From positions 1 to 64,000 of the forward strand of contig JAHOYV010000044.1 of NCBI GenBank assembly GCA_019038745.1: a stretch of DNA of 64,000 nucleotides, given 5' to 3'. The notes under the pieces are model-generated. The model ran no database searches. It was not told where the DNA came from and saw nothing but the letters and a program-made list of their open reading frames with translations. The translations under genes and the position numbers were made by a program. Origin of the DNA: Gemmatimonadales bacterium. GTDB lineage: Bacteria > Krumholzibacteriota > Krumholzibacteriia > LZORAL124-64-63. This document shows, in pieces, positions 1 to 64,000 of this stretch. Each line of letters begins with the position of its first letter. Position 1 is the first letter of the stretch.

Positions 1-210
1 CTGAGCTTTGCCTTCAGCATGTACGTTGCAGCCGCCCTGGCCAAATTGACCGGTGGCGAAGGCGAATCGGTCGTGGACCTCACTCCGGCCGAGGGCCTGG
101 CCCAGTACGTAACCCTCTACGGGAAGATGGGGTGGGTGACGGTAGGAATCGGAGTGTTGCTGATCTTGCTGTCCAAGCCTTTGAACAAGATGATGCACGG
201 GGTGGAATAA
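1..210 (+). CDS. C-terminal end of a POT/PTR2-family peptide transporter (partial)
   Basis: The reading frame is open at the left edge of the window and stops at 208-210, leaving 69 residues. They contain the end of one hydrophobic helix (LSFAFSMYVAAALAKL), a short polar extracytoplasmic-type loop rich in Glu and Gly, and a last helix (WVTVGIGVLLILLSKPL) followed by a short basic tail. This is the expected arrangement for the last helices of a proton-coupled oligopeptide transporter, and the next gene downstream is a full-length member of that family. The pair therefore looks like a tandem duplication or a two-transporter operon for di/tripeptide uptake at the inner membrane. The assignment leans on context because the signature motifs lie outside the window; another MFS carrier is possible. 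Confidence 0.65.
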   Translation: MSFAFSMYVAAALAKLTGGEGESVVDLTPAEGLAQYVTLYGKMGWVTVGIGVLLILLSKPLNKMMHGVE

Positions 211-304
211 TCCTTCCCGGATGCACAGCGTTTTGGTCATAAGGGGAAAAAGCAGTGGTTTGAGGTAGCCTTTTGGGCTATCATGCAGGGACCACGGAAT
301 CGCT

Positions 305-339
305 GGGCGGTTTCCTGATGAGGAAACCGCCCATTTTTT
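305..339 (+). terminator. Rho-independent terminator
   Basis: A perfect 12-bp stem (305-316 with 321-332) closes a 4-base loop and is followed by A and six T. It separates the two tandem transporter genes, so the second probably has its own promoter or depends on read-through. Confidence 0.85.
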
Positions 340-381
340 CATCCGTTCCAAAATGGGGTTTCCCAAAACCCGGAGGCGGCG

Positions 382-2316
382 ATGTCCACAGCCCAAGTTC
401 AAAAAGGCCATCCCAAGGGTCTGTACTCACTCTCTTTCACCGAAATGTGGGAGCGTTTGGGATTCTACCTTATGCTCGGCATCCTCTTCCTCTATATCAT
501 CGACACCGAGCGTGGAGGCCTGGGTTTTTCCCGTGGCAAGGCCGCCGAGATTTACGGCACCTATATGGCTCTGGTTTACTTTACCCCCTTTATTGGTGGC
601 ATGATCGCCGACCGTCTTTTGGGCTACCGTCGCGCGGTGCTCATCGGTGGTCTTCTCATGGCCGCAGGCTACTTCGCCCTGGGTGTGCGCAGCTTGCCCA
701 CCTTTTATGTCGGGCTGGCCCTGATCTGTTTCGGCAACGGATTTTTCAAGCCAAATATTTCGGCCATGGTGGGCAACCTTTACGCCCCGGACGACAGCCG
801 TCGTGATGCGGGGTTCAATATCTTCTATATGGGCATCAACGTCGGGGCCACGATCAGCGCTCTGCTGGCAGCTCCCTTGAGGAATTTGTGGAGCTTCAAT
901 ATGGCCTTCACCGCCGCAGGAGTGGGTATGCTCATCGGAGTGGCTGTGCTGGTTTTCAGTTGGAAGGGTTTGGCCGCAGCCGATCGCAAACCAGAGATCG
1001 CCGAGGGTGATTTCGGTCTTAAACAGATGACGATGATTATCCTGTTGCCGGCCGCTGTATTTGGTGTTGCCGGCTATTTCCTGGGTGGTCTGATCCCCTT
1101 GGTGAATGACACTATCGGTCCGATTACCTTTGGTTTTCTGGTGGGTATGCTGCCCATCGGCGCCTACTTCGCCATGTTGGTGAAAAAGGCTACTCCAGAG
1201 GAAAGGCCAGGTATGGGCGCCCTCATTCCGGTGTACATTGCCGGTGGAGCCTTCTTCATGGTGTTGCATTTGAGCGGCGGTCTGATCACCGTCTTTGCCG
1301 AGGACAACACCGACCGACGGGCCGAGTGGATTCCCTCAGCCACCGAGTTCTACGCCCAGAAGGCCATGCCCTCCTACTATTCAAACGCTGGACCGGATTT
1401 GCCGCGTCCCGATGAACGTACTCTGCTCGTGGTTGCGGACGATACCGAGGCCATGTTCGGCGCCCGCATCCTGAGTGAAAGTGTTGTTGATGATTTTCGA
1501 GCTAATCCCGCTGGTGGCGTGACGGTGAACGATTTCTCCGGTCAGGAAGGACTTGAAAGCAACCTGGCCTGCAAAGTTTTTCCCGACGAGACGGTGAAGA
1601 TCACCATCGAAAGCGATAATCACGGTGTGGCCACTACTTCGGTAAAGATTGTTCCGGAGAACTCGGAAAATAGGGGAGAAGTAGCTCTTAGCCGTACCAT
1701 AGAGGGCCAAGAAACTTCGGTGGTGATGGTCAGCCAGCATACCTACGACGAGGTGTACGCGGGGGCTGAACCAGGAGCGGCGCGACTTGTCCCCGGCAAG
1801 TTCGTACGCCTGCTGAATGCGGAGATGATCACCGGGTTCTTCAACCCTATCTTCGTCGTTATCTGCACACCCCTGGTAGTCTGGTTCTTTGCCTTCATGG
1901 CCAAAAGAGGCCAGGCGGTCAGCACCGCGCGCAAGATATTTCTGGGCATGATCATCACCGCCATTTCATTGCTGGTGGTGGCCTGGGGTGCGTATCTTGG
2001 TGGAAGTGGGAGCAGCAAGATATCCATGCTCTGGCTGATCGGTTACTACTTGATAATTACCTTCGGGGAGTTGTGCTTGTCGCCCATGGGCTTGTCCCTG
2101 GTGACCAAACTTTCTCCTAAGCGCCTGGTCGGCCTGATGATGGGCGGCTGGTTTTTGGCCACGGCTGTCGGCAATAAGATGTCTGGCTTTATCAGCGGTT
2201 TGGAAGCCGGGACCCAGGTTTTTGTGGTCTTGGCCATCGCCATCCTCGGTGTGGCTGCGTTCATCTTTGCCATGTTGCCGAGGTTGAATTCGGCGATCAA
2301 GAAATATGGTGCCTGA
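382..2316 (+). CDS. POT/PTR2-family proton-coupled peptide transporter with a large extracytoplasmic insertion
   Basis: Predicted di/tripeptide:proton symporter of the inner membrane (644 residues; bacterial members are usually near 500). The proton-coupling motif ExxER is present (E21, E24, R25), the substrate-site segment GFFKPNISA lies at about 120-128 and the family signature FYMGINVGA at about 148-156. GELCLSPMGLSLVTKL sits in the C-terminal half. TM7 ends near residue 306 (LITVFAEDNTDR), and the usual short TM7-TM8 loop is replaced by about 170 mostly polar residues (roughly 311-480) before TM8 (NPIFVVICTPLVVWFF). By family topology this loop faces the periplasm. The usual FEQ in TM7 reads LHL here, so coupling may differ. 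The start at 382 follows a GGAGG-type site. It lies downstream of the end of a second POT gene. Confidence 0.92.
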   Translation: MSTAQVQKGHPKGLYSLSFTEMWERLGFYLMLGILFLYIIDTERGGLGFSRGKAAEIYGTYMALVYFTPFIGGMIADRLLGYRRAVLIGGLLMAAGYFALGVRSLPTFYVGLALICFGNGFFKPNISAMVGNLYAPDDSRRDAGFNIFYMGINVGATISALLAAPLRNLWSFNMAFTAAGVGMLIGVAVLVFSWKGLAAADRKPEIAEGDFGLKQMTMIILLPAAVFGVAGYFLGGLIPLVNDTIGPITFGFLVGMLPIGAYFAMLVKKATPEERPGMGALIPVYIAGGAFFMVLHLSGGLITVFAEDNTDRRAEWIPSATEFYAQKAMPSYYSNAGPDLPRPDERTLLVVADDTEAMFGARILSESVVDDFRANPAGGVTVNDFSGQEGLESNLACKVFPDETVKITIESDNHGVATTSVKIVPENSENRGEVALSRTIEGQETSVVMVSQHTYDEVYAGAEPGAARLVPGKFVRLLNAEMITGFFNPIFVVICTPLVVWFFAFMAKRGQAVSTARKIFLGMIITAISLLVVAWGAYLGGSGSSKISMLWLIGYYLIITFGELCLSPMGLSLVTKLSPKRLVGLMMGGWFLATAVGNKMSGFISGLEAGTQVFVVLAIAILGVAAFIFAMLPRLNSAIKKYGA

Positions 2317-2322
2317 TCCAGA

Positions 2323-2348
2323 GAGCCGGCCGGGAATGTGGCCGGCTC
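2323..2348 (+). other. Stem-loop after the POT gene
   Basis: A 9-bp GC-rich stem (2323-2331 with 2340-2348) has an 8-base loop and no long T tract. It may be a weak terminator or mRNA end. The upstream in-frame ATG of the next gene (2338) lies in the loop, which argues against using that start. Confidence 0.4.
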
Positions 2349-2382
2349 CATTTCAACTGACCTTCGCCTCGTGAGGTGCCTC

Positions 2383-3255
2383 GTGAATAGTGGAAAAATG
2401 CTGTGGACCCTGGCCGTCATCGTTACCCTGGCTTCGGCCCTGTTTCAACGGATGACCGGCCCCAGTTACCCGATCCGTTTCAACGAGGATCTGGGTGGCG
2501 TGCAAGTAAAGAGCCGTCTGTTGCGGACCCATAGCATCACCCGAGACCTGCCGGTGATCATCCAGGTTGGTAGCCCTGAGGTTACGGGCAAGGTCGTCTG
2601 GCGTCGCTATCCCACCAACGATGAGTGGGTTGAGATTCCGCTGGTTCCGGGCGAGGGAACTCCGAGCACTACCCTGGAAACCACCCTGCCACGTCAAGGA
2701 ATGGCCGGCAAGGTAGAGTATTATGTCGAATTGGAGAATGGTGATCAGAGTTTCCGAAAACCTGCTGACGAGGCGGCGGTGGCCCGTTTCAAGGGTGATG
2801 TACCCTTTGTGGTCCTGCTGATTCACATCATTCTGATGTTCGGCGGCATGTTGTATTCTTCGAGGGCAGGCTTCGAGGCCTTGGCCTCCGGACCTTCCTT
2901 GGCCAAACATTCCCTGATTGCACTTTGTTGGTTGACCGTAGGTGGGTTTATTTTGGGACCCATTGTGCAGAAATACGCTTTTGACGCGTATTGGACGGGC
3001 TGGCCCCTGGGGGAGGATCTGACAGACAACAAGTTGGCTGCTGCTGTATTGGTTTGGGTGCTTGCCACTTGGCGTACGCGTGGGGCTGCTCCCGGCCGCG
3101 CGGTCGGACGTTGGTGGGCCGTGGCTGCCATGTTGATTGTTTTTGTGGTTTTTTCCATTCCTCACAGCCTGCATGGGTCTACACTGGATTATGAGACGGG
3201 GGAACATATTCAGACTTCGGCCAGGCAGGTTTCTTGTCCAATAACCTTGAGTTAG
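2383..3255 (+). CDS. Unrecognised membrane protein with an extracytoplasmic beta-rich domain
   Basis: I do not recognise this 290-residue protein. The frame also opens at ATG 2338, but that lies in a hairpin loop; GTG 2383 follows a GAGGTG-type ribosome site and is preferred. An N-terminal helix (MLWTLAVIVTLASALF) is followed by about 120 residues with a beta-sandwich look (alternating hydrophobics, Gly, Pro, and a WRRYPTNDEW segment). Three further hydrophobic stretches follow (VPFVVLLIHIILMFGG; ALCWLTVGGFILGPIV; WWAVAAMLIVFVVFS). This gives one periplasmic domain anchored by about four helices. It follows the POT transporter on the same strand after a weak stem-loop, so co-transcription and a role in envelope transport are possible but unproven. 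Confidence 0.7.
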   Translation: MNSGKMLWTLAVIVTLASALFQRMTGPSYPIRFNEDLGGVQVKSRLLRTHSITRDLPVIIQVGSPEVTGKVVWRRYPTNDEWVEIPLVPGEGTPSTTLETTLPRQGMAGKVEYYVELENGDQSFRKPADEAAVARFKGDVPFVVLLIHIILMFGGMLYSSRAGFEALASGPSLAKHSLIALCWLTVGGFILGPIVQKYAFDAYWTGWPLGEDLTDNKLAAAVLVWVLATWRTRGAAPGRAVGRWWAVAAMLIVFVVFSIPHSLHGSTLDYETGEHIQTSARQVSCPITLS

Positions 3256-3346
3256 AAAACTTGTAGTTTCCAAAGGGTATAGAGATCCCCAGTTGTCCCT
3301 GTAAAACACTTTGACAACAACGATTTCCCTCTCTAGCTATTTTCGA

Positions 3347-4318
3347 TCAATCCTCCGGCACGCAGATCTTGCCCAGTGTCGCAGTGTGAATAGTTCTGAT
3401 CAGCACCCAGACGACAACCACCGTAGTTACCGCAGTCATTACCAATGCGCCGGCTTTGAACATGGCCAGGTTCGACTTCTGATACATCAGGAAGAGTGAA
3501 AGCGTCAACGACGCCAGGGGGAATGTGTATCCCCACCACGAAACGAAGTACGGCACCTTGCGGAACTGGTCCACCATCGTCAACATCATCAGGGTTGTGA
3601 ATATTCCGAAGTAGAGGAGGATGCGGGCGAAGGTGTCTACATCCCCCGTCATTTTCACGTAGGCAATGAAGCCCACCGCAGGCGGGGCGATCAGGATGAA
3701 CAGGGTGGGCAACAGCTTGCGGGGCAAAGGATCGTGGAAGAAGATCCGGTTGAGCAGCACCGCCATCAGCGAGAGCCAGTAGATCAGGCCGATTGCAAAG
3801 AAAAACCAGGAAATTTCCGGATGAGCGTACTGTCCGCCGACAACGGGCACCAGGAGGGGACCCACGACCGGGATGAACCAGGCAGGATTGAATGAAAGCA
3901 GCTTGTGGGGCTTGTGGAACCATCCGTAGAGGATGGTCAGGAGCAGGACCAGGTGCAACGGAGCGCCGATCCACCACAAGGTCCTGGCTACGCTGAACCA
4001 GCCCAGTTCAGTGTAGGCGATGGCTCCCAACAGGAAGCAAATCGAAATTCCCGGGAAGAAGTTAATTCGAATGGGATGCTGGAAATCCTTTACCGCCTGG
4101 GCAGTGTACTTTGCTGTTTTCAGGCCGTAGACGGCTAGAATGAAAAGAAACCAGGCGGTGACCGCAAACAGGAGCCATTTTGCCAAAGGCCATTCCAGGT
4201 GCAGGGTGTGTTGGGCCTTGAAGAAAACGATGACCAGCCCGGTCAGGCCCATGACCGAGGGGATGAGGGCGATGGGAAAATGCTTTAATCTGGGTTCGGG
4301 ATGATCGGTGTCTGGCAT
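3347..4318 (-). CDS. TehA/SLAC1-family (TDT) anion channel or transporter
   Basis: Predicted inner-membrane protein of the SLAC1/TehA family (tellurite-resistance/dicarboxylate transporter family). It has 323 residues and about ten helices with short loops. Characteristic segments include HFPIALIPSVMGLTGL near the N terminus, FNPAWFIPVVGPLLVPVVGG in the middle and the aromatic-rich VSWWGYTFPLASLTLSLFL near the end. The frame opens further upstream (4342), but the ATG at 4318 has GGGAGG six bases ahead on the minus strand and is preferred. The family carries anions (chloride, nitrate, malate, or sulfite in fungi); which one applies cannot be read here. It is divergent from the DsrE-like gene, which hints at sulfur or anion handling. 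Confidence 0.88.
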   Translation of the reverse strand: MPDTDHPEPRLKHFPIALIPSVMGLTGLVIVFFKAQHTLHLEWPLAKWLLFAVTAWFLFILAVYGLKTAKYTAQAVKDFQHPIRINFFPGISICFLLGAIAYTELGWFSVARTLWWIGAPLHLVLLLTILYGWFHKPHKLLSFNPAWFIPVVGPLLVPVVGGQYAHPEISWFFFAIGLIYWLSLMAVLLNRIFFHDPLPRKLLPTLFILIAPPAVGFIAYVKMTGDVDTFARILLYFGIFTTLMMLTMVDQFRKVPYFVSWWGYTFPLASLTLSLFLMYQKSNLAMFKAGALVMTAVTTVVVVWVLIRTIHTATLGKICVPED

Positions 4319-4380
4319 GTCGGGCCTCCCTGGAGAGTCCATCCGGAGAATTATCCGGGTAAAGAGTCAATTGAATTCCG

Positions 4381-4415
4381 AATCAATTGATTTATATAAT
4401 AAGTGATTCTATTCT
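4381..4415 (+). promoter_or_regulatory. Predicted sigma70-type promoter and palindrome between the TehA-like and DsrE-like genes
   Basis: TTGATT (4387-4392) and TATTCT (4410-4415) are separated by 17 bases, about 75 bases before the DsrE-like start. A perfect 12-base palindrome AATCAATTGATT (4381-4392) overlaps the -35 box, and another CAATTG lies at about 4369. The AT-rich divergent region could hold an operator shared by both genes; no regulator is identified. Confidence 0.45.
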
Positions 4416-4490
4416 TGGACTCAAATGTTTTGCTGCGGCATGTTTTGGTAGTGCCTGTTTTGATGTGATTAGGAATTTGAGAGGAAAACC

Positions 4491-4862
4491 ATGAACAAAA
4501 AATCCGATAAAATCCTGCTGATCAACTTGATTTCCAGTGAACCGGCCAACGTTGGCAAGGCCCTTCGCATGGGCCGCAAGTTTCTGGCCGCCGGTTGGGA
4601 CGTAACCCTCTTTCTGAACGTCGACGGGGTCGGCGTACTGGATTCGAAAATTGGGGGTGCGCTCTGTCCGATTGCCGGCAAACCCTTGTCCGTTCTGCTT
4701 GAAGGATTCCTGGGCGAAGGCGGAAATGGCTTGGCGGGTGCCGAGTGTTTGAAGCTGCTGGGACTGGATACCGATCGGTTACCCGCGCGTATGGGGATCG
4801 CAGAATTTCCCCTCGTGGAGGAGTTGCTCTCACGGCCGGGGATCCGGATCATGACCTGGTAA
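4491..4862 (+). CDS. DsrE/DsrF-like small protein
   Basis: This 123-residue cytoplasmic protein matches the DsrE-like fold. It begins with a beta strand (ILLINLISSEP) and the typical NVGKALRMGRK helix, then WDVTLFLNVDGVGVLD, and ends with a strand-type tail (GIRIMTW). One Cys is in the segment GAECLKLLGL, near the position where sulfur-relay members carry their reactive Cys; another is at GALCPIAG. Family members act in sulfur relay (DsrEFH, TusBCD) or are stand-alone proteins of unknown function. No other dsr or tus genes are nearby, so the stand-alone type is more likely. The start follows GAGGAAAA. It is divergent from the TehA-like channel and upstream of tmRNA. Confidence 0.82.
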   Translation: MNKKSDKILLINLISSEPANVGKALRMGRKFLAAGWDVTLFLNVDGVGVLDSKIGGALCPIAGKPLSVLLEGFLGEGGNGLAGAECLKLLGLDTDRLPARMGIAEFPLVEELLSRPGIRIMTW

Positions 4863-4993
4863 GACCGTTACCTCGAACAATCGGCTCTCACTGTTTATAA
4901 GTAAGGATTGGTATATATCGGACAATCCTGGGTGGCGAAGTCCCGATTCCGTGCTATCTTGATAAAGCAAGCCCGATCCTGGGCTGACGCGTT

Positions 4994-5348
4994 GGGGGCG
5001 ACCTGGCTTCGACGTGGTCGGGGGACCGTGGGCTGCATGCCGAGATTCCATCTATCTCGTTAATCGGTGGAAAAACCAATAAGTGACGAAAACAATTTCG
5101 CACTGGCTGCTTAAATCAAGCAGCCCGTCCCGAGGTCGGGGGGTCACCGAACTGATCTCAAGGGGCGCCGTTTTCGGTGAATAGTCCGTGCTCAGGTTCC
5201 TGGGGAACGGGCGAAATTTAAGTGGAACTAGCCGGCTTGGTGGCGCGCACCCTGGCCCCCTCTTCGGTTAAATAACAGGGAGCTAAGCATGTAGACGCTT
5301 GCGGAGTACCGGTTACGGACGCGGGTTCGATTCCCGCCGCCTCCACCA
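4994..5348 (+). ncRNA. ssrA: tmRNA (transfer-messenger RNA)
   Basis: The 5' end GGGGGCGACCTGGCTTCGACG pairs through its first seven bases with CGCCTCC near the 3' end, followed by A-CCA (5345-5348); the T-arm reads GGGTTCGATTCCC. The tag reading frame ends ...DENNFALAA with TAA at 5112-5114 inside the loop of a GGCTGC/GCAGCC hairpin, as in other tmRNAs. By alignment with the canonical ANDENYALAA tag the resume codon is ATA at 5079, giving ISDENNFALAA after the tRNA-borne Ala. It rescues ribosomes stalled on broken mRNA and tags the product for proteolysis. Confidence 0.97.
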
Positions 5349-5358
5349 TTGAAAGTTG

Positions 5359-5405
5359 AACGAACCGCTAGGGTGTCTGCTGCAGGCAAGGCGGTTCGTT
5401 TTTTC
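5359..5405 (+). terminator. tmRNA terminator
   Basis: A perfect 10-bp stem (AACGAACCGC at 5359-5368, GCGGTTCGTT at 5391-5400) is followed by a T run. It lies 10 bases after the encoded CCA of tmRNA and also faces the end of znuB. Confidence 0.85.
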
Positions 5406-5430
5406 CGCTACCAGTCTGTCGTCTCCTGGG

Positions 5431-6279
5431 CTATCCCTTCCGTCGCAACCCAACCACCAAAAAATAACTAACCCCAGTCAGTAGAATCGTGACTGCCCCG
5501 GCCGGAAGATCCGGTCCATAACTCAAGGCCAGCCCTCCCGTAGTCAAAACAGCACAGAACAAAGCAGCCAGAGCCATCATCTGCCACAGCCGGCGAGCAA
5601 AAAGATTAGCCATGGCCGCGGGCAACGTCAGCAGGGCAATCACCAGGATTATGCCCACAACCGACACAAGAAGCACTACCGTCAAAGCCGTCAGTCCCAA
5701 CAAGAGGAAGTAGAACGGCTGCACACGCACCCCGCGCAGGGTAGCGAACTCGGGGTCGAAGCAAACGGCCAGTAGCTGCTTGTGAAATAGGGCCACCACG
5801 ATCAACACGAAAACGGCCAGGCCGCCGATCAGCCAAAGATCTCTCTGGCCGATCATCAGGATATTGCCGAAGAGATAACTCATCAGATCGCTGGTATAGC
5901 CGGGAGTTCGGGAAATCAGGATGATGCCAGTCGCCATTCCCAGGGCCCAGACCGCACCGATGACCGTGTCTTCCCGCTGGTGCAAGCGCAGGCTCACCCA
6001 GCCGATAATTGCCGCAGAAACAAGCGCGGCCAGGATCGAGCCGGCCATGGGAGACAACCAGGTTACACCGTGAACCACCTGCAGGTAGTGAGCCAGACCC
6101 AGGCCCGCCAGGATCGAGTGGGCGATGCCGCCTGCGATGTAGCTGATGCGACGAATCACCACGAAGCTGCCGACCACTCCACAGGATATGCTGGCCAGGA
6201 TCCCGGCCAGCAGTGCGTAACGAAGGAAGGCATGATCCAGTAATGCACCGAAGAATTCAAATCCGGGGGGCGCTAACAT
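5431..6279 (-). CDS. znuB: Metal (zinc/manganese) ABC transporter permease
   Basis: ABC-3 family permease of about 282 residues and eight or nine helices, the membrane channel of a Zn/Mn importer. Recognisable segments are GVVGSFVVIRRISYIAGGIAHS, the coupling-helix region EFATLRGV, and the Gly-rich C-terminal helices. The frame opens at 6300, but ATG 6279 has GGAGGG five bases ahead and is preferred. It overlaps the end of the ATPase gene by 7 bases, so translation is likely coupled. It is the third gene of the minus-strand znuA-znuC-znuB operon and ends facing tmRNA. Zinc versus manganese is inferred mainly from the His-rich loop in the partner binding protein. Confidence 0.92.
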   Translation of the reverse strand: MLAPPGFEFFGALLDHAFLRYALLAGILASISCGVVGSFVVIRRISYIAGGIAHSILAGLGLAHYLQVVHGVTWLSPMAGSILAALVSAAIIGWVSLRLHQREDTVIGAVWALGMATGIILISRTPGYTSDLMSYLFGNILMIGQRDLWLIGGLAVFVLIVVALFHKQLLAVCFDPEFATLRGVRVQPFYFLLLGLTALTVVLLVSVVGIILVIALLTLPAAMANLFARRLWQMMALAALFCAVLTTGGLALSYGPDLPAGAVTILLTGVSYFLVVGLRRKG

Positions 6280-7025
6280 TGATGCCCTCCATCGCTGCAA
6301 CGGTGATCGTGACGAACCAATCGCATGTCGCTGCCGTACAGGTCGGCGATCACCTGACCGGTGATGTCACTGGTAGGATGCACCACAACCTCCCGTCCCA
6401 CACAGATCACACTTTTGACGAAACCGGATACAAAGCCCAGGTCGTGTGAGACAAGAACGATGGTCAACTTCTCGTTCAGGGACTGTAACAAGCGGTAGAA
6501 ACTCTCTTCGATATGGGCGTCCAGTCCGGCGGTTGGTTCGTCCAGGAGCAGCATTCTGGGATCGCTGGCCAGGGCGCGGGCGATCAATACGCGCTGTTTT
6601 TGTCCGCCGCTCAGTGAAGCAAAGTGCTGTCCGTGGTGATCAGCCAAACCCACCTCGGCCAGGGCTTCCCTGGCCCGTTGCTTATCATCGCCCAACCAGG
6701 CTCCGAAGGGCCGCGTGCGGCCCAGGCGGCCCATCAAGGTCACGTCAAGGGCTGTGACCGGGAAGAGAGGATCCAGCTGAGAATTCTGGGGCACGTAGCC
6801 GATCAGGCGGCGGCCCTGGTCCGGGGGATCACCAAAAACCTCGATTCGACCGATAGTGGGCTTCAAGAGGCCCAAAACCAGCTTGAGAAGAGTTGTTTTG
6901 CCGCTGCCGTTGGGACCGACCACGCAGACGAAATCCCCATCGGGGATGCTGATGTTCACGTTGTCCAGGACCGGTTTCCGGTCGTAGGCAAACTGCATTT
7001 TCGAGCAGCGAATCACAGGCTTCAT
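6273..7025 (-). CDS. znuC: Metal (zinc/manganese) ABC transporter ATPase
   Basis: ATP-binding subunit of the importer, 250 residues. It shows Walker A (GPNGSGKTT), Q-loop (VPQNSQLDPLFPVT), signature (LSGGQKQRV), Walker B (MLLLDEPTAGLD) and the switch His (LVSHDLGF). Hydrolysis in the cytoplasm powers metal uptake through the ZnuB-type channel. Its ATG overlaps the stop of the binding-protein gene by 4 bases (7022-7025), and its own end overlaps the permease start, so the three subunits are expressed as one unit. Confidence 0.94.
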   Translation of the reverse strand: MKPVIRCSKMQFAYDRKPVLDNVNISIPDGDFVCVVGPNGSGKTTLLKLVLGLLKPTIGRIEVFGDPPDQGRRLIGYVPQNSQLDPLFPVTALDVTLMGRLGRTRPFGAWLGDDKQRAREALAEVGLADHHGQHFASLSGGQKQRVLIARALASDPRMLLLDEPTAGLDAHIEESFYRLLQSLNEKLTIVLVSHDLGFVSGFVKSVICVGREVVVHPTSDITGQVIADLYGSDMRLVRHDHRCSDGGHQC

Positions 7026-7918
7026 GGGGCGGTCTCCCCGGTCGGATTTCTTTGGGTAGTCTTGGCGAAAAGGTCGATCATCGTGTGGGCGATTTTCCGC
7101 AAGTTGTCATCATATCGACGGGCCAGGGGGTCCAGGACAATTACCTCCAAATCCAGGGACTGGGCTACTGCGGAAGCAGATTTTCTGGAGAATTGAGGCT
7201 GCACGATGATGGCCGATGCTCCCGCCCTGCGAGCGTGGTCCATGACTTCGGCCAGATGCCGTGCGCCTGGCTCATGGCCACCGGCCTCAATGGGGATCTG
7301 GGTAAGACCATAGGCTGCGGCAAAGTGCCCGAAGGCCGGGTGGAATACGAAAAATTCTTTGCCCTCGTGGGGAGAGAGGATCCCCCGCAACTCATTGTCC
7401 AGGTTTTCAAGTGTAGCGCGCAACTCTTTCCGACGGGAAAGGAATAATGCCTCGGATTCCGGTCTGAGTCGGCAGAAGGCGGCACACAGGGTGTCGGCCA
7501 GGACCTGCGCCTGTAGTGGATCCAACCAGGAGTGAGGATCCAGTCCGTCATGATCGTGGCTGATATTATCGTGTCCGGGAGAATGAACAGAGGGTGGGAC
7601 TCCGGTAATGGAAGGGCCTTCTGCCAAACGGTTGATCCTGGGCAACAATCCCTTCTCGAAGGGAACTCCAGCGTGAATAAAGAGTTCGGCTTCCTGAAGT
7701 AGAACCATTTGCCTGGCGCTGGGGTCGTAAGTAGCTGGAGATTGTCCGGGTCCCACCAGAACCGAGACTTGGATTTCCCGGCCCCCGATCTTTTCGGCGA
7801 ACCATACTTGAGGCAGGATGCTGACGACGACCCTCACGGGACTCTGGCCGATTCCAGTGGTTGGGGCCAACAGGAAAAACAAGGCGGCAATTACGGGGCG
7901 AACGTGCGGAAAGATCAT
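7022..7918 (-). CDS. znuA: Metal (zinc) ABC transporter substrate-binding protein
   Basis: Cluster A-I periplasmic binding protein of about 298 residues. A signal peptide (MIFPHVRPVIAALFFLLAP...) precedes the mature start VRVVVSILPQVWF. Metal ligands of this family are visible: an HAGVPFE segment, HSWLDP, and HPAFGHFAAAYGL. The His/Asp-rich insert HSPGHDNISHDHDGLDPHSW is typical of zinc rather than manganese binders. The frame opens at 7957 (13 residues more, no ribosome site); the inner ATG 7918 gives a normal signal peptide and is preferred. It is first gene of the operon; its promoter should lie in the 7919-8245 region shared divergently with fba. Confidence 0.92.
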   Translation of the reverse strand: MIFPHVRPVIAALFFLLAPTTGIGQSPVRVVVSILPQVWFAEKIGGREIQVSVLVGPGQSPATYDPSARQMVLLQEAELFIHAGVPFEKGLLPRINRLAEGPSITGVPPSVHSPGHDNISHDHDGLDPHSWLDPLQAQVLADTLCAAFCRLRPESEALFLSRRKELRATLENLDNELRGILSPHEGKEFFVFHPAFGHFAAAYGLTQIPIEAGGHEPGARHLAEVMDHARRAGASAIIVQPQFSRKSASAVAQSLDLEVIVLDPLARRYDDNLRKIAHTMIDLFAKTTQRNPTGETAP

Positions 7919-8245
7919 GGCGTAGAGAAACCCTTTCGGTTTGCAGGAGTGCATCATGATAAACAGTTGTCGGCGATGCGCAATCTCCGAAATCAGGGAA
8001 AATGGCAGAAGCCCGATTTCAATCCGCGCTCAACAGCCTGCGACCTTATGTCCGCTCTTGGTTATTCCCCCTGTGAAATTCACCCCCCTATATTTCCGCT
8101 AGTCCCAATACCAAGGTTGGTATAGGTTGACCGGGATAATTCATTCCGCGCCTACTGGTACGGATCCCGGACTTCCGGGGGATAGGGTGGGCGTTGCTGC
8201 AGACCGGCTTGCCGAGGCCGGACAATTTCCGCGAAGGAGAGAATC
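7919..8245. other. Divergent intergenic region znuA-fba
   Basis: No convincing gene is seen. It must hold the promoters of both the znu operon and fba. The clearest element is a perfect 16-base palindrome at 8108-8123 (listed separately); no clear Zur-type box or sigma70 pair could be assigned by eye. Confidence 0.5.
8108..8123. promoter_or_regulatory. Perfect 16-base palindrome, candidate operator
   Basis: ATACCAAGGTTGGTAT is fully self-complementary and lies 123 bases before the fba start. Its size and perfect dyad symmetry suit a dimeric regulator site. It has no T tract and too short a loop to be a terminator hairpin. Confidence 0.4.
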
Positions 8246-9262
8246 ATGCCTCTGATTCCCATGCGTGTCATGCTCGACCATGCGGCCGAGAACGGCTACG
8301 GCGTCGGTGCCTTCAACGTGAATAATATGGAGCAGATCCAGGCCATCATGATGGCGGCTACCGAGACCAATAGTCCAGTGATCGTTCAGGCCAGCCGTGG
8401 CGCTCGGGCCTTTTCCAACGACAACTACCTGCGCCACCTGATGCTGGCGACCGCCGAGTTGAATCCCCGGATTCCCATCGCCATGCACCAGGATCACGGT
8501 AACAGCCCCGCGACCTGCTTCAGCGCCATTGATCAGGGCTTTACATCGGTGATGATGGACGGCTCCCTGCAGGAGGACGGCAAGGCCCCATCCACCTACG
8601 AGTACAATGTGGATGTAACCAAACAGGTGGTGGCCAAGGCCCACGCCCTGGGTGTTTCCGTTGAAGCTGAGATTGGCTGTTTGGGCGGCATCGAGGATGG
8701 GCATGGAGCCGGTTTGAGCGATGACGAGGTCTTGGAACACCTGACGGATCCCGAAGAAGCCCAGCGTTTTGCTGAAGAAACCGGTTGCGATGCGCTGGCC
8801 GTGGCCATCGGCACCAGTCACGGCGCCTACAAGTTCAAGGAGAAGCCCACCGGTGATGTATTGAAGATGGACGTCATCGAAAATATCCACAGCCGTCTGC
8901 CGAACACGCACTTGGTTATGCACGGTTCCAGCTCGGTTCCCCGCGAACTGGTGGACATCATCAACCAGTACGGGGGCGAGTTGAAGGAGTCCTACGGGGT
9001 GCCCGTGGAAGCCATTCAACAAGGTATCAAGCACGGCGTGCGCAAAATCAACGTGGATACCGACAACCGCCTGGCAGTCACCGGCGCGATCCGCAAGGTG
9101 TTCTCCGAGACACCTGGCAAGTTCGATCCGCGGGATTACATGAAGCCGGCTCGAATCGCCATGGCCGAAGTGGTCAAGGCCAGGATGATCTCCTTCGGGC
9201 AGGCCGGTTGGGCCGACAAGGTGCCGATCGTGTCACTGGAAGAAATGGCCAAGCGTTACTAG
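8246..9262 (+). CDS. fba: Class II fructose-bisphosphate aldolase
   Basis: Zinc-dependent aldolase of 338 residues that cleaves fructose-1,6-bisphosphate to DHAP and glyceraldehyde-3-phosphate in glycolysis and runs in reverse in gluconeogenesis. It begins with the family N terminus ([17 protein letters not shown]). It has the metal/substrate His region (AMHQDHGNS), the catalytic loop [26 protein letters not shown] and the phosphate-binding INVDTDNR. Length and motifs fit subtype IIB. A GAAGGAGAG ribosome site precedes the ATG. It is monocistronic by context: divergent from znuA and followed by a 13-bp hairpin. Confidence 0.96.
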
Positions 9263-9300
9263 GAATCGTTTTGGCGAAGATATTGTTGTTGCACGATGGA

Positions 9301-9330
9301 CGCCGAGTTTCGGATTTCCGAAACTCGGCG
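9301..9330 (+). terminator. Hairpin after fba
   Basis: A perfect 13-bp stem (9301-9313 with 9318-9330) has an ATTT loop and lies 38 bases after the fba stop. There is no T tract, so it may act as an mRNA-stabilising end or a Rho-assisted terminator. Confidence 0.55.
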
Positions 9331-9691
9331 GCACGATTCGGGTAATCACCCCTCATTATTCATCTCAGCTGTGCTACAGGGACCTGGAAGTCGTCAAGGC
9401 TGAGGGCAAGGACAAAGAAATGCTGATCGATCACTACATGTATTGACCGGGTAAGGGACCGAAACGGAGGATTTCAGTAATCGTTGGTCCAGATTTGCTT
9501 TTCCCGGACTTCTGGTCTATAATCCCGCCGCGCCACGCCTACCTGCTTCGCATCTTGTTCTGGGGGGACGTGGCTTTCTTGTACCCAACTTACTGGTGTT
9601 TTGGACATCATGATTTTTGAGAAGCTGGGTAAACAATGGGACCTCCTTATGAACACCGGTGGTTGATGCCGCCGGAAACCGGGATGAAGAC
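9331..9691 (+). other. Intergenic region before EF-G, with a coding-like tail
   Basis: About 360 bases without a supported gene. One frame is open across 9339-9443 and ends in TGA; its last residues (LCYRDLEVVKAEGKDKEMLIDHYMY) have a protein-like composition, but there is no good start and the fba hairpin lies upstream. It may be a remnant of a decayed gene. The remainder, 9445-9691, is presumably the EF-G leader; I see no riboswitch or clear promoter. Confidence 0.3.
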
Positions 9692-11779
9692 ATGATCGAA
9701 GAATTGAACAAGATCAGGAACATCGGCATCAGCGCCCACATTGATTCGGGCAAAACAACGCTGACCGAGAGAATCCTTTTCTATACCGGGCGCATTCGCG
9801 CAATCCACGAGGTCAAGGGCAAGGATGGCGTCGGTGCCACGATGGACTCCATGGAACTGGAGCGCGAACGCGGTATCACTATCCAGAGTGCGGCGACCTA
9901 CACGGTTTGGAAGGGCTACCACGTAAATGTCATCGACACTCCTGGCCACGTGGATTTCACCATAGAGGTGGAGCGGGCCCTGAAGGTGTTGGATGGCGCC
10001 GTCCTGGTACTCTGTGCGGTGGCCGGAGTGCAAAGCCAGTCCATCACGGTCGATCGCCAGATGAAGCGCTACAGCGTGCCCAGGATAGCCTTCGTCAACA
10101 AGTGCGATCGTTCGGGTGCGAATCCTGCCCGGGTCGCCGAACAGTTGCGCGACAAGTTGAAGCATAACGCGGTGATGTTGCAGATTCCCATCGGTCTTGA
10201 GGACAAACTCGAGGGCGTGGTGGACCTGGTCCGGATGAAGGCCATACGCTTTGAAGGGGAGAGCGGTGAAACCGTGGCCGAGGCCGATATTCCGGGCCCA
10301 TTGCTGGTAGAGGCCGAGGCCCGGCGTGAAGCAATGCTGGATGCAGTTTCCATGTTCAGCGACGATTTGATGGAGGCTATCCTGGAGGGAAACGTTACCG
10401 AGGAATTGATCCACCAAGCGGTCCGCGCCGGTGTTTTGGCCAACGAACTGACTCCCGTCTTTATGGGCAGCGCCTACAAGAACAAGGGCGTTCAACTCCT
10501 TCTGGATGCCGTGATGCGCTACATGCCCTCACCGACTGATATCCAGAACACTGCTCTTGAGGTGGTTGCCGGGGGCGAGGAAGAAGAGTTTGTCCTGAGC
10601 AACGCTCCGGGGGATGCCCTGGTGGCCAACGCCTTCAAGCTTGAGGAAGGTCTCTACGGGCAGCTTACCTATGTGCGCGTGTATCAGGGTGTCCTGAAAA
10701 AAGGTGTCGACATCTACAACAGCCGCACGGGGAAAAAGGTGAAGGTCGGTCGCCTGGGCCGCATGCACGCGGACCAGATGGAAGAGATCGAACAGGCCGG
10801 GGCCGGTGACATCATTGCCCTGTTCGGGGTCGATTGCGCCAGCGGTGACACGTTCACTTCGGGCGAAAGAATCTCCCTGTCAAGCATGCACGTGCCCGAA
10901 CCCGTGGTCAGTCTTGCCATTACGCCGGAGGACAACAAGGCAGCCGACAGGATGAGCAAGGCCCTGCACCGCTTTACGCGGGAGGATCCCACTTTCCGTA
11001 CCGCGGTGGACGATGAGACCGGTGACACCATCATCAGTGGTATGGGGGAGCTCCATTTGGAGGTCTATATTGAGCGAATCAAGCGGGAATTCAACGCCAG
11101 TGTGGCCACAGGTATGCCCCAGGTCAAGTACCGGGAAACGATGACCCGGCCGGTGGCTTTCAACTATACACATAAGAAACAGACCGGCGGCTCCGGCCAG
11201 TACGCCAAGGTCCAGGGCACCATGGGCCCTGGCGAAAAAGGAGAGTTCTTCTTCGAAAGCAAGGTCGTGGGGGGGCGGATCCCCACCGAGTATATAGGAG
11301 CCTGCAGGAAAGGCTTCGAGATGTCCCTCCCCGAGGGTCGCTACATCGGTCACCCTATTCAGGGTTTTGCCGTGACCCTGGAAGACGGAGCCTTCCACAA
11401 CGTGGACTCTTCCGACATGGCTTTCCAAACCGCCTGCCGGGCAGCCTTCCGCGAATTCTACCTTCAGGGCAAACCAGTGGCACTGGAGCCCCTGATGCTG
11501 GTTTCCATCGAGGGTCCCAGTGAGTTCCAGGGTGAAATAATCAAGACCCTGATGCAAAGGCGAGGCGTGATCGTGGGTACGACCGAGGACGATGGTTTCA
11601 TTCGAGTGGACTCCAACGTCCCCTTGGCCGAGATGTTCGGCTACGCTTCGGTGTTGAGATCAGCCACCCAGGGCAAGGCCGAGTTCACGATGGAATTCGC
11701 CCGCTACGCCCCCGCTCCGACGGAGGTGGCCGAGGAACTGGTCAAAGACTACCAAGAACGCAGGGCCCAGGGAAAGTGA
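9692..11779 (+). CDS. fusA: Elongation factor G, mitochondrial-type (EF-G1/spdEFG1-like)
   Basis: Translational GTPase that moves tRNAs and mRNA after peptide transfer. All G motifs are visible: AHIDSGKTT (G1), RGITI (G2), DTPGH (G3) and NKCD (G4, canonical NKxD). The wording [46 protein letters not shown] and [14 protein letters not shown] matches the mitochondrial EF-G1 pattern rather than canonical bacterial EF-G (AHIDAGKTT). Domains II-V follow, ending RYAPAP...[11 protein letters not shown]. The frame allows a GTG start at 9659 (11 extra residues); the ATG at 9692 begins just before the conserved KIRNIGI and is preferred, though neither has a strong ribosome site. Length 695 residues is normal. 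Confidence 0.95.
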
Positions 11780-11823
11780 TCTGAGCAATCAGGCTGCATA
11801 CACCAGCGAGTGAGGAATTTGAA

Positions 11824-12531
11824 ATGACGGAAAAGAACATGATCCAGCGCAGCCCCATCCGCATCTTCGATCGCGCCATCGGGGACGGACTCGGTACAGG
11901 CAATCTTGGTGTCGTACTGTCCCGCGCTGGCGTCGGCAAGACCGGATTCCTGATCGGGCTGGCGGTGGATCAACTCATGCAGGGCAAAAAGGTCCTCTAC
12001 ATTTCCACTAAGGAATCGGTGGAACACATCCACAATTTCTTCGATCAGATATTCCACGCCATGGCTCGTTCCCTCAAGGCCAGGGAAGTTCCCCAGCGTC
12101 AGCTGAAAATGGAACGGAACCGCCACATCCTGGTGTACAACCGCAAGCAGTTCTCCTTGGAGAAGCTGGAGAAGTCCGTAGCTTTCCTGAAAGAGGCGGC
12201 CGGTTTCGAGCCGGATATGGTGATCATGGATGGAACACCCCGCTTCGAGAGTACCGAGAAGTGGGAAATTGAAGGGATGCGCAAGTTGGCGGGAGAATGG
12301 GACGCCGAGGTATGGACCAGCAGCAACACACATCGCGAGGGTCAGGAGATGGACGAGCGAGGGGTTCCTTCCACCGTAGCCAGGTTTGACGAATTGCTGG
12401 ACGTGATTGTCCACTTGTGTCCTGAAAGCAATCAGATAAAGGTCAAGATTTCCAAGGAACACGCCAACGAAGAGATTGCCGAAGTCCAAATGGAACTTGA
12501 TCCCGCCACAATGCTTCTGCGCTGGAGGTAG
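11824..12531 (+). CDS. KaiC/RecA-like P-loop ATPase of unknown role
   Basis: A 235-residue cytoplasmic protein with a P-loop (SRAGVGKTG, residues about 33-41) and a Walker-B-like strand PDMVIMDG (about 130-137) in which the usual second acidic residue is Gly. The order (LGVVLSRAGVGKT, KKVLYISTKESVEHI, DMVIMDGTPRF) resembles single-domain KaiC/RadA-like ATPases. Similar stand-alone proteins are annotated only as cytoplasmic or hypothetical. It lies 44 bases after the EF-G stop and 9 bases before the PLPBP gene, so it is probably co-transcribed with both. I cannot assign a substrate. The start has a GAGGAATTTGAA-type upstream site. Confidence 0.82.
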   Translation: MTEKNMIQRSPIRIFDRAIGDGLGTGNLGVVLSRAGVGKTGFLIGLAVDQLMQGKKVLYISTKESVEHIHNFFDQIFHAMARSLKAREVPQRQLKMERNRHILVYNRKQFSLEKLEKSVAFLKEAAGFEPDMVIMDGTPRFESTEKWEIEGMRKLAGEWDAEVWTSSNTHREGQEMDERGVPSTVARFDELLDVIVHLCPESNQIKVKISKEHANEEIAEVQMELDPATMLLRWR

Positions 12532-12540
12532 GCCACGGTC

Positions 12541-13263
12541 ATGACCGGATCGAGGGTCCAGGAGAACTTGGAGCGGGTGCGGGAGAGGATCGATACCGCC
12601 TGTGCCCGGGCCGGCCGGACCCCGAGGTCGGTCAAGTTGGTGGCGGTCTCCAAACGGATACCCCTACCACTGCTGGTTGACGTTTGCCAGGCCGGGCAGT
12701 GGGACCTGGGCGAAAATCGGGTGCAGGATGCCCTTGACCGCCAAGCCGAATTGTCGGTCGCGCTGACCGAGGCAGGGCTGCCCACAGACCGCGTGGTTTG
12801 GCATTTCATTGGACATCTGCAGGGAAACAAGGTCGGTCGGGTCGGAGGTAACTTCGACCTTCTGCATGGCGTTGATTCGGTGAAGCTCGCCCAACGACTT
12901 TCTCGGACGGCCGAGGAAGGCAACAGGACCGAGCGCATTCTGCTGGAAGTGAATATTTCCCGGGAAAAACAGAAACACGGGTTCACCCCGGAAGAAGTGG
13001 TCGAAGCGGCTGCCAATATAGGGGCGTTGCCCGGACTCGAGCTTGGCGGTTTGATGGGGATGGGCCGGTTCGGGGCTACTGAAACTGAATTGAGGAAAAC
13101 ATTCGCTTCTCTGCGTGAGCTGGCCGGAGCCGCTCGGAAGTTCTCCGGTCTTTCCCTACCCGAATTGAGCATGGGCATGAGCGGCGATTTTGAAGAGGCC
13201 ATCGCCGAGGGGTCGACCCTCATTCGGGTGGGTGGCGCAATTTTTGGTGAGCGTTCAGTTTGA
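12541..13263 (+). CDS. PLP homeostasis protein (YggS/PROSC family)
   Basis: A 240-residue alanine-racemase-fold protein that binds pyridoxal 5'-phosphate without known catalysis and buffers PLP in the cytoplasm. The PLP lysine is K38 in VKLVAVSK. Family motifs WDLGENRVQDA, WHFIGHLQGNK, LLEVNIS, and the phosphate-binding LSMGMSGDFEEAIAEGST with VGGAIFGER at the end are all present. It starts 9 bases after the KaiC-like gene and precedes yggT and divIVA, a neighbourhood seen in many bacteria where yggS and yggT accompany division genes. Confidence 0.93.
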   Translation: MTGSRVQENLERVRERIDTACARAGRTPRSVKLVAVSKRIPLPLLVDVCQAGQWDLGENRVQDALDRQAELSVALTEAGLPTDRVVWHFIGHLQGNKVGRVGGNFDLLHGVDSVKLAQRLSRTAEEGNRTERILLEVNISREKQKHGFTPEEVVEAAANIGALPGLELGGLMGMGRFGATETELRKTFASLRELAGAARKFSGLSLPELSMGMSGDFEEAIAEGSTLIRVGGAIFGERSV

Positions 13264-13303
13264 AGAATCGTTAGTTTCGATGGTTTCTATCCAGGGTGAA
13301 GAA

Positions 13304-13552
13304 ATGAGCATCCAAAAGTTGTTGTTGGCCATTCTGCAGATGTTTTCCTGGCTCATTTTACTGCGGATATTACTGGGTTGGGTCAACCCCCGGCCTCGTA
13401 ATGAAATTCTAATAATGATCATTCGAATGACTGAGATGGTGCTTGCCCCTATCCGATCCCTGATCCCCCTGCGTGGAATCGACCTTTCCCCTATTTTGGC
13501 ATGGCTTTTGATACAACTCCTGATGAAATTGATTGTCCAAACCGGGACCTGA
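13304..13552 (+). CDS. YggT-family membrane protein
   Basis: An 82-residue protein with two hydrophobic spans (LLLAILQMFSWLILLRILLGWV and LSPILAWLLIQLLMKLIV) around a short loop. The loop holds the family features NPRPRNE (before the second half) and LAPIRSLIPLRGIDLSPI. This is the single-repeat version of YggT. Its role is unknown; members have been linked to osmotic tolerance and to envelope and division gene clusters. ATG 13304 follows AGGGTGAAGAA; an upstream ATG at 13280 is possible. It lies between the PLPBP and DivIVA genes. Confidence 0.85.
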   Translation: MSIQKLLLAILQMFSWLILLRILLGWVNPRPRNEILIMIIRMTEMVLAPIRSLIPLRGIDLSPILAWLLIQLLMKLIVQTGT

Positions 13553-13636
13553 TCTAGAATATTGAGCTATTGTGAGGTCTTTGGAGGCCTTGGCCATCGG
13601 ATCACGGTTGTCATTTTCTTGAACCAGGAGATTACA

Positions 13637-14599
13637 ATGAGGATTACTCCACTTGACGTCCGCAAACAGGAATTCCGTCGCTCCGTCCGTGGTTTCGATT
13701 GTGATGAGGTCCGTGCCTTTCTGGCCACCTTGGCCGATGAGTATGAAATAGTGCTCGTCGACAACAAGCAGATACGGGAACACGTGATGCATCTGGATGG
13801 AAAAATCACCGAATACCAAACAATGGAACGCACCCTTCGAGACACCCTGATGACCGCCGAGAAGCTAATGCAGGAGACGAGGGAGAATGCCAACAAGGAA
13901 GGCGATCTGATCCTTCAAGACGCCAAGCTGCAGGCCAAGCAGATTATGCAGGAATGCCGTTTGCGGACCGAGGGATTTCGCAGGGAGCTGGAGGGGTTGC
14001 GCAAGGAGAAAGAGAACTATCTGGGCAGGTTCAAGAGTTTGGCTGAATCCCAGATCCAATTCATCGAGTCCCATCGGGCGGATTTCAAGGACCTGGATGA
14101 TCGCTTGACCGGAATTGTGGATTCCGTTGAGGAAGTCACGGTCTCCAAGGAGCCGGAGGTCGAAAAGGAAGCCGCTGTGGAAACCATTGTGGAAGCCATG
14201 ATCCAGCCGGAACAACAGGAGCAGCCCGAAAATCCACCAACGATCGATAGTGGGAATTCCGCCAACAGCCCGAAGGTGGATGTTTGGAGGAGCTACAACC
14301 CTGCTACTTCCCGGAACGAAAGCGAAACGGCCCCTGAAGCTGGGATTCCGGCTCAGGCACCAGCCCAGGATCACACTCCGGAACAGGGCCCAAAGCCCGA
14401 AAACGATGTGCAACACCGTGACTGGCTCCAGGATGGGGAGAATACACCGGATAATCCACTACAATGGCATAACCAGAATCAGGAATCCGAAGGCGAAAAA
14501 GTCAATTCGGAACACCAGGAGTCAAAACAAGACTCAAATCAAGAGCCGAATCAAGAGCAGAACCGTGATGAGATCACTACCGAGACCTTGAACATCTGA
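13637..14599 (+). CDS. DivIVA-domain protein
   Basis: A 320-residue protein. Its N terminus (MRITPLDVRKQEFRRSVRGFDCDEVRAFLATLADEY) is the DivIVA membrane-binding and coiled-coil start. Coiled coil continues to about residue 160 (the many Glu, Lys, Gln and Arg heptads of TMERTLRDTLMTAEKLMQET and following). The last 150 residues are low-complexity, rich in Gln, Glu, Asn and Pro, and probably disordered. Such proteins mark curved membranes and septa or poles and recruit partners for division or growth. The true start is ATG 13637 behind CAGGAGATTACA, not the upstream frame opening at 13562. It is the last gene of the EF-G-to-DivIVA run and is followed by a strong terminator. Confidence 0.87.
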   Translation: MRITPLDVRKQEFRRSVRGFDCDEVRAFLATLADEYEIVLVDNKQIREHVMHLDGKITEYQTMERTLRDTLMTAEKLMQETRENANKEGDLILQDAKLQAKQIMQECRLRTEGFRRELEGLRKEKENYLGRFKSLAESQIQFIESHRADFKDLDDRLTGIVDSVEEVTVSKEPEVEKEAAVETIVEAMIQPEQQEQPENPPTIDSGNSANSPKVDVWRSYNPATSRNESETAPEAGIPAQAPAQDHTPEQGPKPENDVQHRDWLQDGENTPDNPLQWHNQNQESEGEKVNSEHQESKQDSNQEPNQEQNRDEITTETLNI

Positions 14600-14624
14600 T
14601 TCAAGCTTAAATTTAGGGTTACTG

Positions 14625-14653
14625 GGCGGGAATCCATGGATTCCCGCCTTTTT
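14625..14653 (+). terminator. Rho-independent terminator after divIVA
   Basis: An 11-bp self-complementary stem (14625-14635 with 14638-14648) is followed by five T. It ends the run of genes that begins with EF-G. Confidence 0.9.
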
Positions 14654-14735
14654 CCTTGGTGGCCTGCAAAGGCCATGTTAAGTTGTCACGTCCCTGTTTT
14701 CACGGTATTCTGGAGGGAACGACGAGAATCGGGCC

Positions 14736-15587
14736 ATGCTCGAGATCCGGAGGTCAGGTTTGAACTCGCTATGGACAAAAATTGAGGCCGCCGCCGCTTT
14801 CATCAGGGGCAAGACTGATTTTGAACCGGAAATCGGGTTGATCCTGGGTACGGGGTTGGGCGAACTCGGTGAGCGGATCGAAACCGTTTGTACAATACCA
14901 TATACCGAAGTTCCCCACTTTGTGGCCTCCACGGCGACCAGCCATGCAGGCAATCTTGTGCTGGGCACCCTCGGAGGACGCAGGGTTCTGGCCATGCAGG
15001 GCCGCGTACATTTTTATGAGGGCTATACCATGGAGGAGATCACTCTGCCCGTGCGGGTGATGAAGGCTCTGGGTGCAAAAGCCCTCCTGATGAGCAACGC
15101 CGTCGGAGGCATGAATCCGCAGTTTGCCCCCGGCGACCTGGCCGTGATCACCGATCACATCAACCTGATGGGTGACAACCCCCTGGTCGGTCCGAATGAA
15201 GACCGTCTGGGACCTCGTTTCCCGGACATGTCCGAGCCCTATGACCGGGCCCTGCTGGCGACCATGGAATCGGTGGCCCTGGAGGGAAAAATTCCCCTGA
15301 AGCGGGCGGTCTATGTGGCCGTGGCCGGACCGAATCTGGAGACCGGAGCCGAGTACCGTTTTTTGCGGGCCATCGGCGCCGATACGGTCGGAATGTCCAG
15401 CGTCCCGGAGTGTCTGGTGGCTGTTCACGGTGGAATGCGCGTAGTTGGGATTCAAGTGATTACCGATTCATGTTTTCCCGATGCCCTGAAACCGGCCAAC
15501 GTTGAGTCGATCATCCAAGTGGCCAATTCAGCTCAACCAAATTTGGAAGCCCTGGTAACCGGGTTCCTAAGCAAAGTGGAACTCTAA
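14736..15587 (+). CDS. punA: Purine nucleoside phosphorylase, trimeric type
   Basis: A 283-residue enzyme that splits inosine/guanosine with phosphate into purine base and ribose-1-phosphate (purine salvage). Motifs of the trimeric class are clear: LILGTGLGELGE (phosphate loop), SHAGNLVLG, GRVHFYEGY, SNAVGGMNP (base site), GDLAVITDHINL, and GPNLETGAEYRFLR with MSSVPECLVAVHGG near the C terminus. The first ATG at 14736 lies behind GGAGGGAACGACGAG-type sequence. It stands alone after the divIVA terminator, 54 bases ahead of ileS. Confidence 0.94.
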   Translation: MLEIRRSGLNSLWTKIEAAAAFIRGKTDFEPEIGLILGTGLGELGERIETVCTIPYTEVPHFVASTATSHAGNLVLGTLGGRRVLAMQGRVHFYEGYTMEEITLPVRVMKALGAKALLMSNAVGGMNPQFAPGDLAVITDHINLMGDNPLVGPNEDRLGPRFPDMSEPYDRALLATMESVALEGKIPLKRAVYVAVAGPNLETGAEYRFLRAIGADTVGMSSVPECLVAVHGGMRVVGIQVITDSCFPDALKPANVESIIQVANSAQPNLEALVTGFLSKVEL

Positions 15588-15641
15588 AAATTCCGGATCC
15601 GGCATGCCCGCGGCCCCACGGGAAAAGAGAGAACGAAGAAG

Positions 15642-18600
15642 ATGTCCCACGACCCCGCCCCTGAAGCAGCCAAGGTTTCCCCGACCGGCAACGGAAACGG
15701 CACTCCGTCGAGAGGCGAAGTGCGTTATCCTGCTCTGGCCCGCAAGTTCCACGACGCTCACTCCGAGGAAATCATCAACCGCTTCTGGAAGGAACATGAT
15801 GTATTCCGGCGGAGCATAGCCGCCAGGGAAGGGGCTCCGGACTGGGTTTTCTATGAAGGACCCCCGACAGCCAACGGTCTACCCGGGGTTCATCACGTGA
15901 TGGCCAGGCTGTGCAAGGACATCATGTGCCGTTTCAAGACCATGACCGGGCACCGGGTTGTTCGCAAGGCCGGTTGGGACACGCACGGCTTGCCCGTCGA
16001 ACGGGCCGTGGAGAAGACACTCGACATCCAGGGGGCCCAGGCCATCGAGGAATTCGGGCTGGCGCCTTTCAACGACAAGTGCCGCCAGAGCGTCTGGACT
16101 TGCAAGAGCGACTGGGACGAGTTCACCGAACGGGTGGGTTACTGGGTCGATCTGGACGATCCCTACATTACCTACGACAACAACTATATCGAAACGGTCT
16201 GGTGGATCCTGCGCAAGTTCCACGACGAGGGGCTGCTGTACAAGGGACACAAGGTTGTGCCCTACTGTCCGGTCTGTTCGACACCCATTTCCAGCCACGA
16301 AATGGCCAACAGTTACCGGACGGTCCAGGACCCGAGCATCTACGTCAAGCTGAGGGCTGCCGATCGGGACGAGTACTTCCTGACCTGGACCACGACGCCC
16401 TGGACGTTGCCGTCCAATGTGGCGCTGGCCGTGGGGGCGGATTTCGATTACGTGAGGGTGCGGCACCTCGACGAGGTGTTTATCCTGGCCGAAGCGAGGG
16501 TGGGTATCCTGGCGGAGCTGCTGGGAGTCGAGGAAGAGATGGAGGTCCTGGAAACATTCAAGGGGACCGAACTGCTGGGCCGAAGTTACGAACAGCTGCT
16601 GCCATTCGTGTCGCCCGGCGATGAGCGGGCCTTCGTGATCGTTGAAGCCGACTTCGTGACCCTTGATTCGGGAACGGGCATCGTCCACATGGCTCCGGCC
16701 TTTGGTGAAGATGATTATCAGGTAGGCAAGAAGGAGAATCTGGCCTTTTTCAAGCCCGTCGATTCCCACGGTCAATTCACTCCCGAAGTGGAGCCCTGGG
16801 CCGGGATGAATGTCAAAAAAGCCGATCCGAAGATCATTCGACACCTCAAGGATGAGGGTAAACTTTTGGCCCGGCAGACCTACTCGCACGATTATCCCTA
16901 CCATGACCGGTGCGACAACCCTCTCATATATTTCGCTACACCTAGCTGGTTCATCCGCACTAGCGAGATGCGGGACCAACTGGTCAAGGCTAATGCAGAG
17001 ATCACCTGGGCTCCGGCCGAGGTGGGCAGCGGCCGCTTCGGCAACTGGCTGGCCGGCAACATAGACTGGTCCCTGAGTCGGAACCGCTTCTGGGGTACGC
17101 CCCTGAATATCTGGATCTGCTCCGATTGCGGCCACCTTCACCTGCCGACCTGCCGGGCCGACCTGGGAGAACTGACCGACCGGGACCAATCCGAACTGGA
17201 TCTGCATCGCCCGCACGTGGACGACATTTCCTTTGCTTGCACCAAGGACGGTTGTGCCGGGACGATGGTTCGCACTCCCGAGGTAATCGATTGCTGGTTT
17301 GACTCGGGCAGCATGCCCTTCGCCCAGTATCACTATCCTTTCGAGAACGAGGAATTGTTCAAAAACCAGTTCCCCGCGGACTTCATCAGCGAAGGGATCG
17401 ACCAGACCCGTGGCTGGTTCTACACGATGCTGGTCATCAGCACCTTTCTGTTCGGCAAGAGCAGTTACAAGAGCTGTCTGGTGAACGAGCTGGTTTTGGA
17501 TGCCAAGGGCAAGAAGATGTCCAAGAGCCAGGGCAATGCGGTCGACCCCATGGATATCCTCCGTACCGAGGGAGCCGACCCCCTTCGCTGGTACATGATT
17601 ACCAGCAGTCCGGTCTGGGTCCCAACAAAGTTTGATCGCGGCGGGGTAAAGGAAGCGCAACGTAAATTGCTGGCTACGGTGGAGAACACCTATAATTTCT
17701 TCACCTTGTACGCCAACCTGGACGACTTCGTAATCGAGCCGGAACCGCAAACCTCCCCTGATCTCCTGGACCGTTGGATTCTGAGCCGGTTACAGAGTGT
17801 TTCGGCAGCCGTCGCAGAGGATCTGGAGACGCTGCATCTTACACGGGCCGCCAAAGCCATCGCATTCTTCCTCATGGACGATGTCAGCAACTGGTACGTG
17901 CGACTCAGCCGCCGCCGGTTCTGGAAGGGCGAAATGACGGCGGACAAACGGGCCGCCTTTACCACCCTCTACACGGTAATGGAAACCAGCCTCCGTCTGC
18001 TGGCTCCATTCATCCCCTTTGCCGCCGAGGAAATTTATCGGGGATTGACCGCCCACCGTGACCCGGAAGGCTCCGTCCACCTTCAGGATTTTCCGACGTC
18101 CGACCAGTCCCTGGTTGATGAGGAATTGGAACGAGCCATGGCCGCGGCCCAGGCCGTGGTGGGACTTGGGCGCAGCCTCAGACAGGAAGCAAGCCTCAAA
18201 ACCCGACAGCCGCTGGGACGCCTACTGCTCCATGCAAACGATGATCGGGCGGCTCTGCTGATGGCTGACGAGCGTTTGGTGGGTTACGTGGCGAGTGAAC
18301 TGAACGTCAAGGAGATCGGAACGGTGGAGGACCCGCGCGAGGTGGCCCGGTTGGAAACCAAGGCCAATTATCGGGCTCTTGGTCCCCGCTTCGGCAAACA
18401 GGCTCCCCAGGCCGCGGCCTGCATCAAGGCCATGACTTCGGATGAGATCCTGGCCTTGAGATCCGCGGGGCGAGTGGCTCTCCAGTTCGAGGGAAAGCCC
18501 ACCGAGTTCACTTTCGAGGAGGTGCAGGTGCTTCAGGAGGGCGTGGCTCCTTTCGTGGCCACGGGCGAACAAGGTCTGACGGTTGCCCTGGATACTACCT

Positions 18601-18869
18601 TGACGGATGCTTTGCGTCAGGAAGGTCTTTGCCGGGAGATCATCAACAAGGTCCAGAACCTGCGCAAGAAAAGTGGACTTGAAGTTTCCGACCGGATCAA
18701 CCTGCGTATCGAAGGCGGAGAACCGATTCGGGAAATGGTGAGTCTCTTCGCCGAACGAATCCAGGCCGAGACTCTTGCGCAAAGCATTGCCTCAAGCGGC
18801 GACTTCGATTATAAAGACACATTCACAATTGATGAAAACGAGATCGGAATTGCCCTGGGCAAGGCCTGA
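15642..18869 (+). CDS. ileS: Isoleucyl-tRNA synthetase, eukaryote-like (type 2)
   Basis: Class I synthetase of 1075 residues that charges tRNA-Ile. The HIGH box is the variant PGVHH (near residue 85), followed by GWDTHGLPVE (about 110-119). The editing domain starts with YLTWTTTPWTLPSN-type sequence, the Zn-type knuckle YCPVCSTPIS precedes it, and the KMSKS loop GKKMSKSQGN sits at about 622-631. GWDTHGLPVE (rather than GWDCHGLP), KKMSKSQGN and the long C-terminal region put it with the eukaryotic/IleS2 group. A ribosome site GAACGAAGAAG precedes the ATG. The DksA-type gene begins 21 bases after its stop. Confidence 0.96.
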   Translation: MSHDPAPEAAKVSPTGNGNGTPSRGEVRYPALARKFHDAHSEEIINRFWKEHDVFRRSIAAREGAPDWVFYEGPPTANGLPGVHHVMARLCKDIMCRFKTMTGHRVVRKAGWDTHGLPVERAVEKTLDIQGAQAIEEFGLAPFNDKCRQSVWTCKSDWDEFTERVGYWVDLDDPYITYDNNYIETVWWILRKFHDEGLLYKGHKVVPYCPVCSTPISSHEMANSYRTVQDPSIYVKLRAADRDEYFLTWTTTPWTLPSNVALAVGADFDYVRVRHLDEVFILAEARVGILAELLGVEEEMEVLETFKGTELLGRSYEQLLPFVSPGDERAFVIVEADFVTLDSGTGIVHMAPAFGEDDYQVGKKENLAFFKPVDSHGQFTPEVEPWAGMNVKKADPKIIRHLKDEGKLLARQTYSHDYPYHDRCDNPLIYFATPSWFIRTSEMRDQLVKANAEITWAPAEVGSGRFGNWLAGNIDWSLSRNRFWGTPLNIWICSDCGHLHLPTCRADLGELTDRDQSELDLHRPHVDDISFACTKDGCAGTMVRTPEVIDCWFDSGSMPFAQYHYPFENEELFKNQFPADFISEGIDQTRGWFYTMLVISTFLFGKSSYKSCLVNELVLDAKGKKMSKSQGNAVDPMDILRTEGADPLRWYMITSSPVWVPTKFDRGGVKEAQRKLLATVENTYNFFTLYANLDDFVIEPEPQTSPDLLDRWILSRLQSVSAAVAEDLETLHLTRAAKAIAFFLMDDVSNWYVRLSRRRFWKGEMTADKRAAFTTLYTVMETSLRLLAPFIPFAAEEIYRGLTAHRDPEGSVHLQDFPTSDQSLVDEELERAMAAAQAVVGLGRSLRQEASLKTRQPLGRLLLHANDDRAALLMADERLVGYVASELNVKEIGTVEDPREVARLETKANYRALGPRFGKQAPQAAACIKAMTSDEILALRSAGRVALQFEGKPTEFTFEEVQVLQEGVAPFVATGEQGLTVALDTTLTDALRQEGLCREIINKVQNLRKKSGLEVSDRINLRIEGGEPIREMVSLFAERIQAETLAQSIASSGDFDYKDTFTIDENEIGIALGKA

Positions 18870-18890
18870 TCTCCTAACGGGAGGGACCCG

Positions 18891-19268
18891 ATGCGGAAGA
18901 CCGAACTCCAAAGATTCCGGAAGCTTCTCCTGGAGGAAAAGGAGCGGGTGACGCAATCCCTGGCGCAGCATGAGAAGATCATCATGCACACCGACGACCA
19001 GTCCGGATTGGAAACGGGCAAGGCCCACTCCAATCACATGGCCGACCAGGGTTCGGACGAGTTCCAGTACGAGACCACGATCAAGTTCGCCAAGACCGAG
19101 GGGCGCTACCTTTATAATATTGAGGAAGCCCTGCGGCGAATCGAGGATGGAACCTACGGGAATTGTCAGGAATGTACCCGCGCCATCGCATTGCCTCGCC
19201 TCAGGAGGCTTCCGTATACCCGGCTTTGCATTGAATGCAAGGAGAAGGAAGAGGCGGGGACCATCTGA
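18891..19268 (+). CDS. DksA/TraR-type zinc-finger protein
   Basis: A 125-residue protein with an N-terminal helical hairpin and a C4 zinc finger (C92-x2-C95 and C113-x2-C116, within NCQEC and LCIEC), followed by a short helix. DksA relatives enter the RNA polymerase secondary channel and tune initiation; DQGSDEFQYE in the helical part resembles the family acidic segment. The distance between the Cys pairs and the tail KEKEEAGTI are typical. In several phyla this gene sits directly before lspA, as here (the stop shares one base with the lspA start). Whether it is a true ppGpp partner cannot be told from sequence. Confidence 0.87.
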   Translation: MRKTELQRFRKLLLEEKERVTQSLAQHEKIIMHTDDQSGLETGKAHSNHMADQGSDEFQYETTIKFAKTEGRYLYNIEEALRRIEDGTYGNCQECTRAIALPRLRRLPYTRLCIECKEKEEAGTI

Positions 19269-19837
19269 TGGGACGCCGTTTTTTCCCTGTCTGGGTGTGG
19301 GTGCCGCTGGTCCTGGTGATCGATTTCGTTTCCAAGCGTATCGTGCTGGCCAACGAAGAGGTGCTTCGCGCCAAGATTGAGATAATTGGCGATCTGCTCC
19401 GTTTCGCCTATGTGCGCAATCCCGGCTCAGCGATGGGATTGTTCCCTCTGGGGCGAACGGTTCTGGTTTCCGTCAGCATCCTGGCTTCTCTTTTTCTGAT
19501 CTACCTTTTCCTTACCACGGATCCGAAACTCCGGCTGCGCCGGGCCGCCATGGCGGCTATTCTGGGCGGGGCCCTGGGCAACCTGGTGGACCGCATCTTC
19601 TACGGTGGGTTTGTCGTCGATTTTATCGATGTGGGAATCGGGACCCATCGTTTCTATACCTTCAACGTGGCGGACATGGGTGTTTCGGTAGGCGGGGCTC
19701 TGCTCTTTCTCTGTCTCTTGGTGGAGGGATTTCGGGACCGCGGAAATTCCACTGAAGGTTCGGTGGAACGGGCGGATGACCCGGCCGAGCTGATCCAGCC
19801 GATCCAGCCGATCGAGGAGGCTGACCCCAATGAGTGA
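19268..19837 (+). CDS. lspA: Lipoprotein signal peptidase (signal peptidase II)
   Basis: Inner-membrane aspartyl protease of 189 residues that removes the signal peptide from lipid-modified prolipoproteins, several of which are encoded in this window. Four helices are visible. Conserved segments are the VRNPGSAMG loop, GNLVDRIFYGGFVVDFID with the first catalytic Asp, and FNVADMGVSVGG with the second. The ATG overlaps the TGA of the DksA-type gene by one base. The C-terminal 35 residues form a polar tail with a QPIQPI repeat, longer than usual. It overlaps the start of rluD by 8 bases. Confidence 0.94.
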   Translation: MGRRFFPVWVWVPLVLVIDFVSKRIVLANEEVLRAKIEIIGDLLRFAYVRNPGSAMGLFPLGRTVLVSVSILASLFLIYLFLTTDPKLRLRRAAMAAILGGALGNLVDRIFYGGFVVDFIDVGIGTHRFYTFNVADMGVSVGGALLFLCLLVEGFRDRGNSTEGSVERADDPAELIQPIQPIEEADPNE

Positions 19838-20807
19838 ATCCGAATCCCCTTCCTTCCAGTTCACGGTTGAACCGGACGATGACGGAATGCGGTTGGACAC
19901 TTTTCTGGTGTCCCGCTGTCCGGACCTTTCCCGCACCAGGGTCCAGGCTGATGTCGAAGCGGACCGGGCCCGGGTCAACGGCAGAGATCGGCAGAAGGGG
20001 TTTCGAATTCAGGTGGGCGACAAGGTTGATTTTTCGCCTCTACCGCTCCAGCCCCTGGAAGCCCTGCCCCAGGATATTCCCCTGGATATCATCCACCAGG
20101 ACGAATCGATCCTGGTCGTGAATAAACCGGCGGACATGGTTGTTCATCCGGCGACCGGTCATCCCGATGGGACTCTGGTGAACGCCCTTTTGTATCATTG
20201 CAAAAAGCTGGCCCGGACCGGAGATGTCCTTCGCCCGGGAATCGTTCACCGGCTGGACAAGGATACTACCGGTTTGATGGCGGTGGCCTTGACCGACAAC
20301 GCCCAACGGTCACTATCCGACCAGCTGCAAACCAGGGATATGGGTCGTACCTATCGAGCGGTTTCGTGGGGGAGCTGGGTGCAGGACGAGGATGTCCTGT
20401 CGGGGGATATCGGACGGCATCCGACCCAGCGGCACAAGATGGCGGTTGTGGATCAAGGAGGTCGGACCGCTACCACCCGATATCGCGTATTGGAAGACTT
20501 CGGTTTCGCGCAATACTGTGAAGTGGAACTCGAGACCGGACGCACGCACCAGATCAGGGTCCACTTCGCCAAAAAAGGGCATCCGGTTGTCGGGGATTTC
20601 CTGTACGGTGACGACAAGCGCGCCAAGGGAGTACATCCGTTGGACCGGAAGAAGGCCGACCGCATGGTTCGGGGCGCCAAGAGGCAGCTCCTACACGCGC
20701 TCAGATTGCGTTTGCGGCACCCCGAATCCGATCTTGAGATGACTTTTGATGCTCCGTTGCCCCTGGATATGGAGCAGGTTCTGTCCGGTTTACGAGAGGA
20801 AACCTGA
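19830..20807 (+). CDS. rluD: Pseudouridine synthase, RluD/RluA family
   Basis: A 325-residue enzyme that converts uridine to pseudouridine in large-subunit rRNA. An N-terminal S4 domain (DGMRLDTFLVSRCPDLSRTRVQ...VNG) is followed by the catalytic domain with the nucleophile in HRLDKDTTGLM, the GRTYRAVSWG strand, and the RNA-positioning segment ETGRTHQIRVHFAKKGHPVVGD. The S4 plus RluA arrangement matches RluD, which acts on helix 69 of 23S rRNA; RluC is the alternative. It overlaps lspA by 8 bases, a common lspA-rluD coupling. Confidence 0.92.
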   Translation: MSESESPSFQFTVEPDDDGMRLDTFLVSRCPDLSRTRVQADVEADRARVNGRDRQKGFRIQVGDKVDFSPLPLQPLEALPQDIPLDIIHQDESILVVNKPADMVVHPATGHPDGTLVNALLYHCKKLARTGDVLRPGIVHRLDKDTTGLMAVALTDNAQRSLSDQLQTRDMGRTYRAVSWGSWVQDEDVLSGDIGRHPTQRHKMAVVDQGGRTATTRYRVLEDFGFAQYCEVELETGRTHQIRVHFAKKGHPVVGDFLYGDDKRAKGVHPLDRKKADRMVRGAKRQLLHALRLRLRHPESDLEMTFDAPLPLDMEQVLSGLREET

Positions 20808-20996
20808 GCGCGGAGATTGCTCCGCCCGAGTCATTAGGCTCTGCGCCAATTCGAGCCCGGGCCACAATTTTGATGGCCTCTTTCTGGACAGGGGGACAAC
20901 CGTGTCCTATGGTGACGGCAGATGGCCCGGATTTTTCGGGTGGAACAGGCCCGGATTTGCTGTCCGTGGCACACGATCAGCCAAAGCGAGCACACC

Positions 20997-21335
20997 GTGA
21001 AGATCAAAGAACGAAAACGGGACGGCGTTGTAATCCTGGAGATGAGCGGCAAACTCATGGGTGGTCCGGATGCCGATGCTTTCGATGAGATTCTCAAGAA
21101 CCTTATTCATCAGGGGAGCAGGAACGTCATCGTCAGCATGGAAAAAGTCAAGTGGGTGAACAGCACCGGCCTGGGGATCCTTATTTCGGGCTACACGACG
21201 CTGAAAAAAAGCGGCGGGGAACTGAAACTGCTGAAGGTGTCTGATCGTATCGAGAGTATCTTCATCGTCTCCAAGCTGTTCACGGTGTTCAAGTCGTTTG
21301 AGGATGAGGCGGAAGCTGTGCAGAGTTTTTCCTGA
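20997..21335 (+). CDS. STAS-domain anti-anti-sigma factor-like protein
   Basis: A 112-residue single STAS domain. It starts VKIKERKRDGVVILEMSGKLMGG and contains the phosphorylation-site loop VNSTGLGIL (the Ser of NSTGL corresponds to DSSGLG in SpoIIAA), ending KLFTVFKSF. In partner switching, the dephosphorylated form binds an anti-sigma kinase and frees its target. The frame opens upstream at 20922, but the extra residues are not STAS-like; GTG 20997 fits the family start. It sits 24 bases ahead of an HATPase gene, the natural partner. No sigma factor or PP2C phosphatase is nearby. Confidence 0.85.
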   Translation: MKIKERKRDGVVILEMSGKLMGGPDADAFDEILKNLIHQGSRNVIVSMEKVKWVNSTGLGILISGYTTLKKSGGELKLLKVSDRIESIFIVSKLFTVFKSFEDEAEAVQSFS

Positions 21336-21359
21336 TCAATCTCCGATGGGTGGGTCAAG

Positions 21360-21782
21360 TTGGGTTCCAAAATCAAATTAGAACTTCCCAGCAAGATGGA
21401 TTACCTGGGTGTGCCTGACGTTGTCCTGATGGAAATCGGCAGCGATATGGACTGTTGCAAGCGTGCGCTCGAGGAACTGGGCGCCTCTGTGATCGAAGCC
21501 TGTACCAATGCCATGGAGCACGGTAACCAACTGGACGAGGAGAGCACCGTCGAGGTTATTCTCGAGTTGGAGGACAGGGTGGTTTCGGTGACCGTTCTGG
21601 ACAGTGGGCCCGGGTTCGACTTCGAAACCTGGGAACCCTCTTCGGAACTTATGCGTGAACGTGGCCGAGGCATTCTCATCATGAGGGAGTTCACCGATTC
21701 CCTGACCTTCGGGCGGCACCCCGATGGCCGGTTCCAGGTACGCTTGACCAAGAACCTGGTCCCCCCTGCCGAAGATGACTGA
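21360..21782 (+). CDS. Anti-sigma-factor-like serine kinase (HATPase_c, RsbW family)
   Basis: A 140-residue GHKL ATPase with an N box (EACTNAMEHGN), G1 box (VLDSGPGFD) and G2 box (RGRGILIMREF). It would phosphorylate a STAS protein and bind a sigma factor or other target. It begins with TTG after GATGGGTGGG and lies just after the STAS gene, so the two form a switch module. It overlaps ruvX by 8 bases. Because no sigma gene is present locally, the target (sigma factor, cyclase or other) is unknown. Confidence 0.86.
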   Translation: MGSKIKLELPSKMDYLGVPDVVLMEIGSDMDCCKRALEELGASVIEACTNAMEHGNQLDEESTVEVILELEDRVVSVTVLDSGPGFDFETWEPSSELMRERGRGILIMREFTDSLTFGRHPDGRFQVRLTKNLVPPAEDD

Positions 21783-22221
21783 TCCCGGTAAATCCCTGCT
21801 TGGACTCGATTACGGTTTAAAACGGATAGGCGTTGCCGTCGGAGACGTTGAGCGTAGCCTGGCCTTTGCCCTTGGCACGCACGAGGAAGGAAAGGATGGA
21901 TCGATCTTCGACTTTCTGTCCAACTTGATCGGGGAACGGGATATCGGGGGAATCGTGGTGGGTCTTCCGGTGACGGCCTCAGGGGAGGAAAAGGAATCCG
22001 CCGACCAGGCCAGACGATTCGCCCGTCGCCTGGAAGAGGAATTCCGTCTGCCGGTAGTGCTGTGGGATGAGAGATACTCCAGCCAGGAAGCCGACCGCTG
22101 GCTCCGCAATCAGCGTCGTCGGGAAAAAAAGGACAGGGACTCCCTGGCTGCGGAAATCATCCTTCAATCCTACCTCGACTCCCTTGCCGCTGCCGACAGG
22201 GAATCGGAGCGAGGACCATGA
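21775..22221 (+). CDS. ruvX: YqgF/RuvX-family RNase H-like nuclease
   Basis: A 148-residue RNase H-fold protein. Catalytic acidic positions appear in LLGLDYGLKRIGVAV (first Asp), GGIVVGLP (with neighbouring residues) and LWDERYSSQEAD; a second acidic cluster is in DRDSLAAEIILQSYLD. In E. coli the homologue (YqgF) is needed for 16S rRNA 5'-end maturation; a Holliday-junction role was proposed earlier. The ATG lies within the end of the kinase gene, and its stop overlaps the mltG start in ATGA, so translation is coupled. The ruvX-mltG order is common in bacteria. Confidence 0.92.
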   Translation: MTDPGKSLLGLDYGLKRIGVAVGDVERSLAFALGTHEEGKDGSIFDFLSNLIGERDIGGIVVGLPVTASGEEKESADQARRFARRLEEEFRLPVVLWDERYSSQEADRWLRNQRRREKKDRDSLAAEIILQSYLDSLAAADRESERGP

Positions 22222-23378
22222 AACGCTTTTTGATCCTTACTTTCGGCACTGGGCTTGGTCTGGGCGTTCTAGTGTGTTCTCTGGGTTGGTGGTTATGGAC
22301 CCGACCTTGCCCCCCACCCCTCGCCGTCCAGGGCCCCGGTATGTCCAATTCCATCCTGATGAGAATCCCTTCCGGAATGACCCTTTCGGTCGCTGCTGAC
22401 TCCTTGGCTGAATTCGGATTGCTGAGGGATCGATCAGTGTTCCTTCTGGGCGCCCGCCTAGCCGGCAGGGACCGCGATCTGAGGGCCGGGCTGTATGAAC
22501 TGGCCCATGGACTCTCACCCCGTGACCTTCTGGGCGAGCTGACTTCGGGTCTGGCGGTTCAGGTCCGGGTGACGATCCCCGAAGGGCTGGGGGCCGTGGA
22601 GGTGGCGGAAGTTTTATCGACAACGCTGGGTTTTTCCAGTCGGGAGTTCCTGGCGGTTGCTGATTCCCTGGTCAAAGAAGAGATCCTCAATCGTGGTCTG
22701 TTGGCAGAAACCGGATATCCGGCCGGGTCAACTCAGGGTCAACAGCCGTTTACTCACCGATTTACTGCCCTGGATTCGTTGTTGGAAAGTTCCGATTCGG
22801 CAGGTTTTCGCAGGCTGCACTGGAGTGAGGGGTATCTGGCTCCGGACACGTATCAATTCGGTGAAGGCGTTTCTGTCAGGCCGGTTGCCGTACACCTGAT
22901 CGAGGTTCAGTTGAAAAGGCTGCAGGCCGCCTGGGAGTCTCAGCGCCCCGGGGGCCATTCGTTCAGTCCCCACGAGCTGCTTACCCTGGCTTCCCTGGTG
23001 GAATCCGAGGCGCGACGGGATGATGAGCGAACTCTGGTGGCGGCGGTTTATACTAATCGGCTGGTTCGAAATTGGCGGCTGGAAGCGGATCCTACGGTGG
23101 CTTTCATCCTGGAGAAGAAGGGCCGGCGTCTTTATTACAAAGACTTGAAGGTGGAGTCGCCCTACAACACGTACCGTCAAAAAGGTCTGCCCCCAGGACC
23201 CATTGCCTCCCCTGGAGCTTCTTCCCTGATGGCGGCGGCTCGTCCTGATTCTACCTGCGGGTCCATGTATTTTGTCTCCGATGGAGTGGGTGGCCACGTG
23301 TTTTCCAGAACTATCAAGGAACATGAGGAGGCAGTCCGGCGTTTTCGAAAAATCCGCGAAGCCGGGGGACGGCGTTGA
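22218..23378 (+). CDS. mltG: Endolytic transglycosylase MltG (YceG-like)
   Basis: A 386-residue inner-membrane enzyme that cuts nascent glycan strands in the periplasm and so terminates their elongation. It has one N-terminal helix (LTFGTGLGLGVLVCSLGWWLW), a LysM-like N-terminal domain, and the YceG catalytic domain with the active Glu in LASLVESEARRD. The downstream signature NTYRQKGLPPGPIASPG is followed by the GHVFSRTIKEHE segment. Overlap with ruvX by four bases suggests coupling. After the stop about 140 bases separate it from a small membrane-protein frame. Confidence 0.94.
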   Translation: MKRFLILTFGTGLGLGVLVCSLGWWLWTRPCPPPLAVQGPGMSNSILMRIPSGMTLSVAADSLAEFGLLRDRSVFLLGARLAGRDRDLRAGLYELAHGLSPRDLLGELTSGLAVQVRVTIPEGLGAVEVAEVLSTTLGFSSREFLAVADSLVKEEILNRGLLAETGYPAGSTQGQQPFTHRFTALDSLLESSDSAGFRRLHWSEGYLAPDTYQFGEGVSVRPVAVHLIEVQLKRLQAAWESQRPGGHSFSPHELLTLASLVESEARRDDERTLVAAVYTNRLVRNWRLEADPTVAFILEKKGRRLYYKDLKVESPYNTYRQKGLPPGPIASPGASSLMAAARPDSTCGSMYFVSDGVGGHVFSRTIKEHEEAVRRFRKIREAGGRR

Positions 23379-23518
23379 CTCAGTACGGTCAGGGGATTAT
23401 TGTTTCCGCATGAGGGGCTTGGCCCACGCCAAGGGAAAGCCCGAGTCATCAGAAGTTTTTGATTAATTCCACCCCTAATGATATGAGGGTGGCATAATTG
23501 CCCTGAAATGGAGTACTG

Positions 23519-23695
23519 ATGGAGATCCTGCGCAAAACCTGGCTGCTCTTGACCGCTTTGAGCTCCATCACGGCAGGGTTCTTTTTTCTGGCAGGGGGAA
23601 AACTTTCAACGGGTCCGTTGCTTTTGGTCTTGGGGTATTGTGTCTTGTTGCCTTTTTTTCTGTGGAGATCCTTCCGAAAGAGCGTGGGCGAATAG
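23519..23695 (+). CDS. Small two-helix membrane protein (58 residues), unrecognised
   Basis: A short frame from ATG 23519 to TAG 23693 encodes 58 residues with two hydrophobic spans (WLLLTALSSITAGFFFLAGG and GPLLLVLGYCVLLPFFLW) and a basic tail (RSFRKSVGE). GGAG lies six bases before the ATG. Hydrophobic character, Gly spacing and a positive-inside tail make it look real. Its last ten bases overlap tRNA-Val, which is unusual and lowers confidence. No function can be given. Confidence 0.6.
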   Translation: MEILRKTWLLLTALSSITAGFFFLAGGKLSTGPLLLVLGYCVLLPFFLWRSFRKSVGE

Positions 23696-23762
23696 TTCAG
23701 TTGGTTAGAGCGCCTGCTTTACACGCAGGAGGTCACAGGTTCGAATCCTGTTTCGCCCACCA
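23686..23762 (+). tRNA. tRNA-Val (anticodon TAC)
   Basis: Acceptor GGGCGAA (23686-23692) pairs with TTCGCCC (23752-23758), followed by A-CCA. The D-arm contains AGTTGGTTAGAGC, the anticodon arm CTGCTTTACACGCAG has TAC at 23720-23722, and the T-arm is ACAGGTTCGAATCCTGT. The CCA is encoded. Confidence 0.97.
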
Positions 23763-24040
23763 TTTATCTTCCTTCCAGTCGGTTTTTCCTGGATCTTTAA
23801 CTCTATACATTTCCTGCCTTTTCCCTGTCGAAAAATTCCCAGGAGTGCAAGTGGCTATTGGTTTTTTTTAAAATTTACATAAAGAAACAAAAAATAGGGT
23901 TGCGTCTCGATTTGGGGTGTGGTAACCTTAATAGGTCAAGTGATGAATTTGTGAGTGGAAGGAGTGCTAAGCGCAGTTGTCATTGTGTTCGCTTGGGCTA
24001 GCCACCCTCGCTAGAATGTGCCTTTTATGGAGGTGTCCTA

Positions 24041-24703
24041 ATGGTTCTTAGGAAACTCGTGGGTATCTTTGCGGTTACCCTGATTGTTTGTGGTGCTTCA
24101 TTCGCTACCGCTGGTGTGCCGGACTTGGAAGAGTCCACGGCTACTGCGGCTGACGCGGGTATCACCTTTTCTTTGTTCTGCCTGCCTGACGCAGGTGGAA
24201 GCGCTTTCGGCGATGCTTACCTTAAGGGTGGCACCGGTGGTGCTGGTTCCGTTGCTGTTGGTGCTGATGCAACCATCACTCTGACCCTTTTGGATGGTGG
24301 CGCAGTTGCTGTCAGCGATTTCTCGTTTGAGGATATGTGGCTGCAGTGGGTTGATGAGAGCAACTTGCATGTTTGCGAAGGCGGCACTGTCGCTGACGGA
24401 AACACGGATGATGCTGGCGTCACCACGTGGGAAAATGGTATGAACTTGGGCGGAAACGCCGAATGTTTGGCCCAGGTAATGATCAATGGTGCAGCTCTGA
24501 CCAGCGATCTTGGTATTCCCCTGCATGTCAACAGTGCTGATGTTGACATTGACGGTGACGTGGATTTGCTTGACGTTGTCCAGTTCTCTGGCGACTTCGT
24601 GCTTACTCCCGCGCCTTACCGCTCTGACTTTGTCAGTGATGGTCTCATGAAGGTTACGGACGTCTCGAAGATGGCCGTAGGTGTGGGCGCATCTTGCCCC
24701 TAA
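24041..24703 (+). CDS. Secreted protein with a C-terminal dockerin-like segment
   Basis: A 220-residue exported protein. A signal peptide (MVLRKLVGIFAVTLIVCGASFATA) leads to about 130 residues of beta-rich, Gly/Ala/Asp-rich sequence with few Lys or Arg. The last 50 residues contain DVDIDGDVDLLDVVQFSGDF and a weaker second half DGLMKVTDVSKMA. This is the Ca-binding F-hand pattern of type I dockerins, with the first loop intact and the second degenerate. No cohesin-like or carbohydrate-active gene is nearby. GGAGG lies seven bases before the ATG. It is the first of three consecutive secreted-protein genes, each with its own terminator. Function unknown. Confidence 0.78.
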   Translation: MVLRKLVGIFAVTLIVCGASFATAGVPDLEESTATAADAGITFSLFCLPDAGGSAFGDAYLKGGTGGAGSVAVGADATITLTLLDGGAVAVSDFSFEDMWLQWVDESNLHVCEGGTVADGNTDDAGVTTWENGMNLGGNAECLAQVMINGAALTSDLGIPLHVNSADVDIDGDVDLLDVVQFSGDFVLTPAPYRSDFVSDGLMKVTDVSKMAVGVGASCP

Positions 24704-24717
24704 GCCTTTGATTGGTT

Positions 24718-24757
24718 GATGTTTCCCGGCATTTGCCGGGAAACATCATGATTTTTT
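24718..24757 (+). terminator. Rho-independent terminator
   Basis: A perfect 13-bp stem (24718-24730 with 24735-24747) closes an ATTT loop, followed by six T at 24752. It ends the dockerin-like gene. Confidence 0.9.
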
Positions 24758-24971
24758 GGTTTCTTTCAAGACTGGTTGGACGACAACAGTTTTTTGGTCC
24801 TGAAACGGGCTGAAAAGCAGGGAAGGCAGCAAGAGCTTCCCCCGGTGGTCAAATCCTATTGTGGTCTCCTGATTGCAGGCAGGGGGCTGAAGCGTTGAAC
24901 TCGCCTGTTTGATGCACCAGTTGTTAAGGCCAAATCGGTATCTCTGGTTCCTGCTTACCTAGGAGAAAAAA

Positions 24972-25568
24972 ATGAAGAAATTGGTAGTTTTGATTCTGGC
25001 CAGCCTTATGGTTGCCAGCGTTGCTTCCGCTGTCGTGGATCCTGACGTAAACAGCATGGGCATCTATTTTGACGTCAATGCTGATGTTTTCGAAATGCCC
25101 GCGGGTCCTTACGTGGAAATTCCTGCGTATGTCATATTGGCGAATCCTGATGTATCAGGTGTGTGGGGCTACGAATTCGGTTTCACCGCGGTTGGCAATT
25201 ACATTGCCCCCTCGATTGAACTGAATGGCACAGGTCCGATCGACGTTGGTGGCGGCCTTGGTAACCACATCGTTGGATTGGCTGCTCCCATCGCTACTAC
25301 TCAGGCCACCATCCTGGCGACTATCAAGCTCCTGCCCATGGATGTTGCGCCGATCTATTACACGTTGACGGGTGCTGACCCCAACTCCATGTTTGAATCC
25401 AATACTCCCAACATCGTTGCGCCTCCCGGAGACGTTCTTGTTGGTTGTGGCGTGTCAGCTTGGGATGTTGAGCTCGAAGAGCCGGGCATCTGTGCCATGG
25501 TCAATGACACTGGCGTTATCGCCACGGACGAAGCGAGCTGGGACAGCGTTAAGAGCCTGTACCGGTAA
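24972..25568 (+). CDS. Secreted protein, paralogue A of a tandem pair
   Basis: A 198-residue exported protein I do not recognise. Signal peptide MKKLVVLILASLMVASVASA, then a cohesin-like or beta-sandwich-like sequence (YVEIPAYVILANPDVSGVWGYEFGF, GNYIAPSIELNGTG, GNHIVGLAAPI, SNTPNIVAPPGDVLV). It closes with an acidic, Cys-containing part and the C terminus DEASWDSVKSLYR. The next gene encodes a close paralogue with the same C terminus. The mature protein is acidic and has three Cys. The ATG follows TAGGAGAAAAAA. It has its own double-hairpin terminator. Likely an extracellular or surface-attached protein; binding partner unknown. Confidence 0.8.
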   Translation: MKKLVVLILASLMVASVASAVVDPDVNSMGIYFDVNADVFEMPAGPYVEIPAYVILANPDVSGVWGYEFGFTAVGNYIAPSIELNGTGPIDVGGGLGNHIVGLAAPIATTQATILATIKLLPMDVAPIYYTLTGADPNSMFESNTPNIVAPPGDVLVGCGVSAWDVELEEPGICAMVNDTGVIATDEASWDSVKSLYR

Positions 25569-25582
25569 GTGGGTCTGAATTG

Positions 25583-25633
25583 ACGGCCTGGGCCGTTGGA
25601 GCCCGGACGGGAAAACCGTCCGGGCTTTTTTTT
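25583..25633 (+). terminator. Double-hairpin terminator of paralogue A
   Basis: A small hairpin ACGGCC/GGCCGT (25583-25596) is followed by an 11-bp stem (25600-25610 with 25616-25626) and a run of T. The same two-hairpin layout and much of the sequence recur after paralogue B. Confidence 0.9.
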
Positions 25634-26048
25634 ATGCAAGCCATTCGCCGATACGGACTGTAAATCTACCCCTGCCCTGGATTACTTTCTCGCAGTTCCG
25701 GCAAAATTCCCATCACTCCTGGCCGACAGATATCCCCGGGAAACCTTCTTTTCAAAACCTGTCTTGTGACCTTGACAGGTTGCAGTATTTACATAATACT
25801 GATTTAAGGGTAGCATTCGGGCAAAGGTTCAACTTGAATTCCGGTCAAGGAAATGTTGTACTGGCCGAAATGAGTCCTTGTCGCAGGAGGATTTGCTCGG
25901 TATCTTGCTTGCAAGTCAATCTGATGTGACGGTATGTTTCCGGGTAACAAGATTCCAAGGAGGTAGCACTCTTTTTAATTGAGTAACCTGGGACCACTTG
26001 CACACCTTGAATAGTTTTGGTTTGAATTTTCCACGAAAGGGGAAACAA
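25634..26048 (+). other. Intergenic region and long leader before paralogue B
   Basis: About 415 bases without a supported gene. It holds a good promoter match at 25772-25799 (listed separately), implying a leader of roughly 240 bases for the next gene. The leader has several short dyads but I could not match it to a known riboswitch class. Confidence 0.45.
25772..25801 (+). promoter_or_regulatory. Predicted sigma70-type promoter with an overlapping dyad
   Basis: TTGACA (25772-25777) and TAATAC (25794-25799) are 16 bases apart. A perfect 7-bp inverted repeat CAGTATT-TACAT-AATACTG (25783-25801) covers the spacer and -10 box, where a repressor could block polymerase. It faces paralogue B. Confidence 0.55.
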
Positions 26049-26654
26049 ATGAAGAAGTTGCTTTTTGCTTTGTCCGCCCTGGCGGCCCTGACCCTGCTGG
26101 CTCCTGTTTCCGGTTTTGCCGATTTTGAAGGCGAAGGTGCGATGGGCATCTACTTTGATGCCGATGCTGAAGTATACGAAACTACCGGAGCACCTTATAC
26201 TGAAGTTGCAGCGTATGTCATGATGAAGAATACCAATGTAGAGGGTATTTGGGGCTATGAATTCGGTTTCGTTGTGGAAGGCAATTACATCGCTCCCTCG
26301 ATCGCTTTGAATGGCACGGGTCCGATCGATGTTGGTGGAGAGCTTGGTAACCATATCGTTGGTTTGGCCGCTCCCATCACCGTGACTCCGGCCACCCTCC
26401 TGGCGACTATTGGCGTTTTGCCCATGGACGCTTTGCCGATCCACTACACGTTGACGGGTGCAACTCCCAACTCCTGGGTCGGGTCCAACACTCCCAACAT
26501 TGTGGCCCCCCCTGGCGATGTCCTGGTGAAATGCGCCGTGTCGGCATGGGATGTGGCTCTTGTTGAACCGGCCATCTGTGCCATGCTCAATGACACTGGT
26601 GTCGTTGCCTCTGACGAAGCGAGCTGGGACAGCGTCAAGAGCTTGTACCGTTAA
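26049..26654 (+). CDS. Secreted protein, paralogue B of a tandem pair
   Basis: A 201-residue exported protein, paralogous to the preceding gene over its whole length. Signal peptide MKKLLFALSALAALTLLAPVSGFA, then MGIYFDADAEVYET, IWGYEFGFVVEGNYIAPSIA, GNHIVGLAAPI, SNTPNIVAPPGDVLV and the identical C terminus DEASWDSVKSLYR. Identity is highest in the core and at the C-terminal end and lowest in the signal peptide. ATG 26049 follows AAAGGGGAAACAA; the frame opens upstream at 25998 without a ribosome site. Function unknown; surface or extracellular location expected. Confidence 0.8.
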   Translation: MKKLLFALSALAALTLLAPVSGFADFEGEGAMGIYFDADAEVYETTGAPYTEVAAYVMMKNTNVEGIWGYEFGFVVEGNYIAPSIALNGTGPIDVGGELGNHIVGLAAPITVTPATLLATIGVLPMDALPIHYTLTGATPNSWVGSNTPNIVAPPGDVLVKCAVSAWDVALVEPAICAMLNDTGVVASDEASWDSVKSLYR

Positions 26655-26668
26655 TATTGTCTGAATCG

Positions 26669-26716
26669 ACGGCTTTTGCCGTTAAGGCCCGGACGGTTTT
26701 ACCGTCCGGGCTTTTT
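26669..26716 (+). terminator. Double-hairpin terminator of paralogue B
   Basis: A small hairpin ACGGC/GCCGT (26669-26682) is followed by an 11-bp stem (26687-26697 with 26701-26711) and five T. It corresponds to the terminator after paralogue A, with differences mainly in the loops. Confidence 0.9.
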
Positions 26717-26720
26717 GATT

Positions 26721-26740
26721 GTGCGCCCGGCAGGGCGCAC
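26721..26740. repeat. Perfect 8-bp GC-rich hairpin, possible REP-like unit
   Basis: GTGCGCCC and GGGCGCAC flank a GGCA loop just after the paralogue B terminator. It has no T tract. A single copy is visible here, so repeat status is a guess. Confidence 0.3.
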
Positions 26741-26895
26741 CTACTCCGTGGCGCTGTTTAATACTGGCCCTTTCCCCCAGTACCACTCTTCTGTTTGACC
26801 GAAGTTTGGTTTGAGTATATACTGTAAACACATTCCAATCTGGTTTGTCCTGCCCCTGGTCGATCATTCTACAATACTCCAAATGGGAGACCGTC

Positions 26896-29800
26896 ATGGG
26901 TCGTTGTGTGTGTATGCCTCATTGTCCCGGCGAATTTTTTTCCTGCAAGCCGAGGTCCGGGACACGGCCCGCACAATTGTGCGGAGTCTGGGCTATCCTG
27001 GTCGTCCTTTTGCTGCTCCACGCCGGACAAACCCATGCTTCAAATCCCCATGAATCGGGGGGGATTGTATCGGGCCGGGGAGGATTCGAAATTTTGGCCA
27101 GTGACTCCCGGTTATTGCGTCTCGGGGTGACCGGTTTGCAGCCGGAATGGAAATCGATAGAAGCAGAATCAACGGTTCCGGAATCATTGGCGGAGGGATT
27201 TCCTGCTTCCCAAGGACAACTCGAATCTCGGTTCGAACTGCAAATTCCCGGCTTTGGAGGATCCGGAGGACCTGGCGCTCCTCGTCTTCCCGGTTTGTCC
27301 TCCTGGGTGATCGTGCCTGTGGGGACGAGGCCCCGGATCAGGGTAGTAGATGAGAAATGGAACGAAGTGGGAAACCGACCCCTGATGGTCGACCCGGTGC
27401 CGGTTGTGTTTCCAGGTCCCGGTTCCCAAAGCGGGTCCGTGGGGGAAATTCTGGTTTTGCCGGGACAGGAGATCCCTGTTGACGCTCCGGTGCCGACTTC
27501 GGCCAGGGAAGCGTTTGCCTCAAACCGCGCCAACCCGTCCTTGGCCGGCTTGGTGCTTGGTGAAGAAAAATGGTGGCGGGGAAGGCGGATAGTGTCCATC
27601 CGATTGAACCCGGTTCGCGTGAACAAGGTGGCCGAAGCGGAAGCGGTTCTCGAATCGGGAACCTGGGAGATCCTCTTTGTCCCCGAGAAGGGCGCGGGAG
27701 GTGATATCCCCTCGTTGCACGCGAAGAAGACCAGCGGGCGGGGGGACGGTAGGTTTGCCTCGGCGTTTCTTAATCCCGGTCTTCTAAGATCCCAGTCTGT
27801 GGAGGCTGCCCGGGGTTCCGCAGGAGTTTCCTATCAGAAGCTTTTCTCTTCCTCTTCTGTTGCTACGGGTACTCTTCTGGCTCCGGAAATTCGAATACCG
27901 ATTCGGGAAACCCGCTTGACCAGGGTAAGCCATTCCATGTTGAGCTCGGAGGGTCTTCTGCCGGAAGGGGAGATTCGTGAGGATCAGATCCGGCTGTATC
28001 AGCGTCGTTTCCTGCCTCGTTTGACCGATAATGATCCCGATGAACTGCCCTATTTGGAGCTGGAGGTGCCCATTCACATGGTGGGAGACGGAGGTCTCTT
28101 CTCGGGTGACGATTACTTCTTTTTCTACGGGCTGCAACTGCGCGACGATGACGATTTCTCCGCTGATGTAGGGAATGGAATTGAGGATATTCCAGGTTGT
28201 GGCGATCCCCACGAGATGAACAACGATGTCAACTGGTACTGGTTGGCGATCAGCGATCCTGGCGGGGACTCGGATTGGGCGAGAATGGCAACCACTTCGT
28301 TTCTTGCCGCCGAGGGGAGCCCCCTGCCTAGGTATCGTCGTACCGATCACCACGAAAATCAGGTTGCTTTCAGGGCAAATGCGCCTTTGGTCGATATGGA
28401 CCGAATTTACGCTTGCAGTTACAAGGATTCCGAAGTGACCTTGAATCTGGGGCCTTTGTGGTCTCCGGATCCGAAGGGTGGCGAGGCCTTGTTGGAAGTT
28501 GTCATTGCCGGCTACAACAGCGCAACCAGGAATTTGAGACTCGACCTGGAGGTGGCGGGCCAACCCACAATCATCCTGGATTACTATTCCATTTCCACCA
28601 TTGACGAAGAAATTTTGACCTATCCCCTAAATGCAACAGCCATTGATGGAGCTGATGCCCACCTTCTGATGCGCAAGGAAACAACTGGGTCAATGTATGC
28701 CTTCCTGAATTATGCCAATTTGACTTATGACGCCCGGTACCGCACTTCCCTCAATAGGCTTCAATTCAACACCGGGCTTGAATCGGGGCCTAGGCCTGTA
28801 AAGGTCACTGGATTTACATCGGGGGATATCGGACTAGTGGAGATCACTGATCCCCGGAACCCGGTACTTTGTGAACTCAGTCCGGGGAACATAGTCCAGG
28901 ATGGAGCCACTTGGACCTTGTCGGTCATGCCGGAACAGGTCGGTGGCACGCGGGAGTTCTACGCGGCTGGAAACTGGCAGACAACCGGAATCCAGGACTG
29001 GGTCGGTTTCCTTTCTCAGCTCGTCCAAAAACCAGTGGATCCAAGGGAGAATTCTGCCGGCCCGGATCCGGATCTCGTGGTGATTACCCACTCCGAATTC
29101 CGGGAGCCGTTGGAGCGATGGGTGCAGCACCGAATTGAAAGATCCGGGGGAGAGCTGGCCGTACACGTCGTGGATGTCCAGGATCTTTTTGACTACTATA
29201 GCGGCGGCTTGCGGGACCCTTGGGCCATCAAGCGCTTCACGGAATATGCCATCACAAGCTGGGGCTCCTGGGCGCTCATGCTGGTCGGTGATGCCAATGA
29301 GAACGCGCGGGAACTCCAGGTCCCAAGCCAAGCCCGGGGCTATTCCACCGACTGGGTACCGACCCATTATCATGTGCAAACCTCGGGAATTGATGAACCT
29401 GAGTTAATGGCCACCGACAAGTGGTTCGTAACCCTGGAATACGGAGAGGATTATCCCTACGACAAATTTCCCATCGGTATCTCCCGACCATGGGAGATGT
29501 TCGTGGGGCGCTTCCCCTGCAACAGCACTACTGAACTGAACGCCATGATAGACAAAATCATTACGGTCGAGACGCCACAGGCCGGGCAGGATTGGCGTCG
29601 GCGCGGGTTGTTCATAGCCGATGACGCCTGGTCCAACGGGTATGGGGACAATGCTTTCCTTTACTTGGATTACAGGAGTACGGAAGAGGTGTTTGCCAGT
29701 AGTGAGAGGGACTCCCTGGCCTACAGCTGGGAATTCGTTTCCCCGGTGACCATGGAAGTCGACACGCTGTTTCTGGCCAACTGGTTGGATTCGTACGGCG

Positions 29801-31368
29801 ACGTCGACCCTTACGAAACGAGGGACCTGAACCTTTATCGTGAACGTTGTAAAGAGGAGGCTACGCCGGCCCTGTTGAGTGCCCTGAGCCGGGGGGGGCT
29901 GATAGCCCATTACCAGGGACATGGTAATCGCTATCTTTTGGCGGCTGAAGAGTGGTTGTTCGACCGAAAAGTCAACTCTCGGGCGGATGTTTCGCTGATC
30001 AACAACCATGAAAAACCATGGGTGTTCTTCGGCATGGGATGCCACATTTCCGACTGGGCGGCCAGTATGTATCTCACCACGGACGAGCAGTCTCTGGGAG
30101 AGAAGTTCCTGATCAAACCCGGGGCCGGCGCCTCGGCGACCGTGGGCAGCTCCGGATTTGAGTACATCCGTGCCAACCGGATGTACGGGGAGTTTTTCTT
30201 CCGACGCATGATGCAGTATCCTCCCATTTCCACGGACGGGAATGATTTGCCCAAGGCATCCCGTAGTCGATGGATGCTCGGGGAACTGCTTTGGTCCACC
30301 GAGGCGGATTTGCTGGCGATGGTGGGCGACGAGAGCCATGTCCGTCCAATGATATCTCAATATCAACTTCTTGGGGATCCCCTGATGGTTCTGGATGCCG
30401 GAGAGCCGGAAGTCACCGCGACACAAATCGGGTCATCAAACCTGTTGATTTCGGACCGGCATTCCTTGGTTGCCCTGGATTCGGGTAATGTGCGGGTGGT
30501 GGAAATCAACGCTCGGGACGAGGCGGGAATCGACCGGTTAAAATTCTACGATCTAGCCAGCGGAACGGACTTGCCTGCTGCCTGGATCACCGAAACGCTT
30601 CCAACGGGGGTAGTGAATCATCAGGAAGTGAATTATCGGCTGGAGCTTCCCCTCCGGCCGTATCGACACAGTATGGTGGCCGAGGTTTATGATACCGGAG
30701 CTCCGTTGGAATCCGACCGCCACTTCGAACTGATCCTTGACGTAGAGATGGAGGCTGAATTTACGTTGGAGGGCGCGGTGCTGGATACGAACCTGTTCCG
30801 ATTCGAGGTGGGAGAACCAGTGCACCTGGGAGTATCCATAATTAGCGGGGCCTGGTTGGATCCTGGAATGGAAATGGAGCTGACAAGTGAAGACCTGGTA
30901 ATCAGCAATGTGACCTTCGAGTTGGGGAAGTCCCGTGAATTAATGGTGTACTTTACGGCCTCGACCAATGAGGATGGCCACCAAACCCGGGCGGTGAATC
31001 TGATAATCGACGGGTACACCACACTGTTGACCATCGAAGGTATGGATCCGATGCCGCCCAGCTTGGGAGTGGCGACGGTTTTCAATTTTCCGAATCCGGT
31101 TCAGCAGGGTACTGAATTTGTCTTTAAGGCGACTCAGACCGCCCTGGATGGAAGGATACGGATTTTTTCCACATCCGGGCGCCAAGTGGCCAGTTTGGAT
31201 ATTTCCAAGGCCGATTACCAGATGCATAGCCGGTGGTGTGTGCCTTGGGACGGTCGGGACGCTCAAGGAGATCGATTGGGCAACGGGACCTATTTGTACC
31301 GAGTGGAGCTTGAAGGCCCCACCGGACGCCTGAACAGCGACATGCAACGTTTGGTGATGATGCAGTGA
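26896..31368 (+). CDS. Large secreted C25 (gingipain-type) cysteine peptidase with a FlgD-like C-terminal domain
   Basis: A 1490-residue exported protein. A signal-type helix (about residues 31-47) precedes a long N-terminal pro-region with strands and a LARLT-type beta layout. The C25 catalytic domain lies at about 830-1190: YYSGGLRDPWAIKRF, WALMLVGDAN, FVGRFPC, then the catalytic His in YQGHGNR (about H1009) and Cys in FGMGCHISDW (about C1049). After an Ig-like linker, the last 100 residues (FNFPNPVQQGTEF, GRIRIFSTSGRQV, WDGRDAQGDRLGNGTYLYRVE) form a FlgD-like/type IX-sorting-like sandwich. ATG 26896 follows GGGAG; an upstream in-frame TTG is rejected. It probably degrades extracellular protein; the downstream neighbour is a SpoIID-type gene 7 bases away. 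Confidence 0.88.
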   Translation: MGRCVCMPHCPGEFFSCKPRSGTRPAQLCGVWAILVVLLLLHAGQTHASNPHESGGIVSGRGGFEILASDSRLLRLGVTGLQPEWKSIEAESTVPESLAEGFPASQGQLESRFELQIPGFGGSGGPGAPRLPGLSSWVIVPVGTRPRIRVVDEKWNEVGNRPLMVDPVPVVFPGPGSQSGSVGEILVLPGQEIPVDAPVPTSAREAFASNRANPSLAGLVLGEEKWWRGRRIVSIRLNPVRVNKVAEAEAVLESGTWEILFVPEKGAGGDIPSLHAKKTSGRGDGRFASAFLNPGLLRSQSVEAARGSAGVSYQKLFSSSSVATGTLLAPEIRIPIRETRLTRVSHSMLSSEGLLPEGEIREDQIRLYQRRFLPRLTDNDPDELPYLELEVPIHMVGDGGLFSGDDYFFFYGLQLRDDDDFSADVGNGIEDIPGCGDPHEMNNDVNWYWLAISDPGGDSDWARMATTSFLAAEGSPLPRYRRTDHHENQVAFRANAPLVDMDRIYACSYKDSEVTLNLGPLWSPDPKGGEALLEVVIAGYNSATRNLRLDLEVAGQPTIILDYYSISTIDEEILTYPLNATAIDGADAHLLMRKETTGSMYAFLNYANLTYDARYRTSLNRLQFNTGLESGPRPVKVTGFTSGDIGLVEITDPRNPVLCELSPGNIVQDGATWTLSVMPEQVGGTREFYAAGNWQTTGIQDWVGFLSQLVQKPVDPRENSAGPDPDLVVITHSEFREPLERWVQHRIERSGGELAVHVVDVQDLFDYYSGGLRDPWAIKRFTEYAITSWGSWALMLVGDANENARELQVPSQARGYSTDWVPTHYHVQTSGIDEPELMATDKWFVTLEYGEDYPYDKFPIGISRPWEMFVGRFPCNSTTELNAMIDKIITVETPQAGQDWRRRGLFIADDAWSNGYGDNAFLYLDYRSTEEVFASSERDSLAYSWEFVSPVTMEVDTLFLANWLDSYGDVDPYETRDLNLYRERCKEEATPALLSALSRGGLIAHYQGHGNRYLLAAEEWLFDRKVNSRADVSLINNHEKPWVFFGMGCHISDWAASMYLTTDEQSLGEKFLIKPGAGASATVGSSGFEYIRANRMYGEFFFRRMMQYPPISTDGNDLPKASRSRWMLGELLWSTEADLLAMVGDESHVRPMISQYQLLGDPLMVLDAGEPEVTATQIGSSNLLISDRHSLVALDSGNVRVVEINARDEAGIDRLKFYDLASGTDLPAAWITETLPTGVVNHQEVNYRLELPLRPYRHSMVAEVYDTGAPLESDRHFELILDVEMEAEFTLEGAVLDTNLFRFEVGEPVHLGVSIISGAWLDPGMEMELTSEDLVISNVTFELGKSRELMVYFTASTNEDGHQTRAVNLIIDGYTTLLTIEGMDPMPPSLGVATVFNFPNPVQQGTEFVFKATQTALDGRIRIFSTSGRQVASLDISKADYQMHSRWCVPWDGRDAQGDRLGNGTYLYRVELEGPTGRLNSDMQRLVMMQ

Positions 31369-31375
31369 TGACTCC

Positions 31376-32755
31376 ATGAAGAATATGCGTCTGCTGGTGT
31401 TTCTCGGCGCGATGACGGCCCTGGTCCTTGGCTTGGGTGTGAGTGGTTGTGCCGGGCCCAAAAGGTTTTCTCCCGTTTCTCCGGTTCAACAACCTGCAGG
31501 CCGAACTTTGGTAGACGGTCTACAGTTGGTGGGGGTTGGTCTTGCCGAGCAGAAAACTTCTTTAACTGTTTCGGCCACAGGGGCCTGCCTTGTGCTGGAC
31601 GGTCGATCCGGGCAGCGCTTGGCTCGGTTGGATGGTGGGGAGGTCGAACTGACCTGCCGTCGGTCCGGGGACCGTGTGGTTTGGCAGTCTGGTCAGCGTA
31701 AGGGTATTGCCGATGTGGTGGTCCTGCAGCCGCTGGATCCCGGATATAGGGTTGGGTACGGAGACCATCGGTATCGAGGGGAATTTCTGATCCTGCCGAC
31801 TCCCGCTTCACTCGGACTTACCCTGGTCAACAACGTCGAGTTGGAAAATTATCTACGCGGAGTCGTTCCCTGGGAAATCGGCCGGCACGGAAGGGATCGC
31901 ATGGCCGCCTTGGAGGCCCAGGCCGTGGCTGCCCGGACCTACACGATTTCCCATCTGAAGTCGCGATCTTCACGGGGGTTTGACGTTTTCGCTTCGGTTA
32001 TGGACCAGGTATACCGGGGCAGCGCTGACGAGGATGCTTTTTGCAATGAGGCCATCGACCAGACCGCCGGGTTGATTTTGCGATATGGCGGCAAGGAGAT
32101 CGAGGCCTACTACAGCGCCTGCTGTGGCGGAGTGACCAGCCGCATCGAGGAAGTGTGGGCAAGAGAGGGGATGCCTTATCTGGTCAGCCACGTGGACGCG
32201 ATGGATTCCGGGGAACCGTTTTGTTCTGATTATCGATACTACCATTGGCGGGAAGAATGGACTGCCGGCAGGCTGGAAGAGATTCTTCAGACGACCCTGC
32301 CCGAATACCTGGCTTACATGTCCGAGCCCGCGCGAATCGAATGGGCTGGTTCTCTATTTATCCCTCGGGATGCCGGGGGCCAGGGTGCTGTTCCCGGAGG
32401 TTTGCTGGATCTGGAGATTCTCGACAGGACGACCAGCGGGCGGGTTTCCCACTTGGCTGTCAGGACCGAGGCTGGAGAGTATCGCGTGCGGGGCGATCGT
32501 GTGCGCTGGGTGTTGCGGCCTGAATCTGGCAATCCGGCCATTCTGAGAAGTGCCCGTTTCGAGGTGGAACTCATTCACCGGGACGGCCGTTTGGCTGAGG
32601 TGGCCACCAGGGGGCGGGGCTACGGTCACGGGATTGGTTTGTGTCAAGCGGGCTCCCTGGTCATGGCTGAACGGGGATATACTTTCCGGGAAATTCTGGC
32701 GCATTACTATCCCGGAGTTTCCCCGACAGTCGGGACTATCACCAAACGGAAGTAG
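31376..32755 (+). CDS. SpoIID/LytB-domain lipoprotein (glycan-strand-cleaving type)
   Basis: A 459-residue lipoprotein: signal helix and lipobox LGVSGCAG (Cys about 25), then a linker and the SpoIID domain from about residue 150. Segments LENYLRGVVPWEI, AALEAQAVAARTYTISH (with the catalytic-Glu type position), VMDQVYRG, ACCGGVTSRIEEVW and the C-terminal GYGHGIGLCQAGSLVMAERG with EILAHYYPG are diagnostic. In sporulators SpoIID is a lytic transglycosylase acting on denuded glycan; in non-sporulators the family (with LytB) trims wall at division. It starts 7 bases after the peptidase stop and precedes a NagZ-type gene, which fits wall remodelling. Confidence 0.9.
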   Translation: MKNMRLLVFLGAMTALVLGLGVSGCAGPKRFSPVSPVQQPAGRTLVDGLQLVGVGLAEQKTSLTVSATGACLVLDGRSGQRLARLDGGEVELTCRRSGDRVVWQSGQRKGIADVVVLQPLDPGYRVGYGDHRYRGEFLILPTPASLGLTLVNNVELENYLRGVVPWEIGRHGRDRMAALEAQAVAARTYTISHLKSRSSRGFDVFASVMDQVYRGSADEDAFCNEAIDQTAGLILRYGGKEIEAYYSACCGGVTSRIEEVWAREGMPYLVSHVDAMDSGEPFCSDYRYYHWREEWTAGRLEEILQTTLPEYLAYMSEPARIEWAGSLFIPRDAGGQGAVPGGLLDLEILDRTTSGRVSHLAVRTEAGEYRVRGDRVRWVLRPESGNPAILRSARFEVELIHRDGRLAEVATRGRGYGHGIGLCQAGSLVMAERGYTFREILAHYYPGVSPTVGTITKRK

Positions 32756-32789
32756 TAATCGGAAGTAGTCTGGCCCAAGGAGGGTTGCC

Positions 32790-34331
32790 TTGTCCGAAGC
32801 GACACTGACATCCCTGGCCCGGCGGTTGGTCGTGGGTTTGGCCGGTTGCTGGCCTACTGCCCGGGAGGAAGCTTGGCTTGGCCGCTGGCGGCCCGGCGGG
32901 GTAATTCTGTTTTCCCGGAACGTAACAGGCGCTGAGCAGTTGGCGACGCTTTGCTCCCACCTGCACCGGCTGGTTCCCGGACTGGAAATCGTGGCCGACC
33001 ATGAAGGGGGCCCGGTCAGTCAGTTGGCTGCTGCGGTCGGACGTCCTCCTGCAGCCTGGGCCTTGGGTGTCTTGGATGATTCGGATCTTACCCGTCGTGT
33101 CCATGTGGAAACCGGACGGCGCTGTCGGAGGTTGGGTGTTGATCGTCTCCTGGCTCCTTGTGCGGATGTCTTGACGGAAATCCACAATCCCGTAATCGGG
33201 AGTAGAGCCTTTGGTTCGGATGAGGACCTGGTTGCCAGGCAGGTAGCCGGGGCGGTGCAGGGATTGACCGAGGCGGGAATGGACACCTGTCTCAAGCACT
33301 GGCCGGGTCACGGGGGCAGTCGGTCGGACAGTCACCTGACTGTTTCCAGTGTTGGAAACGGGGCGGTGGCTGGGCCCTTTCTGAAGGGACTTGCTGCAGG
33401 ATCCGCAGCCGTGATGGTCGGGCATCTCCGGCCAAGGTCCACAGAGGGTTCCGGTTTGCCGGCCACAATGGACGCTGATCTTCTGCAACGGGACCGGAAA
33501 ATTCTGATGGCTGCCATGGGGCTGGCCCTTACCTTCTATGCCGACGATGTGACGATGGGCGCTCTGCGGTCGGCCATGGTTTCACTGGGATGCACAGATC
33601 CTGGAAATAGCCATTCCGGGATGATGGAGCCGGGGGATCTCAGCCTGTCCTGGCTGCTGAGTCTGGCCGAGGCCGGCTGTGATCGACTTCTGATCCGGGG
33701 AATTCCCTGGCGTGCATTCGAGGGCGCAAAGTCTGATCTGGTTCCTGGATTCGGTTCGGACACGGTCCCGGAGTGGCGGCCTCCTGTCGACGATGCAGGG
33801 AAGGATCTTTCCGCCGAAGCTGAAGCCTATGGGGAAGTGCATGGAGAGGCGTACCAGGAGGCGAGGCGTCGTTTGCGGGTGGCTTCCGGCCTCGATGCGT
33901 TTGCTTCAAATGAGTCGGACCTGGTCTGGCTGGATTTCACTGCTGGAGATCGCTGGGAAGTGGCTGCTGCCGGTCCAGAGAGTGGACAGTGCGGAAATTT
34001 GGGCACCAGGTTGAGAGAAGATTTTGGAAATGTTCGGCACTTGGATGGTCGAGTTGTGAAGGATCTGGAGGGCATTTGGGGATGTGAACTTGGGAAAGAA
34101 AATATGACTTTCCCCAGGATCGACCGCCTGTTGATCACCTCCCACCGGCCCCTGATTCCCGACTACGGATATAGACCGGAGTTGCCGGATCTAGTGTGTC
34201 GCTGCTTGACGGAGCAGGGCGTTTGCCTGGTGATGGGGCATCCGTCCTTGGCTCAGGATGTCGGTTCCTGGCTGCCTGACCGCTGGAGCATTTCGGCCCT
34301 ATTTGACATCACTTCAGAGGATTACGGTTGA
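32790..34331 (+). CDS. Family 3 glycosidase, NagZ-like beta-N-acetylhexosaminidase
   Basis: A 513-residue GH3 enzyme. The N-terminal barrel has GGVILFSRNV, IVADHEGGPVSQL, NPVIGSRAFG, the diagnostic KHWPGHGGSRSDSHLTV (with the Asp-His acid/base pair) and the nucleophile region FYADDVTMGAL. About 240 further residues follow, with a Rossmann-like end (VCLVMGHPSLAQDVGSWLPD), so this is the two-domain form seen in some bacteria rather than the 340-residue single-domain form. The expected reaction is release of N-acetylglucosamine from wall fragments. There is no signal peptide, so it is probably cytoplasmic. TTG 32790 follows AAGGAGGG. It lies 34 bases after the SpoIID gene. Confidence 0.88.
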   Translation: MSEATLTSLARRLVVGLAGCWPTAREEAWLGRWRPGGVILFSRNVTGAEQLATLCSHLHRLVPGLEIVADHEGGPVSQLAAAVGRPPAAWALGVLDDSDLTRRVHVETGRRCRRLGVDRLLAPCADVLTEIHNPVIGSRAFGSDEDLVARQVAGAVQGLTEAGMDTCLKHWPGHGGSRSDSHLTVSSVGNGAVAGPFLKGLAAGSAAVMVGHLRPRSTEGSGLPATMDADLLQRDRKILMAAMGLALTFYADDVTMGALRSAMVSLGCTDPGNSHSGMMEPGDLSLSWLLSLAEAGCDRLLIRGIPWRAFEGAKSDLVPGFGSDTVPEWRPPVDDAGKDLSAEAEAYGEVHGEAYQEARRRLRVASGLDAFASNESDLVWLDFTAGDRWEVAAAGPESGQCGNLGTRLREDFGNVRHLDGRVVKDLEGIWGCELGKENMTFPRIDRLLITSHRPLIPDYGYRPELPDLVCRCLTEQGVCLVMGHPSLAQDVGSWLPDRWSISALFDITSEDYG

Positions 34332-34356
34332 GGATTCCTCGAAAAGCAACAAAAAT

Positions 34357-34385
34357 TTGACACCGGATGAGGGGGTCGCTATATT
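34357..34385 (+). promoter_or_regulatory. Predicted promoter of tRNA-Asp
   Basis: TTGACA (34357-34362) and TATATT (34380-34385) are separated by 17 bases, ending 24 bases before the tRNA-Asp 5' end. Confidence 0.75.
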
Positions 34386-34409
34386 GCGTCTCTCATTGAT
34401 TTCACTAGC

Positions 34410-34487
34410 GGGGGCGTAGTTCAGTTTGGTTAGAACGCCGGCCTGTCAAGCCGGAGGTCGCGAGTTCAAGTCTCGTCGCTCCCGCCA
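34410..34487 (+). tRNA. tRNA-Asp (anticodon GTC)
   Basis: Acceptor GGGGGCG (34410-34416) pairs with CGCTCCC (34477-34483), followed by G-CCA. The anticodon arm CCGGCCTGTCAAGCCGG has GTC at 34445-34447 and the T-arm is GCGAGTTCAAGTCTCGT. The CCA is encoded. Confidence 0.96.
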
Positions 34488-34497
34488 GTAAAAAATT

Positions 34498-34522
34498 CCG
34501 CGGCTTAGGCTGCGGTTTTTTT
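34498..34522 (+). terminator. Terminator after tRNA-Asp
   Basis: A stem of seven or eight pairs (CCGCGGC with GGCTGCGG, one G-T pair) and seven T lie just after the tRNA. Confidence 0.8.
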
Positions 34523-34596
34523 GTTGGCCCAGCAATTTTGTTCTGCAATGATGTTCTGCAACGTTCTGTAAACCCAATCCCTCAAAGGAGCAACCC

Positions 34597-36318
34597 ATGT
34601 TCCGCTTCCGAAATACCCCTTGGATTATCCTGATGCTTTTGGCCCTCCCGGCCATCACGGCCTGCGGTCCCAAAGGAGGGGAAATCGTGACCGAAAAACC
34701 AATTCCCGAGGTCTGTTCCTGGGTTGGGACTGGAACCGCTGCTCCGGTCGAGGATCTGGATAAAAGGTTGGCAGCCTACGTCCCCACCGAGTTGTCCCCG
34801 AGTATCGAACACTTGGATACTGCGCAAGTACAAGTCATGGAAAAGTTGATTGAGGCCAGCAAGTTGATGGATGAGATTTTTCGAATCCAGGCCACTCCGT
34901 ATTACGACGCCCTGGCCGGAAGAATCCGGGAGCTTTTTCCTGAACAGCAGAAGGAGTTGGCAAGGTATTTTGCCATTAATGTCGGGCCCTGGGACCGCCG
35001 TTTCCATCATGAACCGTTTTGCGGAGGGTGGGAGCACCCCAAGGGGGCCAACTACTATCCCCTGGATCTCACCGAGTCGGAAAAGGCGTTCATTACCGAT
35101 TCCAGTAACGGGTTGGACGGGTTGTACACAATGGTTCGCAGGGACAAATCGGGCTCCCTGGAGGCGGTTCCCTATTCCGTGTTTTTCGCGGACCGCTTGA
35201 CGAAGGCGGCCGCTCTTTTGAAGGAGGCCGCCTCTCTCACTGGGAACGAGAGTTTGAGAAATTTTCTGGTTGCCCGGGCGGATGCTTTCCTCACCGACGA
35301 CTACTACGAGTCGGATATGTTGTGGATGGACTTGGATAGTACGGTCGAGGTTACCATAGGACCCTACGAGACCTATGAGGATGGGCTATTCGGGTACAAG
35401 GCCGCCTTCGAAAGCTTCGTCACGGTGACTGATCCGGTTGAGTCGGCCCGGTTGGCAAATTTCAAGGATGAATTGCCCTGGTTGGAGTCTCGTTTGCCCA
35501 TTGCCGACGAGCATAAGAATCTGAATCGCGGCAGCGAGTCACCCATTCGCGTTGTAGACGAGGTGTATTCAGCCGGGGATACCCGCGCCGGGGTACAGAC
35601 CATAGCCTTCAACCTGCCCAACGACGAACGGGTCAGGGAGGCCAAGGGCAGCAAAAAGGTTTTGCTGAGGAATGTGATGCAGGCCAAGTTCGACCAGATT
35701 CTGACCCCAATCGCCGAAGTTCTTGTCGCCGAGGACCAACTGGCCGACTTGACCGCGGAGTCCTTCTTTTTGCATACCTTGTGGCATGAGATGAGCCACG
35801 GTCTGGGTCCCGGCAAAATTCTCAAGAACGGTCGCCAGACTGAAGTGCGGCTGGAGTTGAAGGACACCTACTCTACCCTGGAGGAAGCTAAGGCGGACGC
35901 GATGGGTGAGTGGGACATCTTCATGCTGGCCCGTGACGGGCGGGATTACTTCCCCGCAGATATTTTTCGTCAACAGTCAGCGACCTATTTGGCAGGGTTA
36001 TTCCGCTCCGTCCGTTTCGGGATCGGAGAGGCCCATGGGCAGGCCAACGCCATTCAGTTCAATTACCTGATGGAAAAGGGAGCTATCTCCTGTTCCGAGC
36101 AGACCGGACGCTTCAGCATAGATGTGGAAGTGTTCGAGCAGGCAATCGGCCAACTGGTTGCCGAAATCCTGATCATCCAGGCCGAGGGGGATTACGAGGC
36201 CTCGGTGGCTTTCATCAATCGTTTCGGAGGCATGACTCCCGTGCTGGCCAGGGGCCTGGAGAAGCTGGAGGGAATTCCGGTGGATATTCAGCCGGTGTTT
36301 TCCCGTTATGAGAGCTGA
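34597..36318 (+). CDS. Lipoprotein zinc peptidase, M49 (dipeptidyl peptidase III)-like
   Basis: A 573-residue lipoprotein (signal peptide, lipobox PAITACGP, Cys about 21). The catalytic zinc motif is HEMSH (H397, E398, H401) within LWHEMSHGLGPG, and the third-ligand helix LEEAKADAMGEWD starts near 428. This matches family M49 in the second motif (EExxAD) and overall order, whereas classical DPP III has HEXXXH; the HEXXH form occurs in bacterial relatives. Other family segments are GPYETYEDGLFGYKAAFESF and NLPNDERVREAKGSKKVLLRN. It would trim peptides at the cell envelope. The ATG follows AAAGGAGCAACC. It stands between tRNA-Asp and a convergent unknown lipoprotein gene. Confidence 0.85.
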   Translation: MFRFRNTPWIILMLLALPAITACGPKGGEIVTEKPIPEVCSWVGTGTAAPVEDLDKRLAAYVPTELSPSIEHLDTAQVQVMEKLIEASKLMDEIFRIQATPYYDALAGRIRELFPEQQKELARYFAINVGPWDRRFHHEPFCGGWEHPKGANYYPLDLTESEKAFITDSSNGLDGLYTMVRRDKSGSLEAVPYSVFFADRLTKAAALLKEAASLTGNESLRNFLVARADAFLTDDYYESDMLWMDLDSTVEVTIGPYETYEDGLFGYKAAFESFVTVTDPVESARLANFKDELPWLESRLPIADEHKNLNRGSESPIRVVDEVYSAGDTRAGVQTIAFNLPNDERVREAKGSKKVLLRNVMQAKFDQILTPIAEVLVAEDQLADLTAESFFLHTLWHEMSHGLGPGKILKNGRQTEVRLELKDTYSTLEEAKADAMGEWDIFMLARDGRDYFPADIFRQQSATYLAGLFRSVRFGIGEAHGQANAIQFNYLMEKGAISCSEQTGRFSIDVEVFEQAIGQLVAEILIIQAEGDYEASVAFINRFGGMTPVLARGLEKLEGIPVDIQPVFSRYES

Positions 36319-36335
36319 TCAGGTAGTTGCCCGTA

Positions 36336-37577
36336 TCAGTGGGGAAACTCCCGGAGCAACAACTGATGGAGCTGGTCGAATAGCTTCGGGTCCAGGGATG
36401 GCATGGCTTCGGGAAGGTGGCTGCCTTGAGCCCCCAGAATAGGGCGTGGATCCGGGTTTCTGAGCGCAGCCTCCTGATAGGCTGCCACGAAATCGGGAAC
36501 CGAGTTTCGGACTTCGAGCAGCTTCTCTTCACCCAGATGGTGAATGATGGTTCCGACCATGGCGTATCCGGCCTGGGCCAAGGTGCCGCCCGCCCTGGCT
36601 TCTTTTGAGAAGATCGGCCCTATCCTGTTCATGGTTTCCGGATCGGAAAACATTTTGGGCAGGTACTCGTTCATGAAATCGATCGACCGAATGCCATTCT
36701 GGAAAAAATTATCCGGAATGAAGGACACTTTGAACAAGGAATAGTGGTCCTTACTAAAAATAGTGTTGGGCGAATCCTCGATCCAGGTGGGGATTCCCTC
36801 GTTCTGAAGAAACAGGAAAGTTTTGGCTACCGAATTTTCAGCGGTCGGAGTCGGGTCGTCCGGACCCTCATGGGCCGGGGCCTGGGTCGCCTGATAGTTC
36901 CGGTAAAGTATTGCGACAAGTTGGCCCTCAAGTTGGCGATTTGTGCTGGCCAGAAGCACCCCGGTATCAACCAGCAGGTTTCCTGAGCAGAAGCGCAGCT
37001 CGGGCAAGGTGGGCAGGAACTGAATGGTTAAGTGGTCCGGCAAGTTTATGGGGTCCACCCAACGGTGGGCCCGGGTCAGAAACTTCTTTTGAAGGGTGGG
37101 ACTGGACCACTCTTGAATTCGGCGGTCCAGCGATTCCCGGGAATCGTAGCTGTACTGGTAGCTTTTGATCATTGCCTTGCGGGCGCCACTCAACTTCATC
37201 GGGCCGGTGCGGCCGAGTTCGTTCCAGAAAGCTCCTTCCAGCCATCGGCCTATGCGGTCTGCACTGGGAACGTTGGACTTTTGGCAATCACGCCAGATGC
37301 GGAAGGTGTTTTCGTCGCCCAAGGTGGACAACTCGGCAAGAGAGAGTTGCTCTCCGGAATTTATGCGATCCCCAAGGGACTGGAAGGACTTCCACCCGCT
37401 GTCGTCGATCCGCATCTGTCCTGTCTGGGACGAGGTAGTCTCGTTGGCCGAGGCTTGGGACTTGTTGTGCCCGTCTTGATCGGTCGCTGTTTTCTCACCG
37501 GTACCGCAACCAGCTCCGGACAGGATCAGGACTGCCGCCAACAACCCGGTAATGAGTAGAGGGCGAACTCCAAGCAC
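36336..37577 (-). CDS. Unrecognised lipoprotein
   Basis: A protein of about 413 residues that I do not recognise. It has a signal helix (LLITGLLAAVLILSGAGCGTG) with lipobox LSGAGC, then a Ser/Thr/Gln-rich linker and a mostly helical globular part: LGRTGPMKLSGARKAMIKSY, HLTIQFLPTLPEL, RFCSGNLLVDTGVLLA, TLAQAGYAMVGTIIHHLGEEKL. The layout recalls gluzincin-type zinc peptidases in which a His-rich helix follows the beta sheet, but no HExxH motif is present, so either it is inactive or the resemblance is accidental. The frame is open from 37724; GTG 37577 (behind AAGGGAAAGCGGAC) gives a normal signal peptide and is preferred. It follows the radical SAM gene on the same strand. Confidence 0.68.
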   Translation of the reverse strand: MLGVRPLLITGLLAAVLILSGAGCGTGEKTATDQDGHNKSQASANETTSSQTGQMRIDDSGWKSFQSLGDRINSGEQLSLAELSTLGDENTFRIWRDCQKSNVPSADRIGRWLEGAFWNELGRTGPMKLSGARKAMIKSYQYSYDSRESLDRRIQEWSSPTLQKKFLTRAHRWVDPINLPDHLTIQFLPTLPELRFCSGNLLVDTGVLLASTNRQLEGQLVAILYRNYQATQAPAHEGPDDPTPTAENSVAKTFLFLQNEGIPTWIEDSPNTIFSKDHYSLFKVSFIPDNFFQNGIRSIDFMNEYLPKMFSDPETMNRIGPIFSKEARAGGTLAQAGYAMVGTIIHHLGEEKLLEVRNSVPDFVAAYQEAALRNPDPRPILGAQGSHLPEAMPSLDPKLFDQLHQLLLREFPH

Positions 37578-37713
37578 TGTCCGCTTTCCCTTATCCGTTC
37601 CGATGTGTGGGTTCGTTTCATTGCATATACTTCGCAAGTGCCCAACCTCCTTGTAGCTGATCAAAACAACAGTGGTGCTTGTGAATAAAATATACTCCGC
37701 ATTCTGCGGAGAG

Positions 37714-38679
37714 TCACGTTTCAATGGATGTCGCGGGCCCCTCGACTTCGAAACGGGAGAAATCGTAGCCCGCGTAGGCGTTACAGCGGCTGCAGAGGTG
37801 GATCAGGTCACGGCGGCCGTCATCCAAAAGGTTTCTCAGGCAATTGGCCGCATGGCTTGCCCATATATCCGGCACCGATTGCACCAGTACGTTGCCGATG
37901 ACGGCCCGCTCGTGCACATCCCAGCAACAGATTGTGGCGTTTCCGTTGGAATAGAAGAAGAGTTCGTCCAGCACCTTCAGGCAGGGCTTCATCACGACGT
38001 CTTCCCTTTTCTGTCCCGTCCAGGGCCACTGGTAAAGTTCGGTGATCAGGACTTCGCTGCATTTGGGGCCCCAGAAATCCCGGTAGGCATCAACCTCGTG
38101 GTGGTTTTCCGGCACATCAATCATGCGGACTTCGGTAAAGACACGGTCCCGAAAACCGCCTTCATCCCAGAGTCGTAGAAAATGTTGGGTCCTTTTCATG
38201 ACTTTATCGTAGTCCACTCCCCGGCGAGATGGTTCATAGGTCTGACGGCTTAGTCCATCGATGGAAAAACGCATGATGTCCACGCCCGCTTCCAGGAGGT
38301 CGATGGCCAATTTCTCGGTGAGCAGTTCCCCGTTCGTGTTGAATTCGACCCGGGCGGTGGAATCGCCTTCCTTGATATAGCGGACGATCTGGGGCATCCG
38401 GTTGTCCACGAATGGTTCGTTGGTCAGGAAGGGGCGGTAGGTGATACCCATGCCACGGGTGTCGTCGACGATTTTTTTCCAGGTGGCCTCCGGCATCTTG
38501 GCAGGATCCCGGACGATTTCGTGCTGGGGGCAGAATTCACAACGGGCGTTGCACTTGGTAACGGTTTCCAGCTGGATGAAATGAGGTTGCTTCGCCAGGG
38601 GCATTTTCCACCGGGCCCCACTTGCCAGGGGAGCTTCTCCACTGTCCTGTTTCATCTGATTCGCTTGCTCCGGCCTCAT
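37714..38679 (-). CDS. Radical SAM protein with a SPASM-type C-terminal domain
   Basis: A 321-residue protein. The radical-SAM cluster motif CNARCEFC (CxxxCxxC) follows IQLETVTK. The barrel continues with EFNTNGELL, RFSIDGLSRQTYEPSR and RVFTEVRMIDVPEN. The C-terminal part has further Cys residues (MKPC, ATICCWD, HLCSRC), which would hold a second iron-sulfur cluster as in SPASM/twitch proteins. Such enzymes modify peptides, proteins or small molecules; no small Cys-rich precursor gene is visible nearby. The ATG is preceded by CGGAGGCAGGA. It lies 16 bases after the waaA stop, so it probably belongs to the LPS operon transcript. Confidence 0.9.
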   Translation of the reverse strand: MRPEQANQMKQDSGEAPLASGARWKMPLAKQPHFIQLETVTKCNARCEFCPQHEIVRDPAKMPEATWKKIVDDTRGMGITYRPFLTNEPFVDNRMPQIVRYIKEGDSTARVEFNTNGELLTEKLAIDLLEAGVDIMRFSIDGLSRQTYEPSRRGVDYDKVMKRTQHFLRLWDEGGFRDRVFTEVRMIDVPENHHEVDAYRDFWGPKCSEVLITELYQWPWTGQKREDVVMKPCLKVLDELFFYSNGNATICCWDVHERAVIGNVLVQSVPDIWASHAANCLRNLLDDGRRDLIHLCSRCNAYAGYDFSRFEVEGPATSIET

Positions 38680-38695
38680 TCCTGCCTCCGTTGTC

Positions 38696-40021
38696 TCAAG
38701 TCTTGTCCAGTAGTTCCTTAATCACATCCATGCTCCGAACTGTGGCTCCGCGTTGCTCCAGCACTACTTGCCGGGCTATGTCTCCCAGTTGCCGCATTCG
38801 TTCAGGATCGGCCAGGAGCCCGGAGGCAACGTCAAGGGCCTGGCCGGGATGCTCCAGCACAAAGCCCGCACCCCGCCTTACCAGCTCTCCCGCCTCTTCG
38901 GCGTTCCGGATTACCGGACCGAACAGGACAGGCATTCCAGTTACCGCCGGTTCCATCGTGTTGTGGACCCCGGTAGTGAAGCTGCCGCCCACATACGCAA
39001 GATCACCCGCCCTGTAGATTTCCGCCAGCACTCCGATTGAATCGGTAATCACTACCTGGGCACCCTTGGCTTGATCCGGCTCAGCCAACAATCGGGAAAG
39101 CCGAATTGTGTTCACTTGGGAAGCGGCCAGTGAACGTTCCAACCGGGCCAATCGCTCGGGCAAAGGCTCGTGCGGCGTCAGAACGACACGCAGGCCAGGG
39201 TGGCGTTCCAGCAATTCGGGCAGGATGGGGAGCCATAGCTTTTCGTCGGGGGGCCAAGTGCTGCCCAGGATCAGCAGAGGTCCGCCCATTGCCTTCAATG
39301 TCGCTGCGGTGGATCCTGCCCTGGCTTCTTCGTAACGGAGAATCACTTGCTCGACCCGAGTGTCTCCGGTCACCGTCACCGGGCATTCCACGCGCAGTTC
39401 CTGGCGGAAGCGGAGCTCGTCATCCGGAGTGCAGACTCCAACATGGGCAAAGCAGTTGAACACGTCCCGGAACAGGCGTCGCGCTACCGGAAGCAGGCGT
39501 GCGCTCCCGGGTTGCAGGGAGCCCGCCAGGAGAGTTACCGGAACTCCTTGTCGGGATGCTGCCAGGACCAGGTTGGGCCAGCAATCGAACTTGACGAAGA
39601 TCAGGATTCGGGGTCGCCAAGAGTTCAGCAGTCGTTCCATTTCGGCTGGGTGATCAAAAGGCAGGTAGTCGTGCAGATCGGCACAAGGCCTCTTCAGGGC
39701 GTATTCATACCCCGATGGAGAAAAGTGGGTGACCGCGATGGGTGGGGTCCCGGGGAATTCTCTCAGCGCGGTGATCAAAGGTCGGGCCTGCTCGTACTCA
39801 CCCACTGAACTGACGTGGAACCATATGCAATCCTGAAGACGGTCGGCGGCTGAAGTAAGGCGGTCCATCAAGCCTTGTCGACCGTCGATCCCATCGGCCA
39901 GCTTGCGTGAAAAGGAAGCGGCCACGGGTAGAAATCCGCATAGTGTCGGGCTTAGGCTTTGGTAAAGGCGAAGCCCCACTCCGGGGGATGCGGCAGAGGG
40001 CGGAACGGTTCTTCGGGTCAT
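38696..40021 (-). CDS. waaA: 3-deoxy-D-manno-octulosonic acid transferase (Kdo transferase)
   Basis: A 441-residue GT30 enzyme that attaches Kdo to lipid A precursor at the cytoplasmic face of the inner membrane. The catalytic Glu lies in HVSSVGEYEQARPLI. Other conserved parts are THFSPSGYEYALKR, HDYLPFDHPAE, KFDCWPNLVLAASRQGVP, ILGSTWPPDEKLWLP, VVLTPHEPLPERL and the donor-site loop YVGGSFTTGVHNTMEPAVTGMPV. Presence of this gene indicates LPS. Its start overlaps the end of the heptosyltransferase gene by four bases. Confidence 0.95.
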   Translation of the reverse strand: MTRRTVPPSAASPGVGLRLYQSLSPTLCGFLPVAASFSRKLADGIDGRQGLMDRLTSAADRLQDCIWFHVSSVGEYEQARPLITALREFPGTPPIAVTHFSPSGYEYALKRPCADLHDYLPFDHPAEMERLLNSWRPRILIFVKFDCWPNLVLAASRQGVPVTLLAGSLQPGSARLLPVARRLFRDVFNCFAHVGVCTPDDELRFRQELRVECPVTVTGDTRVEQVILRYEEARAGSTAATLKAMGGPLLILGSTWPPDEKLWLPILPELLERHPGLRVVLTPHEPLPERLARLERSLAASQVNTIRLSRLLAEPDQAKGAQVVITDSIGVLAEIYRAGDLAYVGGSFTTGVHNTMEPAVTGMPVLFGPVIRNAEEAGELVRRGAGFVLEHPGQALDVASGLLADPERMRQLGDIARQVVLEQRGATVRSMDVIKELLDKT

Positions 40022-41094
40022 GATTCTTCTTTCGGGTTGGCGCTCCCGATCGAAGGGCGGTGCTCAGGTTGGGTCCAGGCCGTGGCGGCCAATACGGTTT
40101 CAAGGACTTCGTCAGGAGTGATCGAGGCAAGGCAGGCCAGATCATCCCGATGGCAGGGACTCTTGCCGTTACGGGAGCAGGGCCTGCATCCCAGGGGACT
40201 CTCCAGGGCTCGGCTTGTTGCAAGATGGGGAAAATACCCAAACTCGCGGACGGTAGGCCCGAAGATGGCCAGGACAGGTGTCCCGGTTGCTTCGGCCAGA
40301 TGCAGCAGCCCGCTGTCGTTGGTCAACAGGACAGAACAGTCGCCGATCAACCCGACGATATCAACGAGCGGCAATCCACGAAATACTTGGACCCCCTTCA
40401 GGCGGGCGACGGCTTTTTCCAGACCACTACCCGGGAACCAGCGTTCTTCGCGGGGGCCGAGGAAAATCCGGACCGGGGCGCTGGATTTTTGGCGAAACCG
40501 CGTCAGTACCTCGGCAAAAAACCGTTCCGGCCACTGTTTTGTATCCCACTGAGCACCCGGCGCCAGGCCCAGAATGGTTTCTGGAGACTCGGATTTCCCA
40601 GGGAAGGCATGGCAAGCCCCATCCCCGGACTCCGGGTTCAGCCGAGGGCCTGAATCGTCGGAGAGGGTCAAATCCCGGAAGAGGTCGTCGAAGCGATCGG
40701 ACATCGTGTGTTCCAGGCGCTTTGAGCCCTTGCCGAATTGCATAAACGCCAGGCGGGCTGCCGTGTCCTTTGCCAAGCGGATGTCCGGTCGCAGGCCCAT
40801 CATCCCCAGCAGTAGGTGGCTGCGCAGAGTGTTGTGAGCATCAATGATTCGGTCCCAGGATACAGATTCCAATTCCCCGGCCAAGAGTTTGAGGGTGCGC
40901 CAATTGGAATCAGCCAGGGGGAGTACTCGGTCCACTCCCTCCGCCTGCCTCATCAAGGGAGCAAAGGCCGCTTTGGTAACCAGGGTGACGCGGCGATTTC
41001 CGGCGTCCGGGCCAGAGGAAAGCCTGGCCAGGGACCCCGCCAGAAGGCAGAGGTCCCCCAGGGAACTGAAGCGGATGACCAGGATATCCTGCAT
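40018..41094 (-). CDS. ADP-heptose:LPS heptosyltransferase-type GT9 glycosyltransferase
   Basis: A 358-residue GT9 enzyme. It begins MQDILVIRFSSLGDLCLLAGSLARL, the usual WaaF/WaaC start, and has a middle acceptor region and the C-terminal donor site (LGLAPGAQWDTKQWP; LLTNDSGLLHLAEATGTPVLAIFGPT). The segment CRPCSRNGKSPCHRDDLACLASITPDEV is a Cys-rich tail found in many members. It adds heptose to LPS core. The frame stays open far upstream (to 41802) over the opposite CNNM-like gene; the real start is ATG 41094. First gene of the minus-strand LPS group; it is divergent from the CNNM-like gene. Confidence 0.92.
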   Translation of the reverse strand: MQDILVIRFSSLGDLCLLAGSLARLSSGPDAGNRRVTLVTKAAFAPLMRQAEGVDRVLPLADSNWRTLKLLAGELESVSWDRIIDAHNTLRSHLLLGMMGLRPDIRLAKDTAARLAFMQFGKGSKRLEHTMSDRFDDLFRDLTLSDDSGPRLNPESGDGACHAFPGKSESPETILGLAPGAQWDTKQWPERFFAEVLTRFRQKSSAPVRIFLGPREERWFPGSGLEKAVARLKGVQVFRGLPLVDIVGLIGDCSVLLTNDSGLLHLAEATGTPVLAIFGPTVREFGYFPHLATSRALESPLGCRPCSRNGKSPCHRDDLACLASITPDEVLETVLAATAWTQPEHRPSIGSANPKEES

Positions 41095-41209
41095 GAGCCT
41101 CGCCAAGTCGGGGTCCGAAAAAATGAGCGGGACCGAACTTGCTCCCCGCCAGCGGAAAAGGTAACATCCGGGTCCCTGGATTGGCATGAAATGTTTGTGG
41201 AGGATCCAC

Positions 41210-42478
41210 TTGGAACTGCTTCTGATTCTGGTTCTGCTTTTTCTTTCGGCTGCGTTCTCCGGTTCGGAGACCGCCTTCTTTTCGCTGGGCCGGGGCGATT
41301 TGGCAAAGTTGGAAGCCGAGGGTGGGCCCGCGGGCCGCAGGGTGGCTCGGATGTTGGCTAAGGCCACGGATTTGCTCTCGGCCTTGCTGATCGGCAATCT
41401 GCTGGTGAATACGGCGGTCAGCGTCCTGACTACCTCGCTGTGTTTGCGATGGCTTGGGCCCAGGGGTTTGATCATTGCGGTTCCGGTGGTGACCCTGCTC
41501 CTTCTTTTGTTGGGAGAGATCACTCCCAAGATGTTGGCCCTGCGTGCCAGGCGGCGGGTGGCTCTGCTGGCACAGCGGCCGTTGAAGGGTTGGTTGTTTA
41601 TCAACGACCCGGTGCTGCGGTTGATCAGCACCACAGTGGGGTCCTTGCTCCGGGCGCTGCCGTTTGAAAGACCGGGGCACGGCGACATGACGACTGCCGA
41701 GTTGCAGACTGCCTGCGAGCTGGCCATCCAGGATGGCACGCTATCCGAAACCGAAGGACGATCCCTGGCCCGTTTGCTGAATCTGGAGGACATGGAGGTC
41801 ATTCAAATAATGACGCCGCGCACGGCGGTTATAAGCCTGCGGCGTGATATGTCCCTGAGGCAGATTTTGGGCACGGCTCGACGGGCGGGGTTTAACCGCT
41901 ATCCGGTTCTGGAGCCGGGTGGAGAGCGTCCGGTGGGGCTGTTCCATCTGAAGGATCTACTTTTGCAGAAGCCGGTTGCCGACCATCCCCTGGATTCGGG
42001 CTGGCGGGATCTCCTTTTTGTTCCCGAAAGCAAGAATGTGGCGGCCCTCCTGGCGGAGATGGGAGACGGTGGTTCCCACTTGGCGGCCGTGGTGGACGAA
42101 CATGGTGATTTTACCGGCATTGTGACCATGGCTGACTGCCTACAGGCCCTGATTGGGCCCGTAGCCGACACTCCACGGCTCGGCTCGGAGATGATTCCCC
42201 AGGGAGAGGGCCGCTGGATAATCAGCGGCCGGACCTACCTGAGGGAACTGCAGGAAACCTGTGGTGTGAGCTTACCCCCGAGTCGTGATTACGTGACGGT
42301 GGCCGGCTTCCTTATGTCTCGCCTGGGTCGTGTTTTGGAGCCGGGGGATACGGTCGACCACCTTCGAACGCAGCTGGAGGTGCTGGAGATGACCGGCCAC
42401 CGGCTCGACAAAGTCCAACTTTCGCCCTTAAAACCGGACGGCCGATCCGCCCCCTGCGAAGGGGGTGACTCATGTTGA
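41210..42478 (+). CDS. CNNM/CorC-family protein (DUF21, CBS pair, CorC_HlyC domain)
   Basis: A 422-residue membrane protein: four-helix DUF21 domain (about 1-175, starting LELLLILVLLFLSAAFSGSETAFFSL with GEITPKMLALR), a CBS pair (about 190-310, MTPRTAVISLRRDMSLRQIL... and VVDEHGDFTGIVTMADCLQALIG), and a C-terminal CorC_HlyC domain (RWIISGRTYLRELQETCG...). CNNM proteins are thought to carry Mg2+/Na+ and to sense ATP through the CBS pair. TTG 41210 behind GGAGGATCCAC gives the family start; the ATG at 41186 would add eight residues. It overlaps the next CNNM-like gene by 7 bases. Confidence 0.92.
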   Translation: MELLLILVLLFLSAAFSGSETAFFSLGRGDLAKLEAEGGPAGRRVARMLAKATDLLSALLIGNLLVNTAVSVLTTSLCLRWLGPRGLIIAVPVVTLLLLLLGEITPKMLALRARRRVALLAQRPLKGWLFINDPVLRLISTTVGSLLRALPFERPGHGDMTTAELQTACELAIQDGTLSETEGRSLARLLNLEDMEVIQIMTPRTAVISLRRDMSLRQILGTARRAGFNRYPVLEPGGERPVGLFHLKDLLLQKPVADHPLDSGWRDLLFVPESKNVAALLAEMGDGGSHLAAVVDEHGDFTGIVTMADCLQALIGPVADTPRLGSEMIPQGEGRWIISGRTYLRELQETCGVSLPPSRDYVTVAGFLMSRLGRVLEPGDTVDHLRTQLEVLEMTGHRLDKVQLSPLKPDGRSAPCEGGDSC

Positions 42479-43554
42479 TTCCAGATGGCAGTGGTGACCC
42501 CATGGATCTAGGATTTGCTGGCGTGGTTATCCTGATGGGTCTGTTTCTGTCGGGTTTCTTTTCCGGCAGCGAGACCGGCTATATGAGCGTCAGTCGTGTA
42601 CGATTGCGCCGCCTGGGAAGGGATGATTCGCCTTCCGGGAAGCGTTTGTTGGAACAATTACGCCGGATAGAAGACCCGATTCTGACCTGTCTTATCGGAA
42701 CCAATTTATCCAATGTTGTTCTCAGCGCCGTGGTGACCCTGGTCTTGACCGAGCGCTATGGTCGGAATGGAGAAGCACTGGCGGTGGTCTTCGCCGGCGT
42801 TTTGGTGATCATCTTCGGGGAGATTCTGCCCAAGGTTCTGTACCGGGAGTACCCTGAACAATTGACGCTGGCTTCGGTACCGTTTCTCTCTTTGGCGATG
42901 TTCGTGCTGGCTCCGGTTCGCTGGATCCTGAAAGGGTATACCAGCCTTCTTCGCTTGGCGTTGCCCGGGGTTGACGATGGCGGGCAAGGAGAATTGGATC
43001 GACGAAGCCTGGCGGCTCTCCTGCTGAGTCATTCGATTCCTTCCCGGGAGGAAAGGCGATTCACACATGCAGTGAACAAATACCTGGATCTGGCCTCCCG
43101 GCGACTGGGTGGAGTGATGCGACCCTTTGCGGAAGTTGTGACCATCACTACCGAGACAACGGTTGCGGAATGTCTGGAGATCGCCGGCCGCTCCGGTTTC
43201 AGCCGGTTGCCCTTGTTGGATGCGGGCCGGGGGCGGTTGCAGGGTTACGTGTTGGTGAGGGACCTGATTTTCCTGTCCCGCGAGGAGTACCCTTCTTCGG
43301 TTCCCCGTCGCCTATGGCGCAGACTCCTACTGGTGGATCAGAGGATGTCACCCTATGGTTTGTTTGAAGAAATGCGTAGTCGGGAAAGGCAACTGGCCGT
43401 AGTGGTTGACCCGGAAGGGAACCCCCGGGGTATGATCACGTTGGAGGATTTGATCGAGGCTGTCTTCGGCTCGCTGAGAGATGAATTTGATTTCCATGAA
43501 ACCGTTTCAGTCCAAGCGAGGGAGGCTGTGACCTCCGGAAAGGATTACGAATGA
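42472..43554 (+). CDS. Second CNNM-family protein (DUF21 plus CBS pair, no CorC_HlyC domain)
   Basis: A 360-residue paralogue-type membrane protein. It has a DUF21 domain (GLFLSGFFSGSETGYMSVSRVRLRRLG, FGEILPKVLYREYPEQL) and a CBS pair (MRPFAEVVTITTETTVAECLEIAGRSGFSRLPLL; DPEGNPRGMITLEDLIEAVFG), then a 30-residue acidic tail. The terminal CorC_HlyC domain of the first copy is absent. A tandem of two such proteins, one short, may form a hetero-dimeric transporter. It overlaps its neighbours (7 and 4 bases). Confidence 0.9.
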   Translation: MLIPDGSGDPMDLGFAGVVILMGLFLSGFFSGSETGYMSVSRVRLRRLGRDDSPSGKRLLEQLRRIEDPILTCLIGTNLSNVVLSAVVTLVLTERYGRNGEALAVVFAGVLVIIFGEILPKVLYREYPEQLTLASVPFLSLAMFVLAPVRWILKGYTSLLRLALPGVDDGGQGELDRRSLAALLLSHSIPSREERRFTHAVNKYLDLASRRLGGVMRPFAEVVTITTETTVAECLEIAGRSGFSRLPLLDAGRGRLQGYVLVRDLIFLSREEYPSSVPRRLWRRLLLVDQRMSPYGLFEEMRSRERQLAVVVDPEGNPRGMITLEDLIEAVFGSLRDEFDFHETVSVQAREAVTSGKDYE

Positions 43555-43922
43555 GTGACCAGGAGATGACGCGCCACGACCAGGTTCTGCTCGGACTCGT
43601 GTTCAGCCTGCAGGCCGGTGCCATGCAGCAATTGGGAAAAATGCAGAGCCCGATAACAGGGGAAATGGAAAAGGATCTGGATCAGGCCAAATCCACTATC
43701 GACGTGCTGGACATGTTGAAGGTCAAGTGCCGTACCGATACGCCGGCTGATATTCTGCGGATCATGGATGGGGCGGTGATGGACCTCCAGTTGAACTACA
43801 TGGATGAGGTTAAGAAGGCCAAGGCGGCAGAGTCCGAAGCGGCAAAGCCCGAGGCAGCAAAGCCTGAGGCTGAAGGTGATGGGGAGCCTGAAGAGGCCAA
43901 AGACGCGGAGGCGGATGGTTGA
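43551..43922 (+). CDS. DUF1844-family protein
   Basis: A 123-residue cytoplasmic protein. The first 80 residues fit DUF1844 (LVFSLQAGAMQQLGKMQSP, DLDQAKSTIDVLDMLKVKCRTDTP, ILRIMDGAVMDLQLNYMDEVKK). The last 40 are Ala/Glu/Pro/Lys low complexity (AAKPEAAKPEAE), probably disordered. The family is widespread in deltaproteobacteria-like and FCB groups and has no known function. It overlaps both neighbours by four bases. Confidence 0.85.
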   Translation: MSDQEMTRHDQVLLGLVFSLQAGAMQQLGKMQSPITGEMEKDLDQAKSTIDVLDMLKVKCRTDTPADILRIMDGAVMDLQLNYMDEVKKAKAAESEAAKPEAAKPEAEGDGEPEEAKDAEADG

Positions 43923-45418
43923 GGTTCGCAAAACCCCGGCTCCACCTGATTCTCCTTGTCTTGGTCTCCTTGCTGGTGCCGGAGCCGGGTCTGGACCTGG
44001 CTTTGGCCCAGGAGCAGGAACCATCTGAAACGCACCTGCCGGAACGTATACAGGATTCATTTTCCCTGACGCGTTTGAATTCCGGTGTTATGCCACCGGA
44101 CGGCCTGTTGAGCCTGGTTGCAGGCTGCCGACAGTCCAGCACTGTTTTGATCGTGGACGAATTCCTGGGGCGAATCAGTCAGCTGGATTACTTCCTTAGG
44201 GCAGAGGCGAATATCCTGACGTGGATGGGCTTCTGTGCCGAGTTGAACGGGCGCACCTGGTCCGGTGGCAAGGGCTTGATCCCACCCACCGGTTACGGTC
44301 TGGCAGACGGCAGTTGGCAGATCACTGCAGGGAGCCCACTTTGGGAAGGTAGCCCGATCCACGGTGCCCTCTTCGGTGGGAGCAACCTGCCGGTGGGCGA
44401 AGCGTCCTACGGTCTGGCAGAGGGTGTTTTCTCCCCCACTGCGGGAGCCGCTCTCACTTTTCGTCTATGGGCCAAATCCAGGGTTCCGGAGATGCGTTTT
44501 CACCTGAACGTCAACCACCGCTGGAATCGACAAGAGGAGGCCGGGTACGGGATGGGCGCCGACGGCTTTCAGCCTTGGCCTCCGCGTTATCCCTCGGCGG
44601 CACAGGTTGGTGGATCCTCTCGAAACGATCTGACCACTTTTGCTGCGGCCCTTGAATTCCGCAAGACAACGACCTCACTGTGGATTGAATACAGTGAGGA
44701 CCGTTTCCCGGATACTCCGACGATCTCAGGTAGGGAGATGTATCGTGGTGTGGCCGCCGGATTGCGCTGGGGAGTGATGGAGGGTTGGGCCCTCCACGCG
44801 GACTACCAGGTCTGCCTGTCCACCGACGACCTGTCGACCGACTGGGAACCGGGTTTTCCCGAGATGGTCAGCACAATCGCCGTCTCACGCCAATTCTCCA
44901 TCGGTGGCCGCGATGTTGATAACGACGGTATCGTCGACCGCCATGATCAATGCCCCCTGTTGCCCGAGGATCTGGACGATTTTCAGGACACCGACGGGTG
45001 TCCGGATCCTGACAATGATGGTGACGGGGTTCCCGATGAACGGGACCTGGCTCCAAACATCCCGGAAGATCTCGATGGCTTCATGGATGAGGACGGCATC
45101 CCGGATCGGGACAACGATGGCGACGGGATTCTCGATGCCGTCGATCTCTGTCCGGATGAGCCGGAAGACTTCGATGGTCATCGGGATGATGATGGTTGCC
45201 CGGATGATTTCGAGGACCGGGACGGCGATGGTATCGAGGATAATAAGGATGCTTGCCCGGATATTGCAGAAGATCCTGACGGTTTCGAGGACGAAGACGG
45301 TTGCCCCGAATCAGACAACGATCTTGACGGTATTCCCGATGAAGAGGACGAATGTCCTGACGAAGCCGAAAACTACAACGGAGTGGACGACCTGGACGGG
45401 TGTCCGGAGGAGGAGTGA
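43919..45418 (+). CDS. Outer-membrane-type protein with thrombospondin type 3 repeats
   Basis: A 499-residue exported protein starting with TTG 43919 in a TTGA overlap with the upstream stop. Signal peptide LRFAKPRLHLILLVLVSLLVPEPGLDLALA, then about 300 residues that look like a beta barrel (alternating strands such as SYGLAEGVFSPTAGAALTFRLWA and LWIEYSEDRFP, ending VSRQFSIGG). The last 170 residues are Ca2+-binding type 3 repeats of the form DxDxDGxxDxxDxCP (five or six units: DVDNDGIVDRHDQCP, DRDGDGIEDNKDACP and others). The usual OmpA-like C-terminal domain is absent: it stops after the repeats. It may bind calcium and the cell surface; exact role unknown. Confidence 0.85.
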   Translation: MRFAKPRLHLILLVLVSLLVPEPGLDLALAQEQEPSETHLPERIQDSFSLTRLNSGVMPPDGLLSLVAGCRQSSTVLIVDEFLGRISQLDYFLRAEANILTWMGFCAELNGRTWSGGKGLIPPTGYGLADGSWQITAGSPLWEGSPIHGALFGGSNLPVGEASYGLAEGVFSPTAGAALTFRLWAKSRVPEMRFHLNVNHRWNRQEEAGYGMGADGFQPWPPRYPSAAQVGGSSRNDLTTFAAALEFRKTTTSLWIEYSEDRFPDTPTISGREMYRGVAAGLRWGVMEGWALHADYQVCLSTDDLSTDWEPGFPEMVSTIAVSRQFSIGGRDVDNDGIVDRHDQCPLLPEDLDDFQDTDGCPDPDNDGDGVPDERDLAPNIPEDLDGFMDEDGIPDRDNDGDGILDAVDLCPDEPEDFDGHRDDDGCPDDFEDRDGDGIEDNKDACPDIAEDPDGFEDEDGCPESDNDLDGIPDEEDECPDEAENYNGVDDLDGCPEEE

Positions 45419-45423
45419 TCCGA

Positions 45424-45506
45424 AAGAACCCGGCAGCGGGGAGGGGGCTGGGGCCCCTGTGGATTACACGGTCAGCCGCCTACCCCCTTCCCGCTGCCGG
45501 GTTCTT
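45424..45506. terminator. Long bidirectional hairpin between convergent genes
   Basis: A 17-bp perfect inverted repeat (45424-45440 with 45490-45506) extends by seven more pairs (one G-T) to 24 bp around a 35-base loop. It starts five bases after the surface-protein stop; one arm encodes the last residues of MazG (PEEPGSGKG) on the minus strand. It has no long T tract. Confidence 0.65.
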
Positions 45507-46311
45507 CCGGATCACTCTGGTCTGAAAGGATCGCTTTGGCTCTTTGCCAGGAGGCTTCCAGGTCGGTGATGGGGGCGTTTTTTAATGTGTGATTTTTTTC
45601 TTGGAATTCTTTTTCTACCAAGTGGAAGCGGGTACGGAAACGGGTGTTTGCTTTTCTCAGGGCCATATCGGGTTGGATTTTCAGCCAGCGGGAAAGATTT
45701 ACGACCGTGAAAAGAAGGTCGCCGATCTCGTGTTCCATCTCACTGGAGTTTCCCGATTCGATCGCGGAGGACAGTTCACCGATTTCCTCGTTGAGCTTGG
45801 CCCAGACTCCGGTGATATCGGGCCATTCAAAACCGCACCCGGCGGCATCTTTCTGGTAATCATGGGCCTGGTGCAGGGGAGCAGTGCTGGCCGGCAGGTC
45901 CTTCAATGCCGACTGTGTGTTCGGTTCGATTCCTCGCGCCCGCTTTTCCTGGTTCTTTATTTCGTTCCAACGTTCCTGGCTCTGTTCCAGGTCATGCTCC
46001 CGGGGATCCCCGAAGACGTGAGGGTGGCGGCGAATCAGTTTCTCGTTACCCTGGTGGGCGATGTCGTGCATTGTCAACGGGTGGGTCTCGCCGAGGATTT
46101 CGCAACAGAAACAGGTCATGAACAAGAGGTCGGCCAGCTCTTCCCTGACTCCGGTTGAATCTTCGGCTAGGGCCGATTCGACCAGCTCCCCAGCCTCGTC
46201 CATCAGGTAACGGCTCGCGCTGACGAGGTTCTGTTTCCGGTCCCAGGCGCAACCACCCGGGGCCCTCAGGGTGCGGATGGTCGCCAGGAGATCCTCGAAA
46301 TGCTCGGCCAT
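45472..46311 (-). CDS. mazG: Nucleoside triphosphate pyrophosphohydrolase MazG
   Basis: A 279-residue enzyme that hydrolyses non-canonical (d)NTPs to NMP and PPi. Both MazG domains are present: the N-terminal one (GCAWDRKQNLVSASRYLMDEAGELVESAL... REELADLLFMTCFCCEI) and the C-terminal one with the catalytic acidic helices (LNEEIGELSSAIES and EHEIGDLLFTVVNLSRWLK). The C-terminal tail is read through one arm of the convergent hairpin (45424-45506), giving an extra Pro/Gly stretch. ATG 46311 follows GGAACGATACCA. Confidence 0.94.
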   Translation of the reverse strand: MAEHFEDLLATIRTLRAPGGCAWDRKQNLVSASRYLMDEAGELVESALAEDSTGVREELADLLFMTCFCCEILGETHPLTMHDIAHQGNEKLIRRHPHVFGDPREHDLEQSQERWNEIKNQEKRARGIEPNTQSALKDLPASTAPLHQAHDYQKDAAGCGFEWPDITGVWAKLNEEIGELSSAIESGNSSEMEHEIGDLLFTVVNLSRWLKIQPDMALRKANTRFRTRFHLVEKEFQEKNHTLKNAPITDLEASWQRAKAILSDQSDPEEPGSGKGVGG

Positions 46312-46496
46312 TGGTATCGTTCCTTTTGCAGTGAGTGATTTGTTTGCCGCAACCTCGGCGTAACGACCAACTCAAAGATTAATTCACATTGGTCTCCGGG
46401 AAAACCTTTGTTATCCTACTTGATTGCCTGGGCCGGTTCTTGACGAGCCCAGCGTTGAACCGGGCCGAGGTTCGAACCAGCGGGAAGAGGTGGCAA

Positions 46497-49265
46497 TTGT
46501 CGGATTGGATTCGCATCAAGGGGGCCAGACAACACAATCTGCGCAATGTGGATGTTGCTTTTCCCCGGGGAAAATTTACCGCCGTTTCCGGACTGTCCGG
46601 CTCGGGAAAATCCTCTTTGGTGTTCGACACCCTCTACGCAGAGGGGCAGCGCAGCTACGTCGAATCCTTGTCTACCTATGCTCGCCAGTTCCTGGCCCGT
46701 TTGCCCAAGCCGGATGTGGATTGGATAGACGGCATCAGTCCCGCCATCGCCATCGAACAACGCAACGCCGTGACCAGCGGGCGCAGTACGGTCGGCACCG
46801 TCACCGAAATCAACGATTATCTTCGTGTGTTCTGGGCTCGCGTCGGCAAGGTGATTTGCCCCACCTGCGAAGTGGAGGTGGGTCGAGAGACTCCCGAAGG
46901 AATCTGGAGGCAGGTGCGTAGGAACCAAGAGCCGGAGGCCCTGCTCCTGGTCTGCTATCCTCTGGCTGTTTCCGGGCCCGGGGCGGTTGGTTGGTGGGAG
47001 ACCCTACAGGCCCAAGGATTTCAGAGGGTTGTGCTTGGGGGGCGGATTTTGCGTCTGGATGACCACCAGGTTGCGGAATTCAAGGTGCCCAAAAAAGGTA
47101 TCAACGTGGATGTCGTGGTTGATCGGATCAAACTGGAATCGCGCGTCCGCTCTCGTTTTATCGAGGCGGTGGAGCTGGCTCTTGGTCAATCCGGAGGCCT
47201 GGTCTCGGTGAGGGATCCGGAAGGGATTTCCCGCACCGAATATTCCAGTGATCTGCGGTGCAACGATTGCGGACGCCTGTTTCCCGAACCTACGCCACGG
47301 ATGTTCTCATTCAATTCTCCCGAGGGGGCCTGCCCGGCCTGCAAGGGGTTCGGCAATCGACTGGAGTTCGATGAGGACAAGATTATACCGGATCCGGATC
47401 TTTCACTACGTGATGGTGCCGTAAAACCATGGAGCACGGACAGCTTCACCAGGGATTTTACTTCACTTCTGCGCTTCTGCGCCCGCAAGAAGATTCCGAC
47501 GGATAAACCATTCGCGCGATTGACCCGTAAGCAACAGCTCCTGGTCCTGGAGGGAAACGATGCGAATTTCCCGGGGGTGATCCCCTTTCTCGAGAAGATG
47601 CGCCGGGAAATGAAAAAGGGACACCACCGCTTTTTTACGAGGCGGTACATGGGAGATACACTTTGTCGAGCCTGCGGTGGATCCCGGTTGCGCGAAGAGG
47701 CCCTGGCCGTTCAGGTCCAGGGTCTGGACATGGGCACGATAAGCCGACTGCCCGTGGAAACCGCCCTGCAGAAGATGCGGGGTCTTCGGCTGGCCAAAAC
47801 TGCCCTGGCTGCAGCAGGTGAAGTCCACCAGGAGGTGCTGCACCGATTGGAGTTTCTGGATCGGGTCGGTCTGGGTTATCTGACCTTGGACCGGCTGACG
47901 CGAACCCTGTCGGGCGGTGAAGCCCAGCGCATTCACTTGGCAAATGCTCTTGGAGCCCGTTTGGTAGACACCCTCTACGTCCTGGATGAACCGACCTGCG
48001 GTTTGCATTCGGCCGACGTGGATCGACTCATCGCCACCCTGCTGGATCTGGTCGAAGTGGGCAATACGGTAGTGGTTGTCGAGCACGATCTGGCCGTATT
48101 GAGGGCTGCGGAACATTTTGTGGAATTGGGTCCGGGAGCCGGTAACCAGGGCGGTGAAATTGTCTACCAGGGTCCGCTGGCCGAGCTCTTGACCAGCGGT
48201 GACACTCTGACCGCCGGATATCTTCGGGGAGAGGTGGCTGCCCGCGGTGCGGTAGATAGACGGGATCGCCCGGATCGGTGGGTGACCGTCAAGGGAGCCA
48301 GTCTGCACAATCTACGCCGGGTCAATGTCAAAATTCCCCTTCAGCGTTTCGTTGCCTTGACGGGTGTCTCCGGGTCAGGAAAAAGTAGTCTGATGAACGG
48401 ATGCCTCCACGATGGTCTTACCGCCCAGGTTGTCGGCGGTGTCGGCCGCGGTTTTCCCTTCGAGGCGATTCTCGGTGGCCAAGGTGTGTCCAAGGTGATC
48501 CGCGTGGATCAGACCCCCATCGGCAAGACAAGTCGCTCGAATCCGGCTACATATCTGCAGGTGCTGGCTCCGATACGGGACCTTTTCGCCGGGACCAAGG
48601 AAGCCATAGCCCGCGGCTACCCGACCGGCCGTTTCAGTTTCAATACCGCCGGCGGGCGTTGCTCCAGTTGCCAGGGCATGGGCTATCACAGGGTTGAGAT
48701 GCAGTTCATGGCAGACATCACGGTCCCCTGCGAGGATTGTCGGGGCCGCCGTTTCAACCCCTCAACCCTTGAAATCCGTTACAAGGGAATGAACATTGCC
48801 CAGGTCCTGGATATGACCGTGCAGGAGGCTTTGACCTTCTTTGGAGATGTGGCTGCCATTAGCCAACGTCTGTGGCTCTTGAAGAAAGTGGGCCTGGGGT
48901 ACCTTCACCTCGGTCAACCAGCCCCGACGCTGTCCGGGGGTGAAAGCCAGCGGTTGAAAGTGGCCCGGGAATTGGCCATGCCTTCAGGAAAACACAACCT
49001 TTATCTTCTGGATGAACCAACCACCGGATTGCACGCCGAAGATGTCCGGGCCCTGGTCAAAGTCCTGCATGAGCTGGTGGAGCAAAAACATTCGGTTTTG
49101 GTCATTGAACACAATCTGGATCTGATTTCCCAGGCAGATTGGATCATAGATTTGGGACCAGGTGGAGGCAGACATGGGGGCAAGATTGTTGCTCAGGGTA
49201 CGCCTTTGGAGGTGGCTTGTAATCAGAATTCCCTCACCGGACAATACCTAGCCCGTGACATATAG
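46497..49265 (+). CDS. uvrA: Excinuclease ABC subunit A
   Basis: A 922-residue damage-recognition ATPase of nucleotide excision repair. Two Walker A motifs (GLSGSGKSSL near 39 and GVSGSGKSSL near 628), two signatures (LSGGEAQRI and LSGGESQRL), and zinc knuckles (CPTC, CNDC/CPAC, CSSC/CEDC) are visible. The UvrB-binding and insertion region between the first Walker A and the CNDC knuckle is present. EPTCGLHSADV and VVEHDLAVLRAAEHFVELGPGAGNQGG match the group. TTG 46497 (behind AGAGGTGGCAA) fits the family start; the frame is open upstream to 46389. No uvrB or uvrC is nearby. It is followed by a 27-bp hairpin. Confidence 0.94.
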   Translation: MSDWIRIKGARQHNLRNVDVAFPRGKFTAVSGLSGSGKSSLVFDTLYAEGQRSYVESLSTYARQFLARLPKPDVDWIDGISPAIAIEQRNAVTSGRSTVGTVTEINDYLRVFWARVGKVICPTCEVEVGRETPEGIWRQVRRNQEPEALLLVCYPLAVSGPGAVGWWETLQAQGFQRVVLGGRILRLDDHQVAEFKVPKKGINVDVVVDRIKLESRVRSRFIEAVELALGQSGGLVSVRDPEGISRTEYSSDLRCNDCGRLFPEPTPRMFSFNSPEGACPACKGFGNRLEFDEDKIIPDPDLSLRDGAVKPWSTDSFTRDFTSLLRFCARKKIPTDKPFARLTRKQQLLVLEGNDANFPGVIPFLEKMRREMKKGHHRFFTRRYMGDTLCRACGGSRLREEALAVQVQGLDMGTISRLPVETALQKMRGLRLAKTALAAAGEVHQEVLHRLEFLDRVGLGYLTLDRLTRTLSGGEAQRIHLANALGARLVDTLYVLDEPTCGLHSADVDRLIATLLDLVEVGNTVVVVEHDLAVLRAAEHFVELGPGAGNQGGEIVYQGPLAELLTSGDTLTAGYLRGEVAARGAVDRRDRPDRWVTVKGASLHNLRRVNVKIPLQRFVALTGVSGSGKSSLMNGCLHDGLTAQVVGGVGRGFPFEAILGGQGVSKVIRVDQTPIGKTSRSNPATYLQVLAPIRDLFAGTKEAIARGYPTGRFSFNTAGGRCSSCQGMGYHRVEMQFMADITVPCEDCRGRRFNPSTLEIRYKGMNIAQVLDMTVQEALTFFGDVAAISQRLWLLKKVGLGYLHLGQPAPTLSGGESQRLKVARELAMPSGKHNLYLLDEPTTGLHAEDVRALVKVLHELVEQKHSVLVIEHNLDLISQADWIIDLGPGGGRHGGKIVAQGTPLEVACNQNSLTGQYLARDI

Positions 49266-49270
49266 GTTGT

Positions 49271-49328
49271 GCCTCTGAAATTGTGTCTGGTCGACTGTTT
49301 GCAGTTGACCAGACACAATTTCATAGGC
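49271..49328. repeat. Large inverted repeat (27-bp hairpin) after uvrA
   Basis: Arms 49276-49292 and 49307-49323 (17 bp) are perfectly complementary; the inner GACTG/CAGTT adds five pairs (one G-T) around a TTTG loop, and outer GCCT/AGGC adds four after one mismatch. There is no T tract, so it may be a terminator of another type or a decayed element end. Confidence 0.7.
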
Positions 49329-49608
49329 AGAACCGGTTTTTCCGGCACAGGGTTTGCGAAATTCCTGCCGATTGCGGTTTGCTCCCCCAAACCATTTGAG
49401 CAACATGTTGTAATTAAGCCAATTGCCTGCACGTTGCCAAAGTTGCAGATGGAATAGGAGGAAAATATTTCCTTCGGAGCATAAAAATTTCGAGGTGTAG
49501 GCTGGACCCGGAAATATGGATTCGAGGTAAATTTTCCGGATATCGGGCCGATGTTAGTTCAGGACAATACGTAAACCCGGGGAAACCTGTGTGCCGGAGG
49601 CTTGAAAC
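49329..49608. other. Intergenic region before the CheY-like gene
   Basis: No supported gene. It is AT-rich around 49395-49500 and probably carries the promoter of the response-regulator gene; no clear -35/-10 pair was chosen. Confidence 0.4.
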
Positions 49609-50013
49609 ATGGATCAAAACATTCGGATTCTCGTCGTGGATGACGAACCCGATATCCTGGAAACCCTGGAACTCAGCCTTGGGCGCAGGGGATTCGAGGT
49701 TACAACAGCGATCGACGGCCTGGAGGGTCTCGAGAAAGCAAAGCGATTGCCTCCCGATTTCATGATTCTCGACGTGATGCTCCCCGGTTGCAACGGCTAC
49801 GAGGTGAGCCGTATGCTCAAGGAGTGGATGGACAACGATCCGGAAGCCAAGTCGTTTCCGATCATGTTGTTGACTGCCCGCAAGGTTGATTCCCGGGATC
49901 GGGAGAAATTCATCGCCACCTGGTCCAGGGCCGATGCCTGTATGTACAAGCCCTTTGAGCTAAACGAAGTCGTCAGTACGATTCACGAGCTGACCGGTCT
50001 GGAAGCACATTAA
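49609..50013 (+). CDS. Single-domain response regulator (CheY-like)
   Basis: A 134-residue receiver domain: acidic pair DD at 11-12 (VVDDEPD), phospho-acceptor D55 (MILDVMLPG), Thr in MLLTARK and Lys in MYKPFEL. No output domain follows, so it acts by binding a partner or as a phosphorelay step. The insert DNDPEAKSFPIMLL between beta-4 and the preceding helix is slightly long. No histidine kinase is nearby. It is separated from uvrA by more than 300 bases and precedes two tRNA genes. Confidence 0.93.
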   Translation: MDQNIRILVVDDEPDILETLELSLGRRGFEVTTAIDGLEGLEKAKRLPPDFMILDVMLPGCNGYEVSRMLKEWMDNDPEAKSFPIMLLTARKVDSRDREKFIATWSRADACMYKPFELNEVVSTIHELTGLEAH

Positions 50014-50089
50014 CTTGAATTGTTCATGAATTTTTAGCGTTAGCCCAGCTGATACTACGCTCGGAAACCGGAAATCTCCAACACCCGGC

Positions 50090-50118
50090 TTGACAATCGG
50101 TAACAGGCAGTGTTTTTT
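50090..50118 (+). promoter_or_regulatory. Possible promoter of the tRNA-Phe/Thr pair
   Basis: TTGACA (50090-50095) is followed after 17 bases by TTTTTT (50113-50118), a poor -10, about 35 bases before tRNA-Phe. Confidence 0.4.
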
Positions 50119-50152
50119 TCCTTTCCCGGTGATGCGCTGGGAAAGTTCAGGT

Positions 50153-50228
50153 GCCTGGGTAGCTCAGTTGGTAGAGCACATGACTGAAAATCATGGTGTC
50201 GGTGGTTCGATTCCGCCCCCAGGCACCA
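50153..50228 (+). tRNA. tRNA-Phe (anticodon GAA)
   Basis: Acceptor GCCTGGG (50153-50159) pairs with CCCAGGC (50218-50224), then A-CCA. D-arm GCTCAGTTGGTAGAGC, anticodon arm CATGACTGAAAATCATG with GAA at 50186-50188, T-arm GGTGGTTCGATTCCGCC. The CCA is encoded. Confidence 0.96.
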
Positions 50229-50243
50229 CTTGGGTTTTGTGGA

Positions 50244-50319
50244 GCTGGTGTAGCTCAGTTGGTAGAGCAGCTCACTCGTAATGAGCAGGTCTGCGGTTCG
50301 AATCCGCACACCAGCTCCA
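50244..50319 (+). tRNA. tRNA-Thr (anticodon CGT)
   Basis: Acceptor GCTGGTG (50244-50250) pairs with CACCAGC (50309-50315), then T-CCA. D-arm GCTCAGTTGGTAGAGC, anticodon arm GCTCACTCGTAATGAGC with CGT at 50277-50279, T-arm CTGCGGTTCGAATCCGCA. It lies 15 bases after tRNA-Phe, so the pair is likely one transcript. Confidence 0.96.
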
Positions 50320-50340
50320 GAAATGGATCGGAATATTTGA

Positions 50341-50365
50341 CCTGCGCCCGCGCAGGTTTTTTTTT
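50341..50365 (+). terminator. Terminator after the tRNA pair
   Basis: A 6-bp GC stem (CCTGCG/CGCAGG, 50341-50356) is followed by nine T. Confidence 0.85.
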
Positions 50366-50483
50366 GTCTTTGAACAATCGGAAGGCCTTGATAGAATTTC
50401 TGTTCCTGGGAATTTTTCGGGATTAACCGGGTATGGGCCTTGCGTAGCTGCTTGAGGCGGCTCTTGGGCCGGACAATGGATAG

Positions 50484-51848
50484 ATGACAACGGAAGGATC
50501 CGCTTTGCCTCTTCGTATCAGTATATCCGGGATCAGGGGAGTCATCGGCGACGGCCTGGATGCCGTGACCGTCTCACGCTGGGCCTCCGCCTTGGGAGCT
50601 TGGCTGCCGGCAGGCCCGGTAGTTGTAGGTAGGGATTCACGTCCCAGCGGTCCGATGGTTTTCGACGCAGTTGCAGCCGCCCTGGTTTCGACGGGTCATG
50701 AAGTGAGGAACATCGGCATCGCCACGACTCCAACTGTAGAAGTTGCCGTCCAGCAGAGCAACGCTGTCGGGGGCGTGATCATCACAGCCAGTCACAATCC
50801 CCAGCAATGGAACGCCCTCAAGTTTCTGAAGGGTGACGGTCTGTTCCTGAACGCCGAGGAGAATCGGCAAGTGCGGATTCGTTACGAGGACGGTAGTGGC
50901 CACGTGGCCTGGGATGGTCTGGGGTCGGTAGTGGATACGCCCGGGGCCGATGATCTTCACTTGCAATCGATCGAATCCTCACCGTGGTTGGATTCAGACC
51001 TTACCCGTAGCCTGGGATTGCACGCGGTGGTTGATGCGGTCGAGGGTGCCGGCGGCGATATCGTGCCGCGACTCCTGGCCGAGTTGGGGGTAAGATGCAC
51101 TCCGCTTTATTGTAATTTGTCTGGCAATTTTCCCCACGACCCGGAACCTACGCCTGCCCATCTGGAGGATTTGCGTCGGGTGGTGGTCGAACAAGGGGCT
51201 GATTTGGGTTTTGCAGTGGATCCGGACGTGGACCGTTTGGCCCTGGTAGACGGATCAGGTCGGGCTTTGAGTGAAGAAATGACTCTTGTTCTGGCGATGG
51301 ATTTTCTGCTGGGCAAGACGCCGGGATCAGTGGCGGTGAACCTTTCGACCACGGGCTTGATCGAGACGGTAGCCGCCAAGCACGGGTGCAAGGTTTTCCG
51401 GACGCCGGTGGGTGAGGCCAACGTGGTGGAGACCATCCTGGAGCAGGAGTGCATCATGGGTGGCGAGGGCAATGGTGGGGTCATCTATCCGACCCTGCAC
51501 GCGGGGCGGGACGCCCTGGTAGGGATCGCCATGATCCTGCAGCTGGTGGCCGAGAGTGGAAAAAGTCTGGCCGAATTGGCCGACTCGTTTCCTCCGGTGG
51601 CCATGGTCAAGACGAAATTTCCGGCCGAGGATCTGCCCGTCGGGGCGGCTCTGGTCGAAGCGCTGAATGCCTTGGGGGAGGGTGAACTGGATCAGCGGGA
51701 CGGCGTCAAGTGGACCGGGCCGGGAGCCTGGGTTCACGTGCGACCTTCAAATACCGAACCGGTGGTGAGGATCATCGCCGAAGCCGAGAACGAGGATGCT
51801 GCCTGGCGGCTCATTCGCCGGGTTCATCCAGGGCAACAGGAGGGCTAA
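50484..51848 (+). CDS. glmM: Phosphoglucosamine mutase-type phosphohexomutase
   Basis: A 454-residue alpha-D-phosphohexomutase expected to convert glucosamine-6-phosphate to glucosamine-1-phosphate for UDP-GlcNAc. The phosphoserine loop is TASHNP (S about 103), the Mg site DPDVDRLAL, the sugar loop GEGNGGVIYP and the phosphate loop RPSNTEPVVRI. N-terminal SGIRGVIG is typical. Phosphomannomutase is the alternative, but immediate linkage to glmS favours GlmM. It begins after a short AT-rich gap following the tRNAs and is followed after four bases by glmS. Confidence 0.9.
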   Translation: MTTEGSALPLRISISGIRGVIGDGLDAVTVSRWASALGAWLPAGPVVVGRDSRPSGPMVFDAVAAALVSTGHEVRNIGIATTPTVEVAVQQSNAVGGVIITASHNPQQWNALKFLKGDGLFLNAEENRQVRIRYEDGSGHVAWDGLGSVVDTPGADDLHLQSIESSPWLDSDLTRSLGLHAVVDAVEGAGGDIVPRLLAELGVRCTPLYCNLSGNFPHDPEPTPAHLEDLRRVVVEQGADLGFAVDPDVDRLALVDGSGRALSEEMTLVLAMDFLLGKTPGSVAVNLSTTGLIETVAAKHGCKVFRTPVGEANVVETILEQECIMGGEGNGGVIYPTLHAGRDALVGIAMILQLVAESGKSLAELADSFPPVAMVKTKFPAEDLPVGAALVEALNALGEGELDQRDGVKWTGPGAWVHVRPSNTEPVVRIIAEAENEDAAWRLIRRVHPGQQEG

Positions 51849-51852
51849 TTAC

Positions 51853-53673
51853 ATGTGTGGAATCGTTGGTGTTACCGGAACCAGGGAAGCGGCCAAGGTC
51901 CTGATCGAAGGACTGAAGCGTTTGGAATATCGCGGCTATGACAGCGCGGGGGTCGCCATCGTGAATGCCGAGGGGCAGGTGGTGGTCAAGGAGAAGGGAA
52001 AAATCAGCAATCTGGAAGCTGATCTCAACTGGTCCCAGTTGGAAGGTGACTGCGGAATTGCCCATACACGATGGGCTACGCACGGAGCTCCCAACAAGGT
52101 GAACGCCCACCCCCACGTGTCCGGAGATCTGGCCGTTGTACACAATGGGATCATCGAAAACTTCGGTGCCCTGAAGGTGCAGCTGGCCAAGAAGGGCCAC
52201 GTTTTTACTTCCGACACCGATTCCGAAGTTCTGACCCACCTGATCGACGACTTCTATGATGGAGACCTGGTTGAGGCCGTTCAGCTTGCCCTCGGGGTTG
52301 TACATGGAGCCTACGGGATCGCCGTAACCCACAAGGATTTCCCCGAAATGATTGTCGGGGCCCGCAAAGGCAGCCCGCTGGTTGTCGGTATCGGCGACGG
52401 CGTGAATTATCTGGCCAGCGATGTGGCCGCCATCATGGGACACACTCGCCAGGTAATGTACCTCGACGATGGAGAGATGGTGACGCTGACTCCGCAGGGC
52501 GTTACTACGACCACCATCACCAACGAGGACATCATCAAGGAGATCCAGGAAATCACCTGGGACCTGGGACAGATCCAAAAGGGCGGCTATGAGCACTTCA
52601 TGCTCAAGGAGATATTCGAACAGCCCCAGACTATTCGCGACTCCTTCCGCGGGCGTATCCTGGCCGAGAGTGGGGATGTCAAGCTGGGCGGTATTCAGCT
52701 GACGGATTGGGAACTGCGTAATATCCGTCGCATCATAATTCTTGCCTGCGGCACTTCCTGGCACGCCGGTCTGGTGGGTGAGTACCTGCTGGAGGAGTAT
52801 GCCCACATCCCGGTGGAGGTGGAGTACGCCAGCGAGTTCCGCTACCGCTCCCCGATCATAGAGCCGGGCACGTTGTGTCTGGTGATCAGCCAGAGCGGGG
52901 AGACCATCGATACGCTGGAGGCCATGCGCGAGGCCAAGCGCAAGGGCGCCAAAATCCTGGGCATTACAAATGTCGTGGGATCGACGATAGCTCGTGAGAG
53001 CGAGGGCGGGATCTACATCCACGCCGGGCCCGAGATCGGCGTCGCCTCGACCAAGGCTTTCACCAGTCAGGTCACCATTCTCGGTCTGCTGACCATTCTG
53101 CTCGGACGCCGGACTCGTCTCAACGCCGACCGGGGCAAGCAGATGCTCCAGGAATTGGAACGGGTTCCGGATTTGGTCCAGATGGTTCTGGACCACTCAG
53201 ATGCCATCCAGGAGATTGCCCAGGTCTATGCCAAGCACACGAACTGTTTGTATCTGGGGCGCGGTCTGAACTTTCCCATCGCCCTGGAAGGCGCCCTGAA
53301 GTTGAAGGAGATCAGCTACATTCACGCTGAGGGATATCCCGCAGCGGAAATGAAGCATGGGCCCATTGCCCTGATCGATCCGGACATGCCGGTCGTGGTT
53401 CTGGCAATCAAGGACGGCAGTTACGATAAGATAGTCGGCAACGTACAGGAAGTGCGGGCTCGTGACGGCAAGATCATCAGTATCGTCACAGAAGGGGATA
53501 CCGAGATCGCTGCTCTCAGCGACCACGTGATCACGATCCCGGACACAATGAACTTCTGGACCCCCTTGCTGTCGGTGATTCCGCTGCAGCTGCTTGCCTA
53601 TCACATCGCGGTCCTGCGGGGTGAAGATGTTGACCAGCCACGGAATTTGGCCAAGGCCGTGACTGTCGAGTAA
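51853..53673 (+). CDS. glmS: Glutamine-fructose-6-phosphate aminotransferase (isomerizing)
   Basis: A 606-residue enzyme that makes glucosamine-6-phosphate from fructose-6-phosphate and glutamine, the first step of amino-sugar synthesis. Catalytic Cys2 follows the initiator Met (MCGIVGVTGT). The glutaminase domain includes AHTRWATHGAP and HNGIIEN. The two SIS domains include the sugar-binding CGTSWHAG, ISQSGETIDTL and the C-terminal KAVTVE. ATG 51853 lies after CAGGAGGG. No glmS ribozyme is seen: the gap to glmM is only four bases. Confidence 0.97.
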   Translation: MCGIVGVTGTREAAKVLIEGLKRLEYRGYDSAGVAIVNAEGQVVVKEKGKISNLEADLNWSQLEGDCGIAHTRWATHGAPNKVNAHPHVSGDLAVVHNGIIENFGALKVQLAKKGHVFTSDTDSEVLTHLIDDFYDGDLVEAVQLALGVVHGAYGIAVTHKDFPEMIVGARKGSPLVVGIGDGVNYLASDVAAIMGHTRQVMYLDDGEMVTLTPQGVTTTTITNEDIIKEIQEITWDLGQIQKGGYEHFMLKEIFEQPQTIRDSFRGRILAESGDVKLGGIQLTDWELRNIRRIIILACGTSWHAGLVGEYLLEEYAHIPVEVEYASEFRYRSPIIEPGTLCLVISQSGETIDTLEAMREAKRKGAKILGITNVVGSTIARESEGGIYIHAGPEIGVASTKAFTSQVTILGLLTILLGRRTRLNADRGKQMLQELERVPDLVQMVLDHSDAIQEIAQVYAKHTNCLYLGRGLNFPIALEGALKLKEISYIHAEGYPAAEMKHGPIALIDPDMPVVVLAIKDGSYDKIVGNVQEVRARDGKIISIVTEGDTEIAALSDHVITIPDTMNFWTPLLSVIPLQLLAYHIAVLRGEDVDQPRNLAKAVTVE

Positions 53674-53741
53674 TATTCACGCAACAATCCAGCTAAGGGT
53701 AGCTGAGTGGCCACCCTGTCCCTAGGTATAAGGAGAGAAAC

Positions 53742-54131
53742 GTGACCCGTAAGATCATACAGACCGATAACGCTCCAGCTGCCATCGGTCCCTACAGTCA
53801 AGCCAACGCCAATGGTGGGTTCCTCTTTACGGCAGGACAAATTCCACTGGACCCCGTTACAATGGAGGTCGTGGGGGAGACCGCTCCCGAGCAGGCTCGC
53901 CAAGCGCTGGTGAATGCCCGGGAGGTCGTGAAGGCTGGTGGATTGACCCTGGATGACGTGGTGAAGGTAACGGTTTTCATCCTGGATATGGGACAGTTCG
54001 CCGCGATCAACGAGGTCTACCAGGAGTTCTTTGGTGAAAGGCCGCCGGCCCGTTCGGTGGTCGAGGTTTCCCGTCTGCCCAAAGATGTGCTGGTGGAGAT
54101 TGAGATGGTTGCTTATGGTGAAAGTAATTGA
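53742..54131 (+). CDS. ridA: RidA/YjgF-family enamine/imine deaminase
   Basis: A 129-residue trimeric enzyme that hydrolyses reactive 2-aminoacrylate/imine intermediates. Conserved segments: AIGPYSQANANGG, FTAGQIPLDP, ARQALVNAREVVKAGG, VVKVTVFILDM, and PARSVVEVSRLPKDVLVEIEMVA with the active Arg in PARS and terminal Glu. GTG start behind AAGGAGAGAAAC. It lies 53 bases before tRNA-Sec. Confidence 0.94.
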   Translation: MTRKIIQTDNAPAAIGPYSQANANGGFLFTAGQIPLDPVTMEVVGETAPEQARQALVNAREVVKAGGLTLDDVVKVTVFILDMGQFAAINEVYQEFFGERPPARSVVEVSRLPKDVLVEIEMVAYGESN

Positions 54132-54183
54132 TAAATTTTGGTGGCTGGTTTCCGGATGGCCGAATCGGCCCCATGAAACAGGT

Positions 54184-54281
54184 GGGAATGAGTGTGGTCT
54201 GGTGACTGCCGGGGACTTCAAATCCTTATGTCGGGCGCGTAAACCGTCCGAGGTGGGTTCGATTCCCACACATTCCCGCCA
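54184..54281 (+). tRNA. selC: tRNA-Sec (selenocysteine, anticodon TCA)
   Basis: A 98-base tRNA with every diagnostic feature of bacterial tRNA-Sec. Acceptor GGGAATG (54184-54190) pairs with CATTCCC (54271-54277), then G-CCA; the eighth pair of a Sec-type 8+5 stem is an A-A mismatch. The D-stem is six pairs (GTGGTC/GACTGC) with a TGGT loop. The anticodon loop is CTTCAAA with TCA at 54218-54220. A long variable arm has seven pairs (TCGGGCG/CGTCCGA), and the T-arm is GTGGGTTCGATTCCCAC. It decodes UGA at SECIS-bearing mRNAs with SelA, SelB and SelD. Confidence 0.93.
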
Positions 54282-54293
54282 TCTTTGTCTGCC

Positions 54294-55199
54294 ATGATCC
54301 ATATCACCGTCATCGCCAACCCTTTTGCTGGAGCGGCCCGGGGTAGGCTTTCCGGCGCCCAGGCTGTTGCCTTGCTGACAAAGCGAGGATTCCAGGTCGA
54401 ACTGTGCTTGACCAAGGGGGTCGGCCACGCGTCTTCCCTGGCGGCCGAAGTTGCAGCTACAGCCGGCGATCAAGGCATGGTGGTCGTCGTCGGTGGGGAC
54501 GGCACTATTCATGAGGTCGCCCAGGTACTGGCCGGAACCAGTTGTCCACTGGGGGTGTTGCCCTCCGGCAGCGGTAACGATTTTGCCGTCGGTATCGGCT
54601 GTCCTACGGTTCAGGCCGGTCTGGACGCCATCACCGACGGCAGGGAACAGGAAATTGACGTCTGTGCCCTTGACGGAAGACCCTTCGTCAATTCGATGGG
54701 GCTTTTGGCCAGTGGAGCAATTTCCGGTACTGCGTCAGGGTTTTGGCGTTGGCTGGGTAGTGGGCGGTATGTAGTCGCGTCCCTGTTGACGATTCTGACC
54801 TACCGGGGACAGGATGTGGATTGGGTTATCTCCGGTTCGTCTCTCGACGTTTCGCAGGAACGGTTGAGCGGGGAATTCCTGTTGGCCGAATTCTGTAACG
54901 GGCCTCTAACCGGTGGGGGGTTCCGGTTGGGCGATAACGTCGATTTGGCCGACGGCCTGCTGGACCTCTGCCTGGTCCGACCGATCGGCCTGGTGGCTGG
55001 GTTGGGAATCCTTCCCGGCGCTGCGGCCGGCAGGATGATAGAGCACCCTGCGTTTTCCCGATTCAAAAGTCGGCGTGTCGGGTTCAAAACCGAAAAGCCC
55101 GTGCCCTACCACCTTGACGGTGAGCCGGGGATTCTCGAGGCCGGATCACATCGGGTCGAAGTGTTGGAGAAAAAGCTGAAGGTGATGGTGCCTGCGTGA
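54294..55199 (+). CDS. Diacylglycerol kinase-type lipid kinase (DagK/YegS family)
   Basis: A 301-residue cytoplasmic lipid kinase. The ATP-binding loop GGDGTIHEV and the segment LGVLPSGSGNDFA are typical of the DAGK catalytic domain, with NPFAGAARG at the N terminus and HLDGEPG near the end. It would phosphorylate diacylglycerol or a related lipid. The ATG lies 13 bases after tRNA-Sec. It overlaps the DUF5683-like gene by four bases. Confidence 0.9.
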   Translation: MIHITVIANPFAGAARGRLSGAQAVALLTKRGFQVELCLTKGVGHASSLAAEVAATAGDQGMVVVVGGDGTIHEVAQVLAGTSCPLGVLPSGSGNDFAVGIGCPTVQAGLDAITDGREQEIDVCALDGRPFVNSMGLLASGAISGTASGFWRWLGSGRYVVASLLTILTYRGQDVDWVISGSSLDVSQERLSGEFLLAEFCNGPLTGGGFRLGDNVDLADGLLDLCLVRPIGLVAGLGILPGAAAGRMIEHPAFSRFKSRRVGFKTEKPVPYHLDGEPGILEAGSHRVEVLEKKLKVMVPA

Positions 55200-55840
55200 G
55201 TCAAATGCTCAGTACTGTGTTGCCCATCATGGTCCTGTCCCTTTTGCTGGGCTGGTCGGGATCCGCCACGGCTCAAGCAGAGGCTGAATCTGCTGCGGAT
55301 GTCCCGGTAGAGGGCATCTTTTCAGCAACACCGGATTCCGTAGTCGGGCCGGTACCTGCCTTGCTGGCGGCGGAGGAGGTGGACCTGTGGTCGACCGGGG
55401 TCAGCCCCGCCGGAGCGGTCCTGATGTCCCCAATTTTCCCGGGTTGGGGTCAACTATACTCGGAGAATGGCTGGCGGGGGGCCCTGGCCTTCGGTTCCCA
55501 GATGTGGTTCTGGTCGCGATTGGTGACCCGAGACCAGCGGGCCGTCAGGGCTAGGAATTTTGCCGAAACTTTTGCTGCGGGCGACGCCAACCGTACCCTG
55601 TACAACCAGATTGCGGAGGAGAACTGGGAGCAGATGCGGGACTATGCCTGGTGGTCAGCTGGTGCCATGTTCATCATTTCCCTGGATGCCTACGTGGGCT
55701 CCCACCTGTTTAACTTCGATGAGGATCCGGTGCCGGTTCCGAACCGCTATGAGGATATTTTTGATCAGCCGGGAGGTAGCATGCCCGGGTCGGTTGAGGT
55801 TTACTCCATTGTGGTCATGCAGTGGCAGTACCGGTTTTGA
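55196..55840 (+). CDS. DUF5683-like exported membrane protein
   Basis: A 214-residue protein starting GTG in a GTGA overlap with the kinase stop. Signal helix (MLSTVLPIMVLSLLLGWSGSATA), a Glu/Ala-rich linker, then the conserved SPIFPGWGQLYSENGWRGALAF, RDYAWWSAGAMFIISLDAYVGSHLFNFD and a final strand (VMQWQYRF) that may be an outer-membrane anchor. DUF5683 is common in the FCB group and has no known role. Confidence 0.8.
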   Translation: MSQMLSTVLPIMVLSLLLGWSGSATAQAEAESAADVPVEGIFSATPDSVVGPVPALLAAEEVDLWSTGVSPAGAVLMSPIFPGWGQLYSENGWRGALAFGSQMWFWSRLVTRDQRAVRARNFAETFAAGDANRTLYNQIAEENWEQMRDYAWWSAGAMFIISLDAYVGSHLFNFDEDPVPVPNRYEDIFDQPGGSMPGSVEVYSIVVMQWQYRF

Positions 55841-56001
55841 GTCGGGGAACTCTTTCCCAAACCCGGGTTTCCCCCACTGGAATTCTCCGGAAAATATCAC
55901 AGGTTGTCCAAAAACCCCCAGGGACCTATTCTTCTGGGTCATGAATAGGTTCGCCGTGTGGCGAGCTGGCCCGAAATTGCCAGGAGCGTGCCTCGATAAT
56001 C

Positions 56002-57807
56002 ATGTCTTTTAACAGGGAATACACCCGCAACTTCTGCATTATTGCCCATATCGACCACGGGAAGAGTACCCTGGCCGATCGCCTTCTCGAAGTAACAGGG
56101 ACCCTCAAAGGCAAGGAATTGCAAGAGCAGGTCCTGGATTCCATGGATTTGGAACGGGAACGCGGAATCACCATCAAAAGTCACCCCATCCGCATGGACT
56201 ACCGTGACCAAGAGGGCAAGGCCTGGGTCCTGAACCTGATCGATACGCCGGGTCACGTGGATTTCCATTACGAAGTTAGCCGCAGCCTGGCCGCTTGCGA
56301 AGGCGCACTGCTGGTTGTGGATGCCGTGCAGGGTGTGCAGGCCCAGACCATCAACAACATGTACCTCGCCATTGAACACGATCTGGCCATTGTGCCGGTG
56401 ATCAACAAAATCGACCTGCCCGCCGCGCGGCCCGAGTACGTGCAGGAACAGTTCATCGATCTGCTGGGTTGCGATCCCGACGAGATTCACATGGTCAGCG
56501 CCAAAACAGGCGAAGGAATTCCCCAACTCCTTGAGGCCATCATCGCCGAAGTACCGGCGCCCGTCGGGGACCCGTCCACCCAGGCCAAAGCCTTGATTTT
56601 CGACTCCATCTTTGATCCCTACGTCGGGGCGGTGGCCTATGTGCGCATGTTCGGGGGCATGATCCGCAAGGGCCAAAAGATAAAATTGATGAGTAACGAT
56701 TTACAGTTCGAAGTGGGAGACCTGGGCTGGTTTCGTCTCGATCGGATCGGGCAAAAATCCCTTGAGGCCGGAGAAGTGGGGTACATCGCCACCGGGGCCA
56801 AGGATGTGCGTCATATCCGGGTAGGCGACACCATCACGTTGGCGGAGGATCCCTGTGCCGAGCCATGGCCGGGATATGCCGAGGCCAAACCGATGGTATT
56901 TTCCGGGCTATACCCCACGGACAACGATCAATACGATGATCTGCTGGAGGCTCTGCAGAAGCTTCAGATGAACGATGCTTCGCTCAGTTGGGAGAAAGAG
57001 AGCAGCGCCGCCCTGGGCTTCGGTTTCCGCTGTGGATTCCTGGGTTTACTGCACCTGGAGATCATTCAGGAACGGTTGGAACGCGAATACAACCTGAACC
57101 TGATCGCTACCCTGCCCAACGTGGAGTACGAAGTCCTGCTGAGAGACGGGTCGGTAGAGCGTTGCGAGAATCCGGCTCTGCTGCCCGACGCCAAGGACAT
57201 TCAGGAGATTCGAGAGCCCATCGTTCACGCCTCGGTGATTACACCCAAGGAATTTGTCGGTCCTGTGATCCAGATTTCCCTGGATCGCCGAGGTGTACAG
57301 ACCAAGATGGAGTACCTCGATACCGAACGGGTGAACATCGACTTCGATCTTCCCCTGAACGAGCTTGTGGTCGACTATTACGACAAACTGAAATCGGTGA
57401 CCAAGGGATATGCCTCCCTGGACTACGAATACCGGCGGCACCGAGCAGATGATCTGGTGCGGTTGGATATTGTTCTCAACGGGGACCTGGTCGACGCCTT
57501 GACCTGTATTGTACATCGGGAAAACGCCTACAGCTGGGGCCTGAAGCTCTGTCAGAAGCTAAAGGAACTGATTCCCCGCCAGATGTTCGCCGTGGCCATC
57601 CAGGCCGCCGTGGGCTCGCGGGTCCTGGCCCGGACAAGCGTCAGGCCCTTCCGGAAGAATGTTACAGCCAAGTGTTACGGAGGCGATATCTCTCGCAAGA
57701 GAAAGCTTCTCGAGAAACAAAAAGAAGGCAAGAAACGCATGAAACAGGTCGGATCCGTGGAAATTCCACAAGATGCTTTCCTGGCCGTGCTGAAAGTCGA
57801 ACGCTGA
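56002..57807 (+). CDS. lepA: Elongation factor 4 (LepA)
   Basis: A 601-residue ribosome-associated GTPase that affects initiation and stress translation. G motifs [25 protein letters not shown] and NKIDLP are present, followed by domains II-V and the LepA-specific C-terminal domain ending KNVTAKCYGGDISRKRKLLEKQKEGKKRMKQ. The ATG is at 56002, behind GGAGCGTGCCTCGATAATC-type sequence. Its stop lies within a 14-base tandem duplication (57797-57824). Confidence 0.97.
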   Translation: MSFNREYTRNFCIIAHIDHGKSTLADRLLEVTGTLKGKELQEQVLDSMDLERERGITIKSHPIRMDYRDQEGKAWVLNLIDTPGHVDFHYEVSRSLAACEGALLVVDAVQGVQAQTINNMYLAIEHDLAIVPVINKIDLPAARPEYVQEQFIDLLGCDPDEIHMVSAKTGEGIPQLLEAIIAEVPAPVGDPSTQAKALIFDSIFDPYVGAVAYVRMFGGMIRKGQKIKLMSNDLQFEVGDLGWFRLDRIGQKSLEAGEVGYIATGAKDVRHIRVGDTITLAEDPCAEPWPGYAEAKPMVFSGLYPTDNDQYDDLLEALQKLQMNDASLSWEKESSAALGFGFRCGFLGLLHLEIIQERLEREYNLNLIATLPNVEYEVLLRDGSVERCENPALLPDAKDIQEIREPIVHASVITPKEFVGPVIQISLDRRGVQTKMEYLDTERVNIDFDLPLNELVVDYYDKLKSVTKGYASLDYEYRRHRADDLVRLDIVLNGDLVDALTCIVHRENAYSWGLKLCQKLKELIPRQMFAVAIQAAVGSRVLARTSVRPFRKNVTAKCYGGDISRKRKLLEKQKEGKKRMKQVGSVEIPQDAFLAVLKVER

Positions 57808-57838
57808 AAATCGAACGCTGAAAATTTGGAGTCGAAAT

Positions 57839-58642
57839 ATGGCGAAGAAGAAGAAGGCTGAAGTGGACGACAAGGGTGAGGCCCAAGGTAAAGGAAAGGG
57901 CAAGGTCAAGGCCAAGAAAAAGGATAATATCTTCCTGGAATACGCCAAAGCCATCGGGACGGCTTTGCTGATTGCCATGGTTCTCCGTCAGTTTCTGTTC
58001 CAGGCTTTTCGCATACCTACCGGGTCGATGTTGGAAACCCTGCAGATCGGCGACTACCTCTTCGTGAACAAATTCATCTACGGGGCCAAGACGCCGGACC
58101 GCCTCAAGCTCTGGAAATGGACTATCGTCGACGATCTGCCCGTTCTGCAGCTGCCCGCTATTCGGCCGCCCCGGCAAGGTGACATCATAGTTTTCGAGTA
58201 TCCCAAGGATCGTAATTTAGACTACATCAAACGCTGTGTGGCCGCCGCGGGCGATACCGTGGCCGTTCGCCAGGGGGTTCTGTACGTCAATGGGGAGATC
58301 TACGAATCCAACTTTGCCGAGCGGGATGGGGATCACTCCTGCATCCCCTCCTGGACTGATCCCGAAAGTTGTCCGGCGCCTCGAGCCAAGCATGACCAGG
58401 CTTCCTATGTTCGCAACCAACGCAACCATCAGTGGCCCTGGCCGGGCATGCCGGATCCCTACATCGTGCCCGAGGGGCATATCTTCATGATGGGTGACAA
58501 CCGTTATAACAGCATGGATAGCCGTTACTGGGGTCCACTGGATATGAAACTTCTGCGCGGCAAGGCCATCTTCCTGTACTGGTCCTGGGATGGGGAACGA
58601 CACTTGCCGCGGATCAGTCGCATCGGGGACCTGATCCGTTGA
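57839..58642 (+). CDS. lepB: Signal peptidase I
   Basis: A 267-residue serine protease of the inner membrane. After a Lys-rich N-terminal tail (MAKKKKAEVDD... about 30 residues) come a helix (AIGTALLIAMVL) and the catalytic domain. Ser63 is in FRIPTGSML and Lys131 in DYIKRCVAAAGD; the C-terminal box MMGDNRYNSMDSRYWG is intact. It cleaves Sec/Tat signal peptides, as needed for the many exported proteins here. It follows lepA by 31 bases. Confidence 0.95.
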   Translation: MAKKKKAEVDDKGEAQGKGKGKVKAKKKDNIFLEYAKAIGTALLIAMVLRQFLFQAFRIPTGSMLETLQIGDYLFVNKFIYGAKTPDRLKLWKWTIVDDLPVLQLPAIRPPRQGDIIVFEYPKDRNLDYIKRCVAAAGDTVAVRQGVLYVNGEIYESNFAERDGDHSCIPSWTDPESCPAPRAKHDQASYVRNQRNHQWPWPGMPDPYIVPEGHIFMMGDNRYNSMDSRYWGPLDMKLLRGKAIFLYWSWDGERHLPRISRIGDLIR

Positions 58643-58666
58643 TCCGTAGACTTTGCCGGAGGCGTC

Positions 58667-59791
58667 GTGGGCCTGTACATCCACGTTCCATTTTGTGGTT
58701 CGATCTGTTCATATTGTCATTTCGCCAGGACGTCGGTCCACGACCGATCCTCTCGTGAGCAATATGTGGATGGTGTGCTGGCCGAGCTGGCCCTGCGTGG
58801 CGAAAAATGCCGGGTACTGGGTGACGGGATGCGCCCGTTGGATACGGCCTATTTTGGGGGGGGGACCCCTTCCCTGCTCGAACCGGACCTCATGCGTCGC
58901 CTGGTCACAGGCACAGTCGGTACTTTTGATCCGGCTCCCGATTTCGAGTTTACGGCAGAGGCCAATCCCGAATCGTTGACCCGGGAGCTGGCCGAGGTTT
59001 GGCTGGACCTGGGTATCGAACGGGTGAGCTTGGGAGTGCAGAGCCTGCAGGATGATGTGCTGCGCGTGTTGGGACGGTCCTGCAATTCCGTAATGGCCCG
59101 CCAAGCCCTCAAACTTGCTTGCGGGATTTTTCCCCGAGTGTCTGCAGACTGGATCCTGGGCCCCGACCTGCGCATCGATTATTTGCTGGCCGAGCTGAGC
59201 GAGGCGGCCGATCTGGGCGTAGAGCATTTCTCTCTCTACATTCTTGAGATCCACCAGGGGACGGCCTTGCAGCAGGATGTTCGCAGGGGTCGCCTGGTTT
59301 TGCCTGGTGATGAGCTTACTGAACGGTTGTACTTGGCTGCAGGAGAGCATCTTGAGAAGCTGGGCATTGAGCAGTACGAAGTGGCCAATTTTTCCAGGCC
59401 GGGGGCGGAGTCGCGGCACAACGGTAATTACTGGAACGGTAGACCGTACCTGGGCCTGGGACCCGGAGCCCATGGTTTCTGGGGGCGTCGACGGTATGCC
59501 AATGAGGCGGATCCCGACCGTTGGTCTGAAGCATTGGCTTCGGGACGCCTGCCCGAGGCGGAAGTCGACCCGCTTGACCTTCCCGCGCGCCGTTTGGAGA
59601 GGGCAATCCTGGCTTTGCGCACTTGTCGGGGTTTGCCTTTGGACTGGTTGCCTGCCCAAACCCTGGATCTGGAAAAAGGCCAGGCGATGGGCTGGTGGAA
59701 GGTGAACGGGGACCGTTTGATCCTTACCCGGCTTGGGTTTCTGCGTGTCGACGGGTTCGAGGAAGCGCTGGCGGGCCGGATTTTGTCCTAA
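58667..59791 (+). CDS. hemW: HemW-like radical SAM protein (heme chaperone family)
   Basis: A 374-residue radical-SAM protein: CxxxCxxC at C10, C14, C17 (PFCGSICSYCHF), Gly-rich loop FGGGTPSLL, TAEANPESL, ERVSLGVQSLQDDVL and the HemW-type QYEVANFSRPGAESRHN. HemW inserts heme into target proteins; the older annotation was oxygen-independent coproporphyrinogen oxidase, but the HemN-specific N terminus and tail are missing. GTG start behind GCCGGAGGCGTC. Order lepA-(lepB)-hemW-hrcA is widely conserved. Confidence 0.9.
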   Translation: MGLYIHVPFCGSICSYCHFARTSVHDRSSREQYVDGVLAELALRGEKCRVLGDGMRPLDTAYFGGGTPSLLEPDLMRRLVTGTVGTFDPAPDFEFTAEANPESLTRELAEVWLDLGIERVSLGVQSLQDDVLRVLGRSCNSVMARQALKLACGIFPRVSADWILGPDLRIDYLLAELSEAADLGVEHFSLYILEIHQGTALQQDVRRGRLVLPGDELTERLYLAAGEHLEKLGIEQYEVANFSRPGAESRHNGNYWNGRPYLGLGPGAHGFWGRRRYANEADPDRWSEALASGRLPEAEVDPLDLPARRLERAILALRTCRGLPLDWLPAQTLDLEKGQAMGWWKVNGDRLILTRLGFLRVDGFEEALAGRILS

Positions 59792-59909
59792 ACCCACTCA
59801 TTTAATGGCGGGGGAGGGATGAAAGCGGGGGTTGGCACACGGATTTCGGAATGATTACATTTGCCTGCTGGAATTATCACCTGACTGCGAAAGGTTTTGC
59901 GGACTGGAA

Positions 59910-60962
59910 ATGAAAGACCTCGGATCACGTTCCCTGGAAATATTGGACGCCGTAGTGCGCCTGAACATCGAAACCGGTCGCCCCGTCAGTTCCGGGCTTG
60001 TCGAGCGATCTCTTAACCGGGGTATTTCCTCGGCGACCATTCGTTCGGTGATGAAGGGGTTGGAGGGAGCCGGCTATCTGGACCAGCCGCACATCTCGGC
60101 AGGACGCCTTCCGACCGATACCGGTTTTCGGGTTTTTGTGGATCGACTGCAGGCGGGATGGTCACTGAGAAGAATCGATATTCCCGCCCAGGTGAGGCAG
60201 GTACTGGGTCGTAATATCAAGGACCCGATCGACAGTCAGGAGAGGGTCAAGGTCCTGGCCCAGTTGCTGAGTCGTTTGACTGATAACATCAGCATCATCC
60301 TCGGACCATCCTGGGACGAGGTCAAGGCCGTCAGGGTGGAAGCATATCCCCGCTCGGCACGACTCATGCTCATGGTAGTTATCCTGGACAATTCAAGGGT
60401 TCGAACGGGTCTTGTCGAGTTGGCCGAAGACCATGCCCCGGCGATAATCGAACAGGCTGCGGCCATCCTCACCGAGCGGATCCGGGGCCGGACCGTGGCT
60501 GAAATTCGTGGTGGTTGTTGGGAGTCTCCGGATCTATTGCGAACTCCGGCTTCTTGTTGTGCGGCCGCTTTGAGTCGGGCCGGCAGGAATCTGTTTCATG
60601 ACCTGGGTGAGGGCGAACTGGAACTTGAGGGTGTGGCCAATGTCCTGGATGAGCCGGAGTTCCGGGAGCCGGAACCCTTGAAGGCCCTGCTCAGGTTCAT
60701 CGAATCGCCCCGGAATATTCGCCGGTCACTGGATCGTTTGGGTTCCATGGACGATGGCCGATTCGGGGTTTGGATCGGATCTGAAAATCCCGTGGGACCC
60801 CTGCGTGGTTTTACGGTTTTGACGGGACGGTTCGAACTGGACGGTCGTCCAGGGACCTTGGCGGTTCTAGGACCACGGCGAATGTCCTACCAGCGGGCTT
60901 TCCAGGGAATCGAAATTATGCGCTACCTCGCTCGGGAGCAGACGAAGCGGGAAGCAAGCTGA
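59910..60962 (+). CDS. hrcA: Heat-inducible transcription repressor HrcA
   Basis: A 350-residue repressor of chaperone genes. The N-terminal winged helix starts KDLGSRSLEILDAVVRLNIETGRPVSSG and continues GISSATIRSVMKGLEGAGYL and HISAGRLPTD. The GAF-like middle and C-terminal GPRRMSYQRAFQGIEIMRYL follow. ATG 59910 fits the family start; an upstream TTG at 59832 would add 26 unrelated residues. I do not see a CIRCE operator in front of hrcA or grpE. Confidence 0.94.
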   Translation: MKDLGSRSLEILDAVVRLNIETGRPVSSGLVERSLNRGISSATIRSVMKGLEGAGYLDQPHISAGRLPTDTGFRVFVDRLQAGWSLRRIDIPAQVRQVLGRNIKDPIDSQERVKVLAQLLSRLTDNISIILGPSWDEVKAVRVEAYPRSARLMLMVVILDNSRVRTGLVELAEDHAPAIIEQAAAILTERIRGRTVAEIRGGCWESPDLLRTPASCCAAALSRAGRNLFHDLGEGELELEGVANVLDEPEFREPEPLKALLRFIESPRNIRRSLDRLGSMDDGRFGVWIGSENPVGPLRGFTVLTGRFELDGRPGTLAVLGPRRMSYQRAFQGIEIMRYLAREQTKREAS

Positions 60963-61038
60963 AACTCGGTAAAATGCTGCCGGGCAAGTTAGCCCGTCGG
61001 CTTTATGATACAAAACAACATGGGGAGGAAAATCGTCG

Positions 61039-61638
61039 ATGAGCAAGCCTAGGAAAAAGGCCAAGGATACAGCAGCTGAAGTGACTGAAACATTGGCTGA
61101 AACAATGGCTGAACCGATACCCGAACCAATAGCCGACTCTCCCTCCGCCGAAGAGGAAACGGAGCCGGATCCCATGGAGGTTCTGCGCACCGAGCGGGAT
61201 TCCTTTCAGGAAAAGTGGTTGCGCGCGGTTGCCGAAATGGAAAACGTCCGCAAGCGGGCGCGTCGGGATGTCCAGGACAGCAGGCGATTTGCCCAGGCCG
61301 ACCTGTTGCGTCCCCTGCTTGATGTTTACGATAATTTCGAAAGAGCTCTCCAGTCCCTGGCCAAGGAAGAAGGCACGGGAGAAGATACTGCCGGCGATGC
61401 GGGAATCCGCGAGGGCATCGATCTGATCTTCCAGAAATTTCGTTCCGTCCTGAAGGAAAAGGGAGTTCAGCCCATTTCGGCCCTGGAAACTGAGTTCGAT
61501 CCCAAGGTCCACGAGGCTGTGGGACAGTTGCCGCGGGAAGGAGTGGCCGCCGGCATTGTGATCGAGGTGGTCCAGCCTGGCTTCCTGCTTGGTGGAGACT
61601 TTGTGCTGCGACCTGCCCGGGTTATCATCGCAGGTTGA
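61039..61638 (+). CDS. grpE: Nucleotide exchange factor GrpE
   Basis: A 199-residue DnaK co-chaperone that releases ADP. An acidic, low-complexity N-terminal tail (about 55 residues, rich in Pro/Glu) precedes the long helix [21 protein letters not shown] and the C-terminal beta domain ([16 protein letters not shown] and [12 protein letters not shown]). It starts 76 bases after hrcA. dnaK does not follow, although grpE usually pairs with it. Confidence 0.94.
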
Positions 61639-61708
61639 TAAACCAGCCGGTTGCCGGGGCGGGGACGATCCCCGTTGTACTGAGGCCGGATCGAGTCGAG
61701 AGGAACAC

Positions 61709-62863
61709 ATGAGCGGAAAACGAGATTACTACGAAGTTCTTGGCGTTGATCGCAGTGCCGAGCAGAGTGATATCAAACGAGCGTACCGGAAGCTGGCCAT
61801 CAAGCACCATCCGGACAAGAATCAGGATGATCCGACTGCTGCCGAGAAGTTCCGGGAAGCAACCGAGGCCTACGAGGTTCTCAAGGATTCCCAGAAGAGA
61901 GCCCAGTTCGACCAGTTCGGGCACGCACCGGAACAGGGTGGTTTCGGCGGCGGTTTCGGCGGCGCAGGCGGCGGTGGATTCAATGTTGATTTGAACGATG
62001 CCCTGGAATCATTCCTGCGCAACTTCGGTATGGGTGGAGGAATGGGTGGCGGTTTCGGCGACGTGTTCGGTGGCGGCGGCGAAGGGGGGGGCGAAAGGCA
62101 ACGCGGTCGCAGCCTGCAGCTCAAGGTGACGGCCACGCTGCTGGAGACGGCGATTGGTGGCAAGAAGAAGGTCAAGATCAACAAGCAGGTAGTCTGTGCC
62201 AAGTGCCAGGGCAGTGGAGCTTCTCCGGGCAGCAAACCAGTCTCCTGTTCCCAATGCAACGGATATGGACGCGTGCGTCAGGTTCGTCAATCCCTTTTGG
62301 GCAGGATGATGACCGAAGCGGCTTGTCCCAAGTGTAATGGCGAAGGATCGGTGATACAGGATCCCTGCGGCGATTGCCGGGGTACGGGAACCGTCCGCGG
62401 GGAGGAGACGCTGGAGATAAAAATTCCAGCCGGCGTCAGTTCGGGGAATTACATGGAGTTGCAGGGTAAGGGTGACGCGGGTTCACGCGGAGCTTCGGCC
62501 GGCCATCTACGTGTGATCTTCGAGGTTGAAGAGGATAAGCTGTTCCAGCGCCACGGTGACGATCTGCTCATCGATGTTCCACTTTCCCCCGTGGATTTAA
62601 TCCTGGGGACGAAGGTGGAAGTGCCCACCCTGGAAGGAAAGGTCTCACTGAAGATTCCTGCCGGCACGCAAAGTCACAAGATTTTCCGGATGAGGAAGAA
62701 GGGGATTCCCCATGTGAACCGGCCGGGCACCGGGGATCAACTGGTCCGGGTGTTGGCCTGGACTCCCGATAATCTGGACCGCGAAATGAAGAAGAAACTG
62801 GAGGCCCTGCGGGATGATTTGGCCGCCAGAATCCCGCCTCCGGGTCGGCATCTTTTCGACTAG
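61709..62863 (+). CDS. dnaJ: Chaperone protein DnaJ
   Basis: A 384-residue type I J-protein. J domain with HPD ([10 protein letters not shown]), Gly/Phe-rich linker ([12 protein letters not shown]), four zinc-finger repeats CxxCxGxG ([32 protein letters not shown]) and the C-terminal substrate domains. It stimulates DnaK ATPase and hands over clients. ATG 61709 behind GAGAGGAACAC; the frame is open upstream to 61589 but that part is not DnaJ. It lies 70 bases after grpE. Confidence 0.96.
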
Positions 62864-62884
62864 GAGCCGGGGGTTCCCAATCCG

Positions 62885-63676
62885 ATGCGCCAGTTCTACC
62901 TGAAAACCGATCCTGATCGACCTCCGGTTCCCGGGGACCGACCTGTTCTTGACGCGGACGAGAGTCATCACCTGGCCACCGTTCTCAGGGGAGGCCGCCA
63001 GGAAATACTGAATCTGGTCGATGGCCGAGGCCTGCGTATGACCGGGCAGCCTTGTGGTCGGCAGGGCAAGTTGGAACAGGTCGAGCTGCTTTCCGTTCAG
63101 AGGGACGAGGACGAACTGCAGGCTCCTCTGCTCACCCTCGCCTGTGCGGTGGTCAAAGGCAAACGGTTCGAGTGGACACTTGAGAAAGCCGTGGAACTGG
63201 GAGTACATCATGTGATCCCGCTGGACACGGATCGGGGGACGATCGCTCCGGGTTCCGGTAAACGGGATCGCTGGAAAACGATCATGATCTCGGCCCTGAA
63301 ACAGAGTGGCCGAGCCTGGCTTCCCGAGTTGGAGGAGACAACATCACCGCGGTTGGTTGCGGTTGCTCCGGGAACGGGACATATTCTTTTCGGGGTCGTA
63401 CCCGGTGAATTTCCCGATAAAGGAGACCTCGTTCGACCCTGGACATTCCTTCTGGAAGAAATTCCTGTCTGTGTACCCAGCGCCCTGACCCTGATGGTCG
63501 GTCCGGAAGGGGGCTGGTCCCCGGCCGAGCGCGAAACTTTGGTTCTGGCTGGGGCTGTACCCGTGGATTTGAACTCCCACGTGTTGCGCACCGAAACCGC
63601 AGCCGTCGTGGGACTTTTTGCCTTGCAGACGATTCGACGCGCGTGGCTCGATGCTGCCCCCTGTTCCGACTCTTGA
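62885..63676 (+). CDS. rsmE: 16S rRNA m3U1498 methyltransferase
   Basis: A 263-residue SPOUT methyltransferase. N-terminal PUA-like part (MRQFYLKTD... DESHHLATVLRGG), then KGKRFEWTLEKAVELGVHHVIPL, RWKTIMISALKQSGRAWLPE, the SAM knot MVGPEGGWSPAERE and NSHVLRTETAAVVGLF. It methylates U1498 of 16S rRNA. It follows dnaJ by 21 bases and precedes yqeY. Confidence 0.94.
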   Translation: MRQFYLKTDPDRPPVPGDRPVLDADESHHLATVLRGGRQEILNLVDGRGLRMTGQPCGRQGKLEQVELLSVQRDEDELQAPLLTLACAVVKGKRFEWTLEKAVELGVHHVIPLDTDRGTIAPGSGKRDRWKTIMISALKQSGRAWLPELEETTSPRLVAVAPGTGHILFGVVPGEFPDKGDLVRPWTFLLEEIPVCVPSALTLMVGPEGGWSPAERETLVLAGAVPVDLNSHVLRTETAAVVGLFALQTIRRAWLDAAPCSDS

Positions 63677-63761
63677 CAGGATCCGTTCCCCGGTCTTTCA
63701 TTGACCTGTTGGCCGCCAAGGCGGCCGTCTCTCATTGTTTCTCCGAGAAAGGTGGGCTCCA

Positions 63762-64000
63762 ATGGCCTCCAGTGAAATTGCGACTCGTCTGAAGAGCGAG
63801 ATCATCGTCGCCATGAAAGCCAAAGCCAAGGACCGTCTGGGTGTTTTGCGCATGATGCAGGCGGCAGTCAAACAGGTGGAGGTGGACGAGCGTCGCGACC
63901 TGTCCGACGAGGATGTCCTGAAGGTGCTGACGTCATACGCGAAGAAGGTCAAGGACCAGATCAAGAGCTATGGCGAGGGTGGCCGGGCCGATCTGTTGGC
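63762..64000 (+). CDS. GatB/YqeY domain protein (partial)
   Basis: 79 residues before the window's right edge. It starts MASSEIATRLKSEIIVAMKAKAKDRL and continues VLRMMQAAVKQVEVDER, RDLSDEDVLKVLTSYAKKVKDQIKSY, the helical YqeY domain related to the tail of GatB. Its ATG follows AGAAAGGTGGGCTCCA. Position after rsmE matches other genomes. The rest is outside the window. Confidence 0.88.
   Translation, partial: MASSEIATRLKSEIIVAMKAKAKDRLGVLRMMQAAVKQVEVDERRDLSDEDVLKVLTSYAKKVKDQIKSYGEGGRADLL

What the first reader, a model, noticed from the sequence alone, without database searches (positions are those of the whole stretch)
54184..54281. A selenocysteine tRNA gene: the genome encodes selenoproteins
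The 98-base gene has the TCA anticodon, six-pair D-stem, seven-pair variable arm and encoded CCA of bacterial tRNA-Sec. It implies selA, selB, selD and at least one selenoprotein elsewhere. It lies in a core-gene run (ridA to lipid kinase), not on a mobile element. The eighth acceptor pair is an A-A mismatch, which departs from the usual 8+5 stem.
Basis: partly seen in the sequence, partly recalled or inferred. Interest (0 to 1): 0.75.

Follow-up and report, generated by a model that had tools for sequence, protein, structure and literature searches.

The report
Selenocysteine tRNA gene in a Krumholzibacteriota genome
This is an ordinary, working-looking gene for the transfer RNA that inserts selenocysteine, in an uncultured bacterium whose genome also carries the rest of the selenocysteine machinery and at least two selenoproteins; its one odd base pair is shared by its whole lineage and by many other bacteria.

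Summary
Window 54184-54281 (+) is a bacterial tRNA-Sec: ARAGORN calls it, and Rfam RF01852 scores it 68.9 bits against a cut-off of 47. The same genome (91% complete) encodes selA, selB with its SECIS-binding winged-helix domains, and a selD with an in-frame TGA. It also encodes a SelW-like (Rdx family) selenoprotein, CxxU with U as TGA, followed by a hairpin showing compensatory base changes and an invariant loop G. All 15 Rdx genes found in 18 genomes carry exactly one TGA. The clade is Candidatus Krumholzibacteriia. The gene's place (glmS-ridA-tRNA-Sec-[lipid kinase]-DUF5683-lepA) is conserved across the class, so it is vertically inherited core sequence, not a mobile element. The A8.A mismatch is real but not peculiar to this gene. 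In all 38 distinct tRNA-Sec sequences of the class this position is purine.purine, never a standard pair, while the other acceptor and T-stem pairs are kept. The same mismatch occurs in many other phyla, whereas in a small sample not selected at this position, including E. coli-type selC, pair 8 is always standard. That split is the only mildly new point. Overall: a new member of a known kind.

The parts
54184..54281 (+). tRNA-Sec (selC) gene, anticodon TCA, CCA encoded
   Evidence: ARAGORN; Rfam RF01852 68.9 bits
54184..54190 (+). acceptor stem 5' side, 7 standard pairs with 54271-54277
   Evidence: sequence; all 7 pairs kept in 38/38 distinct relatives, with changes at pairs 4-6
54191..54191 (+). 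A8, opposite A54270: non-standard eighth acceptor pair
   Evidence: sequence; purine.purine in 38/38 distinct class members
54194..54209 (+). D arm: 6 pairs, 4-nt loop TGGT
   Evidence: sequence; paired and covarying in relatives
54211..54227 (+). anticodon arm, loop CTTCAAA, anticodon TCA at 54218-54220
54231..54251 (+). long variable arm, 7-pair stem
   Evidence: sequence
54253..54269 (+). T arm, 5 pairs
   Evidence: sequence
54270..54270 (+). A opposite A8
   Evidence: sequence
54278..54281 (+). discriminator G73 and encoded CCA
   Evidence: sequence; GCCA in 38/38 distinct relatives
51796..53673 (+). flanking gene read as glmS (named from its sequence by knowledge of the family, not scanned against a library)
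   Evidence: conserved upstream of tRNA-Sec in relatives
53742..54131 (+). ridA, gene immediately upstream of the tRNA
   Evidence: PF01042 136 bits; conserved position
54294..55199 (+). YegS/diacylglycerol-kinase-like lipid kinase, immediately downstream
   Evidence: PF00781 94.5 bits; conserved in the family, found in only some other class members
55196..55840 (+). DUF5683 protein, flanking gene
   Evidence: PF18935 41.5 bits; conserved position
56002..57807 (+). lepA (EF4), flanking gene
   Evidence: PF06421 166.8 bits; conserved position

Best explanation
The gene encodes the selenocysteine tRNA of a Candidatus Krumholzibacteriia bacterium and works by the standard bacterial route. Seryl-tRNA synthetase charges it with serine. 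SelA converts Ser to Sec using selenophosphate from SelD. SelB delivers Sec-tRNA to UGA codons marked by a hairpin just downstream. Its targets include at least a SelW-like redox protein and SelD itself. The eighth acceptor position is a purine.purine apposition that is normal for this lineage and probably stacks inside a 13-layer acceptor/T helix. Shown here: the gene, its structure, the partner genes, the recoded UGAs and their conservation. Inferred: the charging, conversion and decoding steps, and the geometry of pair 8.
For: tRNA: ARAGORN, RF01852 68.9 bits against 47. Own genome: selB 331.7 bits, cut-off 242, with SelB-wing_2, SelB-wing_3 and beta-barrel domains; selA 457.1 bits, cut-off 267.9; selD 360.6 bits, cut-off 125, with one in-frame TGA, reading SAG-U-AAKLSP. 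SelW-like: PF10262 66.6 bits with one TGA in the own genome, and one TGA in all 15 copies found in 18 genomes, reading EYCRV-U-NYEPRAAGLA; 74.9 bits when TGA is read as Sec. Downstream hairpin: 3 of 6 pairs with double-sided changes, covariation 0.241 against 0.069 in shuffles, 0 of 500 as high, slid controls at most 0.075; loop G at column 26 invariant. Clade: RF01852 over cut-off in 52/58 genomes, SelB in 18/18, SelA in 16/18, SelD in 18/18. Synteny: at least one of the window's flanking genes lies beside the tRNA in 49 of 50 loci. No YbbB over cut-off in any of 18 genomes, so SelD is not explained by 2-selenouridine.
Against: Pair 8 is A.A, so the acceptor stem has 7 standard pairs, not 8, and stem length is the known SelB/EF-Tu discriminator in bacteria (PMC7609411). 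No expression, charging or protein data. The genome is a 91% complete draft. A single-sequence fold does not give the cloverleaf as its minimum.
Confidence: 0.97

Rival explanations
1. A degenerate or relic tRNA-Sec: the A.A mismatch marks loss of function.
For: Pair 8 is non-standard (sequence; marks it as a non-pair).
Against: All other acceptor and T-stem pairs are kept in 38/38 distinct class sequences; pair 8 is R.R in all of them. The full machinery and two UGA-containing genes are present.
Confidence: 0.01
2. A UGA-reading tRNA that is not for Sec (an allo-tRNA, selC*-type tRNA-Cys, or a serine suppressor).
For: Such opal tRNAs with unusual acceptor domains exist (PMC7609411).
Against: It matches RF01852 over its full length, has G73, a 6-pair D-stem with 4-nt loop and a 7-pair variable arm, and selA and selB are in the genome. 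Recoded UGAs sit at Sec positions of known selenoprotein families.
Confidence: 0.01
3. The gene is a tRNA-Sec as in the best explanation, but the purine.purine pair 8 is a functional identity element (tuning SelB, SelA or EF-Tu discrimination) in these lineages, not a neutral tolerance. This refines the best explanation and is not exclusive of it.
For: 0/38 standard pairs at position 8 in the class although other acceptor pairs vary and stay paired. At least 71 R.R genes with otherwise complete 7+5 pairing in many phyla. The 11 distinct sequences of a sample not selected at pair 8 are all standard there.
Against: The non-selected sample came from viral-contig records and is narrow. No structure or binding data. 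Shared ancestry alone could hold the mismatch.
Confidence: 0.2

Closest known systems
Bacterial tRNA-Sec (selC; Rfam RF01852)
   Same: UCA anticodon, 6-pair D-stem with 4-nt loop, long variable arm, G73, encoded CCA, 8+5 layout of the acceptor and T arms, partners SelA/SelB/SelD in the genome.
   Different: The eighth acceptor position is A.A, not a standard pair.
12-pair acceptor/T tRNA-Sec variants (Cloacimonetes 7+5; epsilonproteobacterial and other bulged types; PMC5330540)
   Same: Seven standard acceptor pairs and five T-stem pairs.
   Different: Those lack a nucleotide or carry a bulge; here both strands keep the eighth nucleotide, so the helix can still have 13 layers with one non-standard pair.
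SelW-like (Rdx, PF10262) bacterial selenoproteins
   Same: CxxU motif, small single domain, UGA followed by a hairpin with a loop G; [quoted passage not shown]
   Different: Nothing notable.

Membership tests
Bacterial tRNA-Sec | Covariance score over the Rfam gathering cut-off | tested here: met
   68.9 bits against 47
Bacterial tRNA-Sec | UCA anticodon, G73, CCA end | tested here: met
Bacterial tRNA-Sec | 6-pair D-stem with 4-nt loop and long variable arm | tested here: met
   sequence
Bacterial tRNA-Sec | 8+5 layout (13 positions) of acceptor and T arms | tested here: met
   8 acceptor and 5 T-stem positions on each strand; the eighth is A.A, a state shared by the whole class and by at least 71 genes elsewhere with otherwise complete pairing
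Bacterial tRNA-Sec | SelA, SelB and SelD in the same genome | tested here: met
Bacterial tRNA-Sec | In-frame UGA with downstream SECIS hairpin in a selenoprotein gene | tested here: met
   SelW-like; SelD: (hairpin seen by eye, not tested by covariation)
Bacterial tRNA-Sec | Serylation, Ser-to-Sec conversion, SelB binding | not testable with these tools
   needs biochemistry
12-pair (7+5) tRNA-Sec variants | Missing nucleotide or bulge in acceptor/linker | tested here: not met
   both nucleotides of position 8 are present

The most novel reading that the evidence does not exclude
Bacterial tRNA-Sec falls into two structural types, one with a standard, covarying eighth acceptor pair and one with a conserved purine.purine eighth pair, and the second type is matched to its own SelA/SelB recognition, so the eight-pair acceptor stem rule learned from E. 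coli is not general.
Probability: 0.15. Interest if true: 0.45.

Novelty: new member of a known kind. Interest (0 to 1): 0.2.

Why it matters
It shows that Krumholzibacteriota, an uncultured phylum, use selenocysteine as an old, vertically kept trait. Of the papers searched, only one mentions the group together with selenocysteine or selenoproteins (one mention of the group). Gene callers will tend to truncate its SelW-like and SelD proteins at TGA. The class-wide purine.purine pair 8 gives a simple, testable exception to the textbook eight-pair acceptor stem.

Tried and rejected
The first genome contigs pattern had a spacing error and found nothing (the error was shown); the mended pattern was checked on the window and loci, then loosened at two linker positions for the scan. 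Other selenoprotein families showed no Sec form in the own genome: FdhA/PF00384, Prx/PF00578, Fe-S_biosyn/PF01521, DsrE/PF02635, CMD/PF02627. 2-selenouridine synthase is not present over cut-off. A coding-potential scan for TGA-spanning frames over about 0.5 Mb of the genome recovered SelD and SelW among mostly antisense noise and gave no convincing new candidate by eye. E. coli genomes gave no blastn match to this tRNA, but E. coli-type selC turned up.

Full report
Check of the observation. ARAGORN finds tRNA-SeC(tca) at 54184-54281 on the + strand, and the Rfam tRNA-Sec model matches it over its full length at 68.9 bits against a gathering score of 47. Read by hand the gene has GGGAATG/CATTCCC (7 pairs), A8 opposite A (54191/54270), linker GT, a six-pair D-stem with loop TGGT, a five-pair anticodon stem with loop CTTCAAA, a seven-pair variable arm, a five-pair T-stem, G73 and CCA. 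The free-energy fold alone is only mildly better than shuffles and its minimum is not the cloverleaf (z -2.0); the covariance model and conservation carry the weight.

Partners in the same genome. The genome is a 3.58 Mb draft, 91% complete. It holds selB (331.7 bits) with the SelB beta-barrel and the SelB winged-helix domains 2 and 3, selA (457.1 bits) and selD (360.6 bits, one in-frame TGA). They lie on three contigs other than the tRNA's, so the genes are scattered. In 18 genomes (own and relatives), SelB is over cut-off in 18, SelA in 16 and SelD in 18; tRNA-Sec is over cut-off in 52 of 58 genomes. 2-Selenouridine synthase is over cut-off in none of 18, so selD there serves Sec or an untested selenium use.

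Selenoproteins. SelD reads ...TRFAKSAG-U-AAKLSPGDL... across the TGA, and this is conserved in the family. A SelW-like Rdx-family gene (G000 C2:145138-145347) reads MNITIEYCRV-U-NYEPRAAGLA...; all 15 Rdx genes found in 18 genomes have exactly one in-frame TGA, and in the 13 that were read out it sits in the same CxxU motif. With TGA read as Sec the own protein scores 74.9 bits against a cut-off of 22.6. On 13 sequences the 48 nt from the TGA align without gaps and form a hairpin in columns 19-24/30-35: three of six pairs change on both sides, the covariation score is 0.241 against a shuffled mean of 0.069 (0 of 500 as high), and the slid controls reach at most 0.075. The loop carries an invariant G at column 26, about 23 nt below the UGA. 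This is what a bacterial SECIS element should look like. A hairpin of the same kind can be seen below the selD TGA (AGTCC-GGG-GGACT), but I did not test it by covariation. Relatives also have a TGA-containing molybdopterin-oxidoreductase gene (G006) and CMD/AhpD-like genes with TGA (G005, G038, G039); the own genome has no such form of these.

Clade and position. This is a match of lengths and positions for relatives of the same family or class, not a taxonomic test of the window itself. In 49 of 50 loci at least one of glmS, ridA, the lipid kinase, DUF5683 and lepA lies beside the tRNA in the same arrangement, with the kinase found in only part of the class; short loci show only the nearest gene. 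A named Eisenbacteria contig (L096) has glmS, ridA, tRNA-Sec, lepA too. So this is an old, vertically inherited position.

The A.A mismatch. Among 51 tRNA-Sec genes (38 distinct) of the class, acceptor pairs 1-7 and all T-stem pairs are standard in every sequence, with changes at pairs 4-6, while position 8 is never standard: A.A 15, G.A 22, G.G 1. Others in that list, such as the Nitrospirota set, have only 3-4 pairs in this register and are probably other acceptor types wrongly framed by the pattern. A second scan that left position 8 free, in viral-contig records, found 20 genes (11 distinct), E. coli-type selC among them, all with a standard pair 8 (A-T, C-G, T-A). So the mismatch is a lineage-level state, not a flaw. 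The papers read describe the 8+5 rule, 12-pair variants and a functional non-Watson-Crick pair 5a:67b in eukaryotic tRNA-Sec (PMC5330540, PMC7609411); I found no description of the bacterial R.R pair 8 in the passages read, but the crystal-structure paper on bacterial tRNA-Sec was not held, so I do not claim it is unreported.

Verdict. The finding is sound and ordinary: about a fifth of sequenced bacteria use Sec (1121 genomes, 21.5%; PMC5029168). The value lies in adding Krumholzibacteriota with the whole pathway and targets, and in the class-wide pair-8 state, whose meaning is open.

Noticed in passing
window 4994-5348 (+): tmRNA gene with tag peptide DENNFALAA, RF00023 184.8 bits.
   Followed up: no
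L053:1390-2442 (-), own selD: SelD active site reads G-U-AAK: the second residue after U, which is Cys in the usual U/C-x-C-K motif, is Ala throughout the family (Ser or Cys in some other class members).
   Followed up: partly
G006:C152:21229-22824; G005:C202, G038:C30, G039:C1: Relatives carry a TGA-containing molybdopterin-oxidoreductase gene and CMD/AhpD-like genes with TGA that the own genome lacks in that form.
   Followed up: no
G020:C98:30-123 and G020:C562:9352-9445: One relative shows two tRNA-Sec copies of identical sequence near contig ends, perhaps an assembly duplicate.
   Followed up: no
L109, L116, L135, L153 and similar (Nitrospirota): tRNA-Sec genes beginning GGAGTG or GGAGCG, with only 3-4 of 7 acceptor pairs in the 8+5 register, apparently a different (shifted or 12-pair) acceptor type.
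   Followed up: no
G010 (reported 100% complete): Has SelA, SelB, SelD and a TGA-containing SelW-like gene but no tRNA-Sec over cut-off in its draft assembly, probably lost in a contig gap.
   Followed up: no
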